Shown piece after piece: positions 1 to 64,000 of a stretch of DNA of 64,000 bases (the first letter of the stretch is position 1; each line of letters opens with the position of its first letter). Position numbers and translations under genes: made by a program. The DNA comes from Bacteroidota bacterium. Its GTDB lineage: Bacteria; Bacteroidota; Ignavibacteria; UBA10030; SZUA-254. The notes under the pieces are model-generated. The model made no database searches and was not told the DNA's origin. It saw only the letters and a list, made by a program, of their open reading frames with translations. The DNA lies in NCBI GenBank assembly GCA_036522515.1, contig DATDFQ010000056.1:62001-126000 (forward strand). Direction: 5' to 3'.

Positions 1-484
1 AGTTCTTTGTGATAATCCCGACGGGATTTCGGAACTCGAGAAAGACCTCGAGGCACCGCCTCGTCAGTTGGAGGGTTCGTTCGACCGGCTGGTAACAATC
101 GGTGTTCCCGGAGAGGCTGACCATCTGCGGTTTCCACGACTTGCGCCTGAAGGCCTCGGCCAGGAGTTCCGGAGCGTCGTGTTTGACGAGGATTCTGGTC
201 TCGAAATCGAGACCTGCGGAGAATCCCAGATATTCGTGACTCGGCCGCGCGTAACAGTAAATGCAGCCATGTTCGCATCCCCGGTAGGGATTGAGGCTGT
301 ACGTGAAAGGGACATCGGGGCTGTCGTTCCTGGCAAGGACCGATTTTGACGAATCTTTGTAGAAGACTGTTCGCGGCCGCTCGGCCTCCCCCTCGTACTC
401 TATCTCGAGGGGCTCAAGGTGGAGCGTCTCGAACCGGTTCGGGGTGTTAAAGGACGCGCCCCGACCTTTGATGCTCTCGGGCAT
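1..484 (-). CDS. Radical SAM protein, PA0069/spore-photolyase-like family (3' part missing)
   Basis: An open frame reads from an ATG at 484 leftwards to base 1 without a stop, giving 161 codons of N-terminal sequence; the rest lies outside the window. Residues C70, C74 and C77 sit in the motif GCEHGCIYCYAR, the CxxxCxxC that binds the 4Fe-4S cluster of radical SAM enzymes, here in the form typical of the PA0069/Rv2578c family. The conserved 'RGASFNTPNRF' start and the 'SGNTDCYQP' block also fit that family. The substrate of this family is not established. No TTG-17-TAnnTT promoter was seen upstream, although an AT-rich stretch lies at about 520-545. Confidence 0.85.
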   Translation of the reverse strand, partial: MPESIKGRGASFNTPNRFETLHLEPLEIEYEGEAERPRTVFYKDSSKSVLARNDSPDVPFTYSLNPYRGCEHGCIYCYARPSHEYLGFSAGLDFETRILVKHDAPELLAEAFRRKSWKPQMVSLSGNTDCYQPVERTLQLTRRCLEVFLEFRNPVGIITKN

Positions 485-574
485 GTCAGGATTAGAATGT
501 GTCGGTGAACGATCCTCCCTAAAATAAATATAAGAGTTTTATGGGAAAGATCCGCGCCTACCGCCGCCTCGGAC

Positions 575-744
575 TTGGTAGCCGCAGCCTTTATTAGGCT
601 GCGCCGATCATTCGGGGAGGGTAGCCGCAGCCTTTAGGCTGCGGTCTTTTTCCCGCCATGGCACAGCTCCCCGATCAAAAACCCGCAAGCTAAAGCTTGC
701 GGCTACCGATACCCCGGATCTCGTTCCGCCGCTCCGCGGCGGAA
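575..744. repeat. Cluster of palindromic repeats (family A)
   Basis: The gap between the radical SAM and TonB receptor genes holds three copies of a short hairpin built on CCGCAGCC-loop-GGCTGCGG or CCGCAAGC-loop-GCTTGCGG (about 581-605, 621-651 and 681-708) and a separate palindrome, TTCCGCCGC...GCGGCGGAA, at 724-744. Related copies occur at many other gene ends in the window. Confidence 0.8.
673..702 (-). terminator. Repeat-derived intrinsic terminator after the TonB receptor gene
   Basis: Read on the minus strand this repeat copy is CCGCAAGC, a four-base loop, GCTTGCGG, then GTTTTTG. It lies about 50 bases beyond the receptor stop codon, where a terminator is expected. Confidence 0.55.
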
Positions 745-749
745 GGCAT

Positions 750-3284
750 TTAGAATTCCGCCTTCGCCCCGACCCTGATGCGGCGCGGTTCGTAATAGGC
801 CGCGGGGTCGCCGAGCTCCCCTCCGATTTTCCCGTTCGAATCGACCCACCTGACGTTATCCCTGTTCAGCAGGTTGCGTACATCCGCGTAGAACGTCATC
901 GAGCGTCCATGCTCGCCCCCGAAGCGCCTCGAGATTTTGAGATTGACCAGAAGCACGTCTTCCATCCGCGCATTATTGGGGACGAACAGGGCGTTCGGGT
1001 AGAGGGGATTGAATCCGTCCCGGGTCGGGAAATAGGTGTAGGGCCGGGGCGAATTGTAAAGAACGATCAGATCGCCTTCGATTCCGAGCGGCAGTCTCGG
1101 CTCGACGTCGAGTTTCAAGGTGTGGCGCTGGTCCCAGCTCAACGGGAAGGTCACAGGAGCGAGCGGAAACCCCCACTGGGCGAAATTGATCCGCTGGTCC
1201 GCATATTCGCTGACACCCTCGGTGGTCATGTAGGTGTACGAGACGCTCCCGGAGAGACGCTCGTCGTTTTCGCGGCTGACGACGAATTCCAATCCGCGGG
1301 CGAAGGCTTCCGCATTATTGACGTAGGAGGCGAAACCGAAATCCCCCGAGAACTTGCTGTCGAACGGGACGAGCGTCCTGGCGTCGATCTGGTTCTGGAT
1401 GCTCTTCTGGAAATAGGTCACAGAGCCCACAATTTTTTCCGTGAACTGGCGCTTATACCCGATCTCCCAGGAGATCGTCCGTTCCGGTTCCAGGTTTGGA
1501 TTTCCGGTCAACACGTTCCGCGACCCTTCCCGAAGCTGAACCGGGGTGATCCCGGAATAGAGATAGTTGAAAAGGGGGAACTGAAAGTACTGGCCGAAGT
1601 TGACGAAGAGAAAATCCGCCGGGCCCACGGGGGCCGCGACGGCAACACGGGGGCTCAGCGTTTGCTTAAAGCTTGCCCGTGCGGTGCCCGTCACCCGCTC
1701 CATAAACTCACCCGGAGCCGTTGGGACGAATTCGACGACCGGCCGGTCGGCCGTGGGGTCGAGAAAATCCCAGCGGAAACCGAAGCTCGCGTTCGATCCG
1801 TCCCGCGCAAGTTCAATCTTGTCCTGCACGAACACGCTCCCCGAGCGGGGATAATACCGGTAACTGTTGCTGTAGTTCAGAAGCGGCGCGTTCGCGACCG
1901 GTTTTCCGAAATAGGTAAGCTGCGGCTCATATTTTACAAGTTCGGAGTTCAGGTCGTACCCGTTGAGCTCGAAACCCGCCTTCAACAGGTGCGATCGGAT
2001 CGCGTCATCGGTGATCTCCCCCTTGAGCGTGTAGATGATCTGGCGGGTGTCCGCCCACCAGTTTCGCTTTCCCCCGATCACATAGCGGAGGAACAAATCG
2101 TACTCGTACGGCTCCGGATCGATGCCGGCCTTCGAGTCCTCCCCGATGTGCGCCCCGAGATAAAACCTGCTCAGGCTTGCCGTATAGAAGAGGTGGTCGC
2201 CTACCGCGTGGGAGAGGGTCGCGACGAGACGGTACGAATTCCTTTTTTCAGGCGGAAGCCCCGCGAGATTGAAGCGCCAGCCGTACTCATAATCCCGCCA
2301 GGTGTGGAGGGAGTACATCCCCTGGACGCTCAGCCGCAGCCGGGGCGAGAAGAGATATTCGAGTTTGTCGAACCCGTCAAATTCCTTTGAGACAGGAGAC
2401 GAAAAAAACAGGCGGAAGTCCTGCCACCACCTGGTGTCGGTGAGAAGGAAGTCGTTCGACGCGAAGTAGAACAGGCGGTCATGAATGACCGGACCCGATG
2501 CGGTGAGTTCCCCCTCCGTGGAGCGATTGCTCTCGGTACTCCAGCTTTCCGGGAGCAGGTTATCCTTTTCGACCCGGAGCGCGGCGGCGCCCGTATTCGA
2601 GCCGGACCGGGTGACGACATTGACGACTCCTGAGAGCGCGTTCCCGTATTCGGCTTCGAACCCTCCGGAAACGATCGTCATGCCGGTTATGGAACCCTTC
2701 GGGATGGTAGCGCCGGGCCCTCCTCCCATGACATCCTGGATGGGGAGGCCGTCGACGAGGAAGACGACCTCGTCGGTCCTGCCTCCGCGCACGTTTCCTT
2801 CGGAGGTCGTTCCGGGCTGAAGAGTGAGGACGTCTGACATCGTGGAGACCGGAAGCTTGTCGAGCTTGACCTCCCCGATCGAAAAGGCGGTCGCGGCCTG
2901 GTCTTTCTGTATGAGGGGCCGCTTTGCCTCGACTTCCACTTCGTGCAGTTCGATCGGCGACGGTTCGAGTTCCGCATCGAGAGTGTTGCGCAAATCCGGT
3001 ATGACGGTGAAGTTCCTGATGACGACTGTCGTGTATCCAAGGAGGCTGAATGAAACTCTGTAGATCCCTGCCCGGACATTACTGATTTCGAAATAGCCGC
3101 CGGTGTCGGTGACGCTCCCCTGCGTGGTGGAAAGGATGAGGACGTTGACCGCGGCAAGCGGGATACGCCGCTCCGCGTCGAACACCCGTCCGTTCACGAT
3201 TCCGGTTGTGCCGCGAAATCCCCGGGCCGCGACCGGATTGTGGAGCGACACAATCAAGAGAATGCCGCCGAGAAGGGGCTTCAT
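750..3284 (-). CDS. TonB-dependent outer membrane receptor with carboxypeptidase-regulatory-like N-domain
   Basis: The 844-residue product starts with a signal peptide (about residues 1-20). A carboxypeptidase-regulatory-like beta-sandwich follows (about 27-110; 'VNGRVFDAERRIPLAAVNV', 'TDTGGYFEISNV'), then a plug domain (about 120-230; 'LPVSTMSDVLTLQPG', 'VFLVDGLPIQDVMGG') and a 22-strand-type barrel ending in an aromatic-rich strand (KAEF). Such receptors import scarce ligands using TonB energy. The ligand cannot be told from sequence, and no SusD-like partner is present. The gene overlaps the upstream lipoprotein gene by 4 bases (ATGA), so the two are translationally coupled. Confidence 0.88.
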   Translation of the reverse strand: MKPLLGGILLIVSLHNPVAARGFRGTTGIVNGRVFDAERRIPLAAVNVLILSTTQGSVTDTGGYFEISNVRAGIYRVSFSLLGYTTVVIRNFTVIPDLRNTLDAELEPSPIELHEVEVEAKRPLIQKDQAATAFSIGEVKLDKLPVSTMSDVLTLQPGTTSEGNVRGGRTDEVVFLVDGLPIQDVMGGGPGATIPKGSITGMTIVSGGFEAEYGNALSGVVNVVTRSGSNTGAAALRVEKDNLLPESWSTESNRSTEGELTASGPVIHDRLFYFASNDFLLTDTRWWQDFRLFFSSPVSKEFDGFDKLEYLFSPRLRLSVQGMYSLHTWRDYEYGWRFNLAGLPPEKRNSYRLVATLSHAVGDHLFYTASLSRFYLGAHIGEDSKAGIDPEPYEYDLFLRYVIGGKRNWWADTRQIIYTLKGEITDDAIRSHLLKAGFELNGYDLNSELVKYEPQLTYFGKPVANAPLLNYSNSYRYYPRSGSVFVQDKIELARDGSNASFGFRWDFLDPTADRPVVEFVPTAPGEFMERVTGTARASFKQTLSPRVAVAAPVGPADFLFVNFGQYFQFPLFNYLYSGITPVQLREGSRNVLTGNPNLEPERTISWEIGYKRQFTEKIVGSVTYFQKSIQNQIDARTLVPFDSKFSGDFGFASYVNNAEAFARGLEFVVSRENDERLSGSVSYTYMTTEGVSEYADQRINFAQWGFPLAPVTFPLSWDQRHTLKLDVEPRLPLGIEGDLIVLYNSPRPYTYFPTRDGFNPLYPNALFVPNNARMEDVLLVNLKISRRFGGEHGRSMTFYADVRNLLNRDNVRWVDSNGKIGGELGDPAAYYEPRRIRVGAKAEF

Positions 3285-3904
3285 TGCAGCACGCAGGGTC
3301 CGTCGGTCTGGATGGTCGGGCAGATGTTCCCCGGGACGAAGTCGCTCACCGGTTTGAACGTGAGGAGGATCGGTCCGAGCGGAACGACTCCGGTGTGGTC
3401 GAACACCTGTACCTCGCCCGCGATTGTGAGCGTGACCTCGCCGGCGATCCTCCTGTAGGGACAGGCGGGGTCGTCGGAGTAGACGAACGCGTCGCGGCGA
3501 ACGTCTCTTCCGCTGTCGTCGATGAAGTCCCAGACGTAGCGGAGGTGGATCGGGGCGCCGGGATCGATCGTGAGAACGTTCGAGATGCTGTCGTAATTCG
3601 CAAGGGTGAGCAGGCGGGGGCCGAGAGCCGCGGTTGCGTGGAAGGAAGTATCGCTCCTCAGTGTGATCCGGAGCTCTCCTCTCAATAGCGCGGTCGACTG
3701 CAGTGTCTCGTCGAAGATATTCCTGACCGCGATGCAGGCCTCGACGTTGTTTTCACGCGTACGGAGGACGTATCGCGCCTCCATCGTTCCCTGGAAGACG
3801 TTTTTCGGATCGACCCGGTCGGGGAGTGTTTCGTGGCAGGAGCCTCCGAGGAGAAGGAGGAGAGCGTACAACACGCCCGTTCTGAGATAATTCAATCCAG
3901 CCAA
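3281..3904 (-). CDS. Hypothetical lipoprotein coupled to the TonB receptor
   Basis: This is a 207-residue product whose N-terminal hydrophobic segment ends in a lipobox-like LLGGSC (Cys near residue 23), so it is probably a lipid-anchored envelope protein. The rest is rich in beta-strand patterns. There are four further cysteines, two of them at the C-terminus (NICPTIQTDGPC). I do not recognise a family. The start is TTG at 3904, with a second in-frame TTG at 3895. The 4-base overlap with the receptor gene suggests it is a partner of the receptor. Confidence 0.65.
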   Translation of the reverse strand: MAGLNYLRTGVLYALLLLLGGSCHETLPDRVDPKNVFQGTMEARYVLRTRENNVEACIAVRNIFDETLQSTALLRGELRITLRSDTSFHATAALGPRLLTLANYDSISNVLTIDPGAPIHLRYVWDFIDDSGRDVRRDAFVYSDDPACPYRRIAGEVTLTIAGEVQVFDHTGVVPLGPILLTFKPVSDFVPGNICPTIQTDGPCVLQ

Positions 3905-3973
3905 GCGCCTGCCGGGTAAAAAAATGGAGGATTCCTGGAGGGTCCCCGTCGGGGGACTTTTAAGGGAGGACGC

Positions 3974-4303
3974 TTACTTGACGCCGAGTTTTTTCTTCGC
4001 CTCTGGCGACATCATCGACGGCTCCCAGCGGGGTTCCCAGACGATCCGGACGTCGGCTTCGTGCACGCCCTCAAGCTTGAGCAACCGCTCCCGGATGTTG
4101 TTCGAGATCTGGGCTCCCATGCCGCAACCGGGCGTCGTCAGCGTCATTTTCACGCCGACCCAATCATCGATGATTTTCACATCGTAGATCAGTCCCAGTT
4201 CCACCACGCTGATCGGGATTTCGGGGTCGTAGCAGTCCTTGAGCGCCTCATACACCTGCGCTTCGCTCGTCGATTGTTGTTCGGTCGATTGTCGTTCATC
4301 CAT
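3974..4303 (-). CDS. MIP18/DUF59 family iron-sulfur cluster assembly protein
   Basis: The 109-residue protein carries the DUF59 (MIP18, SufT-like) signature. This includes 'ALKDCYDPEIPISVVELGLIYDV' (given here only as a landmark, about residues 20-42) and the reactive-cysteine motif TTPGCGMG (about residues 75-82). Family members help load Fe-S clusters onto client proteins. The length is normal. A candidate promoter at 4328-4356 gives it its own short leader. It sits just downstream (on the minus strand) of the iron operon that ends at 4461, so iron uptake and cluster assembly are neighbours, though separated by repeats. Confidence 0.88.
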   Translation of the reverse strand: MDERQSTEQQSTSEAQVYEALKDCYDPEIPISVVELGLIYDVKIIDDWVGVKMTLTTPGCGMGAQISNNIRERLLKLEGVHEADVRIVWEPRWEPSMMSPEAKKKLGVK

Positions 4304-4327
4304 CGGAGGGTCCTTCCTTTCAGACTC

Positions 4328-4356
4328 AAGTTACGGTTTTTAGGAACCGATTCCAA
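4328..4356 (-). promoter_or_regulatory. Candidate promoter of the MIP18-family gene
   Basis: On the minus strand: TTGGAA at 4356-4351, 17 bases, TAACTT at 4333-4328. The predicted start lies about 18 bases before the ATG at 4303. Confidence 0.5.
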
Positions 4357-4385
4357 AAGCACATAGTGGGTGAGTTTCAACACCC

Positions 4386-4466
4386 GAGCCTAAAGCCCGC
4401 AGCCTAAAGGCTGCGGCTACCAAGTCCGAGGAATCGGTACCCGCAATCTGAAGGTTGCGGCTACAG
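4386..4466. repeat. Palindromic repeats (family A)
   Basis: There are two hairpin copies: CCGCAGCC-taaa-GGCTGCGG followed by 'ctacc', and a diverged CCGCAATC/GGTTGCGG copy that reaches the stop codon of the Rieske gene. They fill the gap between the iron operon and the MIP18 gene. Confidence 0.75.
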
Positions 4467-4880
4467 CAGGATGGTAAGGTTTGTTCCGTCGATGCGGGTC
4501 GCCAGCGCCCGGAGGGGTTTACTTGCGGGGCCGCGGGTTGCAGTGCCGTCCAATGCAAAGGTACTGCCGTGGACGCTGCAATAAAAGAGACTCCCGGTGT
4601 ACTCCAGCTCGTTGGAGGCATGGGTGCAACGAAGCACCAACGCTGTGAACGTGGCGTCGGGGAGCTTGCGAACGGCAATTTCAAAGCCAAGGTTCTTCGG
4701 ACGCACGATTTGAATCTCGCGGTCCTGAAACAGGGAGAGAGGCAACGAAATAGTCTTGTCTTTCGCGTCCGCCTCGATCGCGGGCACCGAGGCGCACGAT
4801 TCCAGCTCCGCGAATGTCATCGCCCCGCCGATTGCGACGCAGAGCATGCACGAAAGCCGCAGGAATTCCTTACGCTCCAT
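4461..4880 (-). CDS. Rieske [2Fe-2S] protein, last gene of the iron operon
   Basis: The product is 139 residues. The C-terminal half holds both Rieske boxes, C-T-H and C-S-V-H-G, spaced as in Rieske ferredoxins and the QcrA soluble domain. The N-terminus (MERKEFLRL...) has a hydrophobic stretch ending near 'AELESCAS', which could be a signal or anchor. A longer frame begins at 4901, but the ATG at 4880 has an AGGGTGGG ribosome site and lies 8 bases past the porin stop, so I prefer it. Rieske proteins carry single electrons at fairly high potential. In this operon a role in changing the redox state of iron in the periplasm is a reasonable inference but unproven. Confidence 0.8.
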   Translation of the reverse strand: MERKEFLRLSCMLCVAIGGAMTFAELESCASVPAIEADAKDKTISLPLSLFQDREIQIVRPKNLGFEIAVRKLPDATFTALVLRCTHASNELEYTGSLFYCSVHGSTFALDGTATRGPASKPLRALATRIDGTNLTILL

Positions 4881-4888
4881 CACCCACC

Positions 4889-6118
4889 CTAAAACGACCA
4901 CCCGATTCCGGCATTGACGAACGTAGTGCCCGACTCGGACGACGCGGCCGTATGAAAAAATCGGATATCCGCCTTCAGCGCAACGCTATTGACCGGCAGG
5001 TAGTTCAGTCCAACGATGACATGCTGCTGGTTCAGCCGCTCGTCGATCACCGCGTTCGAGGGGACCTTTGAATTCATATCCAGCTTCTCGTACCTGACGA
5101 AGCCGATGAGTTGCGCCCCCTTCATCCTGGAGGAGAGAAGATCATACCCAACCTCAAGGTAAGCCCCATACTCTGATTCTGCAGTGTTGTTGCCGTAGGC
5201 CCGATTGAGGGCGAAGGCGTCCGGTATCGAAACGAAGGTGCCAAGAGCCCTGAACGTAAATCCGTTCACGGAATATTGGAGATCCGCCTCGCCCAGACCG
5301 ACCGGCGTCCCGAAGAAGCCGGAGTTCAACTGCAGGGCGCTTGCGCTGTCGGAATTAACCCCCACGGTCCCGCCATAGTAACCCGAAACCTTCGCCCGCA
5401 GATCCCCCCGGTTCCACTGAAGCGAACCGGTGAGCGCCCCGTTGTTCGCCGTCGCAAGACGGCCCTCAAATCTTCCCTCACGAATGCCGCTTCCGTTCTC
5501 GAACGCCGCTCCCGACAACCCCGTGACGAGTCCGGCGCTGTATGTCAACGGCGTCCCGTTGATGCTTCCATAAAAACCGACACCGATCTCCCGCCACGTG
5601 GAGGGGATGATATAGGTCTCGACCTGTGTACGTTCATTGCCGTTAAATGAGGTCGGAAGATGATCCTCGTTCAAAATCCCGAGCGGAGGCAGAAACAATC
5701 CCGCCTTAAAATAGTTCATCGGGTCGAGACTGAACTTCACATAGGCCTGTTCGAATGCGACTTCGCCCCCCTCTTCCCCGCCTGTCACTTTCGCGTCTTC
5801 CACCTCGAGCTCACTGAAAAAAGAAATATCCGGGCTGAACCGGTGGCCCACGAACAGTACCACGCGCTCCAAATCGGCCGTGGCGGTCTGTGAAGCGGAA
5901 TTATGCTGGTAGAGAGCATTTCCGTATCCTCCGATGTCCGTGGAAGGCTCAAACCTCCAATTCGCATTGAGAGAATCTTCCGCCGTGCCCCCCGCCTTCT
6001 GTGCGTAAAGCGCACTTGTTGAACAAATGAGGAGCGATGAGAGGAGCAGTTGTTGCGCCGGGAACCGGGCTACCATCAGGGTGGAGATGAACGCGGTGAG
6101 CCTATTTTGAATCCTCAT
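4889..6118 (-). CDS. Outer-membrane porin-like beta-barrel protein
   Basis: The 409-residue product has a long N-terminal signal region ending at SALYAQ (about residue 40). Alternating strands follow, ending with 'TFVNAGIGWSF', a typical barrel-closing strand. The central blocks 'LPPLGILNEDHLPTSF' and 'IIPSTWREIGVGFYG' match the porin type seen in phosphate-selective-porin-like families. It overlaps the FTR1 gene by 17 bases and is followed within 8 bases by the Rieske gene, so it belongs to the same operon. Its likely job is to let iron or a small iron ligand cross the outer membrane. Confidence 0.75.
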   Translation of the reverse strand: MRIQNRLTAFISTLMVARFPAQQLLLSSLLICSTSALYAQKAGGTAEDSLNANWRFEPSTDIGGYGNALYQHNSASQTATADLERVVLFVGHRFSPDISFFSELEVEDAKVTGGEEGGEVAFEQAYVKFSLDPMNYFKAGLFLPPLGILNEDHLPTSFNGNERTQVETYIIPSTWREIGVGFYGSINGTPLTYSAGLVTGLSGAAFENGSGIREGRFEGRLATANNGALTGSLQWNRGDLRAKVSGYYGGTVGVNSDSASALQLNSGFFGTPVGLGEADLQYSVNGFTFRALGTFVSIPDAFALNRAYGNNTAESEYGAYLEVGYDLLSSRMKGAQLIGFVRYEKLDMNSKVPSNAVIDERLNQQHVIVGLNYLPVNSVALKADIRFFHTAASSESGTTFVNAGIGWSF

Positions 6119-7427
6119 TGATATCGAAATATTTTCGTTTGCTCTGGAGGTCGCTGAGCTTGATCTCGATATTCCCTCCGCTCAGGCGGGATGGGAGATA
6201 GATGGGTGCGCAGCCGTTTCCCTCCATCGATCCGCTGTTATTCTCGTCCGGTTCGGCCTCCCCGCGGGTGAGATGGAGTTTGCTGAGGGGGGAAGGGGCG
6301 TCGCATTGCGAACAGATCAACTCGCCGTTCTTCAGGTAGTACCGGCCGAAGCTGTAGCAGGCATAGCAGGCGTCAAAGGCGGTTGCGAACTTGCCGAAGC
6401 CCGTCCGGAGGACAAAAAAACGGATCGTCAGGCCCGCATCGGTGATGGAATATCGGTGGAGGTTATTATCGCTCACCTGGCTAACGGGGATTTCGATTAG
6501 CCCGGAGGCGGGAGTCGAAATTGTCTTCGCCGAGAGGTCCATTTCTGTGTTTGACGAAAAGATATCTCCCACGCCGAGGAAAAAGATGATGCAGATGGAG
6601 GCGACGCCCGCGCTCAACTGCCATCTTCGCGAACCCCGGGCCCTCCCGGGCAATGCGGGATCCCCGGCAGGAGGGATGCCGGCCGGCTGCTTGGCCGGTT
6701 TCCCCGGAATCAGGAGCATGATCGCCGGAATGCTCAGGATTGCGAGGATGAAGAGGATGTTGTTCTGGACGATCGGCCCCAGGAGCCCCATCATCTTCGG
6801 GTTGGCGGGGAACACCCCGTACTCGTAAAACTCGTGAAACGCGTTCACGATCAGCTGGACGGTGAAAATCAAAAGGGTGACGGCGGTGACCCGCAGGAAC
6901 CGGGTGATATTGATTCGCAGGCTCCCCCGGATGAAGAGGACGGCGAAGATGGCCGCCATCGCCAGGCCGATTACAGTCCCCCAGATGCTGCGCCACGCGC
7001 CCGTGCTTAACGCCACGGCCTGAAGGAAAATCGCCGTCTCGATTCCTTCCCGGACGATCATCAGGAAGGTGAAACTCAGGATGCTGGCGTGGGATTTCCA
7101 GGAGGTGGTCGACTCGACGATCGAGCTGATCCGGGCCTCGATTTCGCGTCGGATCTTCTTTGCGGTGAGCCACATCCAGGCGATCATGGAGATCACGAAG
7201 ACCGCCGCGGCGAGCATAAACCAGCCCTCCAGGGATTCCTGGTCGATCGCGAACTTCTGAAGAAGAACGGCGCCTCCGACACTCGCGAGGAGCGCGAGGA
7301 CAAGGCCGGTGTAGACCGAAGTCACGAGGGACGGCCTTTCGATCTTCCTCAGGTACACGATGAGGATCCCGAGGACGAGCGCGATCTCTATTCCTTCGCG
7401 CAGGGCGATGATCATCGATTCAATCAT
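6102..7427 (-). CDS. FTR1-family iron permease fused to a DUF2318 domain
   Basis: The 441-residue membrane protein has two REGIE motifs (R10-E14 and R126-E130), the paired iron-binding glutamate motifs of FTR1/EfeU permeases, spread over about seven hydrophobic segments up to roughly residue 260. After another hydrophobic segment (about 275-295) comes a DUF2318 domain with CYAC ... CSQC and a further Cys (about residues 350-410); this domain is found fused to FTR1 proteins. FTR1 permeases move ferric iron in step with its oxidation by a partner. No EfeO or EfeB homologue is nearby, but a Rieske protein is encoded two genes on. The gene lies 16 bases after the Fur-family gene. Confidence 0.9.
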   Translation of the reverse strand: MIESMIIALREGIEIALVLGILIVYLRKIERPSLVTSVYTGLVLALLASVGGAVLLQKFAIDQESLEGWFMLAAAVFVISMIAWMWLTAKKIRREIEARISSIVESTTSWKSHASILSFTFLMIVREGIETAIFLQAVALSTGAWRSIWGTVIGLAMAAIFAVLFIRGSLRINITRFLRVTAVTLLIFTVQLIVNAFHEFYEYGVFPANPKMMGLLGPIVQNNILFILAILSIPAIMLLIPGKPAKQPAGIPPAGDPALPGRARGSRRWQLSAGVASICIIFFLGVGDIFSSNTEMDLSAKTISTPASGLIEIPVSQVSDNNLHRYSITDAGLTIRFFVLRTGFGKFATAFDACYACYSFGRYYLKNGELICSQCDAPSPLSKLHLTRGEAEPDENNSGSMEGNGCAPIYLPSRLSGGNIEIKLSDLQSKRKYFDINEDSK

Positions 7428-7443
7428 TGGCGGTCACTTGATA

Positions 7444-7887
7444 TCATTTCTTTTTTGACTGGCAGGCCTGGCAGACGCCGAAAATCTGCAGGGTGGAGTT
7501 ATGGGGCTTGAATTTATGCTCGGAGCAGACTTCCTGCTGCAGCTTGTCCAATTTGTCGTTAACGAACTCAATGATGTCGCCGCATTCCAGGCAGATCAGA
7601 TGGTCGTGGCGTGGCCGCCCGAAGGCCTTTTCATACCGGGAGTGGTTTTCGCCGAAGCGGTACCTGGAAATCAAGCCGCAGTCGACAAGCAGGTCGAGTG
7701 TATTATAGACGGTGGCCCGGGAAACTTGCACCCCTTTTGCGTTGAGCTTTGCGAAAAGGTCGTCCGCGTCGAAGTGACCCCCTGTATGCATAATCTCATC
7801 GAGCAGGAGAAAGCGCTCGCGCGTCGGACGGAGCTTTTTCTCTTCGAGATATTGAATCAGGATGTCTTTTGCAGCCGAATCGTCCAC
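7444..7887 (-). CDS. Fur/PerR-family metal-responsive transcriptional repressor
   Basis: The 147-residue product has an N-terminal winged helix ('RPTRERFLLLDEI', 'VSRATVYNTLDLLVDCGLI') and a dimerisation domain. The latter carries HDHLICLEC and VCQACQ, the two CxxC pairs that hold the structural zinc. The His in HTGGHF and the HDH motif belong to the regulatory metal site. Whether it senses iron (Fur) or peroxide (PerR) cannot be decided from these residues. The start is GTG at 7887 with no clear ribosome site. It heads the FTR1-porin-Rieske operon, and a perfect 7-5-7 palindrome sits just upstream, which indicates autoregulation. Confidence 0.92.
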   Translation of the reverse strand: MDDSAAKDILIQYLEEKKLRPTRERFLLLDEIMHTGGHFDADDLFAKLNAKGVQVSRATVYNTLDLLVDCGLISRYRFGENHSRYEKAFGRPRHDHLICLECGDIIEFVNDKLDKLQQEVCSEHKFKPHNSTLQIFGVCQACQSKKK

Positions 7888-7900
7888 GGAGGAGGAGGGT

Positions 7901-7919
7901 ATTTAGAATTGGTCTAAAT
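7901..7919. promoter_or_regulatory. Palindromic operator for the Fur/PerR-family regulator
   Basis: ATTTAGAATTGGTCTAAAT is a perfect 7-base inverted repeat with a 5-base centre. It resembles PerR/Fur boxes (TTAnAAT-N-ATTnTAA type). It overlaps the -10 element and the predicted start of the operon promoter, the usual place for a repressor site. Confidence 0.7.
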
Positions 7920-7945
7920 ATAAACAATATCCCGAGTTGAGTCAA
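7917..7945 (-). promoter_or_regulatory. Promoter of the fur-FTR1-porin-Rieske operon
   Basis: On the minus strand: TTGACT (7945-7940), 17 bases, TATATT (7922-7917). Transcription should start near 7910, inside the palindrome, leaving a leader of about 23 bases. Confidence 0.6.
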
Positions 7946-8010
7946 GAAAAATCAACGGGGAGAGATGCTTGACCAGGTTCTCTGGATCTTGATTATGACC
8001 GATGTGAACA

Positions 8011-8182
8011 AACATAGCCTAAAGGCTGCGGCTACCAAACCCGAGGAATCGGTAGCCGCAAGCTTTAGCTTGCGGGTTTTTGATCGAGGAGCTGTGCCAT
8101 GCCGGGGAAAAGACCGCAGCCTAAAGGCTGCGGCTACCAAACCCGAGGCACCGGTAGGCGCGACCTTCAGGTCGCGTGACGG
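8011..8182. repeat. Cluster of family A palindromic repeats
   Basis: At least four hairpin copies (GCAGCC/GGCTGC, GCAAGC/GCTTGC, and a GCGACC/GGTCGC variant) alternate in orientation and are joined by 'accaaacccgaggaatcggtag'-like linkers. They fill most of the space between the divergent fur operon and the dehydrogenase gene. Open frames that cross this block consist only of repeat and are not genes. Confidence 0.8.
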
Positions 8183-8224
8183 TGAGACAGCGAAATTCAG
8201 CGGGTATAGCTTGGGAGCCAATGT

Positions 8225-8253
8225 TTGATCCGATCTGAGGAATCTTGTACATT
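8225..8253 (+). promoter_or_regulatory. Candidate promoter of the dehydrogenase gene
   Basis: TTGATC (8225-8230), 17 bases, TACATT (8248-8253). The predicted leader is about 25 bases. Confidence 0.5.
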
Positions 8254-8284
8254 CAATAGTTTTTTCACTATTCGCGGGGATTTG

Positions 8285-9043
8285 ATGCTCGATTTCAAGG
8301 ATCGGATTGCGGTGGTTACGGGCGGCTCAAGGGGTATCGGCGCTGCCGCCTCCATTTTGCTGGCGAAGGCGGGCGCCAATGTGGCGGTGCTCTATGCCGC
8401 AGACAGGGCCGCGGCGGTAAGCACCTGCAGAAAGATTCAGGCGCTTGGAAGATCCGCCGAACCTTTTCGCTGCAGAGTGCAGAATTATCAGGAATGCAAG
8501 GCTGTCATCTCGTCGATCCTGAAGAAGTTCGGCCACATCGATATTCTCGTCAATAGCGCAGGTATTTGGGAAGAGGGGAAGATCGGATCTATGTCACCGG
8601 CCCATTGGAGCAGGACGATCGCGATAAACCTTACAGGCACCTTCAACATGTGCGATTTGATAGTTCCAAAGATGAAAGCGAGGCAATTTGGCCGTATTAT
8701 CAATCTCTCGAGCACGGCCGGACAGAGAGGGGAGGCTGATCATTCTGCCTATGCCGCTTCCAAAGGAGGGATTATCTCTTTCACGAAGTCGATCGCGGTG
8801 GAACTCATTCCATTTGGAATTAGAGCCAATTGCGTAGCCCCGGGGTGGGTGCGGACTGACATGGTGTCGCATGTGATGCGTTCAAAGAAGCAGGAAGGAG
8901 CAATCCTCAACACGATCCCGCGAGGAAGGATAGGAACCCCCGGCGAGGTGGCTGGATCCATCCTTTTTTTGGCATCCGGATTAGCCGAGCATGTCGTTGG
9001 GGAAGTCATCAACGTCAACGGAGGTAGCGTTCTGTGCGGATAA
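8285..9043 (+). CDS. Short-chain dehydrogenase/reductase (FabG-like)
   Basis: The 252-residue classical SDR has the NAD(P) loop TGGSRGIG near the N-terminus, NSAG (usually NNAG) in the middle, the catalytic Ser in 'INLSSTAG' and YAASK as the Tyr-x3-Lys pair. The C-terminus 'VVGEVINVNGG' is typical of FabG-like 3-oxoacyl reductases. The frame is open from 8225, but the ATG at 8285 has a GGGGA ribosome site and starts exactly at the usual family N-terminus. The substrate cannot be fixed: fatty-acid synthesis or another keto group reduction is possible. Confidence 0.88.
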   Translation: MLDFKDRIAVVTGGSRGIGAAASILLAKAGANVAVLYAADRAAAVSTCRKIQALGRSAEPFRCRVQNYQECKAVISSILKKFGHIDILVNSAGIWEEGKIGSMSPAHWSRTIAINLTGTFNMCDLIVPKMKARQFGRIINLSSTAGQRGEADHSAYAASKGGIISFTKSIAVELIPFGIRANCVAPGWVRTDMVSHVMRSKKQEGAILNTIPRGRIGTPGEVAGSILFLASGLAEHVVGEVINVNGGSVLCG

Positions 9044-9115
9044 AAGGCTCAAAATCCATTGATTTCAGAACCTTTCCCAATACCTGCAAATTCTTTGATT
9101 TTTGAAAGATTTTAC

Positions 9116-9143
9116 TTGTTTAATTCTTCGAATTTTGTATATT
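9116..9143 (+). promoter_or_regulatory. Candidate promoter of the deoxyhypusine-synthase-like gene
   Basis: TTGTTT (9116-9121), 16 bases, TATATT (9138-9143) followed by TG. The string TATATTTG is an exact match to the Bacteroidota -7 pattern TAnnTTTG. Confidence 0.55.
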
Positions 9144-9188
9144 TGAGCCATAAAATTGAGAAGCTTTGATTTCACATCGGAAAACTGA

Positions 9189-10310
9189 TTGGCTGAGAAC
9201 AAGAAAAACGACCTCAAAGGAAAACGAATTGTACCGAGACCAATACCCAAGGATGCCAGGGTGAGTGATCTCGTGGATAATTATTATCAAGCATATAACG
9301 CCGGTAGAATCCGCGAAGCATGCCATCTTATGGTGGAAAAGATACTTGCGCGTGATTCCACGGTCGGAATGAGCATTACAGGTGCGCTTACCCCTGCCGG
9401 TTTGGGCGGTTCTTGCATAGTCCCCTTGATGAAGGCGGGGTTTGTCGATTGGGTGGTCAGTACTGGTGCGAATCTCTACCACGACACGCATTTTGCAATC
9501 GGGCATTCACTCCATCGCGGTTCCCCGTTTGCGGATGACCGGTTGCTCAGAAAGAAGGGTATCATCCGTATTTATGACGTAGTTTTTGACTATGACGTCC
9601 TTCTTTCGACAGATGCCTTTTTCCGCCGTCTTTTCAGGTTGCCGGAGTTTCAACGGGAGATGGGAACAGCGGAACTGCACAACCGTCTCGGGAAGTATGT
9701 AGCTGAGCGCGAGCGGCTGGCAAGGGTCAAAAACAGCAGTATTTTGGCGACGGCCTACAAGTGCGGGATCCCGATCTATACCTCTTCACCCGGGGATAGC
9801 TCCATCGGGATGAATATTGCGGAAGTTGCCCTCGACGGGTACAAGATCAAGCTGAACGTCCTCCTCGATGTCAACGAGTCGGCGGCGATCGTGCTTTCAG
9901 CGAAGCGGCAAGGCGGCAAGAGCGGGGTTGTCATCCTGGGAGGGGGCTCTCCCAAGAACTTCGTTCTGCAGACTGAACCCCAGATACAGGAGGTGCTCGG
10001 CATAAAGGAGAAGGGGCACGACTATTATCTGCAAATAACGGACGCTCGTCCCGATACGGGCGGGCTTTCCGGCGCAACTCCGGGAGAGGCAGTCACGTGG
10101 GGGAAGGTCGACCCCGATAAGCTGAGGGATACCGTCGTGGCCTATGTGGACTCGACGATAGCGGTTCCGATCATGACATCGTACGTCCTGGCCAAAGTGA
10201 GGCCGCGGCGCCTCAGGCGGCTGTACGACAGGCGGGAAGAACTGATGCGGGGCTTGCACAGTGAGTATCTTAAATCCAAGAAGCAAAGATCAAAGTCCAG
10301 ATATAAATAA
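9189..10310 (+). CDS. Deoxyhypusine synthase family protein
   Basis: The 373-residue protein has the fold signatures of deoxyhypusine synthase: '[13 protein letters not shown]', 'STGANLYHD', '[15 protein letters not shown]' and 'GGGSPKNF'. Near the C-terminus TWGKV places K306 at the position of the active-site lysine of the human enzyme (WGKI). Eukaryotic and archaeal enzymes use spermidine and NAD to modify eIF5A, which bacteria lack; bacterial homologues may instead make homospermidine-like polyamines or modify another acceptor. The start is TTG at 9189, with no better ATG upstream. A histone-like gene follows 73 bases later. Confidence 0.88.
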
Positions 10311-10383
10311 TCCATTCCCCTGGTAGATGGGGACCGGCCGGATCGACGGCGGGAAATTTCACTCACAATATGGAGTAAAAACA

Positions 10384-10593
10384 ATGAGCAGATTCACTGA
10401 ATTGCGTGACCTGTTGACCAGTTTCGAGAAGGATTTCATCAAATTCTACGAAAAGGGAAACAAGTCAGCCGGAACCCGCGTCCGGAAAGAGATGAACGAA
10501 CTAAAAAAGAAGGCCCAGGAAATCCGCAAGGAAATCCAGGACATCAAGCAAAAGGCAAAAGAAGCAGAGGGCTCGGGCACGCCGGGCATGTAA
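10384..10593 (+). CDS. Histone H1-like (Hc1-type) small DNA-binding protein
   Basis: The 69-residue, highly charged helical protein has the pattern 'FEKDFIKFYEKGNKSAGTRVRKEM' (landmark, about residues 14-37) followed by Lys-rich helices. This matches the short histone-H1-like proteins of Bacteroidota. The ATG at 10384 has a GGAG ribosome site. These proteins are thought to bind and compact DNA. The frame is open further upstream, but the family N-terminus begins here. A strong terminator follows. Confidence 0.85.
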   Translation: MSRFTELRDLLTSFEKDFIKFYEKGNKSAGTRVRKEMNELKKKAQEIRKEIQDIKQKAKEAEGSGTPGM

Positions 10594-10615
10594 TCCACAC
10601 CGGATCTTTCTTGTT

Positions 10616-10666
10616 GAGAGACTCCTGTCGATCCCCACGGGGACTGGCACGGAGTCTCTCGTTTTT
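10616..10666 (+). terminator. Intrinsic terminator after the histone-like gene
   Basis: A perfect 10-bp stem, GAGAGACTCC (10616-10625) with GGAGTCTCTC (10651-10660), is followed by GTTTTT. A smaller hairpin, CCCCACGGGG, sits in the loop. Confidence 0.85.
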
Positions 10667-10714
10667 GGAGCGCGCCTTCGCCGGAATCATCGACGTGGCC
10701 GCAGAACTGGAGGT

Positions 10715-11929
10715 ATGTTCACGTTGAATTCACTCGGAAAGAGTCTGTTGACTCCGGCCCTCTCGCTCGTCCTTTTCGGGTCGATCATGGGGTTCGGCGC
10801 CGGTGAGAGCGATTACCGGAAACTCCACTTCGATGCCCTGGTTGTGGACACCCACAACGACGTCGTCCAGCGAATCCTCGCGGGGGAGGATATCTCGAAG
10901 CTCACCAGGCACGGTCAATCCGACCTTCCCCGGTTTCGCGAAGGAGGCCTCGATGTCGAAATGTTTTCGATCTGGGTCCCGCCGGAGAAAAAATCGCGCT
11001 CCTATTTCGATCAGGCGGATGAGCAGATCGATTCCGTCGAAAGCTTCGTCCGGCGCAACCCGTACGAGGCAGGTCTGGCGCATTCATCCGCCGAATTGGA
11101 GCGGCTGGTCAAGGATGGCAAATTTGTCGCGATGCTTGGGATGGAAGGCGGGCATCCGATCGCCGACGACCTTCACAAGCTCGAACACTTCTACGCACGC
11201 GGGGTCCGGTATATGACCCTCACCTGGAACAACAGCACCGACTGGGCGACCTCGGCCAAAGATGAAACCGACCCCGATGCCCGCCTCCCCAGGAAAGGGT
11301 TGTCGAGCTTTGGAAAAAAGGTCGTTCGCCGCATGAACCGGCTGGGGATGATGGTCGACGTCTCCCACGTCGGGGAGAGGACGTTCTGGGATGTTATGAA
11401 GGTGACCAGGAAACCGGTCATCGCATCGCATTCCTCCGCCTGGGCCCTGTCCCATCACCGGCGGAATCTCAAAGACAACCAGCTCAGGGCGATCGCGAAG
11501 AACGGGGGGGTGGTTTTCATCAATTTTGCCCCCTGGTTCATTGACAGTACTTATTCGGCGAAGGAGACCGCGCTGGAGGAACGGTATAAACCCCGGATCG
11601 ATTCGATCAGGGGGTCGATCAAGGGGGACGATTTCATCAAGGATCAATTTACCGCCGAGGCGCTCAAGACCGAGTATGAGCCGATTCGGCCGACCCTCGC
11701 GACGCTGATCGATCACTTCGACTACGTCGCGAAGCTGATCGGCGTCGACCATGTCGGAATCGGATCCGATTTTGACGGCATCCCGGTCACCCCTCGGGGA
11801 ATGGACGACGTGACTCATCTTCCGAACATCACCCGGGAGCTGCTCCGCAGGGGGTATTCCGAAACGGACGTCAGAAAGATCCTCGGGGAGAACTTCCTCC
11901 GGGTGTTACGGGAGGTGGAACGGCACTAG
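10715..11929 (+). CDS. Secreted membrane dipeptidase (peptidase M19, renal dipeptidase family)
   Basis: The 404-residue product has an N-terminal hydrophobic signal (about 1-25) followed by the M19 metal motif DTHNDV. Later come the bridging-Glu block 'GMEGGHPI', the histidine motifs 'VDVSHVG' and 'ASHSSAW', and the terminal 'VGIGSDFDGI'. All expected zinc ligands are visible. The family cleaves dipeptides, often with little specificity, and here it should act in the periplasm or outside the cell. A GGAGG lies only one base before the ATG, which is unusually close. No promoter was found between the upstream terminator and this gene. Confidence 0.9.
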   Translation: MFTLNSLGKSLLTPALSLVLFGSIMGFGAGESDYRKLHFDALVVDTHNDVVQRILAGEDISKLTRHGQSDLPRFREGGLDVEMFSIWVPPEKKSRSYFDQADEQIDSVESFVRRNPYEAGLAHSSAELERLVKDGKFVAMLGMEGGHPIADDLHKLEHFYARGVRYMTLTWNNSTDWATSAKDETDPDARLPRKGLSSFGKKVVRRMNRLGMMVDVSHVGERTFWDVMKVTRKPVIASHSSAWALSHHRRNLKDNQLRAIAKNGGVVFINFAPWFIDSTYSAKETALEERYKPRIDSIRGSIKGDDFIKDQFTAEALKTEYEPIRPTLATLIDHFDYVAKLIGVDHVGIGSDFDGIPVTPRGMDDVTHLPNITRELLRRGYSETDVRKILGENFLRVLREVERH

Positions 11930-11940
11930 CTGCCGGCAGT

Positions 11941-12026
11941 GTCATCCTGAGGGAGCGGAGCGACCGAAGGATCTGGCTCTACCCCCGACAAATGGGATGA
12001 GATCCTTCGCTGCGCTCAGGATGACA
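11941..12026. repeat. Family B inverted repeat (GTCATCCTGAG ... CTCAGGATGAC)
   Basis: The element begins GTCATCCTGAGGGAGCGGAG and ends with the complementary CTGCGCTCAGGATGAC, with arms of about 30 bases that include GAAGGATCT/AGATCCTTC. Other copies are at 16782, 39937 and 60657. Confidence 0.8.
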
Positions 12027-12046
12027 TTCGGGACAACCCGGAACCT

Positions 12047-12075
12047 TTGATTCTGAGCGAAAATTATCGTATCAT
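12047..12075 (+). promoter_or_regulatory. Candidate promoter of the first polysaccharide operon
   Basis: TTGATT (12047-12052), 17 bases, TATCAT (12070-12075). The predicted start is about 20 bases before the ATG at 12103. Confidence 0.5.
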
Positions 12076-12102
12076 GTTTTTTAAAACTATCACGAGCAAG
12101 GA

Positions 12103-13272
12103 ATGCCAGAACAAGACGAACTGCAGCAAAACCAGCAGCCAGAACGACCATCCCAACCCCCAGCACCACCGCCACAGCCTTCAACTCCCCCGAACGATAA
12201 ACCGCCTGTTCCGACCCCGGTGCAAGAGGGGCGGGATCGCCGGAATCAACAACAGCAGCATCAGCGCCAGCGGCAGCGGCATCAGGGCGGGCGCCGGGAA
12301 GGACAGCAGCAGCAGCAACATCAGCAGCAGCGGGGCGGGGGCGGAATGGACCTCTCGATCGTCATCCCGGTCTATAATGAGGAGGCGTCGCTCAGAGAGT
12401 TGTGCGATTCGATCCGCAGCGCGGCGGGACGGCTGGGCAGGTTTGAAATTCTCTTTATCGACGACGGCAGCACCGACGGCACCAACCGGGTTCTCCAGGA
12501 CCTGAGGCAAAGAGACCGGAGAATAAAGATCATCCGGTTCCGGAGGAACTACGGGAAGTCTGCCGCCCTCTCGGTCGGTTTCTCCCATGCGGAGGGAAAC
12601 ATTATCATCACGATGGACGGCGATCTCCAGGACGATCCGGATGAGATCCCCGGCCTGGTGAGCGAGATCAAAAAGGGGTTCGACATGGTTTCCGGATGGA
12701 AGAAGAAACGCCATGACCCCCTTTCCAAGACCATCCCGTCGAGGTTTTTTAATTTCGTCACGAGGATTATCACCGGCATCCGGATCCATGATTTCAATTG
12801 CGGCCTGAAGGCATACCGGAAGGACGTCGCGAAGGAAGTCAAAGTCTACGGGGAGCTCCATCGCTACATCCCCGTGCTTGCCCACTGGCTGGGATACAAG
12901 ATCGGCGAAATTCCGGTCCAGCATCGATCGCGGAAGTACGGGAAAACGAAGTTCGGCACCGGGCGGTTCTGGAAAGGCTTTCTGGACCTTCTGACCGTCA
13001 TCTTCACCACCCGCTATCTGCAGCGCCCGCTTCACCTCTTCGGTTTCTGGGGGATGTTTTTTGTCCTGGTTGGCTTTGCCGTCGACGGCTATCTTGTCTT
13101 TCTGAAGTTTACGCAGGGGATGGCCCTGAGTAACCGGCCGCTCTTCACCGGAGGCATCCTCATGATTATCGTCGGCGTCCAGTTCGTCTCCGTGGGCCTC
13201 CTCGGGGAATTGATTTCGCGAACGCGCCCGAGCTCCGAGACGGAATATTCGATCCGGGAAATCTGGAAGTAA
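12103..13272 (+). CDS. Family 2 glycosyltransferase (polyprenyl-phosphate type) with Gln-rich N-terminal extension
   Basis: The catalytic part begins at about residue 82 (ATG at 12346, 'MDLSIVIPVYNEEASLREL'). It shows the GT2 nucleotide site 'LFIDDGSTDGT' and the 'TMDGDLQDDP' DxD region. Two C-terminal membrane segments follow, as in GtrB/ArnC/Dpm1-type enzymes that put a sugar on undecaprenyl phosphate. Ahead of it is an 81-residue stretch of almost pure Gln, Pro, Arg and His. The upstream promoter supports transcription from before 12103, so the extension may be made; if it is not, translation starts at 12346. Confidence 0.85.
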   Translation: MPEQDELQQNQQPERPSQPPAPPPQPSTPPNDKPPVPTPVQEGRDRRNQQQQHQRQRQRHQGGRREGQQQQQHQQQRGGGGMDLSIVIPVYNEEASLRELCDSIRSAAGRLGRFEILFIDDGSTDGTNRVLQDLRQRDRRIKIIRFRRNYGKSAALSVGFSHAEGNIIITMDGDLQDDPDEIPGLVSEIKKGFDMVSGWKKKRHDPLSKTIPSRFFNFVTRIITGIRIHDFNCGLKAYRKDVAKEVKVYGELHRYIPVLAHWLGYKIGEIPVQHRSRKYGKTKFGTGRFWKGFLDLLTVIFTTRYLQRPLHLFGFWGMFFVLVGFAVDGYLVFLKFTQGMALSNRPLFTGGILMIIVGVQFVSVGLLGELISRTRPSSETEYSIREIWK

Positions 13273-13356
13273 CGGTCACACGATGACCTTTGTTCCTTCT
13301 GCGTCCCTCCGGGGGATCTCTGCGATCGCCCGGAGGTTTGCCCGATCCTTCGACCC

Positions 13357-14472
13357 ATGAAACCCTCCATGAAAGACCTCAAGTTCGATTGCCGCCACTT
13401 CCGCGGTGACGTTCCGTGCAAACCGCATAAGGAGCACGGCGTTCACTGCATCGACGAGGCGGGTGACGATTGCCGCTACTACGACCGGACCGGAAGAAAA
13501 GTTCTCATCATCAAGCTCGGGGCGATCGGCGATGTCATCCGGACGACGCCGCTGCTGAAGAAACTGAAGGAAGTCGAGCCCGCCGCAGAAATCTGGTGGC
13601 TGACACACACTCCCGAAATCCTTCCTTCGGGCATCGATCGCATCCTCACATTCACCCCGCAGAATCTCGAAGTGCTCCACAACGTCCGCTTCGATGTGAT
13701 CTACTGTCTCGACAAGGACCGCGAAGCGGGGGCACTCTGCGCGGGCCTCTCCGCGAACCGGAAAAAGGGGTTCACGCTCGCGAACGGCGTCTGCAAGCCG
13801 ATCGACGAGGCGGCGGAGCCCAAATACCTCACAGGGGTGTTCGACGATTGGAGCAAACTGAACCGGAAGAGCTACCAGGAGGAAACGTTCGAGATCTGCG
13901 GATTTCAGTTTTCCGGCGAGGAATATATCATGCCCCCTCTCGAGGAGCACAAGTGGAAACTCCCGGCGAAGAAGCGCATCGTCGGCCTGAACACCGGTTG
14001 CGGGGGGAGGTGGACTTCAAGGCTCTGGCCCGACGCATCGTGGGTCAAGCTCGCCCGCAAGCTCAAGAAAGCCGGGTACCTCCCGCTTCTTCTCGGGGGG
14101 GAACAGGAGCATGCGAAGAACCTGCGTCTCGCAAAGCAGAGCGGTGCCCTCTATCTCGGCCATTTTCCGTTGCGCCAGTTCATGAGCGAGATGGACCGTT
14201 GCGAGCTGATCGTGACGGCCGTGACGATGGCGATGCACCTGGCGATCGGTCTGAAGAAGAAAATGGTGCTCTTCAATAATATTTTCAATAAGTACGAGTT
14301 CGAGCTCTATGGCCGGGGAGAAATTCTCGAACCCGACTTCGAGTGCAACTGCTACTACTCGCCCGTCTGCCCGAACAACTGCATGCAGTACCTTTCGGTC
14401 GACACGGTCTTCGAATCGTGCATAAGGCTCCTGGGTCGCCCGCCGGCCGCCGCCAGGGTGCCAAGAGTGTAA
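13357..14472 (+). CDS. Family 9 glycosyltransferase (heptosyltransferase-like)
   Basis: The product has 371 residues. A short N-terminal segment with five Cys residues and several His residues ('CRHFRGDVPCKPHKEHGVHC', then CRYYD) precedes the GT9 core 'VLIIKLGAIGDVIRTTPLL'. The C-domain has 'GLNTGCGGRWTSRLWP' and 'VTAVTMAMHLAIGLKKKMV', the donor-binding pattern of LPS heptosyltransferases. The C-terminus again holds clustered cysteines (ECNCYYSPVCPNNC), so a metal-binding element made of both ends is possible. A second ATG at 13369 could be the true start. It ends immediately before the next gene. Confidence 0.85.
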   Translation: MKPSMKDLKFDCRHFRGDVPCKPHKEHGVHCIDEAGDDCRYYDRTGRKVLIIKLGAIGDVIRTTPLLKKLKEVEPAAEIWWLTHTPEILPSGIDRILTFTPQNLEVLHNVRFDVIYCLDKDREAGALCAGLSANRKKGFTLANGVCKPIDEAAEPKYLTGVFDDWSKLNRKSYQEETFEICGFQFSGEEYIMPPLEEHKWKLPAKKRIVGLNTGCGGRWTSRLWPDASWVKLARKLKKAGYLPLLLGGEQEHAKNLRLAKQSGALYLGHFPLRQFMSEMDRCELIVTAVTMAMHLAIGLKKKMVLFNNIFNKYEFELYGRGEILEPDFECNCYYSPVCPNNCMQYLSVDTVFESCIRLLGRPPAAARVPRV

Positions 14473-16767
14473 ATGGGTAGTTCCAAACCTGTCAAACCGC
14501 AGCCACGGCCGAACCTTCCGGTCAAAGACTGGCACGCGGTCCTCACGATCGCCCTCCTCGTAGCGTTCTTCTTCCGCGACATCCTCCTTCAGAAAGCGTT
14601 CTTCTGGGAGGATTTCATCTATCAGTACTACCCGTTTCGTAATTTTGCGGCGGTCTCGATGAACAACGGTCAGCTGCCGCTCTGGAACCCGTTCACCTTC
14701 AACGGGATGCCGTTCCAGGCGGACATCCAGACGGCCGTGTTTTATCTTCCGAATCTGCTGCTCACGTTGTTCGTCAGCTCCGGCCGTCTCCCGTTCTACT
14801 GGCTCGAGGTGGTGATCGTCCTCCACTACGTGATCGCCGGCGTCTGCATGTATTATCTGTCGAAGGACCTCGGGGTGCAGAGGGTCTTCGCCCTCTTCGG
14901 GGGGGTCGTCTATGCGCTGAGCGGTTTCATGATCATGCAGGTCATTCACGAAACGTTCGTCTGCCAGGTGGCATGGCTTCCCCTTGTCGTCCTGCTCTTT
15001 CGCCGTTCGCTCCTTCGGTTGTCCGCCGGCTACATGATCGGCGCGGCACTCGTTCTCGGGCATGCCGTCCTGGCGGGATCTCCCCAGTTTACGCTCTATG
15101 TGTTCATGCTTCTCTTCCTCTACTTCTGCTTCGAGTTTCTGGGAGCCATGAAAAGCGCGGGCGCGAAGAGCGCTCTCCGGATGATTCCGCTCGGGGCGGG
15201 CATGATCGTCCTCTCGCTTGCGCTCACGGCGGTGCAATTGCTCCCCACAAGGGAACTCGCGTCGTTGTCCGCGCGCGCGGAGATTTCGTTTGCGCAGTCC
15301 GCCGAAGGCTCGCTCTCATGGGCGCAGCTCCTGACGTTTCTTGCTCCGAAGTTCTTCGGTACGAGCGGCGCGACGGGTTCCACCTTCTGGCTTTCGGGGC
15401 TCTACTGGCAGTACTGGGAGACCGCCATGTACATCGGTGCGGCGGGCCTGATGGCGGTGTGCGCGGCGATGGCGCTCTTCAGGAAGGAACGGTATGTGCG
15501 GTTTCTGACCGGGATCGCCCTTTTCGGGCTTCTCTACGCGCTCGGAGATAATTTTTTCCTCCATTCGTTTTTTTTCAACCTTGTCCCCGGATTTGACAAG
15601 TTCCGCGTTCCGGGCCGGATGGTCTTTTACTTCACCTTTGCCGCCGGCGTCTTGAGCGCCTTCGGATTGCAGCACCTCTTCGAGCTGGAGCTGTCGCAGC
15701 CCGCCCGTCTGCAGAAGAAGATCCTGTGGATAGGGGCGGCGGCCATTATCCTCTGGCTGATCGGCGTGTCGGGGACGTTCGAGCGCGGCCGCAACGCGCA
15801 GGAGCTGGCCCAGGTCCACAGCGTCGCGATGTCCGGTGTGACGTCCGCGGTGGTCATACTCGTGATCCTCACCGGAATCATGTTGCTTGCCTGCCGGCGC
15901 GCGATCTCCTGGCTGGCGGCTCTCGGCGCGTTGTTCGCACTCCAGTGCGTCGATATTAACATTTTTGCCTTCGATCAGAACAACGGCGAAACGAATCCCG
16001 ACGAGTATTATTCCCGCTCTTCCAACATCATCGACCTGCTGAAGGAGGAGGGGAAGCAGGAGTACTTCCGGATCAATTCCCGTCTCGGCCAGGCGATGCT
16101 GCTCGACCGCAATCTCGGGATGGTCGACAGGGTGTTTATGATGGAGGGGTACACACCGCTAGCGCTGCAGCGGATTTTTCCCGCCGCGCGCGACTGGGAT
16201 CAGACGTGCGATTTGCTCAACGCAAAATACCGGATTAAACTGAACGAGCAGGACAAGACGGCGGGAATGATCCGATCGACGACGTATCTTCCCCGCGCGT
16301 ACATGGTCTACAGGGCGAAAGTCCTCCCGGCGGAAAGCGACGTGAAGTCCTTCATGACCGGCCCGGAGTTCGACCCGTCCCGCATCGTCGTCCTCGAAGA
16401 GGAGCCGGCTGGATTGCCTGCCGATACGGCCTACGGCGCGGGATGGAGTGCCGCGATCACGTCATATGGTCTCGACGAGATCATCCTGAGCGTGAACTCA
16501 CCGAAGGACGGTTTGCTGGTACTCAGCGAGATCTTCTATCCGGGCTGGCAGGCGACGATCGACGGCGGGAAGGCGCCGATCTACCGCGCCGACTGGAATC
16601 TCCGGGCGATCCCGGTGAAGAGCGGGGCCCACCGGGTGGAGGTCCGGTTTGAGCCCCGGAGTTATCACGACGGTCTCCTGGTAACATCGTCGGCGCTCTG
16701 CTTGTCCGCCGGCGGGCTGGCTCTCTCATTCATTGCACAGAGGAGAAAGCGTGCCCGCAGCGAATGA
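14473..16767 (+). CDS. YfhO-family multi-spanning membrane protein
   Basis: The 764-residue protein has about a dozen hydrophobic segments. The luminal blocks 'FFWEDFIYQYYPFRNF' and 'LPLWNPFTFNGMPF' and the C-terminal 'SEIFYPGWQATIDG' are hallmarks of YfhO (GT-C-like) proteins, some of which help glycosylate teichoic or other surface polymers. A second member of the family lies at 40942. The start codon follows directly on the GT9 stop, and the end overlaps the next gene. Confidence 0.85.
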   Translation: MGSSKPVKPQPRPNLPVKDWHAVLTIALLVAFFFRDILLQKAFFWEDFIYQYYPFRNFAAVSMNNGQLPLWNPFTFNGMPFQADIQTAVFYLPNLLLTLFVSSGRLPFYWLEVVIVLHYVIAGVCMYYLSKDLGVQRVFALFGGVVYALSGFMIMQVIHETFVCQVAWLPLVVLLFRRSLLRLSAGYMIGAALVLGHAVLAGSPQFTLYVFMLLFLYFCFEFLGAMKSAGAKSALRMIPLGAGMIVLSLALTAVQLLPTRELASLSARAEISFAQSAEGSLSWAQLLTFLAPKFFGTSGATGSTFWLSGLYWQYWETAMYIGAAGLMAVCAAMALFRKERYVRFLTGIALFGLLYALGDNFFLHSFFFNLVPGFDKFRVPGRMVFYFTFAAGVLSAFGLQHLFELELSQPARLQKKILWIGAAAIILWLIGVSGTFERGRNAQELAQVHSVAMSGVTSAVVILVILTGIMLLACRRAISWLAALGALFALQCVDINIFAFDQNNGETNPDEYYSRSSNIIDLLKEEGKQEYFRINSRLGQAMLLDRNLGMVDRVFMMEGYTPLALQRIFPAARDWDQTCDLLNAKYRIKLNEQDKTAGMIRSTTYLPRAYMVYRAKVLPAESDVKSFMTGPEFDPSRIVVLEEEPAGLPADTAYGAGWSAAITSYGLDEIILSVNSPKDGLLVLSEIFYPGWQATIDGGKAPIYRADWNLRAIPVKSGAHRVEVRFEPRSYHDGLLVTSSALCLSAGGLALSFIAQRRKRARSE

Positions 16768-17197
16768 GCATGGAGGCGAATGTCATCCCGAGGGAGCTTC
16801 AACTTGTCATCCTGAGGGAGCGAAGCGACCGAAGGATCTCCCCGCCGGAGTCCCCCGATTCCTGCCCCTTGTATTCCTTCTGATCGTTCCGTCCCTGGCC
16901 TTCGCGCAGAACTGGTCCGAACCGATCCGGCCTGCCAATCTTCCCGCCATACAGGTTCAATGGCGCGTGTGGGGGATCGACAGAAAGTCAAGGCAGAACA
17001 TCTTCGAGTGGGTTTTCTCGAACACCTCGGATAGTTCGGTCGCGTTCAACTACAGAGTCGAAACCGAGCGGGGTGAGAGACGGACAGGACGGATTTCGTT
17101 CAAGCCCCGAAAAAAACAGATGTCCGGCTGGCTCTTTTCCGGAGACAGCCTGACGCGCATCGAAGTCGACCGGAGGCCCTTCGGGGTGCGAGATTGA
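16751..17197 (+). CDS. Small predicted secreted protein whose leader contains repeat DNA
   Basis: From a GTG at 16751 with AGGAG five bases upstream, the frame encodes 148 residues. The first 34 come from two partial copies of the family B repeat (reading CHPEGAS and CHPEGAKRPKDL). A clear signal-peptide-like stretch follows ('FLPLVFLLIVPSLAFAQ'), then about 95 residues of soluble, beta-rich protein. I do not recognise the mature domain. No start codon lies between the repeat and the hydrophobic stretch, so the repeat seems to have displaced the original start. It overlaps YfhO by 17 bases and the next gene by 4. Confidence 0.6.
   Translation: MPAANEHGGECHPEGASTCHPEGAKRPKDLPAGVPRFLPLVFLLIVPSLAFAQNWSEPIRPANLPAIQVQWRVWGIDRKSRQNIFEWVFSNTSDSSVAFNYRVETERGERRTGRISFKPRKKQMSGWLFSGDSLTRIEVDRRPFGVRD
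16782..16840. repeat. Two partial family B repeats inside a coding region
   Basis: GTCATCCCGAGGGAGC at 16782 and a longer GTCATCCTGAGGGAGCGAAG ... GAAGGATCT at 16806-16839. They are in frame with the small secreted protein that covers them. Confidence 0.8.
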
Positions 17198-19164
17198 GTC
17201 CCGGCGCGCAGGCAAAACCCGGGCAGCCCGGCGGCACACAGCGCCAGCCCGACGATCGGCGGATGGCCGCGTCATTGACTCGCGTCTCCTTCGTCCTGTT
17301 TGCGCTCTTTCTGCTGCTCTACGCGGTCGCTTCGCTCTATCCCGATTCGTTTCTCTGGGGCGTTCATCAGCTGGCGTTCATCGAGGCCGGGGTAAGGCTG
17401 GCCCTCCTGCTGATCGCTGTGGCGCTGGCTCTCCCGTGGATCAGTTCTCTCTATGTTCCCAGGCTCGAATCTCTGCTCAGGCCGGACACGGTCCGGACGG
17501 TCGTGTTGGTACCGGTCCTGCTGGCGGCGGGTGCGGCCGCAGCGCTTGCATGTTTTCAGTTCAGGATCTCCACCGACATGTACGGAGATTCGCGCACGCT
17601 TCTGACCCTTCTTGCCAACCGGCAATTCACACCGGCCGATCTCTTCAAACTCGACCTGACATCGAACGAGCTCCAGGAACCCCTCACCCGGCTGATCCAT
17701 CAGTCGATCGCGCAGATCTTCGGTCTCGATCAACGGTTTGTGTTCCAGATCGTCAGTTCCGTGGCCGGAGGTCTGTTCCTCATTCTTGTCTCCTATACGG
17801 CGCTGACCGCCAAAGGGCCGTCGAACTGGAAGCTGCTCTTCCTTGTGGCATTCCTGACCTGCGGGGCGAACCAATTGTTCTTCGGGCACGTCGAAGACTA
17901 CACGCTTGTCTACCTCGGCATCGTATTGTTTCTGATCCTTGCCTGGAAGTTTTTCGACGGCCGGAAGTCTCTGCCCCTCTGTGTGATCGTCTTCCTGATC
18001 GGGACCCGCCTCCATACGGGCATGGTGCTCCTTCTCCCCGCGCTTCTCTATCTCGTTTTCTATTCGAAATCGCAGAAGGACCCCCGGTTCAGGAAATGGA
18101 TCCAGCCCCGGACGGTTCTCGCCGCGGTCGGCCTCACGCTGGTCGCGGGGACGCTCGCCTACTTTTTCTGGTTCAAGGCAAACCGGATGATCGTCGGCGA
18201 CCGCGTGGAACGGGGGGAGAAGATCTTCCTGCCCATGAGCAACGTCTACCTGCCGCCGCACAATTACACCCTGCTCACACCGAGCCATTTTTCGGATATC
18301 GTTCAGGAGTTCCTCCTCACGGTTTCACCGGGAGCAGTCGTGGTCCTTCTGCTCGGGATCGTTTTCTTTCGTCAGATCAAGTGGAACACCCCGCGGATGA
18401 TCTTTTTCGGACTGGCGGCGTTCTATTTCATGCTGTTCAATTCGACGGTCAACCCTCTCCTGACGCCGGAGCGCGACTGGGACCTCCTTTCCCTGGCCGC
18501 GGCCCCCGTCTGCTTCTTTGCGATCGCCCTCACGAAGGACTTGTTCGACCGTTTGAAGGATTCTTCGTTTTCAAGGAGCGTCGTGGGAATCTCTCTGGCG
18601 CTCGGGTTGCTCTCCTGCAGCATGTTTTACGTCAACTCCGATCCGATGAAGGCCGGAGAGCGTTTGCGGAGCCTGGGGGTGTGGGCGTTCGGGAGCTACT
18701 ACCTCGGATCGGCGTATCTGCTCAACGTCGGCGCCAAATACGAGCCGGACCGCGCTTCCGAAATCCGCGATCGCATGGATGTCCTGAAGAAACTTGAGCC
18801 GCTGAAATCGACCCCCGACATGGAATTGGGGTTTCTCTCCCATAAGCTGGCCGACGTGCTCTATCTCGACGGCCGTTTTACGGAGGCGGCGGAGTACTAT
18901 ACGAAATCTTTGGGTGAGGACCCGTACAACGCCTCCGCAATCAAAGCGCTGGCAGGAGTCTCCCTGCACACCGGCAACCTCGACGGAGCCGTCGATTTTA
19001 TGACGTACTACAATGAGAACATCAACCCGGGAAAGGTGATCGATCTGGACGGCCTCATGATCGCCGAGAAAATCAACTACCTGAGATACCTTCTCTACAC
19101 CCGGGCAGACTCGGCCCTGATTGTCGGGACACTGGAGGAAATCAATCTGGGGCCCCGTGAGTGA
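17194..19164 (+). CDS. Membrane protein with C-terminal TPR-like repeats (GT-C-like)
   Basis: The 656-residue protein has about ten hydrophobic segments in residues 25-490. Its C-terminal soluble part (about 510-640) has TPR-like helices ('ADVLYLDGRFTEAAEYYTKSLGEDP', landmark). It is a paralogue of the protein at 62060: both have WGVH near the N-terminus, 'FFGHVEDYTLVY'/'FFGYVENYVLQY' in the middle, an RDWDLL motif, and TPRs. The TTG at 17194 overlaps the previous stop; an ATG at 17263 is an alternative. It is likely a sugar-polymer-related membrane enzyme, but this is inference. Confidence 0.7.
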   Translation: MSPGAQAKPGQPGGTQRQPDDRRMAASLTRVSFVLFALFLLLYAVASLYPDSFLWGVHQLAFIEAGVRLALLLIAVALALPWISSLYVPRLESLLRPDTVRTVVLVPVLLAAGAAAALACFQFRISTDMYGDSRTLLTLLANRQFTPADLFKLDLTSNELQEPLTRLIHQSIAQIFGLDQRFVFQIVSSVAGGLFLILVSYTALTAKGPSNWKLLFLVAFLTCGANQLFFGHVEDYTLVYLGIVLFLILAWKFFDGRKSLPLCVIVFLIGTRLHTGMVLLLPALLYLVFYSKSQKDPRFRKWIQPRTVLAAVGLTLVAGTLAYFFWFKANRMIVGDRVERGEKIFLPMSNVYLPPHNYTLLTPSHFSDIVQEFLLTVSPGAVVVLLLGIVFFRQIKWNTPRMIFFGLAAFYFMLFNSTVNPLLTPERDWDLLSLAAAPVCFFAIALTKDLFDRLKDSSFSRSVVGISLALGLLSCSMFYVNSDPMKAGERLRSLGVWAFGSYYLGSAYLLNVGAKYEPDRASEIRDRMDVLKKLEPLKSTPDMELGFLSHKLADVLYLDGRFTEAAEYYTKSLGEDPYNASAIKALAGVSLHTGNLDGAVDFMTYYNENINPGKVIDLDGLMIAEKINYLRYLLYTRADSALIVGTLEEINLGPRE

Positions 19165-19176
19165 GAGGATGAACGG

Positions 19177-20307
19177 ATGAAGATCGTCATTGTCGGCACC
19201 GCCTATCCCCTCCGGGGGGGCATCGCGCATTTCAACGCACTGCTTGCCCGTGAACTCGGCGGCCGCCACGAAGTACGAACGATCACGTTCAAGCGCCAAT
19301 ATCCGAAGATCTTCTTCCCCGGGACGACGCAGGATGAACCCGCAGGGCCATCGGACACGCCCCCCTCGCCGCGCCTCGTCGATTCGATCAACCCCTTGAA
19401 TTGGATCCGGGTCGGGAGGATGATTCGCAGGGAACAGCCCGACTTGCTTATTTTCAAATACTGGCTTCCTTTTTTCGGGCCCTGTTTCGGAACGATCGCG
19501 CGGTGTTCGAAGCGAAATTCGCGGACGAAGGTGCTTTTTATCTGCGACAACATCATCCCGCATGAGCGCCGCCCCGGCGATATTCTCTTCACGCGGTACG
19601 CCTTTCGCCAGGCGGATTATTTCATCGTTCAATCCGATACGGTCGAGCGTGAATTGACGGAGCTCTTCCCGGGTTCGAAGTATCGCAAGGTCCCGCATCC
19701 CGTCTATGAGAATTTCGGGACTCCCCGGTCGAAGGAAGAGGCGAGGAGTTCGTTGGGAATTACCGCGAAAAAAGTCATATTGTATTTCGGTTATGTCCGG
19801 CGGTACAAAGGGCTGATGGTGTTGATCGAAGCGATGGCGCGGTTAAGAGAATCCGGAGGAGGCGAGATCCTCCTCCTCATCGTCGGGGAATTCTACGACC
19901 CGGAGCCTCAGTACCGCGACCGGGTTCGGGATCTGAAGCTCGAGTCGTCCGTCCGGTTCGTCACCGGCTACCTCCCGAATGAGGACGTCGCAGTTTATTT
20001 CAGCGCCGCCGACGCCGTCGTGTTGCCGTACCTTTCCGCGACCCAGAGCGGCATCGCCCAGATCGCGTACAATTTCGACAAGCCGGTGATCGCCACGAGC
20101 GTCGGAGGCCTGGCGGAGGTCGTCGTCGACGGGACGACGGGGTCTCTCGTCCCGCCCAACGACCCGGCCGCGCTCGCCGCCGCAATCGGGAAGTTTTACA
20201 CGGAGAACCAGGAAGAACGAATGGCCGGGAACGTCAGGAATGAGAAAAAGAAATACTCCTGGAAGCATTTTACGGAGAAGATTGAAGAACTTGTATCCGG
20301 GAAATAA
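19177..20307 (+). CDS. Family 4 glycosyltransferase
   Basis: The 376-residue GT-B enzyme begins 'IVIVGTAYPLRGGIAHFN'. It has the donor-domain blocks 'VILYFGYVRRYKGL' and 'AVVLPYLSATQSGIAQIAYNFDKPVIATSVGGLAEVV', which contain the E/D-rich nucleotide-sugar site. ATG at 19177 has a GAGGA ribosome site. It should transfer a sugar on the cytoplasmic side during assembly of the surface polysaccharide. The stop touches the WecB start. Confidence 0.88.
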   Translation: MKIVIVGTAYPLRGGIAHFNALLARELGGRHEVRTITFKRQYPKIFFPGTTQDEPAGPSDTPPSPRLVDSINPLNWIRVGRMIRREQPDLLIFKYWLPFFGPCFGTIARCSKRNSRTKVLFICDNIIPHERRPGDILFTRYAFRQADYFIVQSDTVERELTELFPGSKYRKVPHPVYENFGTPRSKEEARSSLGITAKKVILYFGYVRRYKGLMVLIEAMARLRESGGGEILLLIVGEFYDPEPQYRDRVRDLKLESSVRFVTGYLPNEDVAVYFSAADAVVLPYLSATQSGIAQIAYNFDKPVIATSVGGLAEVVVDGTTGSLVPPNDPAALAAAIGKFYTENQEERMAGNVRNEKKKYSWKHFTEKIEELVSGK

Positions 20308-21414
20308 GTGAGGCCGGCCGTCGTCTTTGGAACGCGCCCCGAAGCCGTCAAGATGGCCCCCGTGGTCAAGGAGCTCGAACGGAGGGGGATCGATCACGTC
20401 GTGATCGTGACGGCCCAGCACCGGGGGATGCTCGACCAGATCCTCGATGTCTTTGACATCCATCCGCACCATGATCTCGATATCATGCAGCACGACCAGG
20501 ATCTCTTCTATGTGACCTCCGCCGTGCTGAACGGGATCAAGCCGGTGCTTCTCAAGGAAAAACCGGACGTCCTGCTCGTCCAGGGGGATACGACCACCAC
20601 GTTCGCCGTGAGTCTCGCCGCCTACTATCTGAAAATACCGGTGGGCCACGTGGAGGCGGGGCTCCGCACGTGGGATAAGATGAACCCCTACCCCGAAGAA
20701 CTCAACAGGCAGTTGACGACGCGTTTGACCGAGTACCATTTCGCACCCACCGAATGGGCGAAACGCAACCTTGCCGCCGAAGGGATCAAGCCGGAACACA
20801 TTTTCGTCACGGGCAATACGGTGATCGACGCGCTGCTCATGACGGTCGATCAAGACTACCGGTTCGATGACGCGATGCTGGGTTCCATCGACTTCAAGAA
20901 CCGGCGGGTGATTCTCCTGACGTCGCATCGCCGGGAAAATTTCGGGGAGCCGATGAAGGAGATTTTTTCCGCCTGCAAGGAGCTGGTCGAGAAAAACCCC
21001 CACGTCGAGCTGATTTACCCCGTCCATCCGAATCCGAATGTCCGGAAGGCCGTGCAGGAAATCCTGTCGAACGTTCCGCGCGTCCACCTGATCGAACCGA
21101 TGGAGTACCGGCCGTTCGTCCAGCTTATGAACAAGTCGTATCTCATCCTTACCGACTCCGGCGGGGTCCAGGAAGAGGCTCCGAGCCTCGGCAAACCGGT
21201 CCTCGTGCTCCGCAAGACGACCGAGCGTCCCGAGGCGATCGACGCCGGGACGGCAAAGCTCGTCGGGACGGACCGGATGCAGATCGTCCGGACGGCCCAG
21301 AAGCTCCTCTCCGATCCGTCCGAATACCGCCAGATGTCGATGCGGTCGAATCCCTATGGCGACGGGAAGGCCGCACAGCGGATCGTCGATATCCTCCAGG
21401 GCAGCGCCGGGTAA
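20308..21414 (+). CDS. wecB: UDP-N-acetylglucosamine 2-epimerase (non-hydrolysing)
   Basis: The 368-residue enzyme starts VVFGTRPEAVKMAPVVKEL and contains 'VQGDTTTTFA', 'GHVEAGLRT', 'ILLTSHRRENFG', 'IYPVHPNPNVR' and 'LTDSGGVQEEAPSLGKPVLVLR', all diagnostic of WecB. It interconverts UDP-GlcNAc and UDP-ManNAc and so points to ManNAc or a derivative in the polymer. The start is GTG at 20308, immediately after the previous stop. No WecC dehydrogenase is seen in the window. Confidence 0.95.
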   Translation: MRPAVVFGTRPEAVKMAPVVKELERRGIDHVVIVTAQHRGMLDQILDVFDIHPHHDLDIMQHDQDLFYVTSAVLNGIKPVLLKEKPDVLLVQGDTTTTFAVSLAAYYLKIPVGHVEAGLRTWDKMNPYPEELNRQLTTRLTEYHFAPTEWAKRNLAAEGIKPEHIFVTGNTVIDALLMTVDQDYRFDDAMLGSIDFKNRRVILLTSHRRENFGEPMKEIFSACKELVEKNPHVELIYPVHPNPNVRKAVQEILSNVPRVHLIEPMEYRPFVQLMNKSYLILTDSGGVQEEAPSLGKPVLVLRKTTERPEAIDAGTAKLVGTDRMQIVRTAQKLLSDPSEYRQMSMRSNPYGDGKAAQRIVDILQGSAG

Positions 21415-21420
21415 CATCCA

Positions 21421-22338
21421 GTGGCGGCCCGCAATCCCACCGTTTTTTGCATCGTGCTGAACGTGAACGGGCGCGAGCTCGTGCGCGAAGCTCTCGACTC
21501 ACTCGGGCGGATGACCTACCCGGCGTTCAAGCTTATCGTCGTCGATAACGGATCGACGGATGGAAGCCAGGCGGCCGTGCGGGAAGGATACCCGGATGTC
21601 ATGCTGATCGAGAACGGCGCGAATCTCGGTTTCGGCGAAGGGAACAACGTCGGGATGAAATACGCGCTCGACGCAGGGGCGGAATGGATACTTCTTCTCA
21701 ACAACGATATCGTGGTCCACCCGGACATGCTCTCCGAGATGATGAAGGTTGCCGAGTCGGATCCCGCGATCGGCATGCTCGCGCCGAAGATCTACTACCA
21801 CTCGCGCCCGGAGATCTTCTGGTACGCCGGGGGGGAGGTCAACTTTTGGACCGGCATCGTGTCGCACCGCGGGGTGGGGCGGCGGGATTCGGGCCAGTAC
21901 GACCGTGTCGAGGATACAGGATACATCACCGGGTGCGCGATGCTGATCCGGCGGGAGGTGTTGGAGCGCGTGGGTCTGTTCGATCCGGTGTATTCTCCCG
22001 GATATTCGGAAGACGCCGACCTTTCCCAACGCGCGCGCCGCGCGGGGTTCCGGCTCGTCTATGTCCCGCAGGCGAAACTCTGGCATAAGGTTTCCGCCTT
22101 CAGCGGCGGCGGGATGTCGGCGATGAAGACCCGTCTCAAAGTCGAGCACAACATGATCTTCATGAAGCGGTACGCCAGGTGGTACCACTGGCTGACGATC
22201 CCCTGGTGCGTGGGCGGACTCGCGATCCTCTTCGTGATCGGACAACTGCTGAAAGGAAATTTTGCGACGGTCGGCGCGCTGGCAAAAGGTTTCCTCAAAG
22301 CCCTCGGCCGGCTTCCGGTATCTTCGAGGCATCGGTAG
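21421..22338 (+). CDS. Family 2 glycosyltransferase (rhamnosyltransferase-like)
   Basis: The 305-residue enzyme has 'VLNVNGRELVREALDSL', 'VVDNGSTDGS', 'LLLNNDIVVHPDML' (the DxD-equivalent) and 'YSEDADLSQRARRAGF', the pattern of WbbL-type rhamnosyl/hexosyl transferases, with one C-terminal hydrophobic helix. Start GTG at 21421. Its last codons and its TAG stop lie inside a family A repeat, which then forms the terminator, so the C-terminal tail SSRHR may be repeat-derived. Confidence 0.88.
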   Translation: MAARNPTVFCIVLNVNGRELVREALDSLGRMTYPAFKLIVVDNGSTDGSQAAVREGYPDVMLIENGANLGFGEGNNVGMKYALDAGAEWILLLNNDIVVHPDMLSEMMKVAESDPAIGMLAPKIYYHSRPEIFWYAGGEVNFWTGIVSHRGVGRRDSGQYDRVEDTGYITGCAMLIRREVLERVGLFDPVYSPGYSEDADLSQRARRAGFRLVYVPQAKLWHKVSAFSGGGMSAMKTRLKVEHNMIFMKRYARWYHWLTIPWCVGGLAILFVIGQLLKGNFATVGALAKGFLKALGRLPVSSRHR

Positions 22339-22425
22339 CCGCAGCCTTCAGGCTGCGGTCTTTTCTTCTCGTTCCCACGCTCTGCGTGGGAACGCATATT
22401 TCGGCCGCTCTGCGGCCGCTTTCCG
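22332..22425. repeat. Family A repeat plus two further palindromes
   Basis: CGGTAGCCGCAGCC-ttca-GGCTGCGG, then GTTCCCACGC/GCGTGGGAAC, then GGCCGC/GCGGCC palindromes, all within 95 bases after the glycosyltransferase gene. The second and third recur together at about 51945-51985. Confidence 0.8.
22339..22364 (+). terminator. Repeat-derived terminator of the 12103-22338 operon
   Basis: An 8-bp stem, CCGCAGCC-ttca-GGCTGCGG, followed by TCTTTT, starting one base after the stop codon. Confidence 0.65.
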
Positions 22426-22440
22426 TTGCATTCTAATAAT

Positions 22441-22469
22441 TTGTACTTCTTTCCGATTTTGGCTATTTT
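22441..22469 (+). promoter_or_regulatory. Candidate promoter of the first rmlC-type gene
   Basis: TTGTAC (22441-22446), 17 bases, TATTTT (22464-22469). The predicted leader is about 50 bases. Confidence 0.45.
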
Positions 22470-22525
22470 CCCTCGCGCGTGCACGATATGTGCCGTGCAA
22501 CCGAAATTATCTCTTCAGGATATCC

Positions 22526-23092
22526 ATGCAAGTCAAAGTTGAATCCCGGCAGTTTCGCGACCTCGTCGTGCTCGCGCATGAGTTCTTCCAGGACGACCGC
22601 GGTTTCTTCTTGGAGTCTTACAGAGAAGACGTGTTCCGCGAGCTGGGACTCCCCACTACTTTTCCCCAGGACAATCATTCCCGCTCCGCCAAGAATGTGA
22701 TACGCGGGCTCCATTTTCAGTGGGATCCTCCGATCGGAAAGCTCATGCGCGTCACGTTCGGCAGGGCGTTTGTCGTGGCGGTCGATATCCGGAAGGGCTC
22801 TCCGACATTGGGGCAGTGGACCGGTATGGAACTCTCCGCCCAGGACAAGAAGCAGGTCTGGGCGCCGGCAGGATTCGCCCGGGGATTCTGCGCGCTCTCG
22901 GATTTCGCCGAGGTGCAGTATAAGTGTACGGGCATCTACAATAATAAGACCGAGGGGGGACTCGTGTGGAACGACCCCTCAATCGGCATCAAGTGGCCGG
23001 TTACGAATCCCATTCTTTCCGCAAAAGACGCCGCCGCTCAGACTCTTGATCAATGGCTCAATTCCCCCAATTCCGCGCATTTCAAGTACTGA
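22526..23092 (+). CDS. dTDP-4-dehydrorhamnose 3,5-epimerase family protein
   Basis: The 188-residue cupin has 'DDRGFFLESYREDVF', 'QDNHSRSAKNVIRGLHFQ', 'VVAVDIRKGSPTLGQW', 'PAGFARGFCALSD' and 'EGGLVWNDPSIGIKWP', matching RmlC along its whole length, including the catalytic His in RGLHFQ. The frame is open from 22262, but that part crosses repeats; the ATG at 22526 is the family start. No rmlA or rmlD stands beside it, so the nucleotide-sugar substrate is uncertain. Confidence 0.9.
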   Translation: MQVKVESRQFRDLVVLAHEFFQDDRGFFLESYREDVFRELGLPTTFPQDNHSRSAKNVIRGLHFQWDPPIGKLMRVTFGRAFVVAVDIRKGSPTLGQWTGMELSAQDKKQVWAPAGFARGFCALSDFAEVQYKCTGIYNNKTEGGLVWNDPSIGIKWPVTNPILSAKDAAAQTLDQWLNSPNSAHFKY

Positions 23093-23123
23093 GAGGGCCG
23101 GTTCGACCCCGATCGAACAGTAT

Positions 23124-23152
23124 TTGACATTGACGTTCGCCTTCCGTAGCTT
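23124..23152 (+). promoter_or_regulatory. Candidate promoter of the propeller protein gene
   Basis: Consensus TTGACA (23124-23129), 17 bases, TAGCTT (23147-23152). The leader would be about 180 bases, long compared with the other promoters here. Confidence 0.4.
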
Positions 23153-23339
23153 CCAGCAGTTGAGTATTTCCGGGAGTGGAAAGTGAAGTTCCCCCATCAT
23201 CTGATCCGTTCTATTCTTAACCCTGTTATGTAGAGGCTCGAAGATCTTTGTCGCATTGAGCGATAAAGGATCGGTGAAGCAGACCTGGAGCACTATTTTC
23301 ATTTGTCCGAATTTTTTTCGCCCAAGAAAGGATGTTCCC

Positions 23340-25538
23340 ATGATCCACCGCATTTGTATCCCAATTGCGCTTCTCATCTGTGTGGCAACTCAGTCTACGC
23401 AGGCTCAATATTTCCAGCAAGGACCTAAGCTCGTCGGTACCGGCTCGATCGGAACGTCCTACCAGGGGCATCATGTCTCGATTTCCGGGGACGGCAATGT
23501 CGCGCTCGTGGGGGGCTACGCCGACAATGGCGCGAGCGGGGCGACCTGGGCATACGAAAGGGTAGGCGGGGTATGGAGCCAAATCGGAAGCAAGCTTCTG
23601 GCGACGGACGCAGTGTACCCTTCACGGCAGGGGGTTTCTGTTTCTCTGGCCACGGACGGAAGTACTGCAATCATCGGCGGGTACGTGGATAACGGGGGAG
23701 TGGGAGCTTCCTGGATCTATAAGCGTATCGGCGGCGTCTGGGTGCAACAGGGGAACAAGCTCATCGGGACGGGCGCGGCCGGTAATGCCTGGCAGGGCGT
23801 TTCCGTGGCAATCTCAGGCGACGGAAACACAGTCATCACGGGCGGGTACAACGACTCGAATTATCGGGGGGCGGCCTGGGTTTACACACAAAGCGGCGGA
23901 GTCTGGACGCAGCAGGGATCGAAGCTTGTCGGAGCCGACGATGCCGGATCAGCCTTTCAAGGGGAGAGCGTCTCACTTTCTGATGACGGAAATACGGCGA
24001 TCGTTTCCGGGAGTCACGACAGCAGCTTCACGGGCGCGACATGGGCATACATCCGGGTCGACGGGGTGTGGCATCAACAAGGGGGAAAGCTGGTCGGGAG
24101 CGGCGGAGTCGGAGGCGGTCAACAGGGTGTTAATATCGCACTCTCCGCCGACGGCAACACCGCAATCGTCGGCGGTTATCTTGACGACGGCGGCAAGGGG
24201 GCCGCGTGGGTGTTCACCCGCACAGCCGGCGTCTGGAGCCAGCAGAGAAACAAACTCGTGGGTTCGGGCGCGATCGGACTGGCACAGCTGGGCCGTTCGG
24301 TCTCGATCTCGGCGGACGGGAATACCGCCGTCGCCGGGGCTCCCCTTGATAATGGGGGAATCGGAGCAGCGTTCGTCTTCAAGCGCTCCGCGGGTGTGTG
24401 GAGTCAGTATGGAAACAAGCTGATCGGAGTTGGCGGAAATTCCAATTCAAATATTGGAAACACAGTCGATATCTCTGCGGATGCAAGCACGATCATCGTC
24501 GGCGGAGAGTACGATAATAATCAAGTCGGGGCCGCGTGGGTTTTCAGCACGGCGCAGACGTCATTTGACATCGTTTCCGTTTCGGATATTCCGTCCGATC
24601 AGGGTAAACAGGTGCGCATCAAGTGGCAAAAATCTCCCTTCGATGCTTCCGGTGCAATCCCCCAAATTCTCTCATACAGCATATGGAGACAATCTTCATC
24701 GGGCTCGAATCGGACCGCGAAGAAAAGGGATCTGCCTGAAGGCCTGCTCTCGGATAGCACGTTGCTGAACTATGATTACGTCACAAGCGTTCCGGCGATC
24801 CAGCTGCGACAGTATCAAACGGTTGTTCCCACACTCGAAGATTCGACGGCGAGCGGGATTCACAGGTTCATCTTCCGTGTAGCCGCCCATACATCGGATC
24901 CGAACGTTTACTTCGTTTCCCTACCGGACAGCGGATACTCGGTCGATAATCTTGCGCCTGCGAACCCGTCGGGGCTCTCCGCCACTCAGATCGTGGCAGA
25001 AGGCGGCGGCGAGGTCGTTCTCTCCTGGGCGCCGAATCTCGATCCCGATTTCGATCACTTTGACGTGTACCGCAGCACGACGCCGAACTTTGACCCGAAA
25101 GCGGGTCAGCCGATCGCGACAGTAACAAATGACCAGTATTTTGACCCCGATGTCAGTAAGGGTGCCGAATACTACTACAAGGTGTCAGCCAGCGATCATG
25201 CCGGCAACGAGAGCGGTTACTCGAATGAGGTCAACATTATCGTCGCGGGGGTGAATGACCAGAATGGTATCCCCGATCGCTATTCACTCGGACAGAACTA
25301 TCCGAACCCGTTCAACCCTTCGTCGATCATCGAATATGCGCTTCCGGGAAGGGGATTCGTTTCACTGAAGGTCTTCAACATGCTCGGTGTTGAGGTCGCG
25401 ACGCTTGTCCAGGAAGAAGAGTCACCCGGGTATAAATCAATCAGGTTCGACGCCTCGGGATTGCCGGGCGGAGTCTATCTTTACAGGCTGACCGCGGGGA
25501 ATTTCACCGAGTCAAAGAAGATGGTTCTGATAAAGTAA
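23340..25538 (+). CDS. Secreted seven-repeat beta-propeller protein with Fn3 domain and type IX sorting domain
   Basis: The 732-residue product has a signal peptide ending at TQAQ. Seven tandem repeats of about 55 residues follow, each running 'QQG-KLVG...G...QG-SVSIS-DGNTAIVGG--D--G-GAAWVY-R--GVW', so a seven-bladed propeller (FG-GAP/integrin-like) is expected. A fibronectin-III-like domain follows (about residues 540-640) and then the C-terminal sorting domain with '[10 protein letters not shown]' and 'PGGVYLYRL'. It is probably a cell-surface or released adhesin-like protein. ATG at 23340 has an AAGGA ribosome site; an open frame back to 23256 lacks a signal-peptide start. The ligand is unknown. 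Confidence 0.82.
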   Translation: MIHRICIPIALLICVATQSTQAQYFQQGPKLVGTGSIGTSYQGHHVSISGDGNVALVGGYADNGASGATWAYERVGGVWSQIGSKLLATDAVYPSRQGVSVSLATDGSTAIIGGYVDNGGVGASWIYKRIGGVWVQQGNKLIGTGAAGNAWQGVSVAISGDGNTVITGGYNDSNYRGAAWVYTQSGGVWTQQGSKLVGADDAGSAFQGESVSLSDDGNTAIVSGSHDSSFTGATWAYIRVDGVWHQQGGKLVGSGGVGGGQQGVNIALSADGNTAIVGGYLDDGGKGAAWVFTRTAGVWSQQRNKLVGSGAIGLAQLGRSVSISADGNTAVAGAPLDNGGIGAAFVFKRSAGVWSQYGNKLIGVGGNSNSNIGNTVDISADASTIIVGGEYDNNQVGAAWVFSTAQTSFDIVSVSDIPSDQGKQVRIKWQKSPFDASGAIPQILSYSIWRQSSSGSNRTAKKRDLPEGLLSDSTLLNYDYVTSVPAIQLRQYQTVVPTLEDSTASGIHRFIFRVAAHTSDPNVYFVSLPDSGYSVDNLAPANPSGLSATQIVAEGGGEVVLSWAPNLDPDFDHFDVYRSTTPNFDPKAGQPIATVTNDQYFDPDVSKGAEYYYKVSASDHAGNESGYSNEVNIIVAGVNDQNGIPDRYSLGQNYPNPFNPSSIIEYALPGRGFVSLKVFNMLGVEVATLVQEEESPGYKSIRFDASGLPGGVYLYRLTAGNFTESKKMVLIK

Positions 25539-25539
25539 G

Positions 25540-25559
25540 GGCGGGGCATGCCTCGCCCG
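25540..25559. repeat. Family D palindrome after the propeller gene
   Basis: GGGCGGGGCATGCCTCGCCC, centred on GCATGC, starts just after the stop codon. A near copy lies at 52041-52060. Confidence 0.65.
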
Positions 25560-25571
25560 CACCGTCTTTCA

Positions 25572-25688
25572 GGTGGTGTCTCAATTTGGCCGAAGGTCTC
25601 TCCACCTCGTCATGCTGACATGCTCCTGGTCAGCATCTTTCAACTCTTTTATAAAGATCCCGACCTAAAACATGTCGGGATGACGAGA
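25572..25688. repeat. 85-bp family C repeat and an attached hairpin
   Basis: Bases 25572-25656 match 47060-47144 at all but four positions by eye. An ATCCCGAC/GTCGGGAT hairpin (25657-25681) related to the one at 60789-60821 follows. Partial copies lie at 34469. Confidence 0.8.
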
Positions 25689-25723
25689 GAAGGTGAAACT
25701 GCGGCACTACGGTCTTTCGGGGT

Positions 25724-25752
25724 TTGGCATTTCTTTTCAATTTTCTTACCTT
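25724..25752 (+). promoter_or_regulatory. Candidate promoter with a near-leaderless transcript
   Basis: TTGGCA (25724-25729), 17 bases, TACCTT (25747-25752). The ATG at 25764 is only about five bases past the predicted transcription start. Confidence 0.5.
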
Positions 25753-25763
25753 GATGCCAGATT

Positions 25764-26204
25764 ATGCCCGAAACACTCGGATCCCTCTGCGATAAACTCA
25801 CCATTGTCAAGCTGAAACAATGGCATGCCGAAGAGGAACATAAACAAAAAAGTCTCACCGCCCAGGAGAAGCAGCTTCTTGAGGAGATCGACGAGTTTGT
25901 GGCCGCCGCCCTGGCAGGCCGGATTCCTCCGGAGCGCCTGACATTCGCCTCCAATAAGGTTTACAGGAAAGAGGGAAACGATTTCGATGAAGTGAAGGGA
26001 GGAGTCGCCGAGGTATTCGGGCGGCTTGCCGACGTCAACTGCCGGTTGTGGCACGTACAGGAACGCGTCTACGATTTCGAGGATGTCCCCGCCGATCAGA
26101 AAGACGCAGTCGTCAAGCAGCTCGCCCTGCTGAACCTTGAGAGGACTCAATGCATCGACCAGCTCGATAGCACCTTTCGGAGTCTCCTCGACGGCAGGTC
26201 CTGA
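25764..26204 (+). CDS. Small helical protein of unknown function in the polysaccharide locus
   Basis: The 146-residue protein is predicted mainly alpha-helical and charged, beginning 'ETLGSLCDKLTIVKLKQWHAEE' (landmark). Its opening resembles small DUF proteins found between glycosyltransferase genes (DUF6165/DUF4254-like), but I cannot assign it firmly. There is no signal or membrane segment. It lies 6 bases before the flippase gene and shares its promoter, so a role in polysaccharide assembly is likely by context only. Confidence 0.65.
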   Translation: MPETLGSLCDKLTIVKLKQWHAEEEHKQKSLTAQEKQLLEEIDEFVAAALAGRIPPERLTFASNKVYRKEGNDFDEVKGGVAEVFGRLADVNCRLWHVQERVYDFEDVPADQKDAVVKQLALLNLERTQCIDQLDSTFRSLLDGRS

Positions 26205-26210
26205 CGCTCG

Positions 26211-27776
26211 ATGTCGCCCCCGATCCGCAACACCATCATCCGGAATACTCTCTATTCCATCCTGGGGCGTACCTGGACGATAGCGGTAAATATCGTCCTC
26301 GTCCCGTACATCATCTCCAAGATCGGTATCGATCGTTTCGGAATCTGGGCGCTCCTCTCGATCCTTGTGGGATATTTTGCCCTTCTTGATTTTGGAATCG
26401 GTGTTTCGTTCACCCGGTTCATCACCGAGGCGTTTACGAAGGGGGACGGCGACGAAATTAACCGCATCGTAAACTCCGGGTTCGTATTTTATCTCCTGCT
26501 GGCCCTTCCGGTCTCCCTCATCGCATTCTTTGCCCGCGGTCCGATCTTCTCGCTCCTCAACATCGACCCGATTGCATATCCGGATGCGGTCACGGCCTAT
26601 TACGGGACCCTTGTGATCTTCCTCCTTTCGACGGCCCTCAGCGGATTTAGCTCGGTCCTGCTCGGGCTTCAGAGGATCGCGCTCGTCAACAAGATCGCGA
26701 TCGTGGTCACGATACCGAACGTGGTTGGAACCGTTGTGCTGCTGCGGTCCGGCCTGAAGCTGGACGGACTCATGTGGACGAGCCTGATTTCATCCGTGAG
26801 CGGTCTTCTCATCACGTTCCTCTATGCAAAGAGAAATCTCGCATCGCTGCGATTCAATCCTTTCCTGTTTTCAAGCAAGACCGTCAAACGCCTCCTGGGT
26901 TTCGGTCTGAAGATTCAATTTGCGAAGTTTTCCGACCTGATCACCTTCCAGGCGGACAAGACGATCGTCTCCTACTTCTCGGGTATCACGGTGGTCGGAT
27001 TCTATCAGATCGGATCCCAGATCGTCTGGCGCATCAGGGACCTTCCCCTTCTTCTTCTCTCCTCGCTGCTTCCCGCCGCCTCGGAATTGCATACGCTGAA
27101 CGACCGTAAGAAGCTTCTCGAGATGTACGCGCGGGGGACGAAGTATCTTGCGGTGGTAAGCATCCCCCTGATGTTTTTTCTCGCCGCAACCGCCCACATG
27201 ATTATGAGAGCCTGGGTGGGGCCGGGCTACGACATGTCCGCCAACATCTCACAGATTCTGATCGCGGGCTACCTCTGCAACGTCCTGGTGGGTGTGGGGG
27301 CCGCCGCCGCGGCGGGGATGAACCAGCCGGACTTTCAATGGCATTCCGCGATCGTGACAACGGTCGCAAACCTTGTGCTCGTGGTGATTCTGGGATATTT
27401 CTTCGGCATCTATGGGATCGCCGTGGCAAGCACGCTCTCGCTCATCGTGGGGCCGGCCTACTTCCTGGTGAAGTTTCACGGGCACATCCAGGTGCCTCTT
27501 CGTGCGTTCGCCTCGTCCATCATGATTTCACCCTTCCTTATTTCGCTTGCGGGCTGTTCGGTGCTCTGGGTCGCGAATACGCTCTTCTTCGGTTCGGCGA
27601 ACTACGGGGGGAGGCTGCCCTACCTGATCATTCTGTCGGTGGAAGCGGTGATCTTTGCGGGGACCTACGGGTGGGGTATCCTGCGGAACCGCTACTTCGA
27701 TGAGGTCGATAGGGAACTCTTCGTCAACAACTATCTGCTGACGAAGGTCCAAAAACTCGTACGCTTCTCATCGTGA
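26211..27776 (+). CDS. Wzx-like polysaccharide flippase (MATE/MOP superfamily)
   Basis: The 521-residue protein has about 12-14 hydrophobic segments. The N-terminus 'NTLYSILGRTWTIAVNIVLVPYIISKIG' and 'FGIWALLSILVGYFALLDFGIG' are typical of oligosaccharide flippases (RfbX/Wzx). It should move lipid-linked repeat units across the inner membrane. The 3' end overlaps by 9 bases the convergent glycosyltransferase gene on the other strand. Confidence 0.88.
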   Translation: MSPPIRNTIIRNTLYSILGRTWTIAVNIVLVPYIISKIGIDRFGIWALLSILVGYFALLDFGIGVSFTRFITEAFTKGDGDEINRIVNSGFVFYLLLALPVSLIAFFARGPIFSLLNIDPIAYPDAVTAYYGTLVIFLLSTALSGFSSVLLGLQRIALVNKIAIVVTIPNVVGTVVLLRSGLKLDGLMWTSLISSVSGLLITFLYAKRNLASLRFNPFLFSSKTVKRLLGFGLKIQFAKFSDLITFQADKTIVSYFSGITVVGFYQIGSQIVWRIRDLPLLLLSSLLPAASELHTLNDRKKLLEMYARGTKYLAVVSIPLMFFLAATAHMIMRAWVGPGYDMSANISQILIAGYLCNVLVGVGAAAAAGMNQPDFQWHSAIVTTVANLVLVVILGYFFGIYGIAVASTLSLIVGPAYFLVKFHGHIQVPLRAFASSIMISPFLISLAGCSVLWVANTLFFGSANYGGRLPYLIILSVEAVIFAGTYGWGILRNRYFDEVDRELFVNNYLLTKVQKLVRFSS

Positions 27777-28763
27777 GGGGACAAACCAGCCAGCGAGGTC
27801 TCGATCTGAAATCACCCGTTTTGACCTGATCCGCCCCCTCTTCCTGAACATCGCCGGCAACTTTGCGATCGCGTGGAGGTGGGGCCTGATGCGTGAAGCC
27901 TGCAACCCCATTCCCTTTCTGTCGAAGAGCGCCGCCCGGATCGCGAGCCTGAAGATCAATCCGGCAAGGTCTCTGGCTCTCCTCATCAGGAAGATCGAGA
28001 CCATCGCGGGGGGCAAATCCTTGACGACATAGAAATAACGGTTCCTGTTCAACAGGTATTCCTTGAACGGCGAGGTGTTGCCGTAGGCGTGGGAGTGCTT
28101 GTGATAGACGATCGCCTTCGGGGCGAAGAAACATTTCCAACCGGCGAGCCGCGCCCGCAGGACCAGGTCGACATCCTCATAATACATGAAGAAATCTTCG
28201 TCGAACAATTCAATCTCCCTGAGCATCGAGGCACGGTAGAGCGTCGCACCGGCATTTGCCCCGAATACTTCCATCTTCCGGTCGTAGGCCCCGTTATCCG
28301 GTTCCTGCCAGCCGAGCTGGATTGGATCCCCGTTCTTATCGAAGGTAATCCCGACGGCGTCAATGATCGTTGGGGTATCCATGAGGAGAGTCTTCGCCTG
28401 GCACGAACCGATCCGTTCATCGGACCCGGCGGCGTCCACCAGTTCCGCAATGAAATGTGCGTCAACGCGCGTGTCGATACTGAGCAGGAGGACATACTGC
28501 ACCGACGGGTCCTTCAGGACTTCGGCGATCCCGAGATTGCTCCCCCTCGCAAACCCGCAGTTGGGAGTGAGCGCGAGCACCTCAACTCCGGGAAACGTCG
28601 ATCTCACAAAATCCGCCGATCCGTCCGTCGAACCGTTATCGACGAAGAGCACCCGGTAGTTGCGGTAGGTTTGTTCCAGGAGAGAACTGAGGCAGGGAGC
28701 GATGAGTCCGATCCCGTTCCAGCTGAGGAGTACGACTGCAACGCCCGGGGCTTGCGGATCCAT
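27768..28763 (-). CDS. Family 2 glycosyltransferase, the only minus-strand gene of the locus
   Basis: The 331-residue protein begins MDPQAPGVAVVLLSWNGIG. It contains 'LFVDNGSTDGS', 'LTPNCGFARGSNLG', 'LLSIDTRVDAHF' and 'FFMYYEDVDLVLRARLAGW', as in GT2 rhamnosyltransferase-like enzymes. An ATG at 28823 is in frame, but the predicted promoter (28841-28813) would start transcription near 28806, after that codon, so I use the ATG at 28763. Its gene is convergent with the flippase and divergent from the CDP-sugar operon. Confidence 0.85.
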   Translation of the reverse strand: MDPQAPGVAVVLLSWNGIGLIAPCLSSLLEQTYRNYRVLFVDNGSTDGSADFVRSTFPGVEVLALTPNCGFARGSNLGIAEVLKDPSVQYVLLLSIDTRVDAHFIAELVDAAGSDERIGSCQAKTLLMDTPTIIDAVGITFDKNGDPIQLGWQEPDNGAYDRKMEVFGANAGATLYRASMLREIELFDEDFFMYYEDVDLVLRARLAGWKCFFAPKAIVYHKHSHAYGNTSPFKEYLLNRNRYFYVVKDLPPAMVSIFLMRRARDLAGLIFRLAIRAALFDRKGMGLQASRIRPHLHAIAKLPAMFRKRGRIRSKRVISDRDLAGWFVPSR

Positions 28764-28807
28764 CGGCCTGCGAAAGTGAATGTGAGAACGCTTGAGCGGA
28801 AGTATAG

Positions 28808-28836
28808 TTGCAAGTATAATCATAATTCTTTACGTT
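28808..28836 (+). promoter_or_regulatory. Candidate promoter of the CDP-sugar operon
   Basis: TTGCAA (28808-28813), 17 bases, TACGTT (28831-28836), leader about 20 bases. An alternative with TTGAGC (28792) and TATAAT (28815) also has a 17-base spacer. It interlocks with the divergent promoter of the minus-strand glycosyltransferase. Confidence 0.5.
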
Positions 28837-28841
28837 ATCAA
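28813..28841 (-). promoter_or_regulatory. Candidate promoter of the divergent glycosyltransferase
   Basis: On the minus strand: TTGATA (28841-28836), 17 bases, TATACT (28818-28813). Its -35 overlaps the end of the opposing -10 and its -10 overlaps the opposing -35. Confidence 0.5.
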
Positions 28842-28863
28842 TATTCTCACATGAATTAGGCAG

Positions 28864-30081
28864 ATGAGTAAAGAAGATTTCCTTTACGTCCCATACGGCC
28901 AGACAGTCCACGGGGAGGAAGAAATCGCGGCCGTCGTGCGCGTGCTTCGTTCGTCCACACAAATGGGGCCGAATGTGAGGGAGTTCGAGAAGCGGATCGC
29001 CGCCCTGTTTGAAAAAAAATACGGGCTGATGGTGAACTCGGGATCGTCCGCAAACTACCTTGCCCTCGAAGTGCTCGGATTGCCCCCCGGGGCGGAGGTG
29101 ATAACGCCCGCGCTGACATTCTCCACAACGGTCGCGCCCCAGGTGAAGAACGGGCTCGTTCCGAGCTTTGTCGACGTGGGGGAGGGAACCTACAATATCG
29201 ACTCAGCCCTGATCGAGGAAATGGTCACGCCCACAACCCGGGCGGTGATGATCCCCTCGCTGATCGGAAACATGCCGGATTGGGACGCGATCCGCGGCAT
29301 AGCGGACAAACATTCGCTTCTTGTGATCGAAGATTCCGCGGACACGCTCGGAGGCACGCTTCGAGCCAGGAGCACCGGTTGCCGGAGCGACGCAAGCACC
29401 ACAAGTTTTTACGGATCGCACGTCATCAACTGCGCGGGGAACGGCGGGATGCTTTGCCTCAACAACGACGAATTTGCCACGCGGGCGAAACTCCTCCGGA
29501 GCTGGGGCCGGAGCTCGTCCCTCTTTGTCGAGTCGGAGAAGATCGAAAACCGGTTCAATGTGAACCTGGAGGGAATCCCGTACGACGCCAAGTTCGTCTT
29601 CTCGGCGATCGGATATAATTTCGAGCCCTCGGAAATCGGCGCCGCGTTTGGTCTGGTGCAGCTCGACCACCTCGAGCAGAATATCGACATCCGGAACAGG
29701 AATTTTGCAGCCCATCTGAAATTCTTCGGGAAGTATGAAGAATACCTGATTCTTCCGAAGCAGCAACCGGAATCCCGGACCGGATGGCTCGCGTTCCCGC
29801 TCACGATCCGGAACGGAGCCCCGTTTACGCGCCGCGAATTTCAGATCTTCTTCGAGGAGCGGAATATCCAGACGCGAACCGTCTTCACGGGCAACATCCT
29901 CCGGCAACCCGGATTCGCGGGAATCAATTGCCGGAAGAACAAGGCCGGGTATCCCAACGCCGACCAGGTCATGCGGGGGGGTGTCTTGCTCGGGTGTCAC
30001 CACGGACTCAAACAGAACCAACTCGATCATATCCATGAGACCTTCCGCCAGTTTCTTCAGACAAGAGGCCTGAGCGTATGA
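28864..30081 (+). CDS. E1/ColD-like PLP-dependent sugar 3-dehydratase (DegT/AHBA family)
   Basis: This is a 405-residue DegT-family protein. The PLP-lysine position is occupied by His186 in SFYGSH, as in the 3-dehydratases RfbH (E1) and ColD, which remove the C3 hydroxyl of 4-keto-6-deoxysugars. Classical E1 enzymes carry a CxC...C group after 'WGRD' for a 2Fe-2S cluster; here that stretch reads WGRSSSLF with no cysteine, and no E3 reductase gene is nearby. It may therefore work like ColD, using PMP renewed from glutamate. The two genes downstream make the CDP-4-keto-6-deoxyglucose substrate. It overlaps the next gene by 4 bases. Confidence 0.85.
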   Translation: MSKEDFLYVPYGQTVHGEEEIAAVVRVLRSSTQMGPNVREFEKRIAALFEKKYGLMVNSGSSANYLALEVLGLPPGAEVITPALTFSTTVAPQVKNGLVPSFVDVGEGTYNIDSALIEEMVTPTTRAVMIPSLIGNMPDWDAIRGIADKHSLLVIEDSADTLGGTLRARSTGCRSDASTTSFYGSHVINCAGNGGMLCLNNDEFATRAKLLRSWGRSSSLFVESEKIENRFNVNLEGIPYDAKFVFSAIGYNFEPSEIGAAFGLVQLDHLEQNIDIRNRNFAAHLKFFGKYEEYLILPKQQPESRTGWLAFPLTIRNGAPFTRREFQIFFEERNIQTRTVFTGNILRQPGFAGINCRKNKAGYPNADQVMRGGVLLGCHHGLKQNQLDHIHETFRQFLQTRGLSV

Positions 30082-30851
30082 AAGTGGTCATCCTTGCGGG
30101 CGGGTACGGGAATCGTTTGAGCGAAGAGACGCAGACAAAACCGAAACCGATGGTCGAGATCGGCGGGAAGCCGATCCTCTGGCATATCATGAAGATCTAC
30201 TCCCATTTCGGTTACAACGAATTCATCATCTGTCTCGGGTACAAGGGATTCATGATCAAGGAATATTTTTCCAATTATTTCCTGCACCAGTCCGACGTGA
30301 CGATCGATCTTGCGAAGAACGACGTAAAGATTCACAGCAGTGTCTCCGAGCCGTGGAAAGTCACGCTGGTCGATACCGGCGAGGCGACGATGACGGGCGG
30401 GCGCATTCTCCGCATCAAGCCGTTTGTGGGCTGCGAGCGGTTCATGATGACTTATGGCGACGGGGTGGCGGACATCGACATCCGCGCCCTGGCGGAGCTT
30501 CATGCGAAAAAGAAGACGCTCGCAACGATCACCGCCGCGCAACCGGGCGGCCGCTTCGGCGTGCTGACGATCGATTCCTCCCAGCGCGTGACGCATTTTC
30601 ACGAAAAACCGGCCGGAGACGGCTCGTGGGTGAATGCCGGGTTTTTTGTGCTCGAGCCGGCGATCTTCGACTATCTTCACGACGATGCGACGATCTTCGA
30701 GAGGACCCCCCTCGAGCAGGTCGCAAAGGATCACCAACTCGGGGCCTACCGCCATGACGGATTTTGGATGCCCATGGACAAATTGAGCGACAAGATTCAT
30801 CTCGAAAGTCTTTGGAATACCCATAGCGCCCCCTGGAAGGTGTGGGCCTGA
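30078..30851 (+). CDS. rfbF: Glucose-1-phosphate cytidylyltransferase
   Basis: The 257-residue nucleotidyltransferase has the start 'VVILAGGYGNRLSEET', 'KPKPMVEIGGKPILWHIMKIYSHFG' (landmark), 'MMTYGDGVADID' and 'FHEKPAGDGSWVNAGFFV', matching RfbF/AscA. It makes CDP-glucose from CTP and glucose-1-phosphate, the first step of CDP-deoxysugar synthesis. ATG overlaps the previous stop (ATGA) and its 3' end overlaps the dehydratase gene. Confidence 0.95.
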   Translation: MKVVILAGGYGNRLSEETQTKPKPMVEIGGKPILWHIMKIYSHFGYNEFIICLGYKGFMIKEYFSNYFLHQSDVTIDLAKNDVKIHSSVSEPWKVTLVDTGEATMTGGRILRIKPFVGCERFMMTYGDGVADIDIRALAELHAKKKTLATITAAQPGGRFGVLTIDSSQRVTHFHEKPAGDGSWVNAGFFVLEPAIFDYLHDDATIFERTPLEQVAKDHQLGAYRHDGFWMPMDKLSDKIHLESLWNTHSAPWKVWA

Positions 30852-31948
30852 CCGGCGTGAGTCCCTTCGGAGGCGTATTTGCCGGCAAGAAAGTTCTTGT
30901 CACGGGAGACACGGGTTTTAAGGGATCCTGGCTCGCCCTCTGGTTAAACGAATTGGGCGCCGAGGTCTACGGTTTTTCCCTTCCCCCCAGGTCGGCTTCC
31001 GATAACTATGTCACTTCCGCTCTCGACAAGAAGGTGCGCCACACCGACGGCGACATACGAAACCGCGAGGCGCTTACGCGATCCATCCACAAGATTCAGC
31101 CGGATGTCATCTTCCATCTCGCCGCCCAGTCTCTCGTGCTGGATTCCTACCGGGAGCCGCAGGGGACGTTCGAAACCAATGTGATGGGCACGGTAAATCT
31201 TTTCGAAGCGGCGAGGACCGCGGGGAGCGTGCGGGCACTTGTGAACGTGACCAGCGACAAGTGTTACCAGAACAACAACTGGATCTGGGGTTACAGGGAA
31301 AACGATCCGATGGGCGGGAGCGACCCGTATAGCGCGTCGAAGGGTTGCGCGGAGCTGGTCGCCAACGCGTATCAGAAGTCTTTTTTCGAACAACATCCGT
31401 GCAATCTCGCATCGGCTCGCGCAGGGAACGTGATCGGCGGGGGTGATTGGGCGCCCAACCGGATCGTTGCCGACTTTTTCAGGGCCGTCAAGGAACAGAA
31501 AGCACTCCGGTTGCGAAATCCGGACTCCGTGCGCCCCTGGCAATTCGTGCTCGAACCGTTGAGCGGCTACCTGATGCTCTGCTCGAAATTGTTGACCGGG
31601 GGAAAGAAGTTCTGCGGCGGCTGGAATTTCGGACCGGCCGAGGTGTCCCAGCATACCGTGCTGGAACTGGTGGAAGAGATGATCAGGCTCTCCGGGAAGG
31701 GGTCGTACTCCATTGAACGGGAGGGTAAGGAGGCCCCCGAAGCCCATTTATTGAATCTGGACGTATCGAAGGCGGTAAATTTTCTCCGATGGTCTCCCGT
31801 GCTCAGCTTTTCCGAAGCCGTGGAGCGTACAGTGGAGGGATATCAGGCCGGGTTCAAGACAGCAAGCACCTATGACTCTCGTGTCGCCCAGATCAATGAC
31901 TACGTGAGGAAGGCGGCGGGAAGCAAGGTAGAATGGGCAGGAACTTGA
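30842..31948 (+). CDS. rfbG: CDP-glucose 4,6-dehydratase
   Basis: The 368-residue extended SDR has 'VLVTGDTGFKGSWLALWL', 'IFHLAAQSLVLDSYREP', 'NVTSDKCYQN' and the catalytic 'YSASKGCAE', as in RfbG/AscB. It converts CDP-glucose to CDP-4-keto-6-deoxyglucose with bound NAD. GTG at 30842 lies inside the end of rfbF; a second GTG at 30857 is possible. It sits between the cytidylyltransferase and an RmlC-type epimerase. Confidence 0.95.
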   Translation: MGLTGVSPFGGVFAGKKVLVTGDTGFKGSWLALWLNELGAEVYGFSLPPRSASDNYVTSALDKKVRHTDGDIRNREALTRSIHKIQPDVIFHLAAQSLVLDSYREPQGTFETNVMGTVNLFEAARTAGSVRALVNVTSDKCYQNNNWIWGYRENDPMGGSDPYSASKGCAELVANAYQKSFFEQHPCNLASARAGNVIGGGDWAPNRIVADFFRAVKEQKALRLRNPDSVRPWQFVLEPLSGYLMLCSKLLTGGKKFCGGWNFGPAEVSQHTVLELVEEMIRLSGKGSYSIEREGKEAPEAHLLNLDVSKAVNFLRWSPVLSFSEAVERTVEGYQAGFKTASTYDSRVAQINDYVRKAAGSKVEWAGT

Positions 31949-32025
31949 ATACCGGCTTGAGCTGAAATGGAAGTATCACCCCTCCCCCCGGCCCGCCGGC
32001 CGCGCCGGTCGCCGTAAAGGAAACC

Positions 32026-32586
32026 GTGCAACTACAAGAGACAAAAACTCCCGGTTGTTACGAGATCATTCCGGCTGTGGCCGGAGACGCGCGGGGTGTG
32101 TTTGTCAAGACCTTCCGGGAGGACGTCTTTGCGAAGCACAAGCTTGAATCGCATTTTGTCGAGGAATACTACTCTATTTCCCACAGAAGGGTCCTCCGGG
32201 GATTGCATTTTCAAATTCCGCCGAAGGCGTGCGAGAAGATGGTCTACTGCGTTTCCGGCAGCGTCCTGGACGTCATCCTGGACCTGAGACTCGGCAGCCC
32301 GGCCTATGGGACCTGCGAAGCATTTACACTCGATTCCACGAAGGCAAATATTCTGCACATTCCTGCGGGCGTGGCGCACGGGTTCTACGTCCAGAGCGAG
32401 CATGCCACACTCATCTATAAAACCACCGCGTTGTACTCTCCGGCACACGACACCGGCATCCGGTGGGATTCGGTCTCGTTCTCCTGGCCGGATCCCGACC
32501 CGATCGTGTCCGACCGGGACAAAGGCTTCCCGCTGCTGAAGAATTTCAAGAGTCCGTTTGTGTATCGCGGATCCGAACGTGAGTAA
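32026..32586 (+). CDS. RmlC-like NDP-sugar 3,5-epimerase (second copy)
   Basis: The 186-residue cupin has 'GVFVKTFREDVF', 'EEYYSISHRRVLRGLHFQ', 'VLDVILDLRLGSPAYGTC', 'IPAGVAHGFYV' and 'DTGIRWDSVSFSWP'. The catalytic His is present. In this CDP-sugar operon it probably epimerises a CDP-4-keto sugar rather than dTDP-4-ketorhamnose. The GTG at 32026 has AAGGA upstream. The 77 bases before it hold a very GC-rich palindromic run (CGGCCCGCCGGCCGCGCCGG) without an obvious promoter. Confidence 0.85.
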   Translation: MQLQETKTPGCYEIIPAVAGDARGVFVKTFREDVFAKHKLESHFVEEYYSISHRRVLRGLHFQIPPKACEKMVYCVSGSVLDVILDLRLGSPAYGTCEAFTLDSTKANILHIPAGVAHGFYVQSEHATLIYKTTALYSPAHDTGIRWDSVSFSWPDPDPIVSDRDKGFPLLKNFKSPFVYRGSERE

Positions 32587-33487
32587 GCGGGTGGCTCTGC
32601 TGACGGGAGCGACGGGCTTCGTCGGGTCGAACCTCACGAGGTTCCTCGTGCGGGAGGGATGGAGGGTGCATGTCCTTCTCCGGTCGGAACTTCCCGAGTT
32701 TTCTTCCCTCTCGGAGGTATTCGGGAAACTGCATCCTCACTATTACGACGGCTCGACCGGGAGCGTCCTGCAGTGCTTCGAGGAGGCCGAGCCGGATATC
32801 GTCTTCCATCTCTCGTCGCTCTATCTCGCGCAACACAAGCCTCAGGATATTATTCCATTGATCCAGAGCAATATTCTTCTCGGCGCGCAGGTCCTGGAGG
32901 GAATGGCGGGCAGCCGGACACGGCTCCTGGTGAATGCGGGGACATCATGGCAGCATTATAACGATGAAGAGTACAATCCTGTCTGTTTGTATGCCGCCAC
33001 GAAAGAGGCGTTTGAGGCGATTCTGACCTACTACGTGGAAGCGCACGGCGTGAGGGCGATTACGTTGAAGCTGTTCGACACATTCGGTCCGAACGACAGG
33101 AGAAAAAAACTCTTTCACCTTCTGCGGAACGCGGCAGCCGGAGGGGAACAGCTTGCGATGTCTCCCGGCAAACAACTGCTCGATCTGGTCTATATCGATG
33201 ATGTCGTGCAGGCATTTGCCGTCGCGGGGAAGCGATTACGGGATGGAAAAGTGAAAGGATCGGAATCGTATGCGCTTTCATCGGGCAACCCGGTAACGTT
33301 GAAGTCCATCGCCGGACTCTATGGCAGGATCGCGAAAAAGAAATTAAACATCCTGTGGGGGGGCAGACCCTACCGTGACCGCGAGGTGATGGTCCCATGG
33401 ACGAAGGGGAAGAAACTTCCGGATTGGAGTCCCACGGTGACGTTGGAGGAGGGGATCAGGAAACTTGTGAGTCTGGATCAACAGTGA
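32579..33487 (+). CDS. NAD-dependent sugar epimerase/reductase (RfbJ/abequose-synthase-like)
   Basis: The 302-residue extended SDR begins at a GTG (32579) that overlaps the previous stop. It has the nucleotide loop TGATGFVGSN, 'DIVFHLSSLYLAQH' and the catalytic Tyr-Lys pair in 'CLYAATKEAFE'. Beside rfbF, rfbG and the 3-dehydratase it could reduce the C4 ketone of the CDP-dideoxyhexose, the job of RfbJ or RfbS, but the exact product cannot be read from sequence. It overlaps the following glycosyltransferase start (GTGA). Confidence 0.8.
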   Translation: MSKRVALLTGATGFVGSNLTRFLVREGWRVHVLLRSELPEFSSLSEVFGKLHPHYYDGSTGSVLQCFEEAEPDIVFHLSSLYLAQHKPQDIIPLIQSNILLGAQVLEGMAGSRTRLLVNAGTSWQHYNDEEYNPVCLYAATKEAFEAILTYYVEAHGVRAITLKLFDTFGPNDRRKKLFHLLRNAAAGGEQLAMSPGKQLLDLVYIDDVVQAFAVAGKRLRDGKVKGSESYALSSGNPVTLKSIAGLYGRIAKKKLNILWGGRPYRDREVMVPWTKGKKLPDWSPTVTLEEGIRKLVSLDQQ

Positions 33488-34461
33488 CCGGAAACCGGGG
33501 ATCGGGACCCCCCCTGGTCTCCGCCATCGTTATCAATTGGAACACGAGGGACCACCTCAACGAATGCCTCGCGTCGTTGCTCTCCGGCGGGGGTTCTCCC
33601 GAACTCGAGGTGATTGCGGTCGACAACAATTCTCCCGACGGGAGCGCCGAGATGGTCCGGCAGAAATTCCCTTCGGTGATGCTCATCGAGAACGACCGGA
33701 ACCTCATGTTCGCGGGGGGAGTGAACTCCGGCCTGAAGCAAGCCCGGGGAAAATACTTCTTTATCCTCAATCCCGATGTCCTGATCACCCCCGATTCCAT
33801 TGCGAAGCTGGCTGCCTTCATGGAGGAGCACCCGGATGTCGCCGCGGCGTCGCCGGCATTGTTTTATCCGGGGGGCGAGTTCCAGTCCGAATTTTTCCTG
33901 CGCCTCCCGTCCTTCATGCAGCTTTTCCTCTATTATACGCCGTTGTATTCCCTCGCCCGGAAGAGCACGTACCTGCGTTCCCGGTACTATGAGGCGGCGC
34001 TGAATCGCTCCGCCGACACCGATCTCGACCAGCTCCCCGGCGGATGCATGCTGGTATCACGCACGGCTGTCGAAGCCGCCGGCCCGATGGACGAAGACTT
34101 CGTGCTCTACTACGAGGATGTCGACTGGTGCACCCGCCTTTCGCAACATGGCCGGCTGGTCCTCCACCCGGGCGTCTCCGCGGTTCATCACGGCGGCGGA
34201 AGCCACCAGAAGGATGAATCCTGGGTGGACGGGCGGTTCAAGACAAGCATGCTGCTCTACTTCAAGAAACATCTCGGACCCGTATCGTTCCGGATGGCTT
34301 CCATCGTCTTCTTCGGCATCGCCCGCGCCAGCCTGATGCTTCGCTCGGTCGAGAGTTTCCTTCCCATGTTTGACCAGCGCCGCGTCGCCAACCGCATCGA
34401 GAAGAACAAGTTTTTCCTCCAGGAGTACCGTCAGCGCCAGAACGCCTTCGCAAAGTATTGA
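33484..34461 (+). CDS. Family 2 glycosyltransferase
   Basis: The 325-residue protein begins at GTG 33484, which overlaps the preceding stop; an ATG at 33397 in the same frame lies well inside the previous gene. It has 'IVINWNTRDHLNECLASLL', 'AVDNNSPDGSAEMV', 'FILNPDVLITPDSI' and 'VLYYEDVDWCTRLSQHG', typical of GT2 enzymes. It closes the CDP-sugar operon and so is a good candidate to transfer that deoxysugar. Confidence 0.86.
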   Translation: MTGNRGSGPPLVSAIVINWNTRDHLNECLASLLSGGGSPELEVIAVDNNSPDGSAEMVRQKFPSVMLIENDRNLMFAGGVNSGLKQARGKYFFILNPDVLITPDSIAKLAAFMEEHPDVAAASPALFYPGGEFQSEFFLRLPSFMQLFLYYTPLYSLARKSTYLRSRYYEAALNRSADTDLDQLPGGCMLVSRTAVEAAGPMDEDFVLYYEDVDWCTRLSQHGRLVLHPGVSAVHHGGGSHQKDESWVDGRFKTSMLLYFKKHLGPVSFRMASIVFFGIARASLMLRSVESFLPMFDQRRVANRIEKNKFFLQEYRQRQNAFAKY

Positions 34462-34468
34462 GTTGATG

Positions 34469-34560
34469 GGTGGTGCCTCCTTCTCCTGAGCTCGTCATGC
34501 TGACATGCTTCAGGTCAGCATCTTCATTCTCGTTCCGCCGCTCTGCGTGGGAACGAGGGG
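34469..34560. repeat. Mosaic of family C and family A repeat pieces
   Basis: GGTGGTG, then CTCGTCATGCTGACATGC with its complementary GGTCAGCATC, then a CGTTCC...GGAACG palindrome. This is a shuffled mixture of pieces seen whole at 25572 and 51945. Confidence 0.7.
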
Positions 34561-34607
34561 CCAAAATGATGTGCCCTCCGTGAGACCCTCCGCTGAACTG
34601 TTTCAAG

Positions 34608-34636
34608 TTGTCTGTTTGAGATTTTAATTCTATATT
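34608..34636 (+). promoter_or_regulatory. Candidate promoter of the reductase/methyltransferase operon
   Basis: TTGTCT (34608-34613), 17 bases, TATATT (34631-34636). The leader to the ATG at 34725 is about 80 bases and contains a CCGCGACCCCCCGCG-type GC hairpin. Confidence 0.55.
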
Positions 34637-34724
34637 TTAAGCTCATTATCCCGCGACCCCCCGCGAGGGGCGTCGAATGCAGATAATTTCGTCGATTGGA
34701 TGATCGGAATGGGTCGTTAGTGGC

Positions 34725-36692
34725 ATGGGGTTCAAGATCATGGTTACGGGGGGAAAGGGACACCTCGCGCAGGAACTCCTCCGGATCGACCCCTCGATCG
34801 ACGCTCCCGGCAGAGAAGAGCTCGATGTTCGGGAGTTTGAGAGCATCGAACGGTATTGCAGAGGCAAGGAGTACGACGCGGTCGTCCATGCGGCCGCGGT
34901 CACCAATAAGTTCAACGAGGATGCGGACGAAGCATACATCCGGTCGAATATCATCGGCACTTCGAACATCGTCCTCTGGGCGATGCGCCACAAAGTCCGT
35001 CTCGTCTACATCTCCTCGGACTATGTCTATCCATCCGAGAGGGGAGAGTACACCGAGGAATCGGTGTTGTACCCCGTCAATCGTTACTCCCGGTCGAAGC
35101 TCGGCGGCGAGATGGCGGTTCAGCTCTACGATAACAGCCTGATCGTCCGGACTTCCTTCTATGAATCTCTCAAGTTTCCGAAGGCCTGCACCGATCAATA
35201 CACCTCAAGACTGCCGATCCGGGAAGCTGCGAAGGCGATCTTCAAGCTCTCGCGCGACAAAAATCTCAGGGGCATCATCAATCTCGGCACCCGGCGGAAG
35301 CGGAGCATTTACGAGATCGTAAGAAGTGAGTTCAACGATTCGGTCGAACCGTGCACCAGGGCCGACATCGGCATATCCTATATCCTCCCGCCGGATAGCT
35401 CTCTGGATACGGAGAAATATTACAGACTGGAATCTGAAATGAAGGAATCGAAAAAACTGGATCGCTGCAGAATGTGCGGCTCGGACCAATTGTACCGGTA
35501 TCTCGAGCTCGGCACTACGCCGTTGGCGAATTCCTATCTCACGAACGAACAACTTTCCTCGCCCGAATTTTCGGAGGAGCTCGCGCTGCAGCTCTGCCTG
35601 AAGTGCGGCCTCTCGCAGCTCACGAAGGTCGTGCATCCGGACCTGATGTTCAAGAACTACCTGTACGTGAGCTCGACGACGCAGACCTTCCGCGACCATT
35701 GTGAGGAGCTCGCGAAGACTTCGGTTGCGAGGGCCCAGGCGCAAGCGGGCGATCTCGTTCTGGACATTGCGAGCAACGACGGCTGCCTCCTCTCCCGGTT
35801 TGCGGCGTCCGGGATGACGGTCCTCGGTGTCGATCCCGCTGAAAACCTCGCTGCGGAAGCGAACGCCGCGGGGATCCGCACGCTCTGCACCTACTGGTCG
35901 ACCTCCGTCGCGAAGGATATCGTGAGCCGGTTCGGCATGCCGAAGATCATCACAGCGACCAACGTGTTCGCCCACGTCGACGACGTGCGGGAGTTCGTCG
36001 CGGCAGTCGACTCCTGCATGGCGCCGGGGGGGATCTTTCTGATCGAGTTCCCCTACCTGGTGGATTTCATCGAAAAGAACGAGTTCGACACGGCGTACCA
36101 CGAGCACCTCTCGTACATCGCCATCCACCCGGTCCGCTCGCTGATGCGGGCGCACGGGCTCGACGTCTTCGACGTGGAATACTTCAAGGACCTTCACGGC
36201 GGGACCGTCCGCGTATTCGTCGGAAGGCCGAAGGAACACCCGGTGAGCGAGCGAGTCGAAACATTCCTGAAGCGGGAGCGGGAGTTCGGCGTTCTGACGC
36301 GCACGCCCTACGACGCGTTCGCGAAGAGGGTGCTTGAGAACAAACTGAAGCTTCGGGAGCTTCTGAACAAGCTTCACGGAGAGGGCAAGAAGATCTGGGC
36401 CTACGGCGCGAGCGCGAAGGGGAATACGTTGATGAATTTCTTCCAGCTCGGAAGCGACCTCGTTCCCGTCGTGGTGGACGACAACCCGAAAAAATGGAAG
36501 TATTATGCGCCCGGCTCGCACATGAGAATCACCGGGATCGACGAGTTGCCGAAATCGAACGTCGATTACCTTCTCCTGCTGGCATGGAATTTTCAAACCG
36601 AGATCATCCGCAGATGCAAGGCGGCGAAGTATTCGGGAGAATACATCGTTCCGGTTCCCGTGGCGTCGGTCATTCACTCGAACAACGAATAA
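34725..36692 (+). CDS. Fusion of RmlD-like sugar reductase and zinc-binding sugar C-methyltransferase
   Basis: The frame runs unbroken for 655 residues. Residues 1-238 are an RmlD-like reductase/epimerase domain: VTGGKGHLAQEL loop, 'VVHAAAVT', and catalytic Y121/K125 in YSRSK. From M239 follows a complete C-methyltransferase of the TylC3/NovU type. It has a zinc domain with CRMCG and CLKCG, the SAM loop 'VLDIASNDGCLL', the catalytic YHEHLSY motif and the C-terminal Rossmann domain 'IWAYGASAKGNTLMN'. Usually these are two proteins. An internal ATG at 35439 has no good ribosome site, so fusion is favoured. The reductase half is shorter than normal at its C-end. It likely makes a branched deoxysugar. 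Confidence 0.88.
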   Translation: MGFKIMVTGGKGHLAQELLRIDPSIDAPGREELDVREFESIERYCRGKEYDAVVHAAAVTNKFNEDADEAYIRSNIIGTSNIVLWAMRHKVRLVYISSDYVYPSERGEYTEESVLYPVNRYSRSKLGGEMAVQLYDNSLIVRTSFYESLKFPKACTDQYTSRLPIREAAKAIFKLSRDKNLRGIINLGTRRKRSIYEIVRSEFNDSVEPCTRADIGISYILPPDSSLDTEKYYRLESEMKESKKLDRCRMCGSDQLYRYLELGTTPLANSYLTNEQLSSPEFSEELALQLCLKCGLSQLTKVVHPDLMFKNYLYVSSTTQTFRDHCEELAKTSVARAQAQAGDLVLDIASNDGCLLSRFAASGMTVLGVDPAENLAAEANAAGIRTLCTYWSTSVAKDIVSRFGMPKIITATNVFAHVDDVREFVAAVDSCMAPGGIFLIEFPYLVDFIEKNEFDTAYHEHLSYIAIHPVRSLMRAHGLDVFDVEYFKDLHGGTVRVFVGRPKEHPVSERVETFLKREREFGVLTRTPYDAFAKRVLENKLKLRELLNKLHGEGKKIWAYGASAKGNTLMNFFQLGSDLVPVVVDDNPKKWKYYAPGSHMRITGIDELPKSNVDYLLLLAWNFQTEIIRRCKAAKYSGEYIVPVPVASVIHSNNE

Positions 36693-36704
36693 AGGAACAC
36701 CTCA

Positions 36705-37649
36705 ATGCAAGTAGTCTGCATCACCGGATGTCTCGGGTTCATGGGATCCCATTTCACACGCCTCTGTCTGGAGAAAGGGTGGATGGTGTGGGGAGTCGAC
36801 AAGAAAACGTACTCCGCGCACCTCGACATCCTCCAGGAATTTCAGGCCTTCGAATCGTTCCGTTTTCTCGAGGCGGACATCGTGGAGATGGATCATATGT
36901 ACGACGTCGATTATGTCTTCAATTTTGCCGCCGAAACCCACGTCGATAACAGCATCATGGACAGCGGGCGGTTCACGCGAACGAATATCATGGGCGTGGA
37001 AAATCTGCTCGAGCTGATCAGGGGGAAGCGGAACTACGAAATGCCCGTCCTCTTTCATCTGAGCACCGACGAGGTCTACGGGGACATCGTCTCCGGCAGG
37101 CACACGGAGAGCGACGCGCTCCGTCCGAGCAATCCCTATTCGGCGAGCAAAGCCGCGGCGGACATGCTGATCCTCGGCTGGCACCGCACGCACAACGTCC
37201 CCTTCACGATCATCCGTCCCACCAATAACTACGGGATCAACCAGTATCCCGAGAAGCTCATTCCGAAGGCGGTCAAGTACCTGACGCTCGGAAAGAAAAT
37301 TCCGCTGCACGGCGACGGATCCTACATTCGCAACTGGCTTCATGCGGAGGACACCGCGCGCGCGATCCTTCACCTCGTCGAGCGGGGGGAGAGGAACAGG
37401 ATTTACAACGTCTCCGGCAACTACGAGGCGTCCAACAAGGAGGTCATCTCGAAAGTGCTCCATTGCTATTTCGGAAAGAAAACGGAGATCGAGCAGTATG
37501 TCCAGTTGAACTTTGTCCGGATGGGAGAGGATGTCCGCTACTCGCTGGACGACGGCGCGATCCGGGGTCTGGGCTGGTCGAACTGCAAGAACTTCGACAC
37601 CGAACTTGCGCTGATGGTGGAGCACTACAAGAACAAATTTGTGTGGTAG
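36705..37649 (+). CDS. RmlB-like NDP-hexose 4,6-dehydratase
   Basis: The 314-residue extended SDR has 'CITGCLGFMGSHFTRLC', 'VFNFAAETHVDNSI', 'HLSTDEVYGDI', 'NPYSASKAAADML' and 'RPTNNYGINQYPEKLIPKAVKYL' (landmark), all close to RmlB. It should form a 4-keto-6-deoxy NDP-sugar. It lies 12 bases after the fused reductase/methyltransferase, with AAGGA before its ATG, so the two are co-expressed. No thymidylyltransferase (RmlA) is in view; the base carried by the substrate is therefore open. Confidence 0.88.
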   Translation: MQVVCITGCLGFMGSHFTRLCLEKGWMVWGVDKKTYSAHLDILQEFQAFESFRFLEADIVEMDHMYDVDYVFNFAAETHVDNSIMDSGRFTRTNIMGVENLLELIRGKRNYEMPVLFHLSTDEVYGDIVSGRHTESDALRPSNPYSASKAAADMLILGWHRTHNVPFTIIRPTNNYGINQYPEKLIPKAVKYLTLGKKIPLHGDGSYIRNWLHAEDTARAILHLVERGERNRIYNVSGNYEASNKEVISKVLHCYFGKKTEIEQYVQLNFVRMGEDVRYSLDDGAIRGLGWSNCKNFDTELALMVEHYKNKFVW

Positions 37650-37668
37650 CCCCGATGGCGTGTGAGAG

Positions 37669-38652
37669 ATGAGCGGTTCCTCCCCCGCGCCGGATGTCTC
37701 CATCGTATTCGCAAACTGGAACACGCGCGATTATATGCGCGATTGTCTCCTGTCGATCCGCGAACACGTCCGCGGTCTGACCTACGAGATTATTGTGGTC
37801 GACGACGGGTCGACAGACGGAAGCCCGGAGATGCTTGCGAAGGAATTCCCCGAAGTGACCTCGCTCGTCAACGAGCGCAATCTGGGCGTTACCCGCACCT
37901 ATAACAGGGGGGTCGCCCGGGCCCGGGGGCGCTACATTCAGATCATGAATACCGACATGATCCTCGTCGATAACTCGCCGAAGATCCTGATGGAGTTCCT
38001 GGAAACACACCCCGATGCGGCCGCCTGCGGAGCATGGCTCCGGAACAGGGATATGACCAGCCAGGTGACCTACGGCGTCTTTCCCTCCTTCCACCAGGCG
38101 CTCGTCGACGCCTTTTTCCTGAACGACCTGTTCCCCCGGGCCCACCTTCCGAACAGGGGCGCTCTCCCCGACGAATCGATCACCGAGCCGATGGAAGTCG
38201 ACTACACGACCGGGGCGAGCATGATGACCCGGAAATCGGTCGTCGACCGGCTCGGGTTCTTCGACGAGACGTTTACGAGCTACTGCGAGGATACGGATTT
38301 CTGCTACCGGGTGAAACACGAAGCGCATATGAAGACCTACTTCGTGCCCGCCGCCAGGATCATCCACTTCGGCGGCGTCTCCTTCGCCAACGTGAGGAAG
38401 CGGCAGATCCGGCTCCATTATTCCAGCTACGACAAGTTTCTCACGAAACACCACGGGGCGTTTTATTCCTTCTGTACGCGGGCGCTCTACGCTTGGCAGC
38501 ACGGGGTGAAGCTGGCGGTGAGATTCGTCCGGTACCTCGCGGTGCCGCCAGGGCAGAAAGAGAAGAAGGAGGAGAAGAAAAGCTATATGCTGAACGCCTG
38601 GTACATCGTCAGGTATAGCCTCGCCCCCTCTGAGGAACAGAGGGGATCCTGA
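37669..38652 (+). CDS. Family 2 glycosyltransferase
   Basis: The 327-residue protein has 'IVFANWNTRDYMRDCLLSI', 'IVVDDGSTDGSPEML', 'IMNTDMILVDNSPK' and 'YCEDTDFCYRVKHEAH', a GT2 pattern with the DxD-like TDM. The C-terminal region is basic with a run of lysines. ATG at 37669, 19 bases after the RmlB-like gene. Confidence 0.86.
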   Translation: MSGSSPAPDVSIVFANWNTRDYMRDCLLSIREHVRGLTYEIIVVDDGSTDGSPEMLAKEFPEVTSLVNERNLGVTRTYNRGVARARGRYIQIMNTDMILVDNSPKILMEFLETHPDAAACGAWLRNRDMTSQVTYGVFPSFHQALVDAFFLNDLFPRAHLPNRGALPDESITEPMEVDYTTGASMMTRKSVVDRLGFFDETFTSYCEDTDFCYRVKHEAHMKTYFVPAARIIHFGGVSFANVRKRQIRLHYSSYDKFLTKHHGAFYSFCTRALYAWQHGVKLAVRFVRYLAVPPGQKEKKEEKKSYMLNAWYIVRYSLAPSEEQRGS

Positions 38653-38680
38653 CCGCCCTGACCGACCTTTCCGGAACACG

Positions 38681-39910
38681 GTGAAAATCCTCCTCGTCAG
38701 CCCCTACCTTCCGCACCCCCTCTCGGGACACGGCACGGGCGCATTCATGTACGGACTTCTGACGAAGATCGCGCCCCGCCACGAAGTCACGCTGGTTTCG
38801 TTCTGCGACAAAAGGGAGCTCGGACTTGCCGGCGATCTCCGTGCGCTGCCGATCCGGCTTCACGCGGTTCCCCGCGGGAAGGGGGGGCAGGCGAATGTCT
38901 GGTGGAACCTGTATCTGGCCGCGACAAGAGCCCTTCAGTCTCTCCGCAGCGTTCTGCTCTGGCAGCCCTACTATGTCGCGAAGTTCTATCATCCCCGGAT
39001 GGCGCGGCTCATCGGGCGAATCACCGCAGAATCCTCGCATGATATCGTCCAGCTTGAGATGGTCCAGATGGCGCAATACGCCGGAAGCGCTGCGAGCGGA
39101 AAACAGATCCTTCAGGCGCATGACGTGGCGTTTCGCCCGGCCTACAGACGGTTCAGATCCGCGGGTTCTCTCCCTGGTAAGATTCTTTCCTTCGTCGAAT
39201 GGTGCCGTTGGGCGATGTATGAAAGAAGAATGACCGGAAAGTTCGACGGGGTCATCTGCGTCACGGAGCAGGATAAGATGCTGCTCGAACGGTTGACTTC
39301 GTCTACGAACATCAGCTATCTCCCCCGGGGGGTCGATGTTGCGGAGGAGTTCCCCCCGTACTCCGGGAGGGAATCTGAGAGCCTCCTGTTCGTCGGAACG
39401 TTCTCACACCGCCCGAACACCGAAGCGGCGCTCTGGCTCGCGGGTGAGATCTTTCCGTTGGTGTTGCAGAAGTTCCCCCGGGCGGTCCTTTCCATCATCG
39501 GTTCCAATCCTCCCCGGGAGCTTCAGGAACTTGCAGCCCGGATGCCGCAGATACGGATCCTGGGGTTTGTGGATGATATCGGCTCCCACTTCCGCACCTC
39601 GTCGGTGTTCGCCGCCCCCCTCCGATCGGGCGGCGGGGTGAAGGTAAAAATTCTGCATGCCATGGGCCAGGGGATTCCGGTCGTAACGACGAGTGTTGGG
39701 ATCGAGGGGATCGAAGGCATGACACCGGAGACCGCTCTGATCGGAGAGTCGGCCGAAAGACTCGCCGGGCACATCTGTGGTTTGTTTGCAGACAGGGAGC
39801 GTGCGGCGGCCGCCGGGCGGCTCGGGTGGCAGGCGATGCGGTCGTATTACTCCTGGGATAGGGTGGTGGAACGCCTGGAGGGGATTTACAAACGGGCCAT
39901 TGAATCATGA
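38681..39910 (+). CDS. Family 4 glycosyltransferase
   Basis: The 409-residue GT-B protein begins at GTG 38681 ('ILLVSPYLPHPLSGHGTGAFM'). Its C-domain has 'LLFVGTFSHRPNTEAALWLAGEIFP' (landmark) and 'SVFAAPLRSGGGVKVKILHAMGQGIPVVTT' region features of GT4 enzymes with the Glu/Lys nucleotide-sugar site. It resembles the sugar transferase of exosortase-type exopolysaccharide clusters, but no exosortase is seen here. It ends the operon before a block of repeats. Confidence 0.86.
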   Translation: MKILLVSPYLPHPLSGHGTGAFMYGLLTKIAPRHEVTLVSFCDKRELGLAGDLRALPIRLHAVPRGKGGQANVWWNLYLAATRALQSLRSVLLWQPYYVAKFYHPRMARLIGRITAESSHDIVQLEMVQMAQYAGSAASGKQILQAHDVAFRPAYRRFRSAGSLPGKILSFVEWCRWAMYERRMTGKFDGVICVTEQDKMLLERLTSSTNISYLPRGVDVAEEFPPYSGRESESLLFVGTFSHRPNTEAALWLAGEIFPLVLQKFPRAVLSIIGSNPPRELQELAARMPQIRILGFVDDIGSHFRTSSVFAAPLRSGGGVKVKILHAMGQGIPVVTTSVGIEGIEGMTPETALIGESAERLAGHICGLFADRERAAAAGRLGWQAMRSYYSWDRVVERLEGIYKRAIES

Positions 39911-39936
39911 GTCGCACCCGGATCTCTCGTATGGGT

Positions 39937-40013
39937 GTCATCCTGAGGGAGCGAAGCGACCGAAGGATCTCCCATCCGGAAGAATCGAGATCCTTCGCTG
40001 CGCTCAGGATGAC
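39937..40013. repeat. Family B inverted repeat
   Basis: A complete copy: GTCATCCTGAGGGAGCGAAG at the left and its partner CTGCGCTCAGGATGAC at the right, with CGAAGGATCTC/GAGATCCTTCG inside. Confidence 0.8.
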
Positions 40014-40033
40014 AAAATGGAGAGCGGATAACA

Positions 40034-40134
40034 GCCCACGACCTGAAGGTCGTGGCTACCGATGCCTCAAGCGTGGTGTTTTCGCAACCGATGCCTCGGC
40101 TTTGGTAGCCGCAGCCTTTAGGCTGCGGTCTTTT
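40034..40134. repeat. Family A repeats between operons
   Basis: A CCACGACC-tgaa-GGTCGTGG variant at 40034-40060 and a standard CCGCAGCC-ttta-GGCTGCGG copy at 40105-40134. Together with the family B copy they occupy most of the 330-base gap, and no gene is seen there. Confidence 0.78.
40109..40134 (+). terminator. Repeat-derived terminator downstream of the 34725-39910 operon
   Basis: CCGCAGCC-ttta-GGCTGCGG followed by TCTTTT on the plus strand, about 200 bases past the last stop. Confidence 0.5.
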
Positions 40135-40242
40135 GGTTCGACGGTTAAAGAAATCAGCCACTCCCATACGCCCGGTCAGATTAGTATATTTCTTCTTACA
40201 TTGTCAGCGCCAGCAGAGTGATATGAGAATCGAAGAAGGACA

Positions 40243-40908
40243 ATGAGCTCCGAATTGGAAGAATTCTCACGGCGATTCGACATCCGGTGGCGGTTTTATC
40301 ACCGGATCAGGGAGAGCCGGAAGATACTCGAACTCGGATGCGGCTCCGGCATCAACTATTCAAATCTCCGGGAGATCTCCTCCTCCGCGGAATTTCACGG
40401 CGTGGACCTCGTTCCCCCCGCCGAAGCGCCCGAGGGAATCCTCTACACCCAATTGAATCTCGACGAGGGGACTCTGCCCTATCCCGACGGAGCCTTCGAT
40501 GCGATCCTCTTCACGCACGTCATCGAGCATCTCCGGAATCCTTTTTCACTCGGGATGGAGATCAACCGCGTGCTCAGGCCGGGGGGCGTGATCTACGTCG
40601 AGACTCCGAACTGGACCTCCATGCTGGTCCCGTCCTTCAGGTTCCATCCCGACCAGCACAACCCCTTCAATTTTTTCGACGATCCGACGCACATCAGGCC
40701 GTACACCAATCAGAGCCTGTTCGAGTTCTTGCACGAGGCGTGCCGTCTCCGCGTGGAGACGATCGAAACCGTCCGCAACTGGCCCCGGGTCCCCTGGGAC
40801 ATACTCAAGTTGCTCGTCTGTCTCACGACGGGAAACCGCCGGAAGGTCATCAACGCGTTCTGGAACCTCTACGGCTGGTGCATCTGCGGTATCGGAGTGA
40901 AAGCATGA
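40243..40908 (+). CDS. Class I SAM-dependent methyltransferase
   Basis: The 221-residue protein has the SAM motif 'ILELGCGSGINYSNL', the acidic residue in 'FHGVDLVPP', 'DAILFTHVIEHLRNP' and 'LRPGGVIYVETPNW', typical of Methyltransf_11 enzymes. It probably methylates a sugar or lipid-linked glycan, judged only by position between glycosyltransferase and YfhO genes. A TATATT at 40185 and a TACATT at 40197 look like -10 elements but lack a TTG at the usual distance. Confidence 0.82.
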   Translation: MSSELEEFSRRFDIRWRFYHRIRESRKILELGCGSGINYSNLREISSSAEFHGVDLVPPAEAPEGILYTQLNLDEGTLPYPDGAFDAILFTHVIEHLRNPFSLGMEINRVLRPGGVIYVETPNWTSMLVPSFRFHPDQHNPFNFFDDPTHIRPYTNQSLFEFLHEACRLRVETIETVRNWPRVPWDILKLLVCLTTGNRRKVINAFWNLYGWCICGIGVKA

Positions 40909-40941
40909 ACCGTCCAACCAATCCCATCCGTTGAAGACATT

Positions 40942-43458
40942 ATGGCGAAAAAGAACAGACCCGTAACCCGCGAGGGAAGTGCAAAAACGGGACAGCCGTC
41001 GTGGTTCGACAGGCTGTCTCCGGCCAGGAAGGATCTCCTCTGCATCGGCGTCCTCTATGTCATAGTTCTGATTGTTTTCAATCAGATCGTCTTCAACAAC
41101 ATGATCTTCTCCGATTCGGGCGATACCGCCGCCGCCCAGGCGTGGTTCAAGGCGATGGACCACATCGATCAGGTCGAGCATGTGGAGCCGGTCTGGATCC
41201 CCTATATTTTCGGAGGGATGCCGATCTTCGGGGCATTCATCTTCCCCCGCGAGGTCAACTACCTTCAGCAGTACGTGGTGCTGCCGGTCGCCAAGGTCCT
41301 CTTTTTCGGCATCGATATGCACTGGATGGTCATGCCGTTCCTGGTCATCGGAGCCACGATGTTTCTCCTGGCCCGCCAGCTCAAATTCTCACATCTGCCT
41401 TCGCTCATCGCGGCGATGACCTTCATGTTGAACCCGTACGCCATCGGGCTGCCCGAGACCGGCCACGGATCGAAGCTGATCGTCCTGGGCTATATACCGC
41501 TCCTTTTTCTTCTGACCTATAATTTACTCCAGCGGCGGGACCTCCTGAGCATCGGACTTCTGTCGGCGGCGGTCGGTACGATGCTCCTCTGCCGTCACCC
41601 GCAGATGGCGTTTTACGGGCTGATGGTGATCGGCTGCTATCTGCTGTATGAAGTGATCCTCGACGTCCGGGAGCAACCGGCCGCGGCCGCGAAGAAAGTC
41701 CTCCTGTTTATGGTCGCGCTCGGGATAGGCTTTTTGCTCTGGTCCTACCAGTTCTTTCCGACACAGGAGTACGGAGAGTATTCCATCCGGGGGGGCGGAG
41801 AAGTCGGCGCACCCGGCGGCCTCAGCTACGATTACGCCACCAACTGGTCGTTTCATCCCTTCGAGATCCTGAGCTATCTCGTCCCCTCGGTCTTCGGTCT
41901 CGACTCCACCGGAGGTCTCTACTGGGGATGGATGCCCTTCACGAATTCAATACTTTATATCGGACTGGTGCCGTTATTTCTGGGGGTCATCGCCCTGACC
42001 TACCGTCGGAATCGAATGACCTGGTTTTTCGCCCTGATCACAGCGCTCTTCTTCCTCATCTCGTTCGGAAAACATTTCGCCCTGGTCTACGACCTGATGT
42101 TCTGGTATTTCCCGTTCTTCAACAAGTTCCGCACGCCGGTCATGATCCTTCATCTGATCCCCTTCACGTTCGGGATCCTCGCCGCGTACGGATTCACGGT
42201 CTTCTCCGACATGATCCAGCAGAGCAAGGAACCGGACCTTCTGAAACTGCGGAATCGACTCCGCAACCTGATCGTCGTGTTGGGAGCGTTGCTCCTCATC
42301 GGCCTGATCATGAATGACTCGGTCTACACGTTTCTATCGAGCTTCATGTTCGAGAAAACCGGCGAGCTCTCGGGGCTGAAGGCACAATACGGGGGTCAGG
42401 CGCAGCAGGCGCTCGCGCAGTTCAAACGAATGCGCTTTGATCTCCTCTGGAAGGATTACGTCAAGTTTTCTCTGGTCGGGATCGCGAGCCTCGGGCTTGT
42501 GATGGCCTATCTGAGAAAAAAGATCGGTACGACCGCGTTCGGGGCGGGGCTTCTGGTGATCCTCTTCATCGATTTGATCATGATCGACACGAAGTACATC
42601 AACCCGAAACCGGCGAACGGGGTCGCGGAGTACTTCGGGCAGGATCCGGTGATCCAGCAACTTCAGGCCGAGCGCGACACGAGCTTGTTCAGGGTCTATC
42701 CGGTCGGGCAGCTCGATCAGCAGGACAGGGGAAACATCATGATGTACTCCCTCCTGGAGTCGGTCCAGGGCTACAGCCCCGCGAAACTGAAAATCTACCA
42801 GGAGATGAGGGATTCGTGCCTCGACCGCGGCAACCGGAACGTGATCGACATGCTGAATGTGAAGTACGTGGTCGGCGCGCAGAGGTCGCAGGAAGGGGGC
42901 TCGCAGCTGGCGCTTCAGGTCAATCCCCAGTACCTCCCCCGGGCATGGTTTGTCGACAGCGTGGTAATCTCGCGGTCCAAGAATGAGACGTTCGGAATAC
43001 TCAATTCATCCTCCTGGGATCCCCGGACGACCGCGATCCTGGAAAAGGCGCTCCCCTCGAAGCCGTCGAGGTCGGGTACCGACGTGGTCGCGGTGTCGGG
43101 GTATGCCTCGAGGGACATCGCTCTCAAGACGACCAACGCGAAGAGCGCCCTCCTGGTGATCAGCGAGATTTATTATCCTGCGGGCTGGCGTGCCTTTATA
43201 GACGGTTCGGAGACGGAAATTTATAAGACGAACTACATTCTCCGTTCGGTCTTTCTCCCGCCCGGGACCCATGAAGTGGAACTGAGATTCGATCCGCCCG
43301 TCTATTATCTCGGCTATACTCTCACTCAGGGAGCCTGGGGACTTGCCGGCCTCCTGATCCTTGCGGGGCTGCTCGGGAAACCGTCGATCAGGAAACGGCT
43401 CGGATTGAAGACGAAGGCGAAGCCGGCCGATCAGGGGTCTGCGCCCGTCGCGCCGTAG
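40942..43458 (+). CDS. YfhO-family multi-spanning membrane protein (second copy)
   Basis: The 838-residue protein has about 13 hydrophobic segments. The YfhO blocks 'FSDSGDTAAAQAWFK', 'PYIFGGMPIFGAF', 'FFNKFRTPVMILHL' and the C-terminal beta domain 'ISEIYYPAGWRAFIDGSETEIY' (landmark) parallel the copy at 14473 ('EIFYPGWQATIDG'). The two copies bracket the polysaccharide locus. It starts at ATG 40942 shortly after the methyltransferase and ends at a strong bidirectional terminator. Confidence 0.85.
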   Translation: MAKKNRPVTREGSAKTGQPSWFDRLSPARKDLLCIGVLYVIVLIVFNQIVFNNMIFSDSGDTAAAQAWFKAMDHIDQVEHVEPVWIPYIFGGMPIFGAFIFPREVNYLQQYVVLPVAKVLFFGIDMHWMVMPFLVIGATMFLLARQLKFSHLPSLIAAMTFMLNPYAIGLPETGHGSKLIVLGYIPLLFLLTYNLLQRRDLLSIGLLSAAVGTMLLCRHPQMAFYGLMVIGCYLLYEVILDVREQPAAAAKKVLLFMVALGIGFLLWSYQFFPTQEYGEYSIRGGGEVGAPGGLSYDYATNWSFHPFEILSYLVPSVFGLDSTGGLYWGWMPFTNSILYIGLVPLFLGVIALTYRRNRMTWFFALITALFFLISFGKHFALVYDLMFWYFPFFNKFRTPVMILHLIPFTFGILAAYGFTVFSDMIQQSKEPDLLKLRNRLRNLIVVLGALLLIGLIMNDSVYTFLSSFMFEKTGELSGLKAQYGGQAQQALAQFKRMRFDLLWKDYVKFSLVGIASLGLVMAYLRKKIGTTAFGAGLLVILFIDLIMIDTKYINPKPANGVAEYFGQDPVIQQLQAERDTSLFRVYPVGQLDQQDRGNIMMYSLLESVQGYSPAKLKIYQEMRDSCLDRGNRNVIDMLNVKYVVGAQRSQEGGSQLALQVNPQYLPRAWFVDSVVISRSKNETFGILNSSSWDPRTTAILEKALPSKPSRSGTDVVAVSGYASRDIALKTTNAKSALLVISEIYYPAGWRAFIDGSETEIYKTNYILRSVFLPPGTHEVELRFDPPVYYLGYTLTQGAWGLAGLLILAGLLGKPSIRKRLGLKTKAKPADQGSAPVAP

Positions 43459-43479
43459 CAGCCGGAGGCAACGAAAAGC

Positions 43480-43506
43480 AAAAGGCCGGTTTCCCGGCCT
43501 TTTTTA
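43480..43506. terminator. Bidirectional intrinsic terminator between yfhO-like and rpsU genes
   Basis: A perfect 10-bp stem, AAAAGGCCGG with CCGGCCTTTT, and a TTTC loop. T-runs on both strands let it serve the two convergent genes. Confidence 0.9.
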
Positions 43507-43531
43507 TTGAACAAGGGTCGATCAGGGGAGC

Positions 43532-43726
43532 TTACATCTCCTCCATGAGCGCACGGTAGCTTCTGCGAACAGCCTTGATTTTTTTCATCCGCTTTTTCAC
43601 TGAGGGTTTGGTGAAATACGCGCGCTTCTTTACTTCCTTAAGAATGCCGGAACGCTCGTACTTTTTCTTGAACCGACGGATCGCGCGGTCGATGTTTTCA
43701 TTTTCTTGAATAATGATACCGACCAA
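43532..43726 (-). CDS. rpsU: 30S ribosomal protein S21
   Basis: The 64-residue basic protein has the standard bS21 core 'NENIDRAIRRFKKKYERSG' and 'KREAYF'-like 'KKRAYFTKPSVKKR'. A GTG at 43735 gives a three-residue longer form, but the TTG at 43726 yields the usual start MVGIIIQ and stands five bases after AAGGGGGTGA, close to the full anti-Shine-Dalgarno complement. I therefore choose TTG. The gene follows the zinc-ribbon gene, probably on the same transcript. Confidence 0.93.
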   Translation of the reverse strand: MVGIIIQENENIDRAIRRFKKKYERSGILKEVKKRAYFTKPSVKKRMKKIKAVRRSYRALMEEM

Positions 43727-43761
43727 CCAATTCACCCCCTTCCGTTATACTGCAAATAGTC

Positions 43762-44160
43762 TCAAAGTGTCGAAGCCGCATCTGCTGCTGGTTCTGGTTT
43801 CAGGTTCTCGATCAATCGCCGCTGGCCCTGTTTCTCGAAGGAGACCAGAATTGCCTGGCTTCCGTCGGATGTCTTCGTCTTCTGGAGCACCTTGCCGACG
43901 TCATTCCACTCCGTGTGAAATATCGCCTCTCCGACCTTGAAGCTCATCAGCGGGCTGTACGTCGTAGCGGTCGTGGCGTCGAGCGCGGCGTCAGCCGACG
44001 GATCCGATGCGGCCTTCAGTGTGATGAGGGTTGTGTGATGACAGCGTGTACAACGAAACCACGCCCGATTCTCCAGCCCCGCCATCTCTCCACCGAGCTC
44101 CATCTTCGTGGTCTTATTGCAATAGCTGCAGAAACGTTCAGAGTATTTCGTACGAGCCAT
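43762..44160 (-). CDS. Zinc-ribbon protein upstream of rpsU
   Basis: The 132-residue protein begins MARTKYSERFCSYC and has CxxC pairs CSYC and CTRC about 30 residues apart, a zinc ribbon. The C-terminal part 'FKVGEAIFHTEWNDVGKVLQ' to 'ILVSFEKQGQRRLIENL' looks like a small SH3-like or CarD-type beta domain. I do not know its function. A longer frame from 44223 exists, but the ATG at 44160 begins at the zinc ribbon. The 36 bases between it and the chosen rpsU start, without a terminator, suggest co-transcription. Confidence 0.75.
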   Translation of the reverse strand: MARTKYSERFCSYCNKTTKMELGGEMAGLENRAWFRCTRCHHTTLITLKAASDPSADAALDATTATTYSPLMSFKVGEAIFHTEWNDVGKVLQKTKTSDGSQAILVSFEKQGQRRLIENLKPEPAADAASTL

Positions 44161-44306
44161 GCGCGGTTCCCGGAAAATGAATGTACTGTTGATTGCGAGA
44201 GATGCGGGAAGCGTGGTCAGCACAGAAACAACTTAACATCGTCCTCCGAAAGAAATTGAAGAATTCGGCGAGGAAGAACACGCAGGAATAAGCATCCCAT
44301 TACTTC

Positions 44307-44335
44307 AATATATGAAATTTAGCGATTTGAGTCAA
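44307..44335 (-). promoter_or_regulatory. Candidate promoter of the zinc-ribbon/rpsU unit
   Basis: On the minus strand: TTGACT (44335-44330), 17 bases, TATATT (44312-44307). The leader is about 140 bases. The rest of the 44161-44502 gap holds nothing else I can support. Confidence 0.55.
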
Positions 44336-44502
44336 TGAAGAAATCGATGATTCTGCACGCTTTTAAAGAAATTCGCAAAGGGATTGAATTCAGGGGCTTT
44401 CTGCCGGGCCCGAAGTCCAACAACGGCCCGTTCCCCGGTTTTCCAGCCCTATTCGCTCCTTTTCGATTGAACCGGCGGATTGGCCCTGCTTTGAGAGACT
44501 TC

Positions 44503-46926
44503 CTAGTCGTCTGATTCCCGGGGCCGGGTATTTAGAAAAGCGCTGCGAGTGATAGGTGGAATTGCTGTGTGTTCTCCCTTGATCGCCTGCCAGAGCAATT
44601 GATTGAACTCTCGCTCAGGTACGTTATCGGCATGAGCCAGGTCAAAGCGCTCGGATTCTTTCATCAGGCGGTTGAAGACGAGGTTTCGCGTGCTGAGGTC
44701 CACATTGGCCCTTCGCGCCGAATAGGGATGCATGTCTGCGGTGTCTGAAAAGCAGCGCCACATCGAAGCCGCGGAAGCGTCATATTGACTCATCGGAGGC
44801 AATCCCAGGATCAACTCAATCGTCCTCAACATGGAAGTCGTGGAGTACATCGAATGATCGAGAAGATTTCGTTTGACATATCCGCCGGCGACGAATGCAA
44901 TACTCCGGTGCGCGTCCACATGATCGGCGCCGTCCTGGGCGTCATCCTCCAGGACAAACACCACGCTTTCTTTCCATACAGAGCTGTGAGAAAGGTGATC
45001 GACGAATTTCCCGAGGGCCAGGTCGTTATCCGCCACTGCGGCGAACGGGCTATAGGCGCCTTTTTTCATGCCGCTCGTGTGGTCGTTGGGGAAATAGAGG
45101 ATGTTGAGTTGCGGCAGCTCATGAGCGGCGAGGAGCGAGTCAAAGTCTCTCTCCCAGATACTCTCTCGCAATGTATCCAGTATCTTCAGATTCCACCCGG
45201 GATATGGTGCGCAGGTGTGGAGCCGTAAGGGTCGTAAGGGTGGAGGCCCCGTATCGACAAGCTCGCCATAATTTCTGAGTGTGATCCCATGGCGCAGGCA
45301 ATTATCCCAGATGAAACCATCTTTTGGAAAGGCGATTTGCCTGGTACCACCGTAATCGTAATCGCCACCGCGGTCGCCGTACTCGGTAGGCCATGTCTTT
45401 TCGACAAAATCATTGGCATAAGCCGCCATGCTCCAGTTATGTCCGTCCGCGCTCACTTCCGCATCGACGTAGAAATTGTCGAGCAGGACGAACTCGCTTG
45501 CAAGGGCGTGCTCGTTTGGCGTGATCTTCTTCGGGAAGAGGCAGAGGGATGAGTCGCCGTTGCCGCGGGGATCATCGCCCAGCACCTGGTCATACGTCCT
45601 GTTCTCCTTGATCACATAGAACACGTGCCGAAGAGGCGACGGATCGCCCACCGTCATCGGTATAGGGTTGCCCTTGATCCCTCCGGTGAGCATTTCCTTT
45701 TCCTTCACATACGGCGTATTTTCATAGACAGCCCGGGAGTAATCCCCAAGCAGCCCGTCATCCGGTTGCGGGATCACACTCATGGTGCCGCGGAAGAGAC
45801 CGCCGATGTACTCGGGATGAGATGAAGGAGACGGCCCCTTTCCCTTCTTGGTTTTTTCTTTCCGGATCAAGGGATTTGGTCCCAGCGGATTCGGAAGGGA
45901 ATGAAAACCCTTTCCATTCGTCACCCACAGGGCACTTCCGATTACCCGTACGCAGGTCGGATACCAACCGGTGGGAACGAATCCCCTGGATGAACTGCTC
46001 CCGGGCCGGCTCACATCGAAGACGGCAAGGCAATTGTTGTCGGCATTGGCGACATAGAGAGTTTTATCGTCGGCACTCAACGCAACGCTGTTGGTCGTGC
46101 TTCCCTGAAGCGCGTCAGGATAGAGGGCCGCATTCAGCGTTTCGATGGCCTTGTGATGGTCCACATCGATGACGGAAACGCTATTATCGACCGCGTTTGC
46201 GACAAAGAGGAATCGACCGTCTTTGGTCAGACAAAGATCATTTGGATTTCTGCCGACCGCAATATGACCGGTGATCGAATCGGCATGCGTGTCGTATTCA
46301 AGAATCTCCCCGCCGCCCCAACCCGAAATGTACAAGACACCCTGCCGGGGTGAAAGGAGGCAGGTGTACGCTTCAGTCCCAAGCCGCATTCTTTTGATGA
46401 TCCGCTTTCCGGTGAGACTGAGCACATAGAGGGAGCTGTCCTCCTTTGTGACGACATAAAGGCGATGGCGCGCTTCATCGAGTGCGAGCCCGGAAGGTGA
46501 AATCTTCACCGGCCATGGCTTGCCCAGCCTGTAGACCGACTTCTGGCGGAGCTTCCCGCGGGTAACGCCGTACTCGATGATTGTATTGTCGTTTCCGCCC
46601 GACGCATAGAGCCGACTGCCGTCGGCGCTGAACTCCAGGCCGAGCCACGATTTGGCTATCGGCAAGCTGTCCAGCACCCGTTCATTCTTCACATCGATCA
46701 ACTCGATCGATTGGTCGCTCTCGCCGTTATTGGTAACGGCAGCATAGGTTCCCTGCGGGTTCACAGCGATGTTCAGAGGCAGGTCTCCCAACTGAATTGT
46801 ATGCCCTACTGGAGTGAGGTGCCAGCCGTTCGGAAGATCGATTCTCTTGTCGCGGAGCGTCTGACCAACCGAGAGCGATGAAACGAAAATCCCTGCGGAA
46901 ATGAGAATGGGGAGACGAATATTCAT
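44503..46926 (-). CDS. Bifunctional YncE-like beta-propeller / phosphoesterase-domain protein
   Basis: The 807-residue product has a signal peptide ending at SVGQ. A seven-bladed YVTN/YncE propeller follows (about residues 25-370; repeated 'VTNNGESDQSIELIDVKN'-like and 'FVANAVDNSVSVIDVD' blocks), then a phosphoesterase domain of the alkaline-phosphatase-like superfamily (about 430-770; 'HVFYVIKENRTYDQVLGD', 'FYVDAEVSADGHNWS', 'EDDAQDGADHVDAHRS'). The architecture is known from other bacteria. The start at 46926 precedes the signal peptide; the frame is open back to 47034. It is presumed periplasmic or extracellular, with unknown substrate. Confidence 0.86.
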   Translation of the reverse strand: MNIRLPILISAGIFVSSLSVGQTLRDKRIDLPNGWHLTPVGHTIQLGDLPLNIAVNPQGTYAAVTNNGESDQSIELIDVKNERVLDSLPIAKSWLGLEFSADGSRLYASGGNDNTIIEYGVTRGKLRQKSVYRLGKPWPVKISPSGLALDEARHRLYVVTKEDSSLYVLSLTGKRIIKRMRLGTEAYTCLLSPRQGVLYISGWGGGEILEYDTHADSITGHIAVGRNPNDLCLTKDGRFLFVANAVDNSVSVIDVDHHKAIETLNAALYPDALQGSTTNSVALSADDKTLYVANADNNCLAVFDVSRPGSSSSRGFVPTGWYPTCVRVIGSALWVTNGKGFHSLPNPLGPNPLIRKEKTKKGKGPSPSSHPEYIGGLFRGTMSVIPQPDDGLLGDYSRAVYENTPYVKEKEMLTGGIKGNPIPMTVGDPSPLRHVFYVIKENRTYDQVLGDDPRGNGDSSLCLFPKKITPNEHALASEFVLLDNFYVDAEVSADGHNWSMAAYANDFVEKTWPTEYGDRGGDYDYGGTRQIAFPKDGFIWDNCLRHGITLRNYGELVDTGPPPLRPLRLHTCAPYPGWNLKILDTLRESIWERDFDSLLAAHELPQLNILYFPNDHTSGMKKGAYSPFAAVADNDLALGKFVDHLSHSSVWKESVVFVLEDDAQDGADHVDAHRSIAFVAGGYVKRNLLDHSMYSTTSMLRTIELILGLPPMSQYDASAASMWRCFSDTADMHPYSARRANVDLSTRNLVFNRLMKESERFDLAHADNVPEREFNQLLWQAIKGEHTAIPPITRSAFLNTRPRESDD

Positions 46927-47024
46927 GGGAGGCCGTGCAAATGGTTCCTGTTCGAGTGAACGCGGGATCCGGTTCAGAGAGGATCGGTATCCGGGCGATG
47001 CGCTCCGAATCCTGCGCGAACGGA

Positions 47025-47053
47025 AATATACCATCGTCTGACAAGATTCACAA
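47025..47053 (-). promoter_or_regulatory. Candidate promoter of the YncE/phosphoesterase gene
   Basis: On the minus strand: TTGTGA (47053-47048), 17 bases, TATATT (47030-47025). The leader is about 90 bases. Confidence 0.55.
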
Positions 47054-47059
47054 ACCGGC

Positions 47060-47164
47060 GGTGGTGTCTCAATTTGGCCGAACCTCTCTCCACCTTGTCA
47101 TGCTGGCATGCTCCTGGTCAGCATCTTTCAACTCTTTTATAAAGCCGCAGCCTCTAGGCTGCCG
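47060..47164. repeat. 85-bp family C repeat joined to a family A half
   Basis: Bases 47060-47144 are nearly identical to 25572-25656; they run directly into a GCAGCC-tcta-GGCTGC family A piece. The joint shows that the families can be adjacent modules. Confidence 0.8.
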
Positions 47165-47185
47165 AGCGCCGCAACCAGCGTATCC

Positions 47186-47214
47186 TTGTGATCAACTGTA
47201 AAATTTCCTACATT
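47186..47214 (+). promoter_or_regulatory. Candidate tRNA promoter
   Basis: TTGTGA (47186-47191), 17 bases, TACATT (47209-47214), about 95 bases before the tRNA 5' end. Confidence 0.4.
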
Positions 47215-47313
47215 TACGAGGTGATCGCCGGACTTCCGGCAGAAACAATGGTACTTTCTGTGAAGTGATTTTAGGTTCACAGGTACCGCTTTCATCCGAA
47301 CCGATTTCGTCCG

Positions 47314-47387
47314 GGGCCCTTAGCTCAGGTGGTTAGAGCAGCTGACTCATAATCAGCGGGTCGGAGGTTCAAGTCCTCCAGGGCCCA
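47314..47387 (+). tRNA. tRNA with CAU anticodon (Ile2 or elongator Met)
   Basis: The acceptor stem GGGCCCT pairs fully with AGGGCCC. The D arm is AGCTC...GAGC, the anticodon stem GCTGA/TCAGC encloses the loop CTCATAA with anticodon CAT, and the T arm is GGAGG-TTCAAGT-CCTCC. The discriminator is A and CCA is not encoded. The opening 'CCCTTAGCTCAG' and the overall body are close to E. coli ileX, the tRNA-Ile whose C34 is changed to lysidine, but elongator tRNA-Met shares the loop. There is no G-C run typical of initiator tRNA in the anticodon stem. Confidence 0.93.
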
Positions 47388-47478
47388 CTTTAATCGTTCC
47401 CTTCACGACATCCGCTTTTTCGCCCGGATTCTCTGTCCACCTAAGGTTTTTCCCCCCGGTAACCGCGGCATTCCCTTA

Positions 47479-47507
47479 TTGGCACTTCAATAGATCTTTC
47501 GTATCTT
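47479..47507 (+). promoter_or_regulatory. Candidate promoter of the TolB-like/M4 protease pair
   Basis: TTGGCA (47479-47484), 17 bases, TATCTT (47502-47507). The leader is about 58 bases. Confidence 0.5.
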
Positions 47508-47571
47508 CGATCCGAATTCATTCAATCCAGAACCCGGTTCATTCGCCATTCAAGCGGGAGGTCTGAGAGCC

Positions 47572-48600
47572 GTGCATCCCTGCCGACCGATCGGTTATCG
47601 TATCGCCGTTTTACTGACATTTCTCCTCTCTTCGTGCCGGGAGAATCCTCCCACGTCTGCGGGATTTGGTTTTCGGGTCGGTCCCATTCTCTTCGTGAGC
47701 AACAAGAGCGGGACCAATCAACTCTATAGTATGAATGACGACGGTTCCGGCGTACGGCAGGTCACCAGCGATCCCAACTTCCCGATTACGTTCGCCTCAT
47801 GGTCTCCGGACGGAAAGAAAATCGCGTTCACCAGCGATGCCGGCGGCATCCAGAACTACGGTCCTGCAATTTACGTGATGAATGCGGACGGCACCGGGCT
47901 CACAAAATTGACCAGGGCATCTCCGGAGGCTCCAAACTATGGATCAGGCGACCGCCCCTCATGGTCCCCGGATGGAAGGCGAATCGCGTTCCATCGAGTC
48001 ATGATCCCCGAGCTATTGGGCAACACGGATCTCTTCGTCGTCAACTCAGATGGGACTCACGAGGAGAGGCTGACCATGACTCTCGATACCGCCGAAATTG
48101 CCGGATCGTGGAGCCGGGACGGAAAATCTCTCTTTTTTTCGTACTTCGATTACACCCGGACCGACAGCAATGGGACGCTGCTGGAAAATTTCCGGATCGC
48201 GCGTATCGATCTGGAACACCGGTCCGTCGTGGACCTCAGCCCCATCGAGGACGTCGATAGCGGTCCGGTGAACTCCCCGGATGATTCTTTGATTGCTTTT
48301 AGCTCCCTGGTTTCGTTCAGTCCCGGCGCAGGGCTTGCCCGGCAGCTCTATCTCATGTCTGCCGGCGGCTCGGGCAAACGGAAGCTGACCGGAAACGACT
48401 ATAGAAACGAGTACCCGGTTGCATGGTCCGGCGACGGCAGCCGGATACTCTATAACGCGCAAAACGACCAGCTTCTTCCGTATCAGAACCCGCCCCGGGA
48501 TATTCTGATAATCGGATCAGAGGGCGGGGTGACGAGGAAGATCACGCCGTTTGATTTCAAGGAGGCGATCTCGTACGCCACGAGCTGGAGAAAGGAGTGA
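47572..48600 (+). CDS. TolB-like (PD40/WD40) beta-propeller lipoprotein
   Basis: The 342-residue product has a signal peptide with lipobox LLSSC (Cys22). It then carries repeated PD40 motifs such as '[17 protein letters not shown]', '[13 protein letters not shown]' and '[13 protein letters not shown]', a six-bladed TolB-like propeller. GTG at 47572 is preceded by GGGAGG. Such proteins bind other envelope proteins or ligands rather than acting as enzymes. An M4-type protease follows 86 bases later with no promoter of its own in view. Confidence 0.82.
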
Positions 48601-48686
48601 CCGCATGAATAGCAGATGAGGTCAAGAAGCCGGATACACCCCGCCAACGATTATATCACCATTCATTTGAAAGGGAGGCCTTCAAG

Positions 48687-51600
48687 ATGAACCATTTCTC
48701 CATTCGCTGTGCCCGCATCGCCCTGTTACTACAATTAGTCTTCACACTGAGCCCGTCACAATCTCTCGTTCCGTTCAGGGACAAGCACGGGAATATGAAT
48801 TATGCAGAGCTGGACCGGCGAAGCGGGAGCGCCAAACGCATCCACGGTCTGAACGCGCATATCCGGGACTACGGAAAAAAGCAGAGTGACCTGAACGAAC
48901 AATCGATCCGGGAATTGGCAAACGGGCTTGTCGCCGATTACGGAAGCATTCTCAAGATTTCAGCCGGTGAAATCCATCCCGCGAAGATAGAAACAGATGG
49001 GGCGTGGTGGTTTGCAAAATTTGAACAGGTCCACGAGGGCGTGCCGGTCGAGGGATCGGAGATCGGGTTCAGCATCGATGGGCAGGGCCGGATCGTGACT
49101 CTTGGTACGCACGTCTACCCGAACATCGCGATCAACAGCACGCCACGGACCTCCCAACAAGAGGCGTTGGAGGCTGCGAAGCGGAACTTCACGGGGACAT
49201 CCCCCGCTGCGCTCGAACCTTCGCGCCTGGTCATACTGCCCGACGAGTCAGGCCCTGAAAATGTCTATCAGCTTGCCTGGAAACTCACACTCACCTCGGG
49301 GCTTGAGAGTGTCACCTATTTCGTCAGCGCCGCCAACGGAGAAATCATCGAGACGAAGAGCAACCTCAGCGAAAACAGTGTCTCGGGCACAGTCAAAGGG
49401 TCATACTACCCGGACAAAGCAACCGATACTCCCGTCGTGGTTCCGTTCGCGCTCCCCGGGATCGAGGTATGGAACGTGACAGATCAGCTTGGATCCGGTT
49501 CAGCGGACGCGAACGGCCATTATGTCATCTCCATGAACGCCGCCTACCAGCAGATCTTCGTCCGGTTCATCCTTCAGAACAGTCTCGTCCAGGTGCGAGA
49601 CAACAACGGATGCGAGCATCTCGAGTGCAACGGAGATCTCGTTCAACCGGCGGTCGCTACGGTACCCGGGAGCACCAACGTGAACTACACGTTTACCGGG
49701 GACGGTTCGAACGTCTATTTTCAGGTCCCGGTCGTCCACGATTATTTCAAGAGAACGTTCAATTACGCGGGGATGGACTATCAGATGCGCGTCCATATCG
49801 GCATGGGACCGAACGTGAACGGAATGTCGAACGGCTACGACATCGGTTTCGGCACCCAGCTCGGAAGTCAGTGGGCACGGTCGAGGGATGTCGTCTTCCA
49901 CGAATACTCCCATGACGTGGTTGAGCATCTCTACGGCTCGCAAATCAGAAACCTCGGAGATATTCAGGGTGCGGCACTCGAGGAAGGTCTCGCCGACTAT
50001 TTTGCCTGCACGATCACCGGCGATCCGCTTTATTCCGAGGATGTCGATCCAAACTACCGGAACCTCGTGAATTCGCTCGTATGGGATCCGAACAGGGAGT
50101 TCCATTTGAACGGACAGGTGATCGGGGGTGCGTTATGGAACACCCGCCAGACAACCGGCTCATCTGTGGCGGATCAGCTGACCTTCAAGGCTCTACAGTT
50201 GACTCCCCATGCGAGAAATTTTCAAGACTTCCTCTTCAATATGCTGAAGGTGGACCTGAGCGCGTACAACGGGGCATATCACAGCCAGATAGAGGCCGCA
50301 TTCGTCGCGCATGGGATCGTTCCGCCCGGACCTGCGGGCACACTCATCCAGTCCCAGGTAACGGGCGGATGGAACATGGTCAGCGTGCCGAACCAGAGCT
50401 ACGATTATGTGAACCAGCTTCTGAAATATGATGCTTCGTTCGTCTATCCCGGCGCCGCCTCACCTGCATACGCCTACTCCACCGCGAGCGGATCGTACCA
50501 GGTCCAGAGCATTCTTGCGAACGGAACGGGATACTTCATGAATTTTCCTTCGACCCAAACGGCGACCTATTATGGACCCGCGCAGAACATAGTCACGATC
50601 AACGTCCGGAAGGGCTGGAACCTGATCGGTTCCATTACAACCCCGCTTCCGACCAACCGGGTCCAGTCGCTTGTGAACAACGCGCCGGCGAACATCGTCG
50701 TCTCGAATTACTTCACGCTCTCCGGGGGGTATCAGGTTGTTTCAAGTCTCCTGCCGGGCGGGGGGTACTGGGTGAATGTGAGTCAGGATGGCCAGCTCGT
50801 CCTTGATGCGTCCGCCGCTCCGACAGCGCCTCCTCCGATAACGCAGAATCAACCTCCGCCCGCCCCCGGTGCGCCCGCCGCGCCGGTTCTTACCTCTCCC
50901 ATCAATGGTTCGACGGGTCAGTCCATAAGCCCGACACTCGCCTGGCAGCTCGCCGATGGGGCAGCGTCGTATCATGTGCAGGTGTCTACGGGCTCTGACT
51001 TCGGCTCGCTCGTGTTCGACAATTCATCCGTATCCTCCGCGTCGCAACCCATCGGCCCCCTCACCTACGCCACGACCTATTATTGGAGAGTGAGCGGCTC
51101 CAACAATTCCGGATCAGGAAATTGGTCTGCGATCTGGTGGTTTACGACGCAGCCGCCCCCTCCGCAGCCCTGCAATTGCTGCGCCTCATCGACGGCTTCC
51201 CTCGATCAATTCACGGTCTCGGATGCGCGCGGGAACTCGCAGAGCATGTTCGTCTTGAACGGGGGGCGGAAAATGGCGATGGGCTTCACCGATGTGGGGA
51301 TGCCTCCCGCACCTCAACAGGGAATCTTTCAGGCCAGGTTCCAGTCGGGAAAATTTATCGAGAGCGTGCAGCCAGGAAATGGAGTTGCCAACCTGCCCAT
51401 AGCCATACAATCGGCGGCGTATCCTCTCACGCTGAATTGGAACATTCTCCCCGAAAACAGGACGGCCTACTGGTTCTCTCCGGCAAACAACCGGAACAAA
51501 GTTTCTCTGAGCGGAGCGGGAAGCATGACGCTGAAAAACGACCAAAACGGAGTTCTTGCAATCACAGCCCAGTCGGTTTCTCCATGCCAACCCGCTTCCC

Positions 51601-51914
51601 GGACGGAGGGCGGAATAGCGGCGGGCGAGGGTGAGGGGGAGGACCGTCCCGCGCCATATTCGCTCGTCCAGAATTATCCGAACCCATTCAATCCGGCCAC
51701 GGAGATCAGGTATGACCTCCCCGAAAACGTTCATGTTCTCTTGAATGTGTTCAACGTCCTCGGGCAGGTAATGACGACGCTCGTCGATCAGGACGAGAGC
51801 GCCGGCTCGAAAGTGGTCATCTTCAACGCCGGCAATCTGCCGGGCGGAGTCTATTTCTACCGCCTCCAGGCAGGGAAATTTGTTGACGTGAAAAAATTCG
51901 TCCTGGTGCGCTGA
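48687..51914 (+). CDS. Secreted M4 (thermolysin-like) metalloprotease with type IX sorting domain
   Basis: The 1075-residue product has a signal peptide (to about residue 25) and an FTP/PepSY-type propeptide (about 50-230, ending in '[18 protein letters not shown]'). Its catalytic domain has HEYSH (about 405-409) and the downstream glutamate motif EEGLADYF (about 431). Two copies of a 'GWNMVSVPN'/'GWNLIGSI' module follow (about 565-710), then a Pro-rich linker, an Fn3-like domain (about 735-815), a Cys-containing region, and the C-terminal sorting domain with '[13 protein letters not shown]' and 'PGGVYFYRL'. An AGGGAGG ribosome site precedes the ATG. It is probably an exported peptidase. Confidence 0.85.
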
Positions 51915-51924
51915 TCCTCATTCT

Positions 51925-52060
51925 TAGGCTGCGGTCTCGTTCCCACGCTCCGCGTGGGAACGGGATATACGGCCGCTCCGCGGCCGAGCGATGGAACGTG
52001 CACAATGACGCGGGGGCAAACCGAAAACAATGCCGTATGAGCGAGGCATGCCTCGCCCGG
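51925..52060. repeat. Repeat block after the M4 protease gene (families A and D)
   Basis: A family A half-site, GTTCCCACGC-tcc-GCGTGGGAAC, GGCCGC-tcc-GCGGCC, and the family D palindrome GCGAGGCATGCCTCGC. The order resembles that at 22339-22425. Confidence 0.75.
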
Positions 52061-52065
52061 AATGA

Positions 52066-52224
52066 TCGAGCGAGTTTGGTTTGAGAGTGTACGCCTCGGT
52101 CTTTAAGACGGTAGAACTGCGCGCCGAGGCGGAGCAGTATATCGGCCTGGGCGAAGAGGATTTTCGGTGGAGACAAACCGACAGGCGGGCGTATAAAATC
52201 GGTCTTTCGTACCTGTTTCAGTGA
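52066..52224 (+). pseudogene. Remnant of an outer-membrane protein C-terminus
   Basis: The plus-strand frame between a TGA at 52063 and a TGA at 52222 reads 52 residues and ends in 'RAYKIGLSYLFQ'. This is an alternating aromatic/hydrophobic strand typical of the last strand of an outer-membrane barrel, and it is preceded by 'VYASVFKTVELRAEAEQY', another strand-like stretch. It has no proper start, and its upstream part has been replaced by repeats, so it looks like the tail of a lost gene. It could still be chance. Confidence 0.45.
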
Positions 52225-52239
52225 CCGGCTATCCCGCTC

Positions 52240-54033
52240 TCACTGCATGAGGATTTCCGGGGCCTTCACCATCGCCAGACCGGCTTTCCCGTCGGTCCGC
52301 TCGCCGATTTGCTGGCGCCACATGGCGTAGTAGAGGCCCTTCTGGTCCAAAAGCTCATGATGCCTGCCCGACTCGACCATCCGTCCGCGCTCCAGAACGA
52401 AGATCTTATCGGAATGAAGCACGGTCGAGAGCCTGTGGGCGATGAGGATGGTGATGAGGTCTTTACTCACCGACACCTCACGGATGGTGGAAGTGATCTC
52501 GTCCTCCGTCAGTGAATCGAGAGAGGAGGTCGCCTCATCGAACACCAGCAGGTCGGGACGGCGCAGCAGCGCGCGCGCGATGGAGAGCCGTTGTTTCTCG
52601 CCACCCGAAACCTTTACGCCCCCTTCACCGATCACTGTGTAGAGCCCCCGGTTGGCTCTTGCCAGCAGGGAGTCACACCTCGCCTGCCGCAGCACCTCCA
52701 TGCAATCCTCATCCGTGGCGTCGGGATTGACAAACAGGAGGTTTTCACGGATGCTCCCCGAAAACAACTGTGTATCTTGTGTGACGAAACCGATTCGTTC
52801 TCTCAGCTTATCGAGGTCCACGTCGGTTGCGAGCTCATTGTTGTAAAGGATTCTGCCCGACCGCGGGACATAGAGTCCGACGAGCAGCTTGACGAGCGTG
52901 CTCTTGCCCGATCCGGAGGGCCCTACGAACGCGATGGTCTCGCCGCGTGCAGCGGTGAACGAGATATCCTGGAGGGCATCCGTTGAGGCGGTTTGATGCC
53001 GGAAGCCCACATGCTCAAACGTCAGCGTTGCGAGCGCGGGGATGGTGACCGGATCGGGAGGCCTGGTTTCTTTTGGAGTATTCAGAATATTTTGGAAATT
53101 CTGGAGGGAGGCCTCGGTCTCACGGTACATGTTGATCACATTCCCCAGTTCCTGCAGCGGTCCGAAGATAAAGAAGGAGTAGATCCAGAGGGAGAAAAAC
53201 TGCCCGAAGGTGATCTCCTGGGAGAAAATCAGATAGAGCATCAGGCCGAGGATGCTCGTCCTGAGAAAGTTGACCGCCGTTCCCTGGATAAAGCTCAGGC
53301 TCCGGAGATAACGGACCTTCTTCAGTTCCAGCTTCAAGATCTGCTGTGTCGTTGCGTTCAGCCGGCCGATCTCCTGTTGGGCAAGCCCCAGACTCTTCAC
53401 GAGCTCGATATTCCGGAGCGATTCGGTCGTTGAACCGGCAAGGGCCGCCGTTTCCCCCACGATCACCTTCTGGATGGTTTTTATCTTCTTTCCGATGGCC
53501 GAACTGAGAAAGGCCAGGAGGGGGATGGTCGAGAAATAGACGGGGGCGATAAGCCAGTGAACGCTGAACGAATAGATCATCACAAAGATGACACCCACCA
53601 GCGTCGTAAAGACGACGTTGATCAGCACGCCGATAAGCCGTTCCACATCTGTCCGGACTTTTTGCAATTTTCCAAGCGTTTCACCGCTCCGTTGGTCCTC
53701 AAAGACCTGGTACGGGAGTTCGAGAGAGTGGCGGAGTCCGTCGGAGTAGAGTTGGGCGCCGAGCTGTTGCGTGATGGTGTTGATGAAATAATCCTGAAAG
53801 TTCTTCGCAACGCGCGACACGAACGCGACTCCCACGGCCGCGGCGAGCAACAGGCCCACCCCGCGGAAGAACCCTCCCTCAGTGTACTCCTTGAATCGCG
53901 TGACGTAGCTGTCGATGATATGCCGGAAGATCAGCGGATCGAGGAGCGAGAAGACCTGGTTGACGGTGGCAAGAAAAAGCGCGAGGACTACAAGTTTCCA
54001 GTAGGGTTTGAGGTAGGTGAGAAGAAGCTTCAT
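52240..54033 (-). CDS. ABC transporter, fused permease and ATPase (MsbA/LmrA-like)
   Basis: The 597-residue half-transporter has six hydrophobic segments in residues 1-310. An ATPase domain follows with Walker A GPSGSGKST, Q-loop 'FVTQDTQLF', signature VSGGEKQRLSIAR and Walker B 'LLVFDEATSSLD', then the switch His in IAHRLST. All key residues are present. It works as a homodimer or with a partner and exports lipids, peptides or drugs; the substrate is unknown. No clear promoter was found; the pilin-like gene's terminator lies just upstream. Confidence 0.93.
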   Translation of the reverse strand: MKLLLTYLKPYWKLVVLALFLATVNQVFSLLDPLIFRHIIDSYVTRFKEYTEGGFFRGVGLLLAAAVGVAFVSRVAKNFQDYFINTITQQLGAQLYSDGLRHSLELPYQVFEDQRSGETLGKLQKVRTDVERLIGVLINVVFTTLVGVIFVMIYSFSVHWLIAPVYFSTIPLLAFLSSAIGKKIKTIQKVIVGETAALAGSTTESLRNIELVKSLGLAQQEIGRLNATTQQILKLELKKVRYLRSLSFIQGTAVNFLRTSILGLMLYLIFSQEITFGQFFSLWIYSFFIFGPLQELGNVINMYRETEASLQNFQNILNTPKETRPPDPVTIPALATLTFEHVGFRHQTASTDALQDISFTAARGETIAFVGPSGSGKSTLVKLLVGLYVPRSGRILYNNELATDVDLDKLRERIGFVTQDTQLFSGSIRENLLFVNPDATDEDCMEVLRQARCDSLLARANRGLYTVIGEGGVKVSGGEKQRLSIARALLRRPDLLVFDEATSSLDSLTEDEITSTIREVSVSKDLITILIAHRLSTVLHSDKIFVLERGRMVESGRHHELLDQKGLYYAMWRQQIGERTDGKAGLAMVKAPEILMQ

Positions 54034-54068
54034 TCAAATAAGATAGGGAATTTGCCCGAAAGAAGAAA

Positions 54069-54101
54069 TAAAAAGGCCGTGGGATTTGATCTCCACGGCC
54101 T
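54069..54101 (-). terminator. Intrinsic terminator of the pilin-like gene
   Basis: Minus strand: AGGCCGTGG and CCACGGCCT around a 10-base loop, then TTTTTATTTC. Confidence 0.85.
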
Positions 54102-54148
54102 GCCGTACTAAATTCCTGCGCGAAGGGGGCCCGTTCGAGCGGCGCTCT

Positions 54149-54529
54149 TTACCAACCTCCGTATGCGATGGACGTTTTTCCGCTATCATCGACGGTGCAC
54201 GTCGCGACCCAGGCCGTATTAATTTTGGATGTCCCGATGAGCACCACTTGCGAGACGGTGGGTGAGCCTGAGAGAGCGTAGGTGCCGTTGTCATCCGCCT
54301 GCATTTTGGAAGGTACCGAGTATCCGACGTATGAGTTGCTTCCGCCGCCCATCGTCGACGGGCGGATCTTGTACCCGAATGCGTCTGCCCCCAGATTCAC
54401 AAGACCGGTGGTCACAGAGTCCTTATTTGATTCGGTGCTCGAAGCTCCAAAAAGTCCGATGCCGACCGAAATAGCAATCCCAACGATAATTACGCCGAGA
54501 ACGATGAGAAGAATCTGTTGTTGTCCCAT
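54149..54529 (-). CDS. Type IV pilin-like small exported protein
   Basis: The 126-residue protein starts MGQQQILLIVLGVIIVGIAISVGIGLF. A very short head ending in Gly precedes a long hydrophobic helix, as in class III signal peptides, and a globular domain with Gly/Ser-rich loops follows. The Glu normally found at position +5 of mature pilins is absent. Similar 'MGQQQ' proteins are seen in Ignavibacteria-like genomes. No pilus assembly genes are in the window, and the gene stands alone with its own terminator. Confidence 0.7.
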   Translation of the reverse strand: MGQQQILLIVLGVIIVGIAISVGIGLFGASSTESNKDSVTTGLVNLGADAFGYKIRPSTMGGGSNSYVGYSVPSKMQADDNGTYALSGSPTVSQVVLIGTSKINTAWVATCTVDDSGKTSIAYGGW

Positions 54530-54566
54530 TGTCTTCCCTTTTTGATGATAAACGAACCTTTGATGG

Positions 54567-54605
54567 GTGGATATTCCGTTTTAGCTTTACGTGTAAAATA
54601 TCCAC
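54567..54605. promoter_or_regulatory. Inverted repeat upstream of the pilin-like gene
   Basis: GTGGATATT (54567-54575) and AATATCCAC (54597-54605), a perfect 9-base inverted repeat with 21 bases between, ending 38 bases before the ATG. It may be an operator or an mRNA leader hairpin. Confidence 0.5.
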
Positions 54606-54735
54606 TAATCCGCAGAAAAACGCTATTGCCCCCCCGTACTACCCAATTAGTGAAATCAACAGGTGAGAATCAAATCGAGTGGTCTGAATTCGCCCCCGGC
54701 TTACCCGGTTTCTTCGATTTTATTACGGCCTCCGT

Positions 54736-56367
54736 TTACTTCACAAGCAACATCGTTTGGATCTGTTGGAAATCGCCGCTCTCGAGGCGGTAGTAGTAGA
54801 CGCCGGCCGGCAGATCTCCGGCGTCGAACACGACCTCATGCTCTCCCGCCGGGAACGAGCCGGAAACAAGTGTGCGTACCTCGCGTCCGAGAGAGTCGTA
54901 CACTTTCAACTGGAGCCTCTCCCCGTTCGACGAAAACCTGATCCGCGTCGTCGGGTTGAAGGGATTCGGAAAATTCCCGAGCAATGCCATGCGGTAATCC
55001 GATCCGTCCGAGGGCTGCATCGTGCCGGCCTTGCTCCGCACAGGCGCGAGCAACGGATCGCCCTTCGGAGGCTCGCCGTCGGGTGTGATAAGCGGGACAG
55101 TCGGAAAATCCCTAAGAAGCACCGTTTGCAACTCGGCCTGGGAGACGCCGAACCACTCCTTCAGGAGCGAGGCGTAGACGGCCCTGAAGTCGTATTGCAT
55201 CGCCAGGTTGTCGTTGACCGTCGCGTTCGGCGGGATCACCGGATTGGTTCCGACAATCCCCGCGTGGACCTTGCGCCCGAAGATGAACATCGGGGCGGCG
55301 GTTCCATGGTCTGTGCCCGCGCTGGCGTTTGAGAGTATCCTTCTCCCGAATTCGGAGAAGGTCATGCCGATCACCCGGTCCTGGAGGCCCAGGAGTTTCA
55401 AATCGTCCTGGAACGCCGTAATCGCGACCGAGAGCTTGCCCAGCAGAGTCGCGTGTGTGCCCACATCGGTCCCGGTGTTCGTATCAACCTGCGACGAATG
55501 GGTGTCGAATCCCCCCATGTTGACGACATAGATCCTGGTCTTGAGCCCGCCCGAGATGAGTTGGGCCACGATCTTCAACTGATCCGCGAGGGAGTTCTGC
55601 CCGGATTGCGGATACATCGTCGAGTAGTTCTTGCCCTTGGCCGCGGCGGCCTGGATGACCGTCGCATACTGTTGAGTTTGCTGAACGACTTCGCGGATGA
55701 AGGTCAATTCGTGTCCGGCGGGCGTATTGGGTGCGGTGTCGACGCCGCCCGAGACGAGCTGGTAGAAGGAGGTCGGACTGGTAATTGCCATCCCCATCGA
55801 GACCGCCGGACCCTGGAGGACGGGTGATATCACCGACCCGATCTGGATCGCGACCGGGTCAGGCATCACGACGTTCGGATACCCATTGGGAAAATCGGGG
55901 TATTCCTGGTCAAGATAGCGCCCCACCCAGCCGTCCGGAACAATCTGGTTGTAATCGGACGCGCTCAGCCAGATGTCGGTTGCGCGGAAGTGCGAGAAAT
56001 TGGGGTTGGGGTACGTGACGCCCTGGACGACGCATAATTTGTTGGCGATGTAGAGGGATTGCAGCCCGGTCATCGAGGGATGGAGTCCCGTGGCATCGGT
56101 GAGCTTGAGGACCTTATTCTCCGGCAGCAGGATATTGCTCCGGGCGTTGGCGAGCGCGGAATACTCGTCGAGGGCGATCACGGTGTTCAGGCCGTCGTTC
56201 CCCCCGTTCATCTGGACGATCACAAGGACGTGGTCAGTCTCCGTCCCGGAAGCGACGAGCGCCTCGAGGTAACGCGAGCGGCCGTAGGCGCGGAAATTAT
56301 ATCCCCCCAGGAGGAGAGGGAGGATCGACACAGGGACCGAGCTTTTTATGAAATCGCGTCTCTTCAT
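54736..56367 (-). CDS. DUF1501 protein with type IX sorting domain
   Basis: The 543-residue product starts MKRRDFIKSS, a Tat-like start, followed by a hydrophobic stretch. The DUF1501 core (about residues 45-420) has 'VLVIVQMNGGNDGLNTVI', 'MGGFDTHSSQ', 'GMTFSEFGRR' and 'AGTDHGTAAPMFIFG', a sulfatase/alkaline-phosphatase-like fold with metal-binding Asp/His residues. The C-terminus has 'LGNFPNPFNPTTRIRF' and 'PAGVYYYRL', the type IX sorting domain. It follows the DUF1800 gene by 12 bases. Function of the family is unknown. Confidence 0.87.
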   Translation of the reverse strand: MKRRDFIKSSVPVSILPLLLGGYNFRAYGRSRYLEALVASGTETDHVLVIVQMNGGNDGLNTVIALDEYSALANARSNILLPENKVLKLTDATGLHPSMTGLQSLYIANKLCVVQGVTYPNPNFSHFRATDIWLSASDYNQIVPDGWVGRYLDQEYPDFPNGYPNVVMPDPVAIQIGSVISPVLQGPAVSMGMAITSPTSFYQLVSGGVDTAPNTPAGHELTFIREVVQQTQQYATVIQAAAAKGKNYSTMYPQSGQNSLADQLKIVAQLISGGLKTRIYVVNMGGFDTHSSQVDTNTGTDVGTHATLLGKLSVAITAFQDDLKLLGLQDRVIGMTFSEFGRRILSNASAGTDHGTAAPMFIFGRKVHAGIVGTNPVIPPNATVNDNLAMQYDFRAVYASLLKEWFGVSQAELQTVLLRDFPTVPLITPDGEPPKGDPLLAPVRSKAGTMQPSDGSDYRMALLGNFPNPFNPTTRIRFSSNGERLQLKVYDSLGREVRTLVSGSFPAGEHEVVFDAGDLPAGVYYYRLESGDFQQIQTMLLVK

Positions 56368-56379
56368 GGCGTCAGCCGG

Positions 56380-58098
56380 CTATGTCAACTGAAACTCAGC
56401 CATATCCATCATGAACTTGATCAAGGCCTGGAGTTTCGTCTTGACGGCGGCCAGTTTTGTCGCATTGGTCGGGTCCGCCTTGTAGGCATTCCACTCGTTG
56501 GTCCACTCGTAGTCCGGAAGGCCCGGGATCAGAGTGTCTTTCAGGAACGCCTTCTGGTTGTCAGTGATCGAGATCGGGAAAAGGATTTGCGAGAATTCCA
56601 GGACGATCTTGTTCGGATCGGACGGGTCGGATACCTGGTTTGCAAACGCGATGGGATCGATGACGATCTTGGTCCCGCTCGCGCTGTGACCGTTGCCGGC
56701 CATCGTATCGGTGAAGAGGTTTCTCTTCGGGAGCGTGTCCGAGTTAATCCAGAGCTCATAAAACTGCGGGATCTGATAAAACGCCGGCCATCCCGCGACA
56801 TTCGGAGGATCGCACGCATCGAGCTGCATGTTGGACGCCTGGGTCCGGAGGTAATTCCACTGCGCATATTGGGCCACCACGTTCGAGGAGTCGGGAAAGA
56901 CGACAGATGTCTGCCGGCACGCCCCGACGACGAAATGGAGAGGGTCCTTGATGATGCATCCGATGTTCACCGGGTCGTAAAAATGGGCGCTCTGGAACAA
57001 TGTCTGGAGGACGGGCTTCACCTCGTAGTTGTTCGACCGCAAAATGTCCGCCAGCGGAATGATGACCGTCGATTCGACGGTCGCGTCGATGAGGTAATAG
57101 ACAAACCACCGGTAGAGCTTCCTGCAGAGGAACCTTGCGGTCTCCGGCTGGGCGAAGATCATGTCCATCAGGCTGTCGACTTCATTCGCCCCCGCTGTGC
57201 CGGTCTGGCCCACGATCATCGTGTTGCCGTAATCGGAGGAAAATTGTTTGTTGGTGGCGTCGTGGCGGGAGGCGGTGAAATACGAAACAAGGTTTGTCCC
57301 GTCGTCCCGCCACCCGGTGAGGACGCGCGCAGCGGCCTGCACGTCGACTTCCGAATAATTCGTGTAGTTGCCCGGCGAGATCTCAGGGCCTTTTCCGATC
57401 GTGAAGAGTTCCTGCAGTTCGCGGGCGTAATTCTCATTGGGGTGCGCCGCGGTGCTCGTGTTTCCGTTCAAATACCGGAGCATCGCCGGATCGATCGTCA
57501 CCTGTTTGGCGAGGGTCTTGAAATTTCCGAGGGCGTATTGCCTCAGGAGTGCGAGGTACTTGTAGGAGAATCTGGCGTCGCTCACGACGTCGGCCTCGGT
57601 GACGAAGTTGTTGTGCCAGAACAACGTCATCCGTTCGCGGACGGAAATCGGCTGGCCGAGCATGAGCCCGATCCACCACGATTTGAGCGATGTCCGACGG
57701 GTGCCATCCGGATTGTTGCCGTTCGAGTTGAGCTTGGGGCTGTTGACCCAGGTCTGGCCGATCGGTACGTCGACGTCGGTGGAATTGGTGGTGACGGGCG
57801 GGTTGGGGGCGGCTGAATCGAGGAGCAATTGATTCACGATCTGGCTCATGCTGAGCCCGGTCACGCTCTGGATGTCGCTCCTCGTCACTCCGAACATCGT
57901 GCGGCGGAGGAGGTGCGCCACCTGGTCGGATCCCCACGGTCCGGAGTAGGGTTCGATCCCGGCCGTCGTTCGTGCTACTGTGGGAAGTTTCTTGTTGGCA
58001 AACTTGCTGATTCCGCCCGGGTCATCTACGGCGGGGAGGACTTCGACGTTGCGAAGTTTTGACTTGGAGGCCGATTCGAGAAAGGAACGCCGGTTCAT
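56380..58098 (-). CDS. DUF1800 protein
   Basis: The 572-residue protein begins MNRRSFLESASKSK and has the DUF1800 signatures 'VAHLLRRTMFGVTRSDI', 'RERMTLFWHNNFV', 'NENYARELQELFTIG' and 'PETARFLCRKLYRWFVYYL'. DUF1800 and DUF1501 genes are very often paired in Bacteroidota, Planctomycetes and Verrucomicrobia, and the proteins are probably exported together; their activity is unknown. Here the pair has its own promoter with a palindrome between -35 and -10. Confidence 0.9.
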   Translation of the reverse strand: MNRRSFLESASKSKLRNVEVLPAVDDPGGISKFANKKLPTVARTTAGIEPYSGPWGSDQVAHLLRRTMFGVTRSDIQSVTGLSMSQIVNQLLLDSAAPNPPVTTNSTDVDVPIGQTWVNSPKLNSNGNNPDGTRRTSLKSWWIGLMLGQPISVRERMTLFWHNNFVTEADVVSDARFSYKYLALLRQYALGNFKTLAKQVTIDPAMLRYLNGNTSTAAHPNENYARELQELFTIGKGPEISPGNYTNYSEVDVQAAARVLTGWRDDGTNLVSYFTASRHDATNKQFSSDYGNTMIVGQTGTAGANEVDSLMDMIFAQPETARFLCRKLYRWFVYYLIDATVESTVIIPLADILRSNNYEVKPVLQTLFQSAHFYDPVNIGCIIKDPLHFVVGACRQTSVVFPDSSNVVAQYAQWNYLRTQASNMQLDACDPPNVAGWPAFYQIPQFYELWINSDTLPKRNLFTDTMAGNGHSASGTKIVIDPIAFANQVSDPSDPNKIVLEFSQILFPISITDNQKAFLKDTLIPGLPDYEWTNEWNAYKADPTNATKLAAVKTKLQALIKFMMDMAEFQLT

Positions 58099-58169
58099 CA
58101 GATTCGCAGCCAGGGTAAGCCTCGATTATGCGATTCTTGCTGTGCGCGGGGCGGGCGACCGTACGTCGA

Positions 58170-58198
58170 AATATGTCACAATCTCAAGAGATTGTCAA
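58170..58198 (-). promoter_or_regulatory. Promoter of the DUF1800-DUF1501 operon
   Basis: On the minus strand: consensus TTGACA (58198-58193), 17 bases, CATATT (58175-58170). The leader is about 65 bases. Confidence 0.55.
58178..58195. promoter_or_regulatory. 18-bp palindrome lying between -35 and -10
   Basis: ACAATCTCAAGAGATTGT, a perfect 8-base inverted repeat with a 2-base centre, fills the promoter spacer and touches the -35. This is a classic place for a repressor or a spacer-twisting activator (MerR type). Confidence 0.6.
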
Positions 58199-58262
58199 GA
58201 CTCCTCTCAAATTCCACCCCCAAAAATACGTCTCCGGCACGATTTTCTTGATTAAATTTTCT

Positions 58263-60539
58263 TCATTTGCCCGCTGCCCGCACCTCGTTCACGATGGCCG
58301 TCGCGCGCCCGAGCTGCTCGGAGAAATTGCGCAACACACTGGCGACAACCTCCACCTGGTCGTCCGCCTCCTTCCAGTTTCGCTGCTCGATGGCTTCCCG
58401 CACGGCCGGAAGCGTCTTGACGCCGTACCCGGTGTAGGCTCCCGGCGCATAGACTTGATGAACGAACCAGGGGCGGCGGGGCAGGCCCTTTTCCGATGTG
58501 AGCGACCGTTCGGCGTGCATCAGAATATTGTCAAGGGAGTCGATCGTTGCGCGGGAAAGTGAAGCCGGATCGAGATCTTTGACCGCGGTTCCGAACTCCT
58601 TTGATTTCTGCTGAATCGCCGCAAGCGCGTTTTGCATCGGGGCAATGTTCAGATAGGGAACGGCGTCCTTCTCTTTCGGCGGCACATAGGTCTTTGTCGG
58701 ATCTGAGACCGCTTCGAGTGTCTTCTCTTTGAGTTCGAGATTGAGCTCATCCGTCTTGGTCCTCATATCGTCGGCGAGCTTTGAGAGTTCGTCGACATAC
58801 TTTCCGACGGTTTCGGCAAAATTTGAAAATTCAAAGGGGAGCAGGTCCGCGTCGGCGAGACGCAAGACGGCGCGGCCCCCCGTTTGCGCGAGGGCGATCC
58901 CGTACGAAAACGTCGGGTCGCCGAACCGTACATAGTGGTCGAAGGAATCATAGATCGAATGATACGATCCGCCGCCGTCCTCGCCGCCGTAGCCGAGGTT
59001 GAGCGACGCGATCCCGAGATGTTGAAGAAACGGAGTGTAATCGGATCCCGATCCCAGCGCCCCCATGCGGAGATCCTTCCGGTCCCGCGCCTCCTTCCGA
59101 TCGTCTCCGCTTGACTCGACGATCCGAAGCGCGCGGGTCCGGTCGGCGACGCTGATCTGCTTTTCCGGGTCCACGACCTCGCGTGCGACCTGGTTCATGA
59201 AACGCTCGAGCGTATGCGATCCGTCCATGAACAGGTACCCCCGCCCGTTGGAATCCGAATTGATGTAGACGACCGCCTTCTGCTTCAAAGCGTCCGCATG
59301 CGTTTCGACCCACTCCGTCGATCCGAGCAGGCCCGGCTCTTCGCCGTCCCACGCGCAATACTTGATTGTCCGTTTCGGCCTCCAGCCGGATTTGAGCAGA
59401 ACGCCGATCCCGCGTGCTTCCTCGAGTGTCGCGACCTGGCCGCTGATGGGATCGGAGGCGCCGTTCACCCAGGCGTCATGGTGATTCCCACGGATGATCC
59501 ACTCATCCGGATACTCGGATCCGTCTATTGTCGCGATAACGTCGTAAGCCGGAACAATATTCCAGTTGAATGCCACTTTGAGGTGAACTTTGGCGGGCCC
59601 GGGACCAACATGATAGGTGATCGGGAGAGCTCCGCGCCACGATTCAGCCGCCACCGGCCCGGCAAGAGCGCGAAGGAGCGGCAGGGCATCTCCGTACGGG
59701 ATCGGCAGCACAGGGATTTTCGTAAGGGTTTTCGCTTCCCCGATCTTGAGCCGCTTCGCGTCCTTCGTTGCGCCGATAAAGGGCGTCAGGGGATCGCCGG
59801 GATGGAGCGGCATATCGGCGACAGATCCGCGCTGTGCGCCGTAACCGCTGCGGTAGGCTCCCTTGGGATAGACGTCTCCCTGAAAATACCCGTCGTCGCG
59901 GGGATCCGAGTAGATGATACATCCGAGCGCGCCATGCTCTCCGGCCACTTTTGGTTTGATTCCGCGCCACGCCCCCCCGTACCGGGCGATGACGATTTTT
60001 CCCTTCACGTCGATCCCCAGCCGGTCGAGCTCTTCGTAATCGGCAGGAGTGCCATAATTGACGTAGACAAGCTCGCCCGCAACGTCTCCGTCGATTGAAT
60101 ACGCGTTATACACAGGGAGTTGCTCCGCCGTCTGACCGGAGGTCGAATCTTCGGGAATCGGCGGTTCTGCCAGTCTCGCATCGACCCTTTCCGGAAACGT
60201 CATCTCGAGCATTCTCGTCTTGGGGGTGGGGAAGAGAACATCGAATTCCTCGATGGTTGAATTAAATCCCCACGAGCGGTAGAGAGAATCCATGAACTCT
60301 GCGTTCGACTTGCAGTAGGCGGAACCGATATGGTGCGGTCTCGCGGCAAGCCGCTTCATCCAGGCCCGGAGGTCGTCCTTCCGGAGGGAGGAATCGAACC
60401 GGGATTCCAGGCGGCGCTGGTCTTCCGAAGTCGCATCGGAAAAACCGAGGAGTTGTTTGTCGGTCCCTCCCCGGGGAAGGGCGGGGGTGATCACGTGGTA
60501 ACCGAGGAGCAAGAACGCGATAAGAAGCGAATTTCTCAT
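58263..60539 (-). CDS. M28 peptidase, glutamate carboxypeptidase II/NAALADase-like
   Basis: The 758-residue product begins MRNSLLIAFLLLG (signal peptide); ATG 60539 with AGGA upstream is preferred to a TTG at 60563. It has the PSMA-like layout: a protease-associated domain ('GKIVIARYGGAWRGIK', 'GALGCIIYSDPRDDGYF'), an M28 zinc domain with 'GNHHDAWVNGASDPISG', the catalytic 'WDGEEPGLLGSTEW' and the last zinc His in 'GSYHSIYDSFDHY', and a C-terminal helical dimerisation domain. It should be a secreted co-catalytic zinc carboxypeptidase. Confidence 0.92.
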   Translation of the reverse strand: MRNSLLIAFLLLGYHVITPALPRGGTDKQLLGFSDATSEDQRRLESRFDSSLRKDDLRAWMKRLAARPHHIGSAYCKSNAEFMDSLYRSWGFNSTIEEFDVLFPTPKTRMLEMTFPERVDARLAEPPIPEDSTSGQTAEQLPVYNAYSIDGDVAGELVYVNYGTPADYEELDRLGIDVKGKIVIARYGGAWRGIKPKVAGEHGALGCIIYSDPRDDGYFQGDVYPKGAYRSGYGAQRGSVADMPLHPGDPLTPFIGATKDAKRLKIGEAKTLTKIPVLPIPYGDALPLLRALAGPVAAESWRGALPITYHVGPGPAKVHLKVAFNWNIVPAYDVIATIDGSEYPDEWIIRGNHHDAWVNGASDPISGQVATLEEARGIGVLLKSGWRPKRTIKYCAWDGEEPGLLGSTEWVETHADALKQKAVVYINSDSNGRGYLFMDGSHTLERFMNQVAREVVDPEKQISVADRTRALRIVESSGDDRKEARDRKDLRMGALGSGSDYTPFLQHLGIASLNLGYGGEDGGGSYHSIYDSFDHYVRFGDPTFSYGIALAQTGGRAVLRLADADLLPFEFSNFAETVGKYVDELSKLADDMRTKTDELNLELKEKTLEAVSDPTKTYVPPKEKDAVPYLNIAPMQNALAAIQQKSKEFGTAVKDLDPASLSRATIDSLDNILMHAERSLTSEKGLPRRPWFVHQVYAPGAYTGYGVKTLPAVREAIEQRNWKEADDQVEVVASVLRNFSEQLGRATAIVNEVRAAGK

Positions 60540-60596
60540 GAAGAATCCTGTGAGGTGGTTCAATCGTTGACCCTGCTACGGAGGAAAATCGATTTC

Positions 60597-60625
60597 AAAG
60601 TAGACATTAATTTGAGAACTATCAA
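60597..60625 (-). promoter_or_regulatory. Candidate promoter of the M28 peptidase gene
   Basis: On the minus strand: TTGATA (60625-60620), 17 bases, TACTTT (60602-60597). The leader is about 50 bases. Confidence 0.5.
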
Positions 60626-60644
60626 ATCAGGGTGCCCGTCATCC

Positions 60645-60821
60645 CTAGCGCACCATGTCATCCTGAGCGCAGCGAAGGATCTCCCATCCACGGAGATGAC
60701 GTTCTGAGGATTCAGTAGGCGCAGCCTTCAGGCTGCGTTCCCTTGTTCCCACGCCCTACGCGGGTTAAACTCCGCGAAGTATCTCTCCCCTCGTCATCCC
60801 GACATGTCTTAGGTCGGGATC
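60645..60821. repeat. Block of family B, A and C repeats
   Basis: A short family B copy (GTCATCCTGAGCGCAGCGAAG ... GAGATGAC, 60657-60700), a family A variant (GCGCAGCC-ttca-GGCTGCG, about 60720) and an ATCCCGAC/GTCGGGAT hairpin (60796-60821) that abuts the M48 stop codon. Confidence 0.75.
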
Positions 60822-62063
60822 TTAATTCTTTCCGCTGGTCCGGATCGCCTTGATCCTCTCCAGAATCGGCGGGTGCGAATAATTCATGAACACATAGAGC
60901 GGATGGGGAGTCAGATGCGAGAGATTGTCGACGGAGAGCTTCTTGAGAGCGTCGATCATCGGTTGCGTTCCACGGGTGGTTTCGACGGCAAATCGATCCG
61001 CTTCGAATTCATTGTGCCGTGAAAAAATGTGCATCAGGATGGAAATGATAAACTCAATCGGCGTATAGAGCATCCCGAAAAAGAGCATCCCCGCGTAAAC
61101 GGACTGATGCTCCATGAAAAAGGCGTCAAACAGGCCGCGCTCGCTGAGGAAGAGGGAGAGGAGGTAGAACATAATTCCCATCTGAAGCATGCTGAGGGCA
61201 AGGCCCTTGAGGATGTGTTTCTTCTTGTAATGGCCGATCTCGTGAGCAAGGACCGCAACCAGTTCGGCGGCGGAGTGTTTTGCGACGAGGGTATCGAAGA
61301 GCGCAATCCGTTTGTGATTTCCGAACCCGGTAAAAAACGCGTTCGATTTGCTGGAGCGCTTCGACCCGTCCATGATGAAGACGTTCTCAAGCACGAAGCG
61401 CACCGAGCTTGCATACGCGAGGATCGAATCCCTCAACTCGCCCGGCTGGAGCGGCGTGAATTTGTTGAACAGCGGCATGATCCAGGTCGGCGCCACGAAC
61501 TGGATGAAGAGCGTGAAGGAGGCCGCCGCGATCCAGCAGTAGAGCCACGCGGAAGCGCCCGCATATTCAAAGAGGGCGAGAAGGCCCGCCAGGAGAGGGC
61601 CCCCCAGCAACGATGCGAGGAGGAGTCCTTTCACGCGGTCGGAGACAAACGTGCGGAGGGTCGTCTTGTTAAATCCGAATCTCTGCTCGATCACAAAGGT
61701 CGAATAGATCGTGAACGGAAGTGCAAGGATCGCCCTGGCGGACAGAAGTACTGCGATATAGATGGCCCCAGTGAGAATGACGTTCACGTTCAATCCCCGA
61801 ACGATCAGGTCCAGCCAGTTGAATCCCCCGGCGAACCAGAACAGCAGGATGATCCCCAGGTTGACCGTGGATGTGATGATGCCAAACAGCGTACGCACGC
61901 GGGTGTACTCCTGCGCTTTCCGGTACGCCTCCGGTGTAAACATCCCGGTAAACTCTTCGGGGAGCTTGCCGGCAAGCGTCCCGAGATTGAGAATATCGGC
62001 CAGGAGATTCATTCCGTATTCGAGCAGGAGGGCGCCGAGGATGACGAACGGATAGAGGTTCAT
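60822..62063 (-). CDS. M48 peptidase, CAAX-protease Ste24-like
   Basis: The 413-residue membrane protein has about seven hydrophobic segments. The cytoplasmic zinc site HEIGH ('VAVLAHEIGHYKKKH') is followed by the third ligand in 'NEFEADRFAVE', as in Ste24/HtpX enzymes. 'TGFGNHKRIALFDTLV' is also characteristic. In bacteria these enzymes handle membrane-protein quality control. The ATG overlaps the stop of the TPR protein gene by 4 bases, so they are coupled. Confidence 0.92.
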   Translation of the reverse strand: MNLYPFVILGALLLEYGMNLLADILNLGTLAGKLPEEFTGMFTPEAYRKAQEYTRVRTLFGIITSTVNLGIILLFWFAGGFNWLDLIVRGLNVNVILTGAIYIAVLLSARAILALPFTIYSTFVIEQRFGFNKTTLRTFVSDRVKGLLLASLLGGPLLAGLLALFEYAGASAWLYCWIAAASFTLFIQFVAPTWIMPLFNKFTPLQPGELRDSILAYASSVRFVLENVFIMDGSKRSSKSNAFFTGFGNHKRIALFDTLVAKHSAAELVAVLAHEIGHYKKKHILKGLALSMLQMGIMFYLLSLFLSERGLFDAFFMEHQSVYAGMLFFGMLYTPIEFIISILMHIFSRHNEFEADRFAVETTRGTQPMIDALKKLSVDNLSHLTPHPLYVFMNYSHPPILERIKAIRTSGKN

Positions 62064-64000
62064 TGATGCTTCTCCGGATCTTCCATGGCCTGGATAATCT
62101 GGTCGCGTGTCGCGCGGATCTTCTGATCGGAAGGGACCAGCTCGAGATAGGAGGTGTAATACTCGACCGCACGGTTATTTTCGTTGAGAATGTAGCAGAC
62201 ATCTCCCGCGAACCGGAAAATCGCAGGATCTTTCATCCCCAGCCTGATGGCGGCCGCGAAATGCCGCTCCGCCAGGGGATAGTTTTTCAAGCAGGCATAG
62301 AGAATTCCAAGGTTGCCATGGGCCAGAATCTGCGTGGAATCCATTGCGATCGCCTGCTCGTTGCACCGGACTGCGGCAAGCGTATCCTGACGGTTTGCAT
62401 ACTCGACGCCGAGGTTCTCATAGACGCGCGGATCGCGGCTCTTCATCTCGACCGCACGCTTGAGAGCCCAGAAGTATTTCTCCTTTTCGCCCATCTTCCC
62501 GTAGAACTCGGAAATGTTAGCCAGGATTCTCGGGTTCCTGTCGTCGATCTGCAGATACTTTTCGTAGTAGGCCTTTGCCTGGGGATATTCTTCCAGTGAG
62601 GTAAAGTGGCTCGCGAGAGCCTCATCGTACACGAGGAGAGAGGTCTTGGACATGTACCGGGGACTATCGAGGAGCTCGATCCTCTTCAGGTGCCGGTCTG
62701 CGCTCGCGTTGACGCCGATCCATGCGGCGGTGTGCAGCAGCGAGAATCCGGTGAGGAACGCGAGGAGGGACGGCGGGATTTTAAGACTTGATCCCCTGCT
62801 CAGCAGATAGACATCGAGGATCATCAGAGGCACCAAAAAGCTCGCAAGCAAATCCCAATCGCGCGCCATGCCCAGCGCGGAGTTAATGATCCACGTAAAG
62901 AGGAGTCCGCACAGCGATGAAACCGTCAAGAAAAGGAAGAGGGGATCGGCCCAGCGGGTTTCCTTTCTTTGCACCGCTATCATGGTAACGGCAACCGCAA
63001 GTCCGAATGGAACGATCAGGAATCCTGCATTGAGCCAGTCCCAGAGATGGGCGAGCGAGAACATCGCATACGCGAAGTTTCCTCCCTCCGCCGCGAAGGG
63101 CTGCAGGAAATCAACGCTCCCGGAGGTGACGTGGCGCAGAAAATCCCTCGGGTGGAAACCCAGGATGAACATGAACGCGAGAATAAGGCCCGAGAGACCT
63201 GCCATCGCGAGGAGCGCACGCGCCCGGTTGTTCCCAAGCCGTACGTAGAGCAGGATCAACACCCCCGGAAAGAAGACCAGGTTGCCGAGATGAAGCGCGA
63301 CCATGAGCGCGAAACAGCCGATCGGAACATAAATGGAATGTTTTTGTTCGATCGCAAACCAGCCTGTCACGAGAAAGAGAGCCGTCACAACATATTGGAG
63401 CACGTAATTCTCAACGTATCCGAAAAAAAACTGGCTACCGCCGCCGGCGAGGAGGAAGCACCCGAGGAGCACCTGTTCGGACCTGGGCCGGTCGATGGAT
63501 CGGACGAACCAGAAGACAACGGCGACAAACATCACACAGGCGAGGAGGTCGATGGCGACGTACACATCGTACGGTTTCACCGAACCCGCCTGGGAAACGA
63601 AGCTCATGACCGACCGGAAGATCCAGATCATCAACGGCTGATTGCGAAACGTTGCGGCGAGCTCCCCGCTCCAGTAAAAATAACTGGCCGTCCTCAGGAG
63701 TAACGCCCCATCCCCGAGCAAATGGAGCTTGACCGGGAACAACGCCGCCGCGCCGAGCAGGGTCCCCGCGACGATCACAAAACCAGCGAGTAGCGGGAGC
63801 GTCGCCAGACGGCGCACCAATCCATCGAATATCCCGAGGACCCGGGCGTTCGTTTTGGGGAGAAGGAGTAGGACGGTGAAAGCCAACGCGAGGAACATAA
63901 TCGAAGGGTCGTAGAACGCGAAGACGTGAACACCCCAGTTATCGTGAGACGGCCAGAGCGTTCCCCAAGCGTGAAGGAGAACGATCAGGACGCTCACTCC
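62060..64000 (-). CDS. TPR-containing multi-spanning membrane protein (5' end outside the window)
   Basis: The frame is open to base 64000; a GTG at 63997 is unlikely to be the true start because the paralogue at 17194 has more residues before the shared WGVH motif. About ten hydrophobic segments are followed from residue 450 by TPR helices ('YPQAKAYYEKYLQID', 'YPLAERHFAAAIRLG'). The mid-protein motifs 'FFGYVENY' and 'ARDWDLLAS' match the paralogue. It is probably a GT-C-fold-like membrane protein; function is unknown. Confidence 0.72.
   Translation of the reverse strand, partial: GVSVLIVLLHAWGTLWPSHDNWGVHVFAFYDPSIMFLALAFTVLLLLPKTNARVLGIFDGLVRRLATLPLLAGFVIVAGTLLGAAALFPVKLHLLGDGALLLRTASYFYWSGELAATFRNQPLMIWIFRSVMSFVSQAGSVKPYDVYVAIDLLACVMFVAVVFWFVRSIDRPRSEQVLLGCFLLAGGGSQFFFGYVENYVLQYVVTALFLVTGWFAIEQKHSIYVPIGCFALMVALHLGNLVFFPGVLILLYVRLGNNRARALLAMAGLSGLILAFMFILGFHPRDFLRHVTSGSVDFLQPFAAEGGNFAYAMFSLAHLWDWLNAGFLIVPFGLAVAVTMIAVQRKETRWADPLFLFLTVSSLCGLLFTWIINSALGMARDWDLLASFLVPLMILDVYLLSRGSSLKIPPSLLAFLTGFSLLHTAAWIGVNASADRHLKRIELLDSPRYMSKTSLLVYDEALASHFTSLEEYPQAKAYYEKYLQIDDRNPRILANISEFYGKMGEKEKYFWALKRAVEMKSRDPRVYENLGVEYANRQDTLAAVRCNEQAIAMDSTQILAHGNLGILYACLKNYPLAERHFAAAIRLGMKDPAIFRFAGDVCYILNENNRAVEYYTSYLELVPSDQKIRATRDQIIQAMEDPEKHQ

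Follow-up and report, generated by a model that had tools for sequence, protein, structure and literature searches.

A probable Fur-controlled iron-import operon combining an FTR1-FtrD permease with a porin-Rieske cassette in an Ignavibacteria genome

A compact operon encoding a Fur-type regulator, an FTR1 permease fused to an FtrD domain, a porin-like outer-membrane barrel and a Rieske [2Fe-2S] lipoprotein was found on the minus strand (7945-4461) of a 64,000-nucleotide stretch of an Ignavibacteria genome, hereafter the window. We consider it probable that the operon imports iron under Fur control and is put together from exchangeable modules, with the Rieske protein reducing iron and FTR1-FtrD importing it in the ferrous state. 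The reading is built on gene content, operon structure, a conserved palindrome and two exchanges at one locus, all established by comparison of sequences. The exact quartet appears unique so far and to have been assembled from modules that recur and are exchanged, namely Fur with a transporter and a porin with a redox cassette.

The genes follow each other in the order fur, FTR1-FtrD, barrel and Rieske, with a single promoter upstream of all four. They lie where a sequence-only reading of the window had placed them and are as tightly spaced as it claimed: a 16-base gap separates fur and FTR1, the FTR1 and porin genes overlap by 17 bases, and the porin and Rieske genes overlap by 13 bases if the latter starts at the GTG at 4901 or leave an 8-base gap if it starts at the ATG at 4880. 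The promoter is sigma-70-like (7917..7945, minus strand; TTGACT-17-TATATT; 10/12 consensus positions, one consensus match). Directly after the operon lies a FeS_assembly_P (SufT/MIP18-like) gene (3974..4303, minus strand), which is conserved in this place in relatives and is probably a separate unit. On the other side, the locus is anchored by a divergent, conserved short-chain dehydrogenase (SDR) gene (8225..9043, plus strand) and by a second conserved gene, homospermidine-synthase-like and of the DS family (9189..10310, plus strand). In much of the order, this DS-family gene keeps its place next to the iron locus. A 21-bp intergenic element, GCCTAAAGGCTGCGGCTACCA, was also observed in seven copies in the window when up to three mismatches were allowed (positions 576, 619, 4402, 8017, 8119, 22333 and 40103, thus on both sides of the operon), with 0 copies expected from shuffles.

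The regulator (7444..7887, minus strand; Pfam PF01475, E 1.2e-30) is the only member of the Fur family that the genome encodes. Among solved structures, the Fur of C. jejuni comes closest to it, and it scores below the NCBIfam equivalog cut-offs. Fur is separated from peroxide-sensing PerR by the residue at the position of PerR Asp104, and the window protein has Glu there, on which ground a PerR identity was rejected. A 19-bp palindrome, ATTTAGACCAATTCTAAAT (7901..7919; ATTTAGA-N5-TCTAAAT), overlaps the -10 element, runs on directly downstream of it and is a probable Fur operator. Its core, TTTAGA-N5-TCTAAA, is present in exactly one copy in the 3.5-Mb genome, at the operon promoter. Perfect or slightly altered palindromes are found 5' of fur in nearly all relatives at the locus, many of them in the form ATTTAGACTAATTCTAAAT, and the combined arrangement of promoter and palindrome precedes fur in most related loci; the exceptions are L013, where the palindrome is missing, and L254 and L264, where it is degenerate. 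Fur is the likely ligand of the palindrome at its own promoter. Two more distant FTR1-FtrD loci without a fur gene (L017 and L028) have near-canonical Fur boxes, TGATAGTCATTATCA or TGATATTCATTATCA, in front of FTR1-FtrD. The same two promoters contain an extra palindrome, CCGACTAAATTAGTCGG (GACTAAATTAGTC in L028), which resembles IscR/Rrf2-type sites.

The second gene (6102..7427, minus strand; PF03239, E 1.3e-29; PF10080, E 9.8e-18) encodes an FTR1 permease with both REGIE motifs and a C-terminal DUF2318 tail, as had been read from the sequence; the tail corresponds to Pfam PF10080, now FtrD-like. The FTR1 domain scored 103.8 bits against a Pfam cut-off of 25.3, and the protein scored 130 bits against the cut-off of 255 for the NCBIfam EfeU equivalog. 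In the predicted fold (AlphaFold, pLDDT 55, low confidence), seven membrane helices are followed by an eighth and this by a beta-rich domain. The Pfam match, the REGIE motifs and the seven helices of this low-confidence model identify the protein as an FTR1/EfeU-type iron permease. The FtrD/DUF2318 domain is likewise identified by its Pfam match together with the cysteine pattern CxxC, CxxC, C (C354, C357, C372, C375 and C406), which is invariant in 9 homologues. It is predicted to face the periplasm because Lys and Arg abound in the loop that leads into the eighth helix. No solved structure matching the FTR1-FtrD profile by sequence was found, and a profile scan of contigs returned close Ignavibacteria relatives along with remote FTR1s from archaea and a small number of FtrD-like proteins from Nitrospirae. 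Among the scanned genes beside the operon there was no P19 gene, as a P19 (FetMP) system would have, and neither EfeO/imelysin nor EfeB, as EfeUOB would have. The window genome encodes another FtrD-like protein, which begins with a zinc ribbon, at L019 (8352-9080, minus strand; contig C43). Its gene adjoins one for an HMA-domain protein, and apparent metal efflux genes of the RND and P-type kinds are close by; FtrD of this stand-alone type is also present in L020, L021 and L022.

Comparison of the locus between genomes revealed two exchanges. In other genomes of the order, the neighbourhood of the SDR and DS-family genes holds Fur-FeoA-FeoB (e.g. L223, L252, L253, L255 and L257) or, in L259 and L260, FeoB without fur. 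Fur-FTR1-FtrD occupies the locus in the window, L013, L014 and L015, and is also found in L016, where the contig ends before the anchors; FTR1-FtrD without fur is found in L017, L018, L028 and L030. None of the loci compared holds both FeoB and FTR1-FtrD. The FeoB profile also matches other proteins, among them YchF (364-382 aa) and further GTPases, and only proteins longer than about 600 aa and split FeoB halves were counted as FeoB. So defined, FeoB is absent from the entire window genome (99.9% complete) and likewise from G001, G009 and G011, which carry FTR1-FtrD. FTR1-FtrD together with FeoB of another type elsewhere in the genome was seen in G005, G040, G055 and G272.

The other exchange concerns the genes downstream of the permease. 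A cassette of porin, FMN_bind, a membrane protein of ~170 aa and ApbE follows either permease in several loci, FTR1-FtrD in L014 and L015 and FeoB in L223, L259 and L260; in L253 the cassette accompanies FeoB and no ApbE was called. In the window, porin-Rieske fills the slot of the FMN_bind/ApbE cassette, and the Rieske protein does occupy the place of the other redox partners of FTR1 systems, as proposed beforehand. No FMN_bind protein was found anywhere in the window genome, and the operon is thus distinct from a flavinylated iron-reduction module. Judged by gene content, FTR1-FtrD replaces FeoAB and porin-Rieske replaces the porin/FMN_bind/membrane protein/ApbE cassette at one and the same locus. 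The comparison with relatives favours the iron reading of the operon, a conclusion we regard as well supported at the sequence level, and with it upholds the earlier suggestion of a Fur-controlled unit for iron uptake.

Other arrangements were observed as well. L013, from the same genus as the window, has Fur-FTR1-FtrD with neither porin nor Rieske, and in L016 a TonB-dependent receptor (7226-9400, minus strand) takes the place of the porin after Fur-FTR1-FtrD. The ~170-aa membrane protein encoded between FMN_bind and ApbE (L014:6549-7082, minus strand; L223:7838-8329; L225:5232-5735) has no real Pfam match. It has a conserved His-rich stretch, HNHxLSLS, and may act as a small b-type cytochrome that supplies the flavin protein with electrons.

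The third gene of the operon (4889..6118, minus strand) was tentatively assigned to a porin-like outer-membrane beta-barrel on the basis of a weak match to Porin_O_P, the strand pattern and the porin tree. Against Pfam Porin_O_P the window barrel scored 15.9 bits, below the cut-off of 20.9, and the barrel of its closest relative, L086, scored 24.3 bits, above it. The strand pattern is seen in the barrel model (AlphaFold, pLDDT 42, low confidence). A secreted protein of 250-271 aa adjoins the porin-Rieske module in L086 (6531-7346, minus strand) and L087 (6093-6842, minus strand), so that it accompanies the module both where FTR1 is the importer and where FeoB is; the L086 copy has no Pfam match.

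The Rieske gene (4461..4880, minus strand, longest frame from 4901; PF00355, E 8.8e-07) likely starts at the ATG at 4880 (MERKEFL), because relatives share the conserved start MxRKEFL. Both CxH/CxxH boxes reported from the sequence are present (CTHASN...CSVHGS), and the protein is without the two additional Cys found in Rieske proteins of the bc1 type; it scores below the NCBIfam equivalog cut-offs. In the lipobox of the Rieske relatives, Leu at -3 and the Cys are invariant. The lipobox and the residue after its Cys, which is not Asp, suggest a lipoprotein of the outer membrane that faces the periplasm. A respiratory Rieske protein was considered and rejected: the window copy has neither the disulphide cysteines (CTHxxC/CPCH) nor the cytochrome b neighbour of a bc1/b6f Rieske, and the genome has two further Rieske genes, both with a cytochrome b gene directly after them. 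Such disulphide cysteines raise the potential of bc1-type Rieske clusters. They are carried by many of the DHOR-linked Rieske relatives described below, and cluster potentials may differ within the group.

The porin tree split three ways. Porins with FMN_bind behind them formed one group, porins with DHOR-Rieske in front of them a second, and porins with a Rieske behind them a small third. The window porin belongs to the last (support 100/99). Its neighbours there are the porin of G047, a genome of the same order (59% identity in the aligned columns), and those of L220-L222 and L224, which represent two further families of the phylum; its own family's porins at the same locus (L014, L015 and L223) lie apart from it. 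The Rieske tree agrees in grouping the window, L086 and L220-L222 (support 99), the placement of L224 not being resolved in that tree. Downstream of porin-Rieske, G047 has an FTR1 permease of a different kind, and L220, L222 and L224 have imelysin and DHOR, a di-haem protein. Because its porin and Rieske group with those of other genomes and apart from the porins of its sisters, the window operon looks chimeric, as if a porin-Rieske cassette from elsewhere had been attached to the Fur promoter and FTR1-FtrD native to the locus.

The porin-Rieske pair itself recurs. For 43 of the 96 Rieske genes in annotated loci, a porin was the same-strand neighbour at no more than 51 bases, these and the following figures being shares rather than rates, from a Bacteroidota-only census with profile-first gene calling and a sample biased towards relatives of the query. 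So many close pairs argue that the adjacency is not due to chance; with a few Rieske genes among ~3000, we estimate that chance would make porin and Rieske neighbours at well under one locus in a hundred. Beside the 43 pairs were DHOR (40), FeoB (8), Nramp (5), imelysin (3) and FTR1 (2). The usual order is DHOR-Rieske-porin, and porin-Rieske-imelysin-DHOR (3) and porin-Rieske-FTR1 (2) are rarer; DtxR-type iron-dependent repressors lie near many of these loci. No iron gene was called next to most of the Rieske relatives that lack an adjoining porin, as would fit an iron link specific to the porin-paired group. The sequence-only reading had treated the combination as one regulated unit. Porin-Rieske does recur by iron transporters in distant families, but Fur-FTR1-FtrD-porin-Rieske was found in one genome only, and no second locus with exactly the four genes was found.

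The following mechanism is proposed. When iron is sufficient, Fur would repress the operon via the palindrome at its own promoter. The barrel would let iron across the outer membrane, and the Rieske lipoprotein, anchored beside it and facing the periplasm, would hold iron in the ferrous state or bring it there (Fe3+ to Fe2+) where it leaves the barrel. FtrD, on the periplasmic side, would then help to hand the iron to the fused FTR1 permease, which would move it across the inner membrane. We infer that iron is the cargo, that Fur binds the palindrome, that electrons flow towards the iron and that a protein donor reduces the Rieske cluster. Four observations suggest that the Rieske reduces iron in the periplasm and that FTR1-FtrD imports ferrous iron: FTR1-FtrD substitutes for FeoB at the locus, the porin-Rieske pair is also linked to FeoB and Nramp, the pair replaces an FMN_bind/ApbE module of a type linked to iron reduction (PMC8238504), and the disulphide cysteines of bc1-type clusters are absent. 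Several points count against the proposal: FTR1 permeases elsewhere are usually thought to be paired with an oxidase, which is the opposite redox direction; the operon encodes no electron donor for the Rieske, the membrane protein of the sisters being absent; many DHOR-linked Rieske relatives do carry the disulphide cysteines; the exact quartet is known from one genome; and the porin assignment is weak. On a broader and more tentative level, with the chances slightly against it, porin-paired Rieske lipoproteins may constitute a third class of periplasmic electron-transfer partner for iron importers beside the flavinylated and thioredoxin-like ones, widespread in Bacteroidota, serving FeoB, Nramp and FTR1 and exchanged as a cassette.

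The redox direction could also be reversed, with the Rieske (and DHOR in relatives) taking electrons from Fe2+ and FTR1 receiving Fe3+ in the style of Fet3-Ftr1. The family of the permease, the annotation of DHOR as a haem peroxidase encoded beside imelysin in iron-linked relatives, and the precedent of EfeUOB (PMC3143127) speak for such oxidation. We nevertheless regard it as unlikely, given that the Rieske-porin module also lies by the divalent-metal importers FeoB and Nramp, that sister genomes hold FeoAB at the locus, that the window Rieske lacks the cysteines of the high-potential bc1-type proteins, and that DHOR was not found in the window genome. Still less likely is a role of Rieske-DHOR-porin in defence against peroxide or redox stress, the module travelling with metal importers and the porin importing something else. 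The putative peroxidase DHOR and neighbours such as Nramp and DtxR, which would suit a manganese/peroxide response, fit this explanation; the Fur-type Glu in place of the PerR-type Asp, the absence of DHOR from G047 as well as from the window genome, and the additional association of the pair with FTR1, FeoB and imelysin do not. That the barrel and the Rieske form an electron conduit to the outside, for extracellular reduction or oxidation, and lie in the operon by chance seems very improbable: porin-like barrels paired with redox proteins are known in such conduits and a multihaem cytochrome is encoded elsewhere in the window genome, but such a cytochrome was seen in none of these operons, and the linkage to metal importers and iron regulators is repeated. 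Least credible of all is a Rieske gene that is an unrelated neighbour, be it a bc-complex subunit or a separate transcript, since against the single occurrence of the exact quartet stand the cytochrome b genes behind the genome's two other Rieske genes, the overlap or 8-base spacing of porin and Rieske, and the one phylogenetic history that the two share.

The import operon with a reducing Rieske, if correctly read, bears on how Gram-negative FTR1-type importers without an oxidase handle the redox state of iron. The locus resembles a natural substitution experiment, FeoAB being exchanged for FTR1-FtrD and a flavin module for a Rieske, which suggests that the jobs are interchangeable and that FTR1-FtrD may stand in for a ferrous importer. 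It also suggests what the many Bacteroidota clusters of the DHOR-Rieske-porin type may do; their Rieske is easily read as part of respiratory complex III. This may have happened in Bizionia argentinensis, where Rieske and cytochrome c genes with consecutive locus tags are activated together with iron-uptake genes by the iron regulator MliR; deletion of MliR lowers the pair along with the iron-uptake genes, and the authors assigned the pair to respiration (PMC9478572). The pair is a candidate independent lead for an iron-linked Rieske. In the open-access literature, we found no paper naming a Rieske protein or a porin as part of such iron systems.

Several known systems share parts with the operon. 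The FTR1/P19 clusters of the Campylobacter Cj1658-1665 type, to which DUF2318 has already been tied (PMC6083913), likewise combine FTR1 with DUF2318/FtrD and periplasmic redox partners that vary between lineages. Unlike in these clusters, FtrD is fused to FTR1 in the window, a porin is included, a Rieske lipoprotein is the putative redox partner, and P19, ABC and thioredoxin genes are not beside the operon. FeoAB under Fur has the same locus, upstream fur with palindrome and downstream cassette types in sister genomes, whereas the permease of the window is FTR1-FtrD and its genome is without FeoB. Flavinylation (FMN_bind/ApbE) modules fill the slot after a related porin in the sisters, where the window has a Rieske in a genome without FMN_bind protein. 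The EfeUOB and imelysin/DHOR systems, of which DHOR and imelysin are known from iron-uptake contexts (PMC3143127), also have an FTR1 permease, and relatives of the window pair directly precede imelysin and DHOR genes; in the window, by contrast, imelysin/EfeO or EfeB is not beside the operon and DHOR is absent from the genome. The novelty claimed at first for the combination therefore narrows to one component: FTR1 clusters with interchangeable periplasmic partners have been described, FMN-binding in many Gram-positives and thioredoxin-like in many Gram-negatives (PMC8238504), and what is new here is the Rieske protein as a putative third type of partner.
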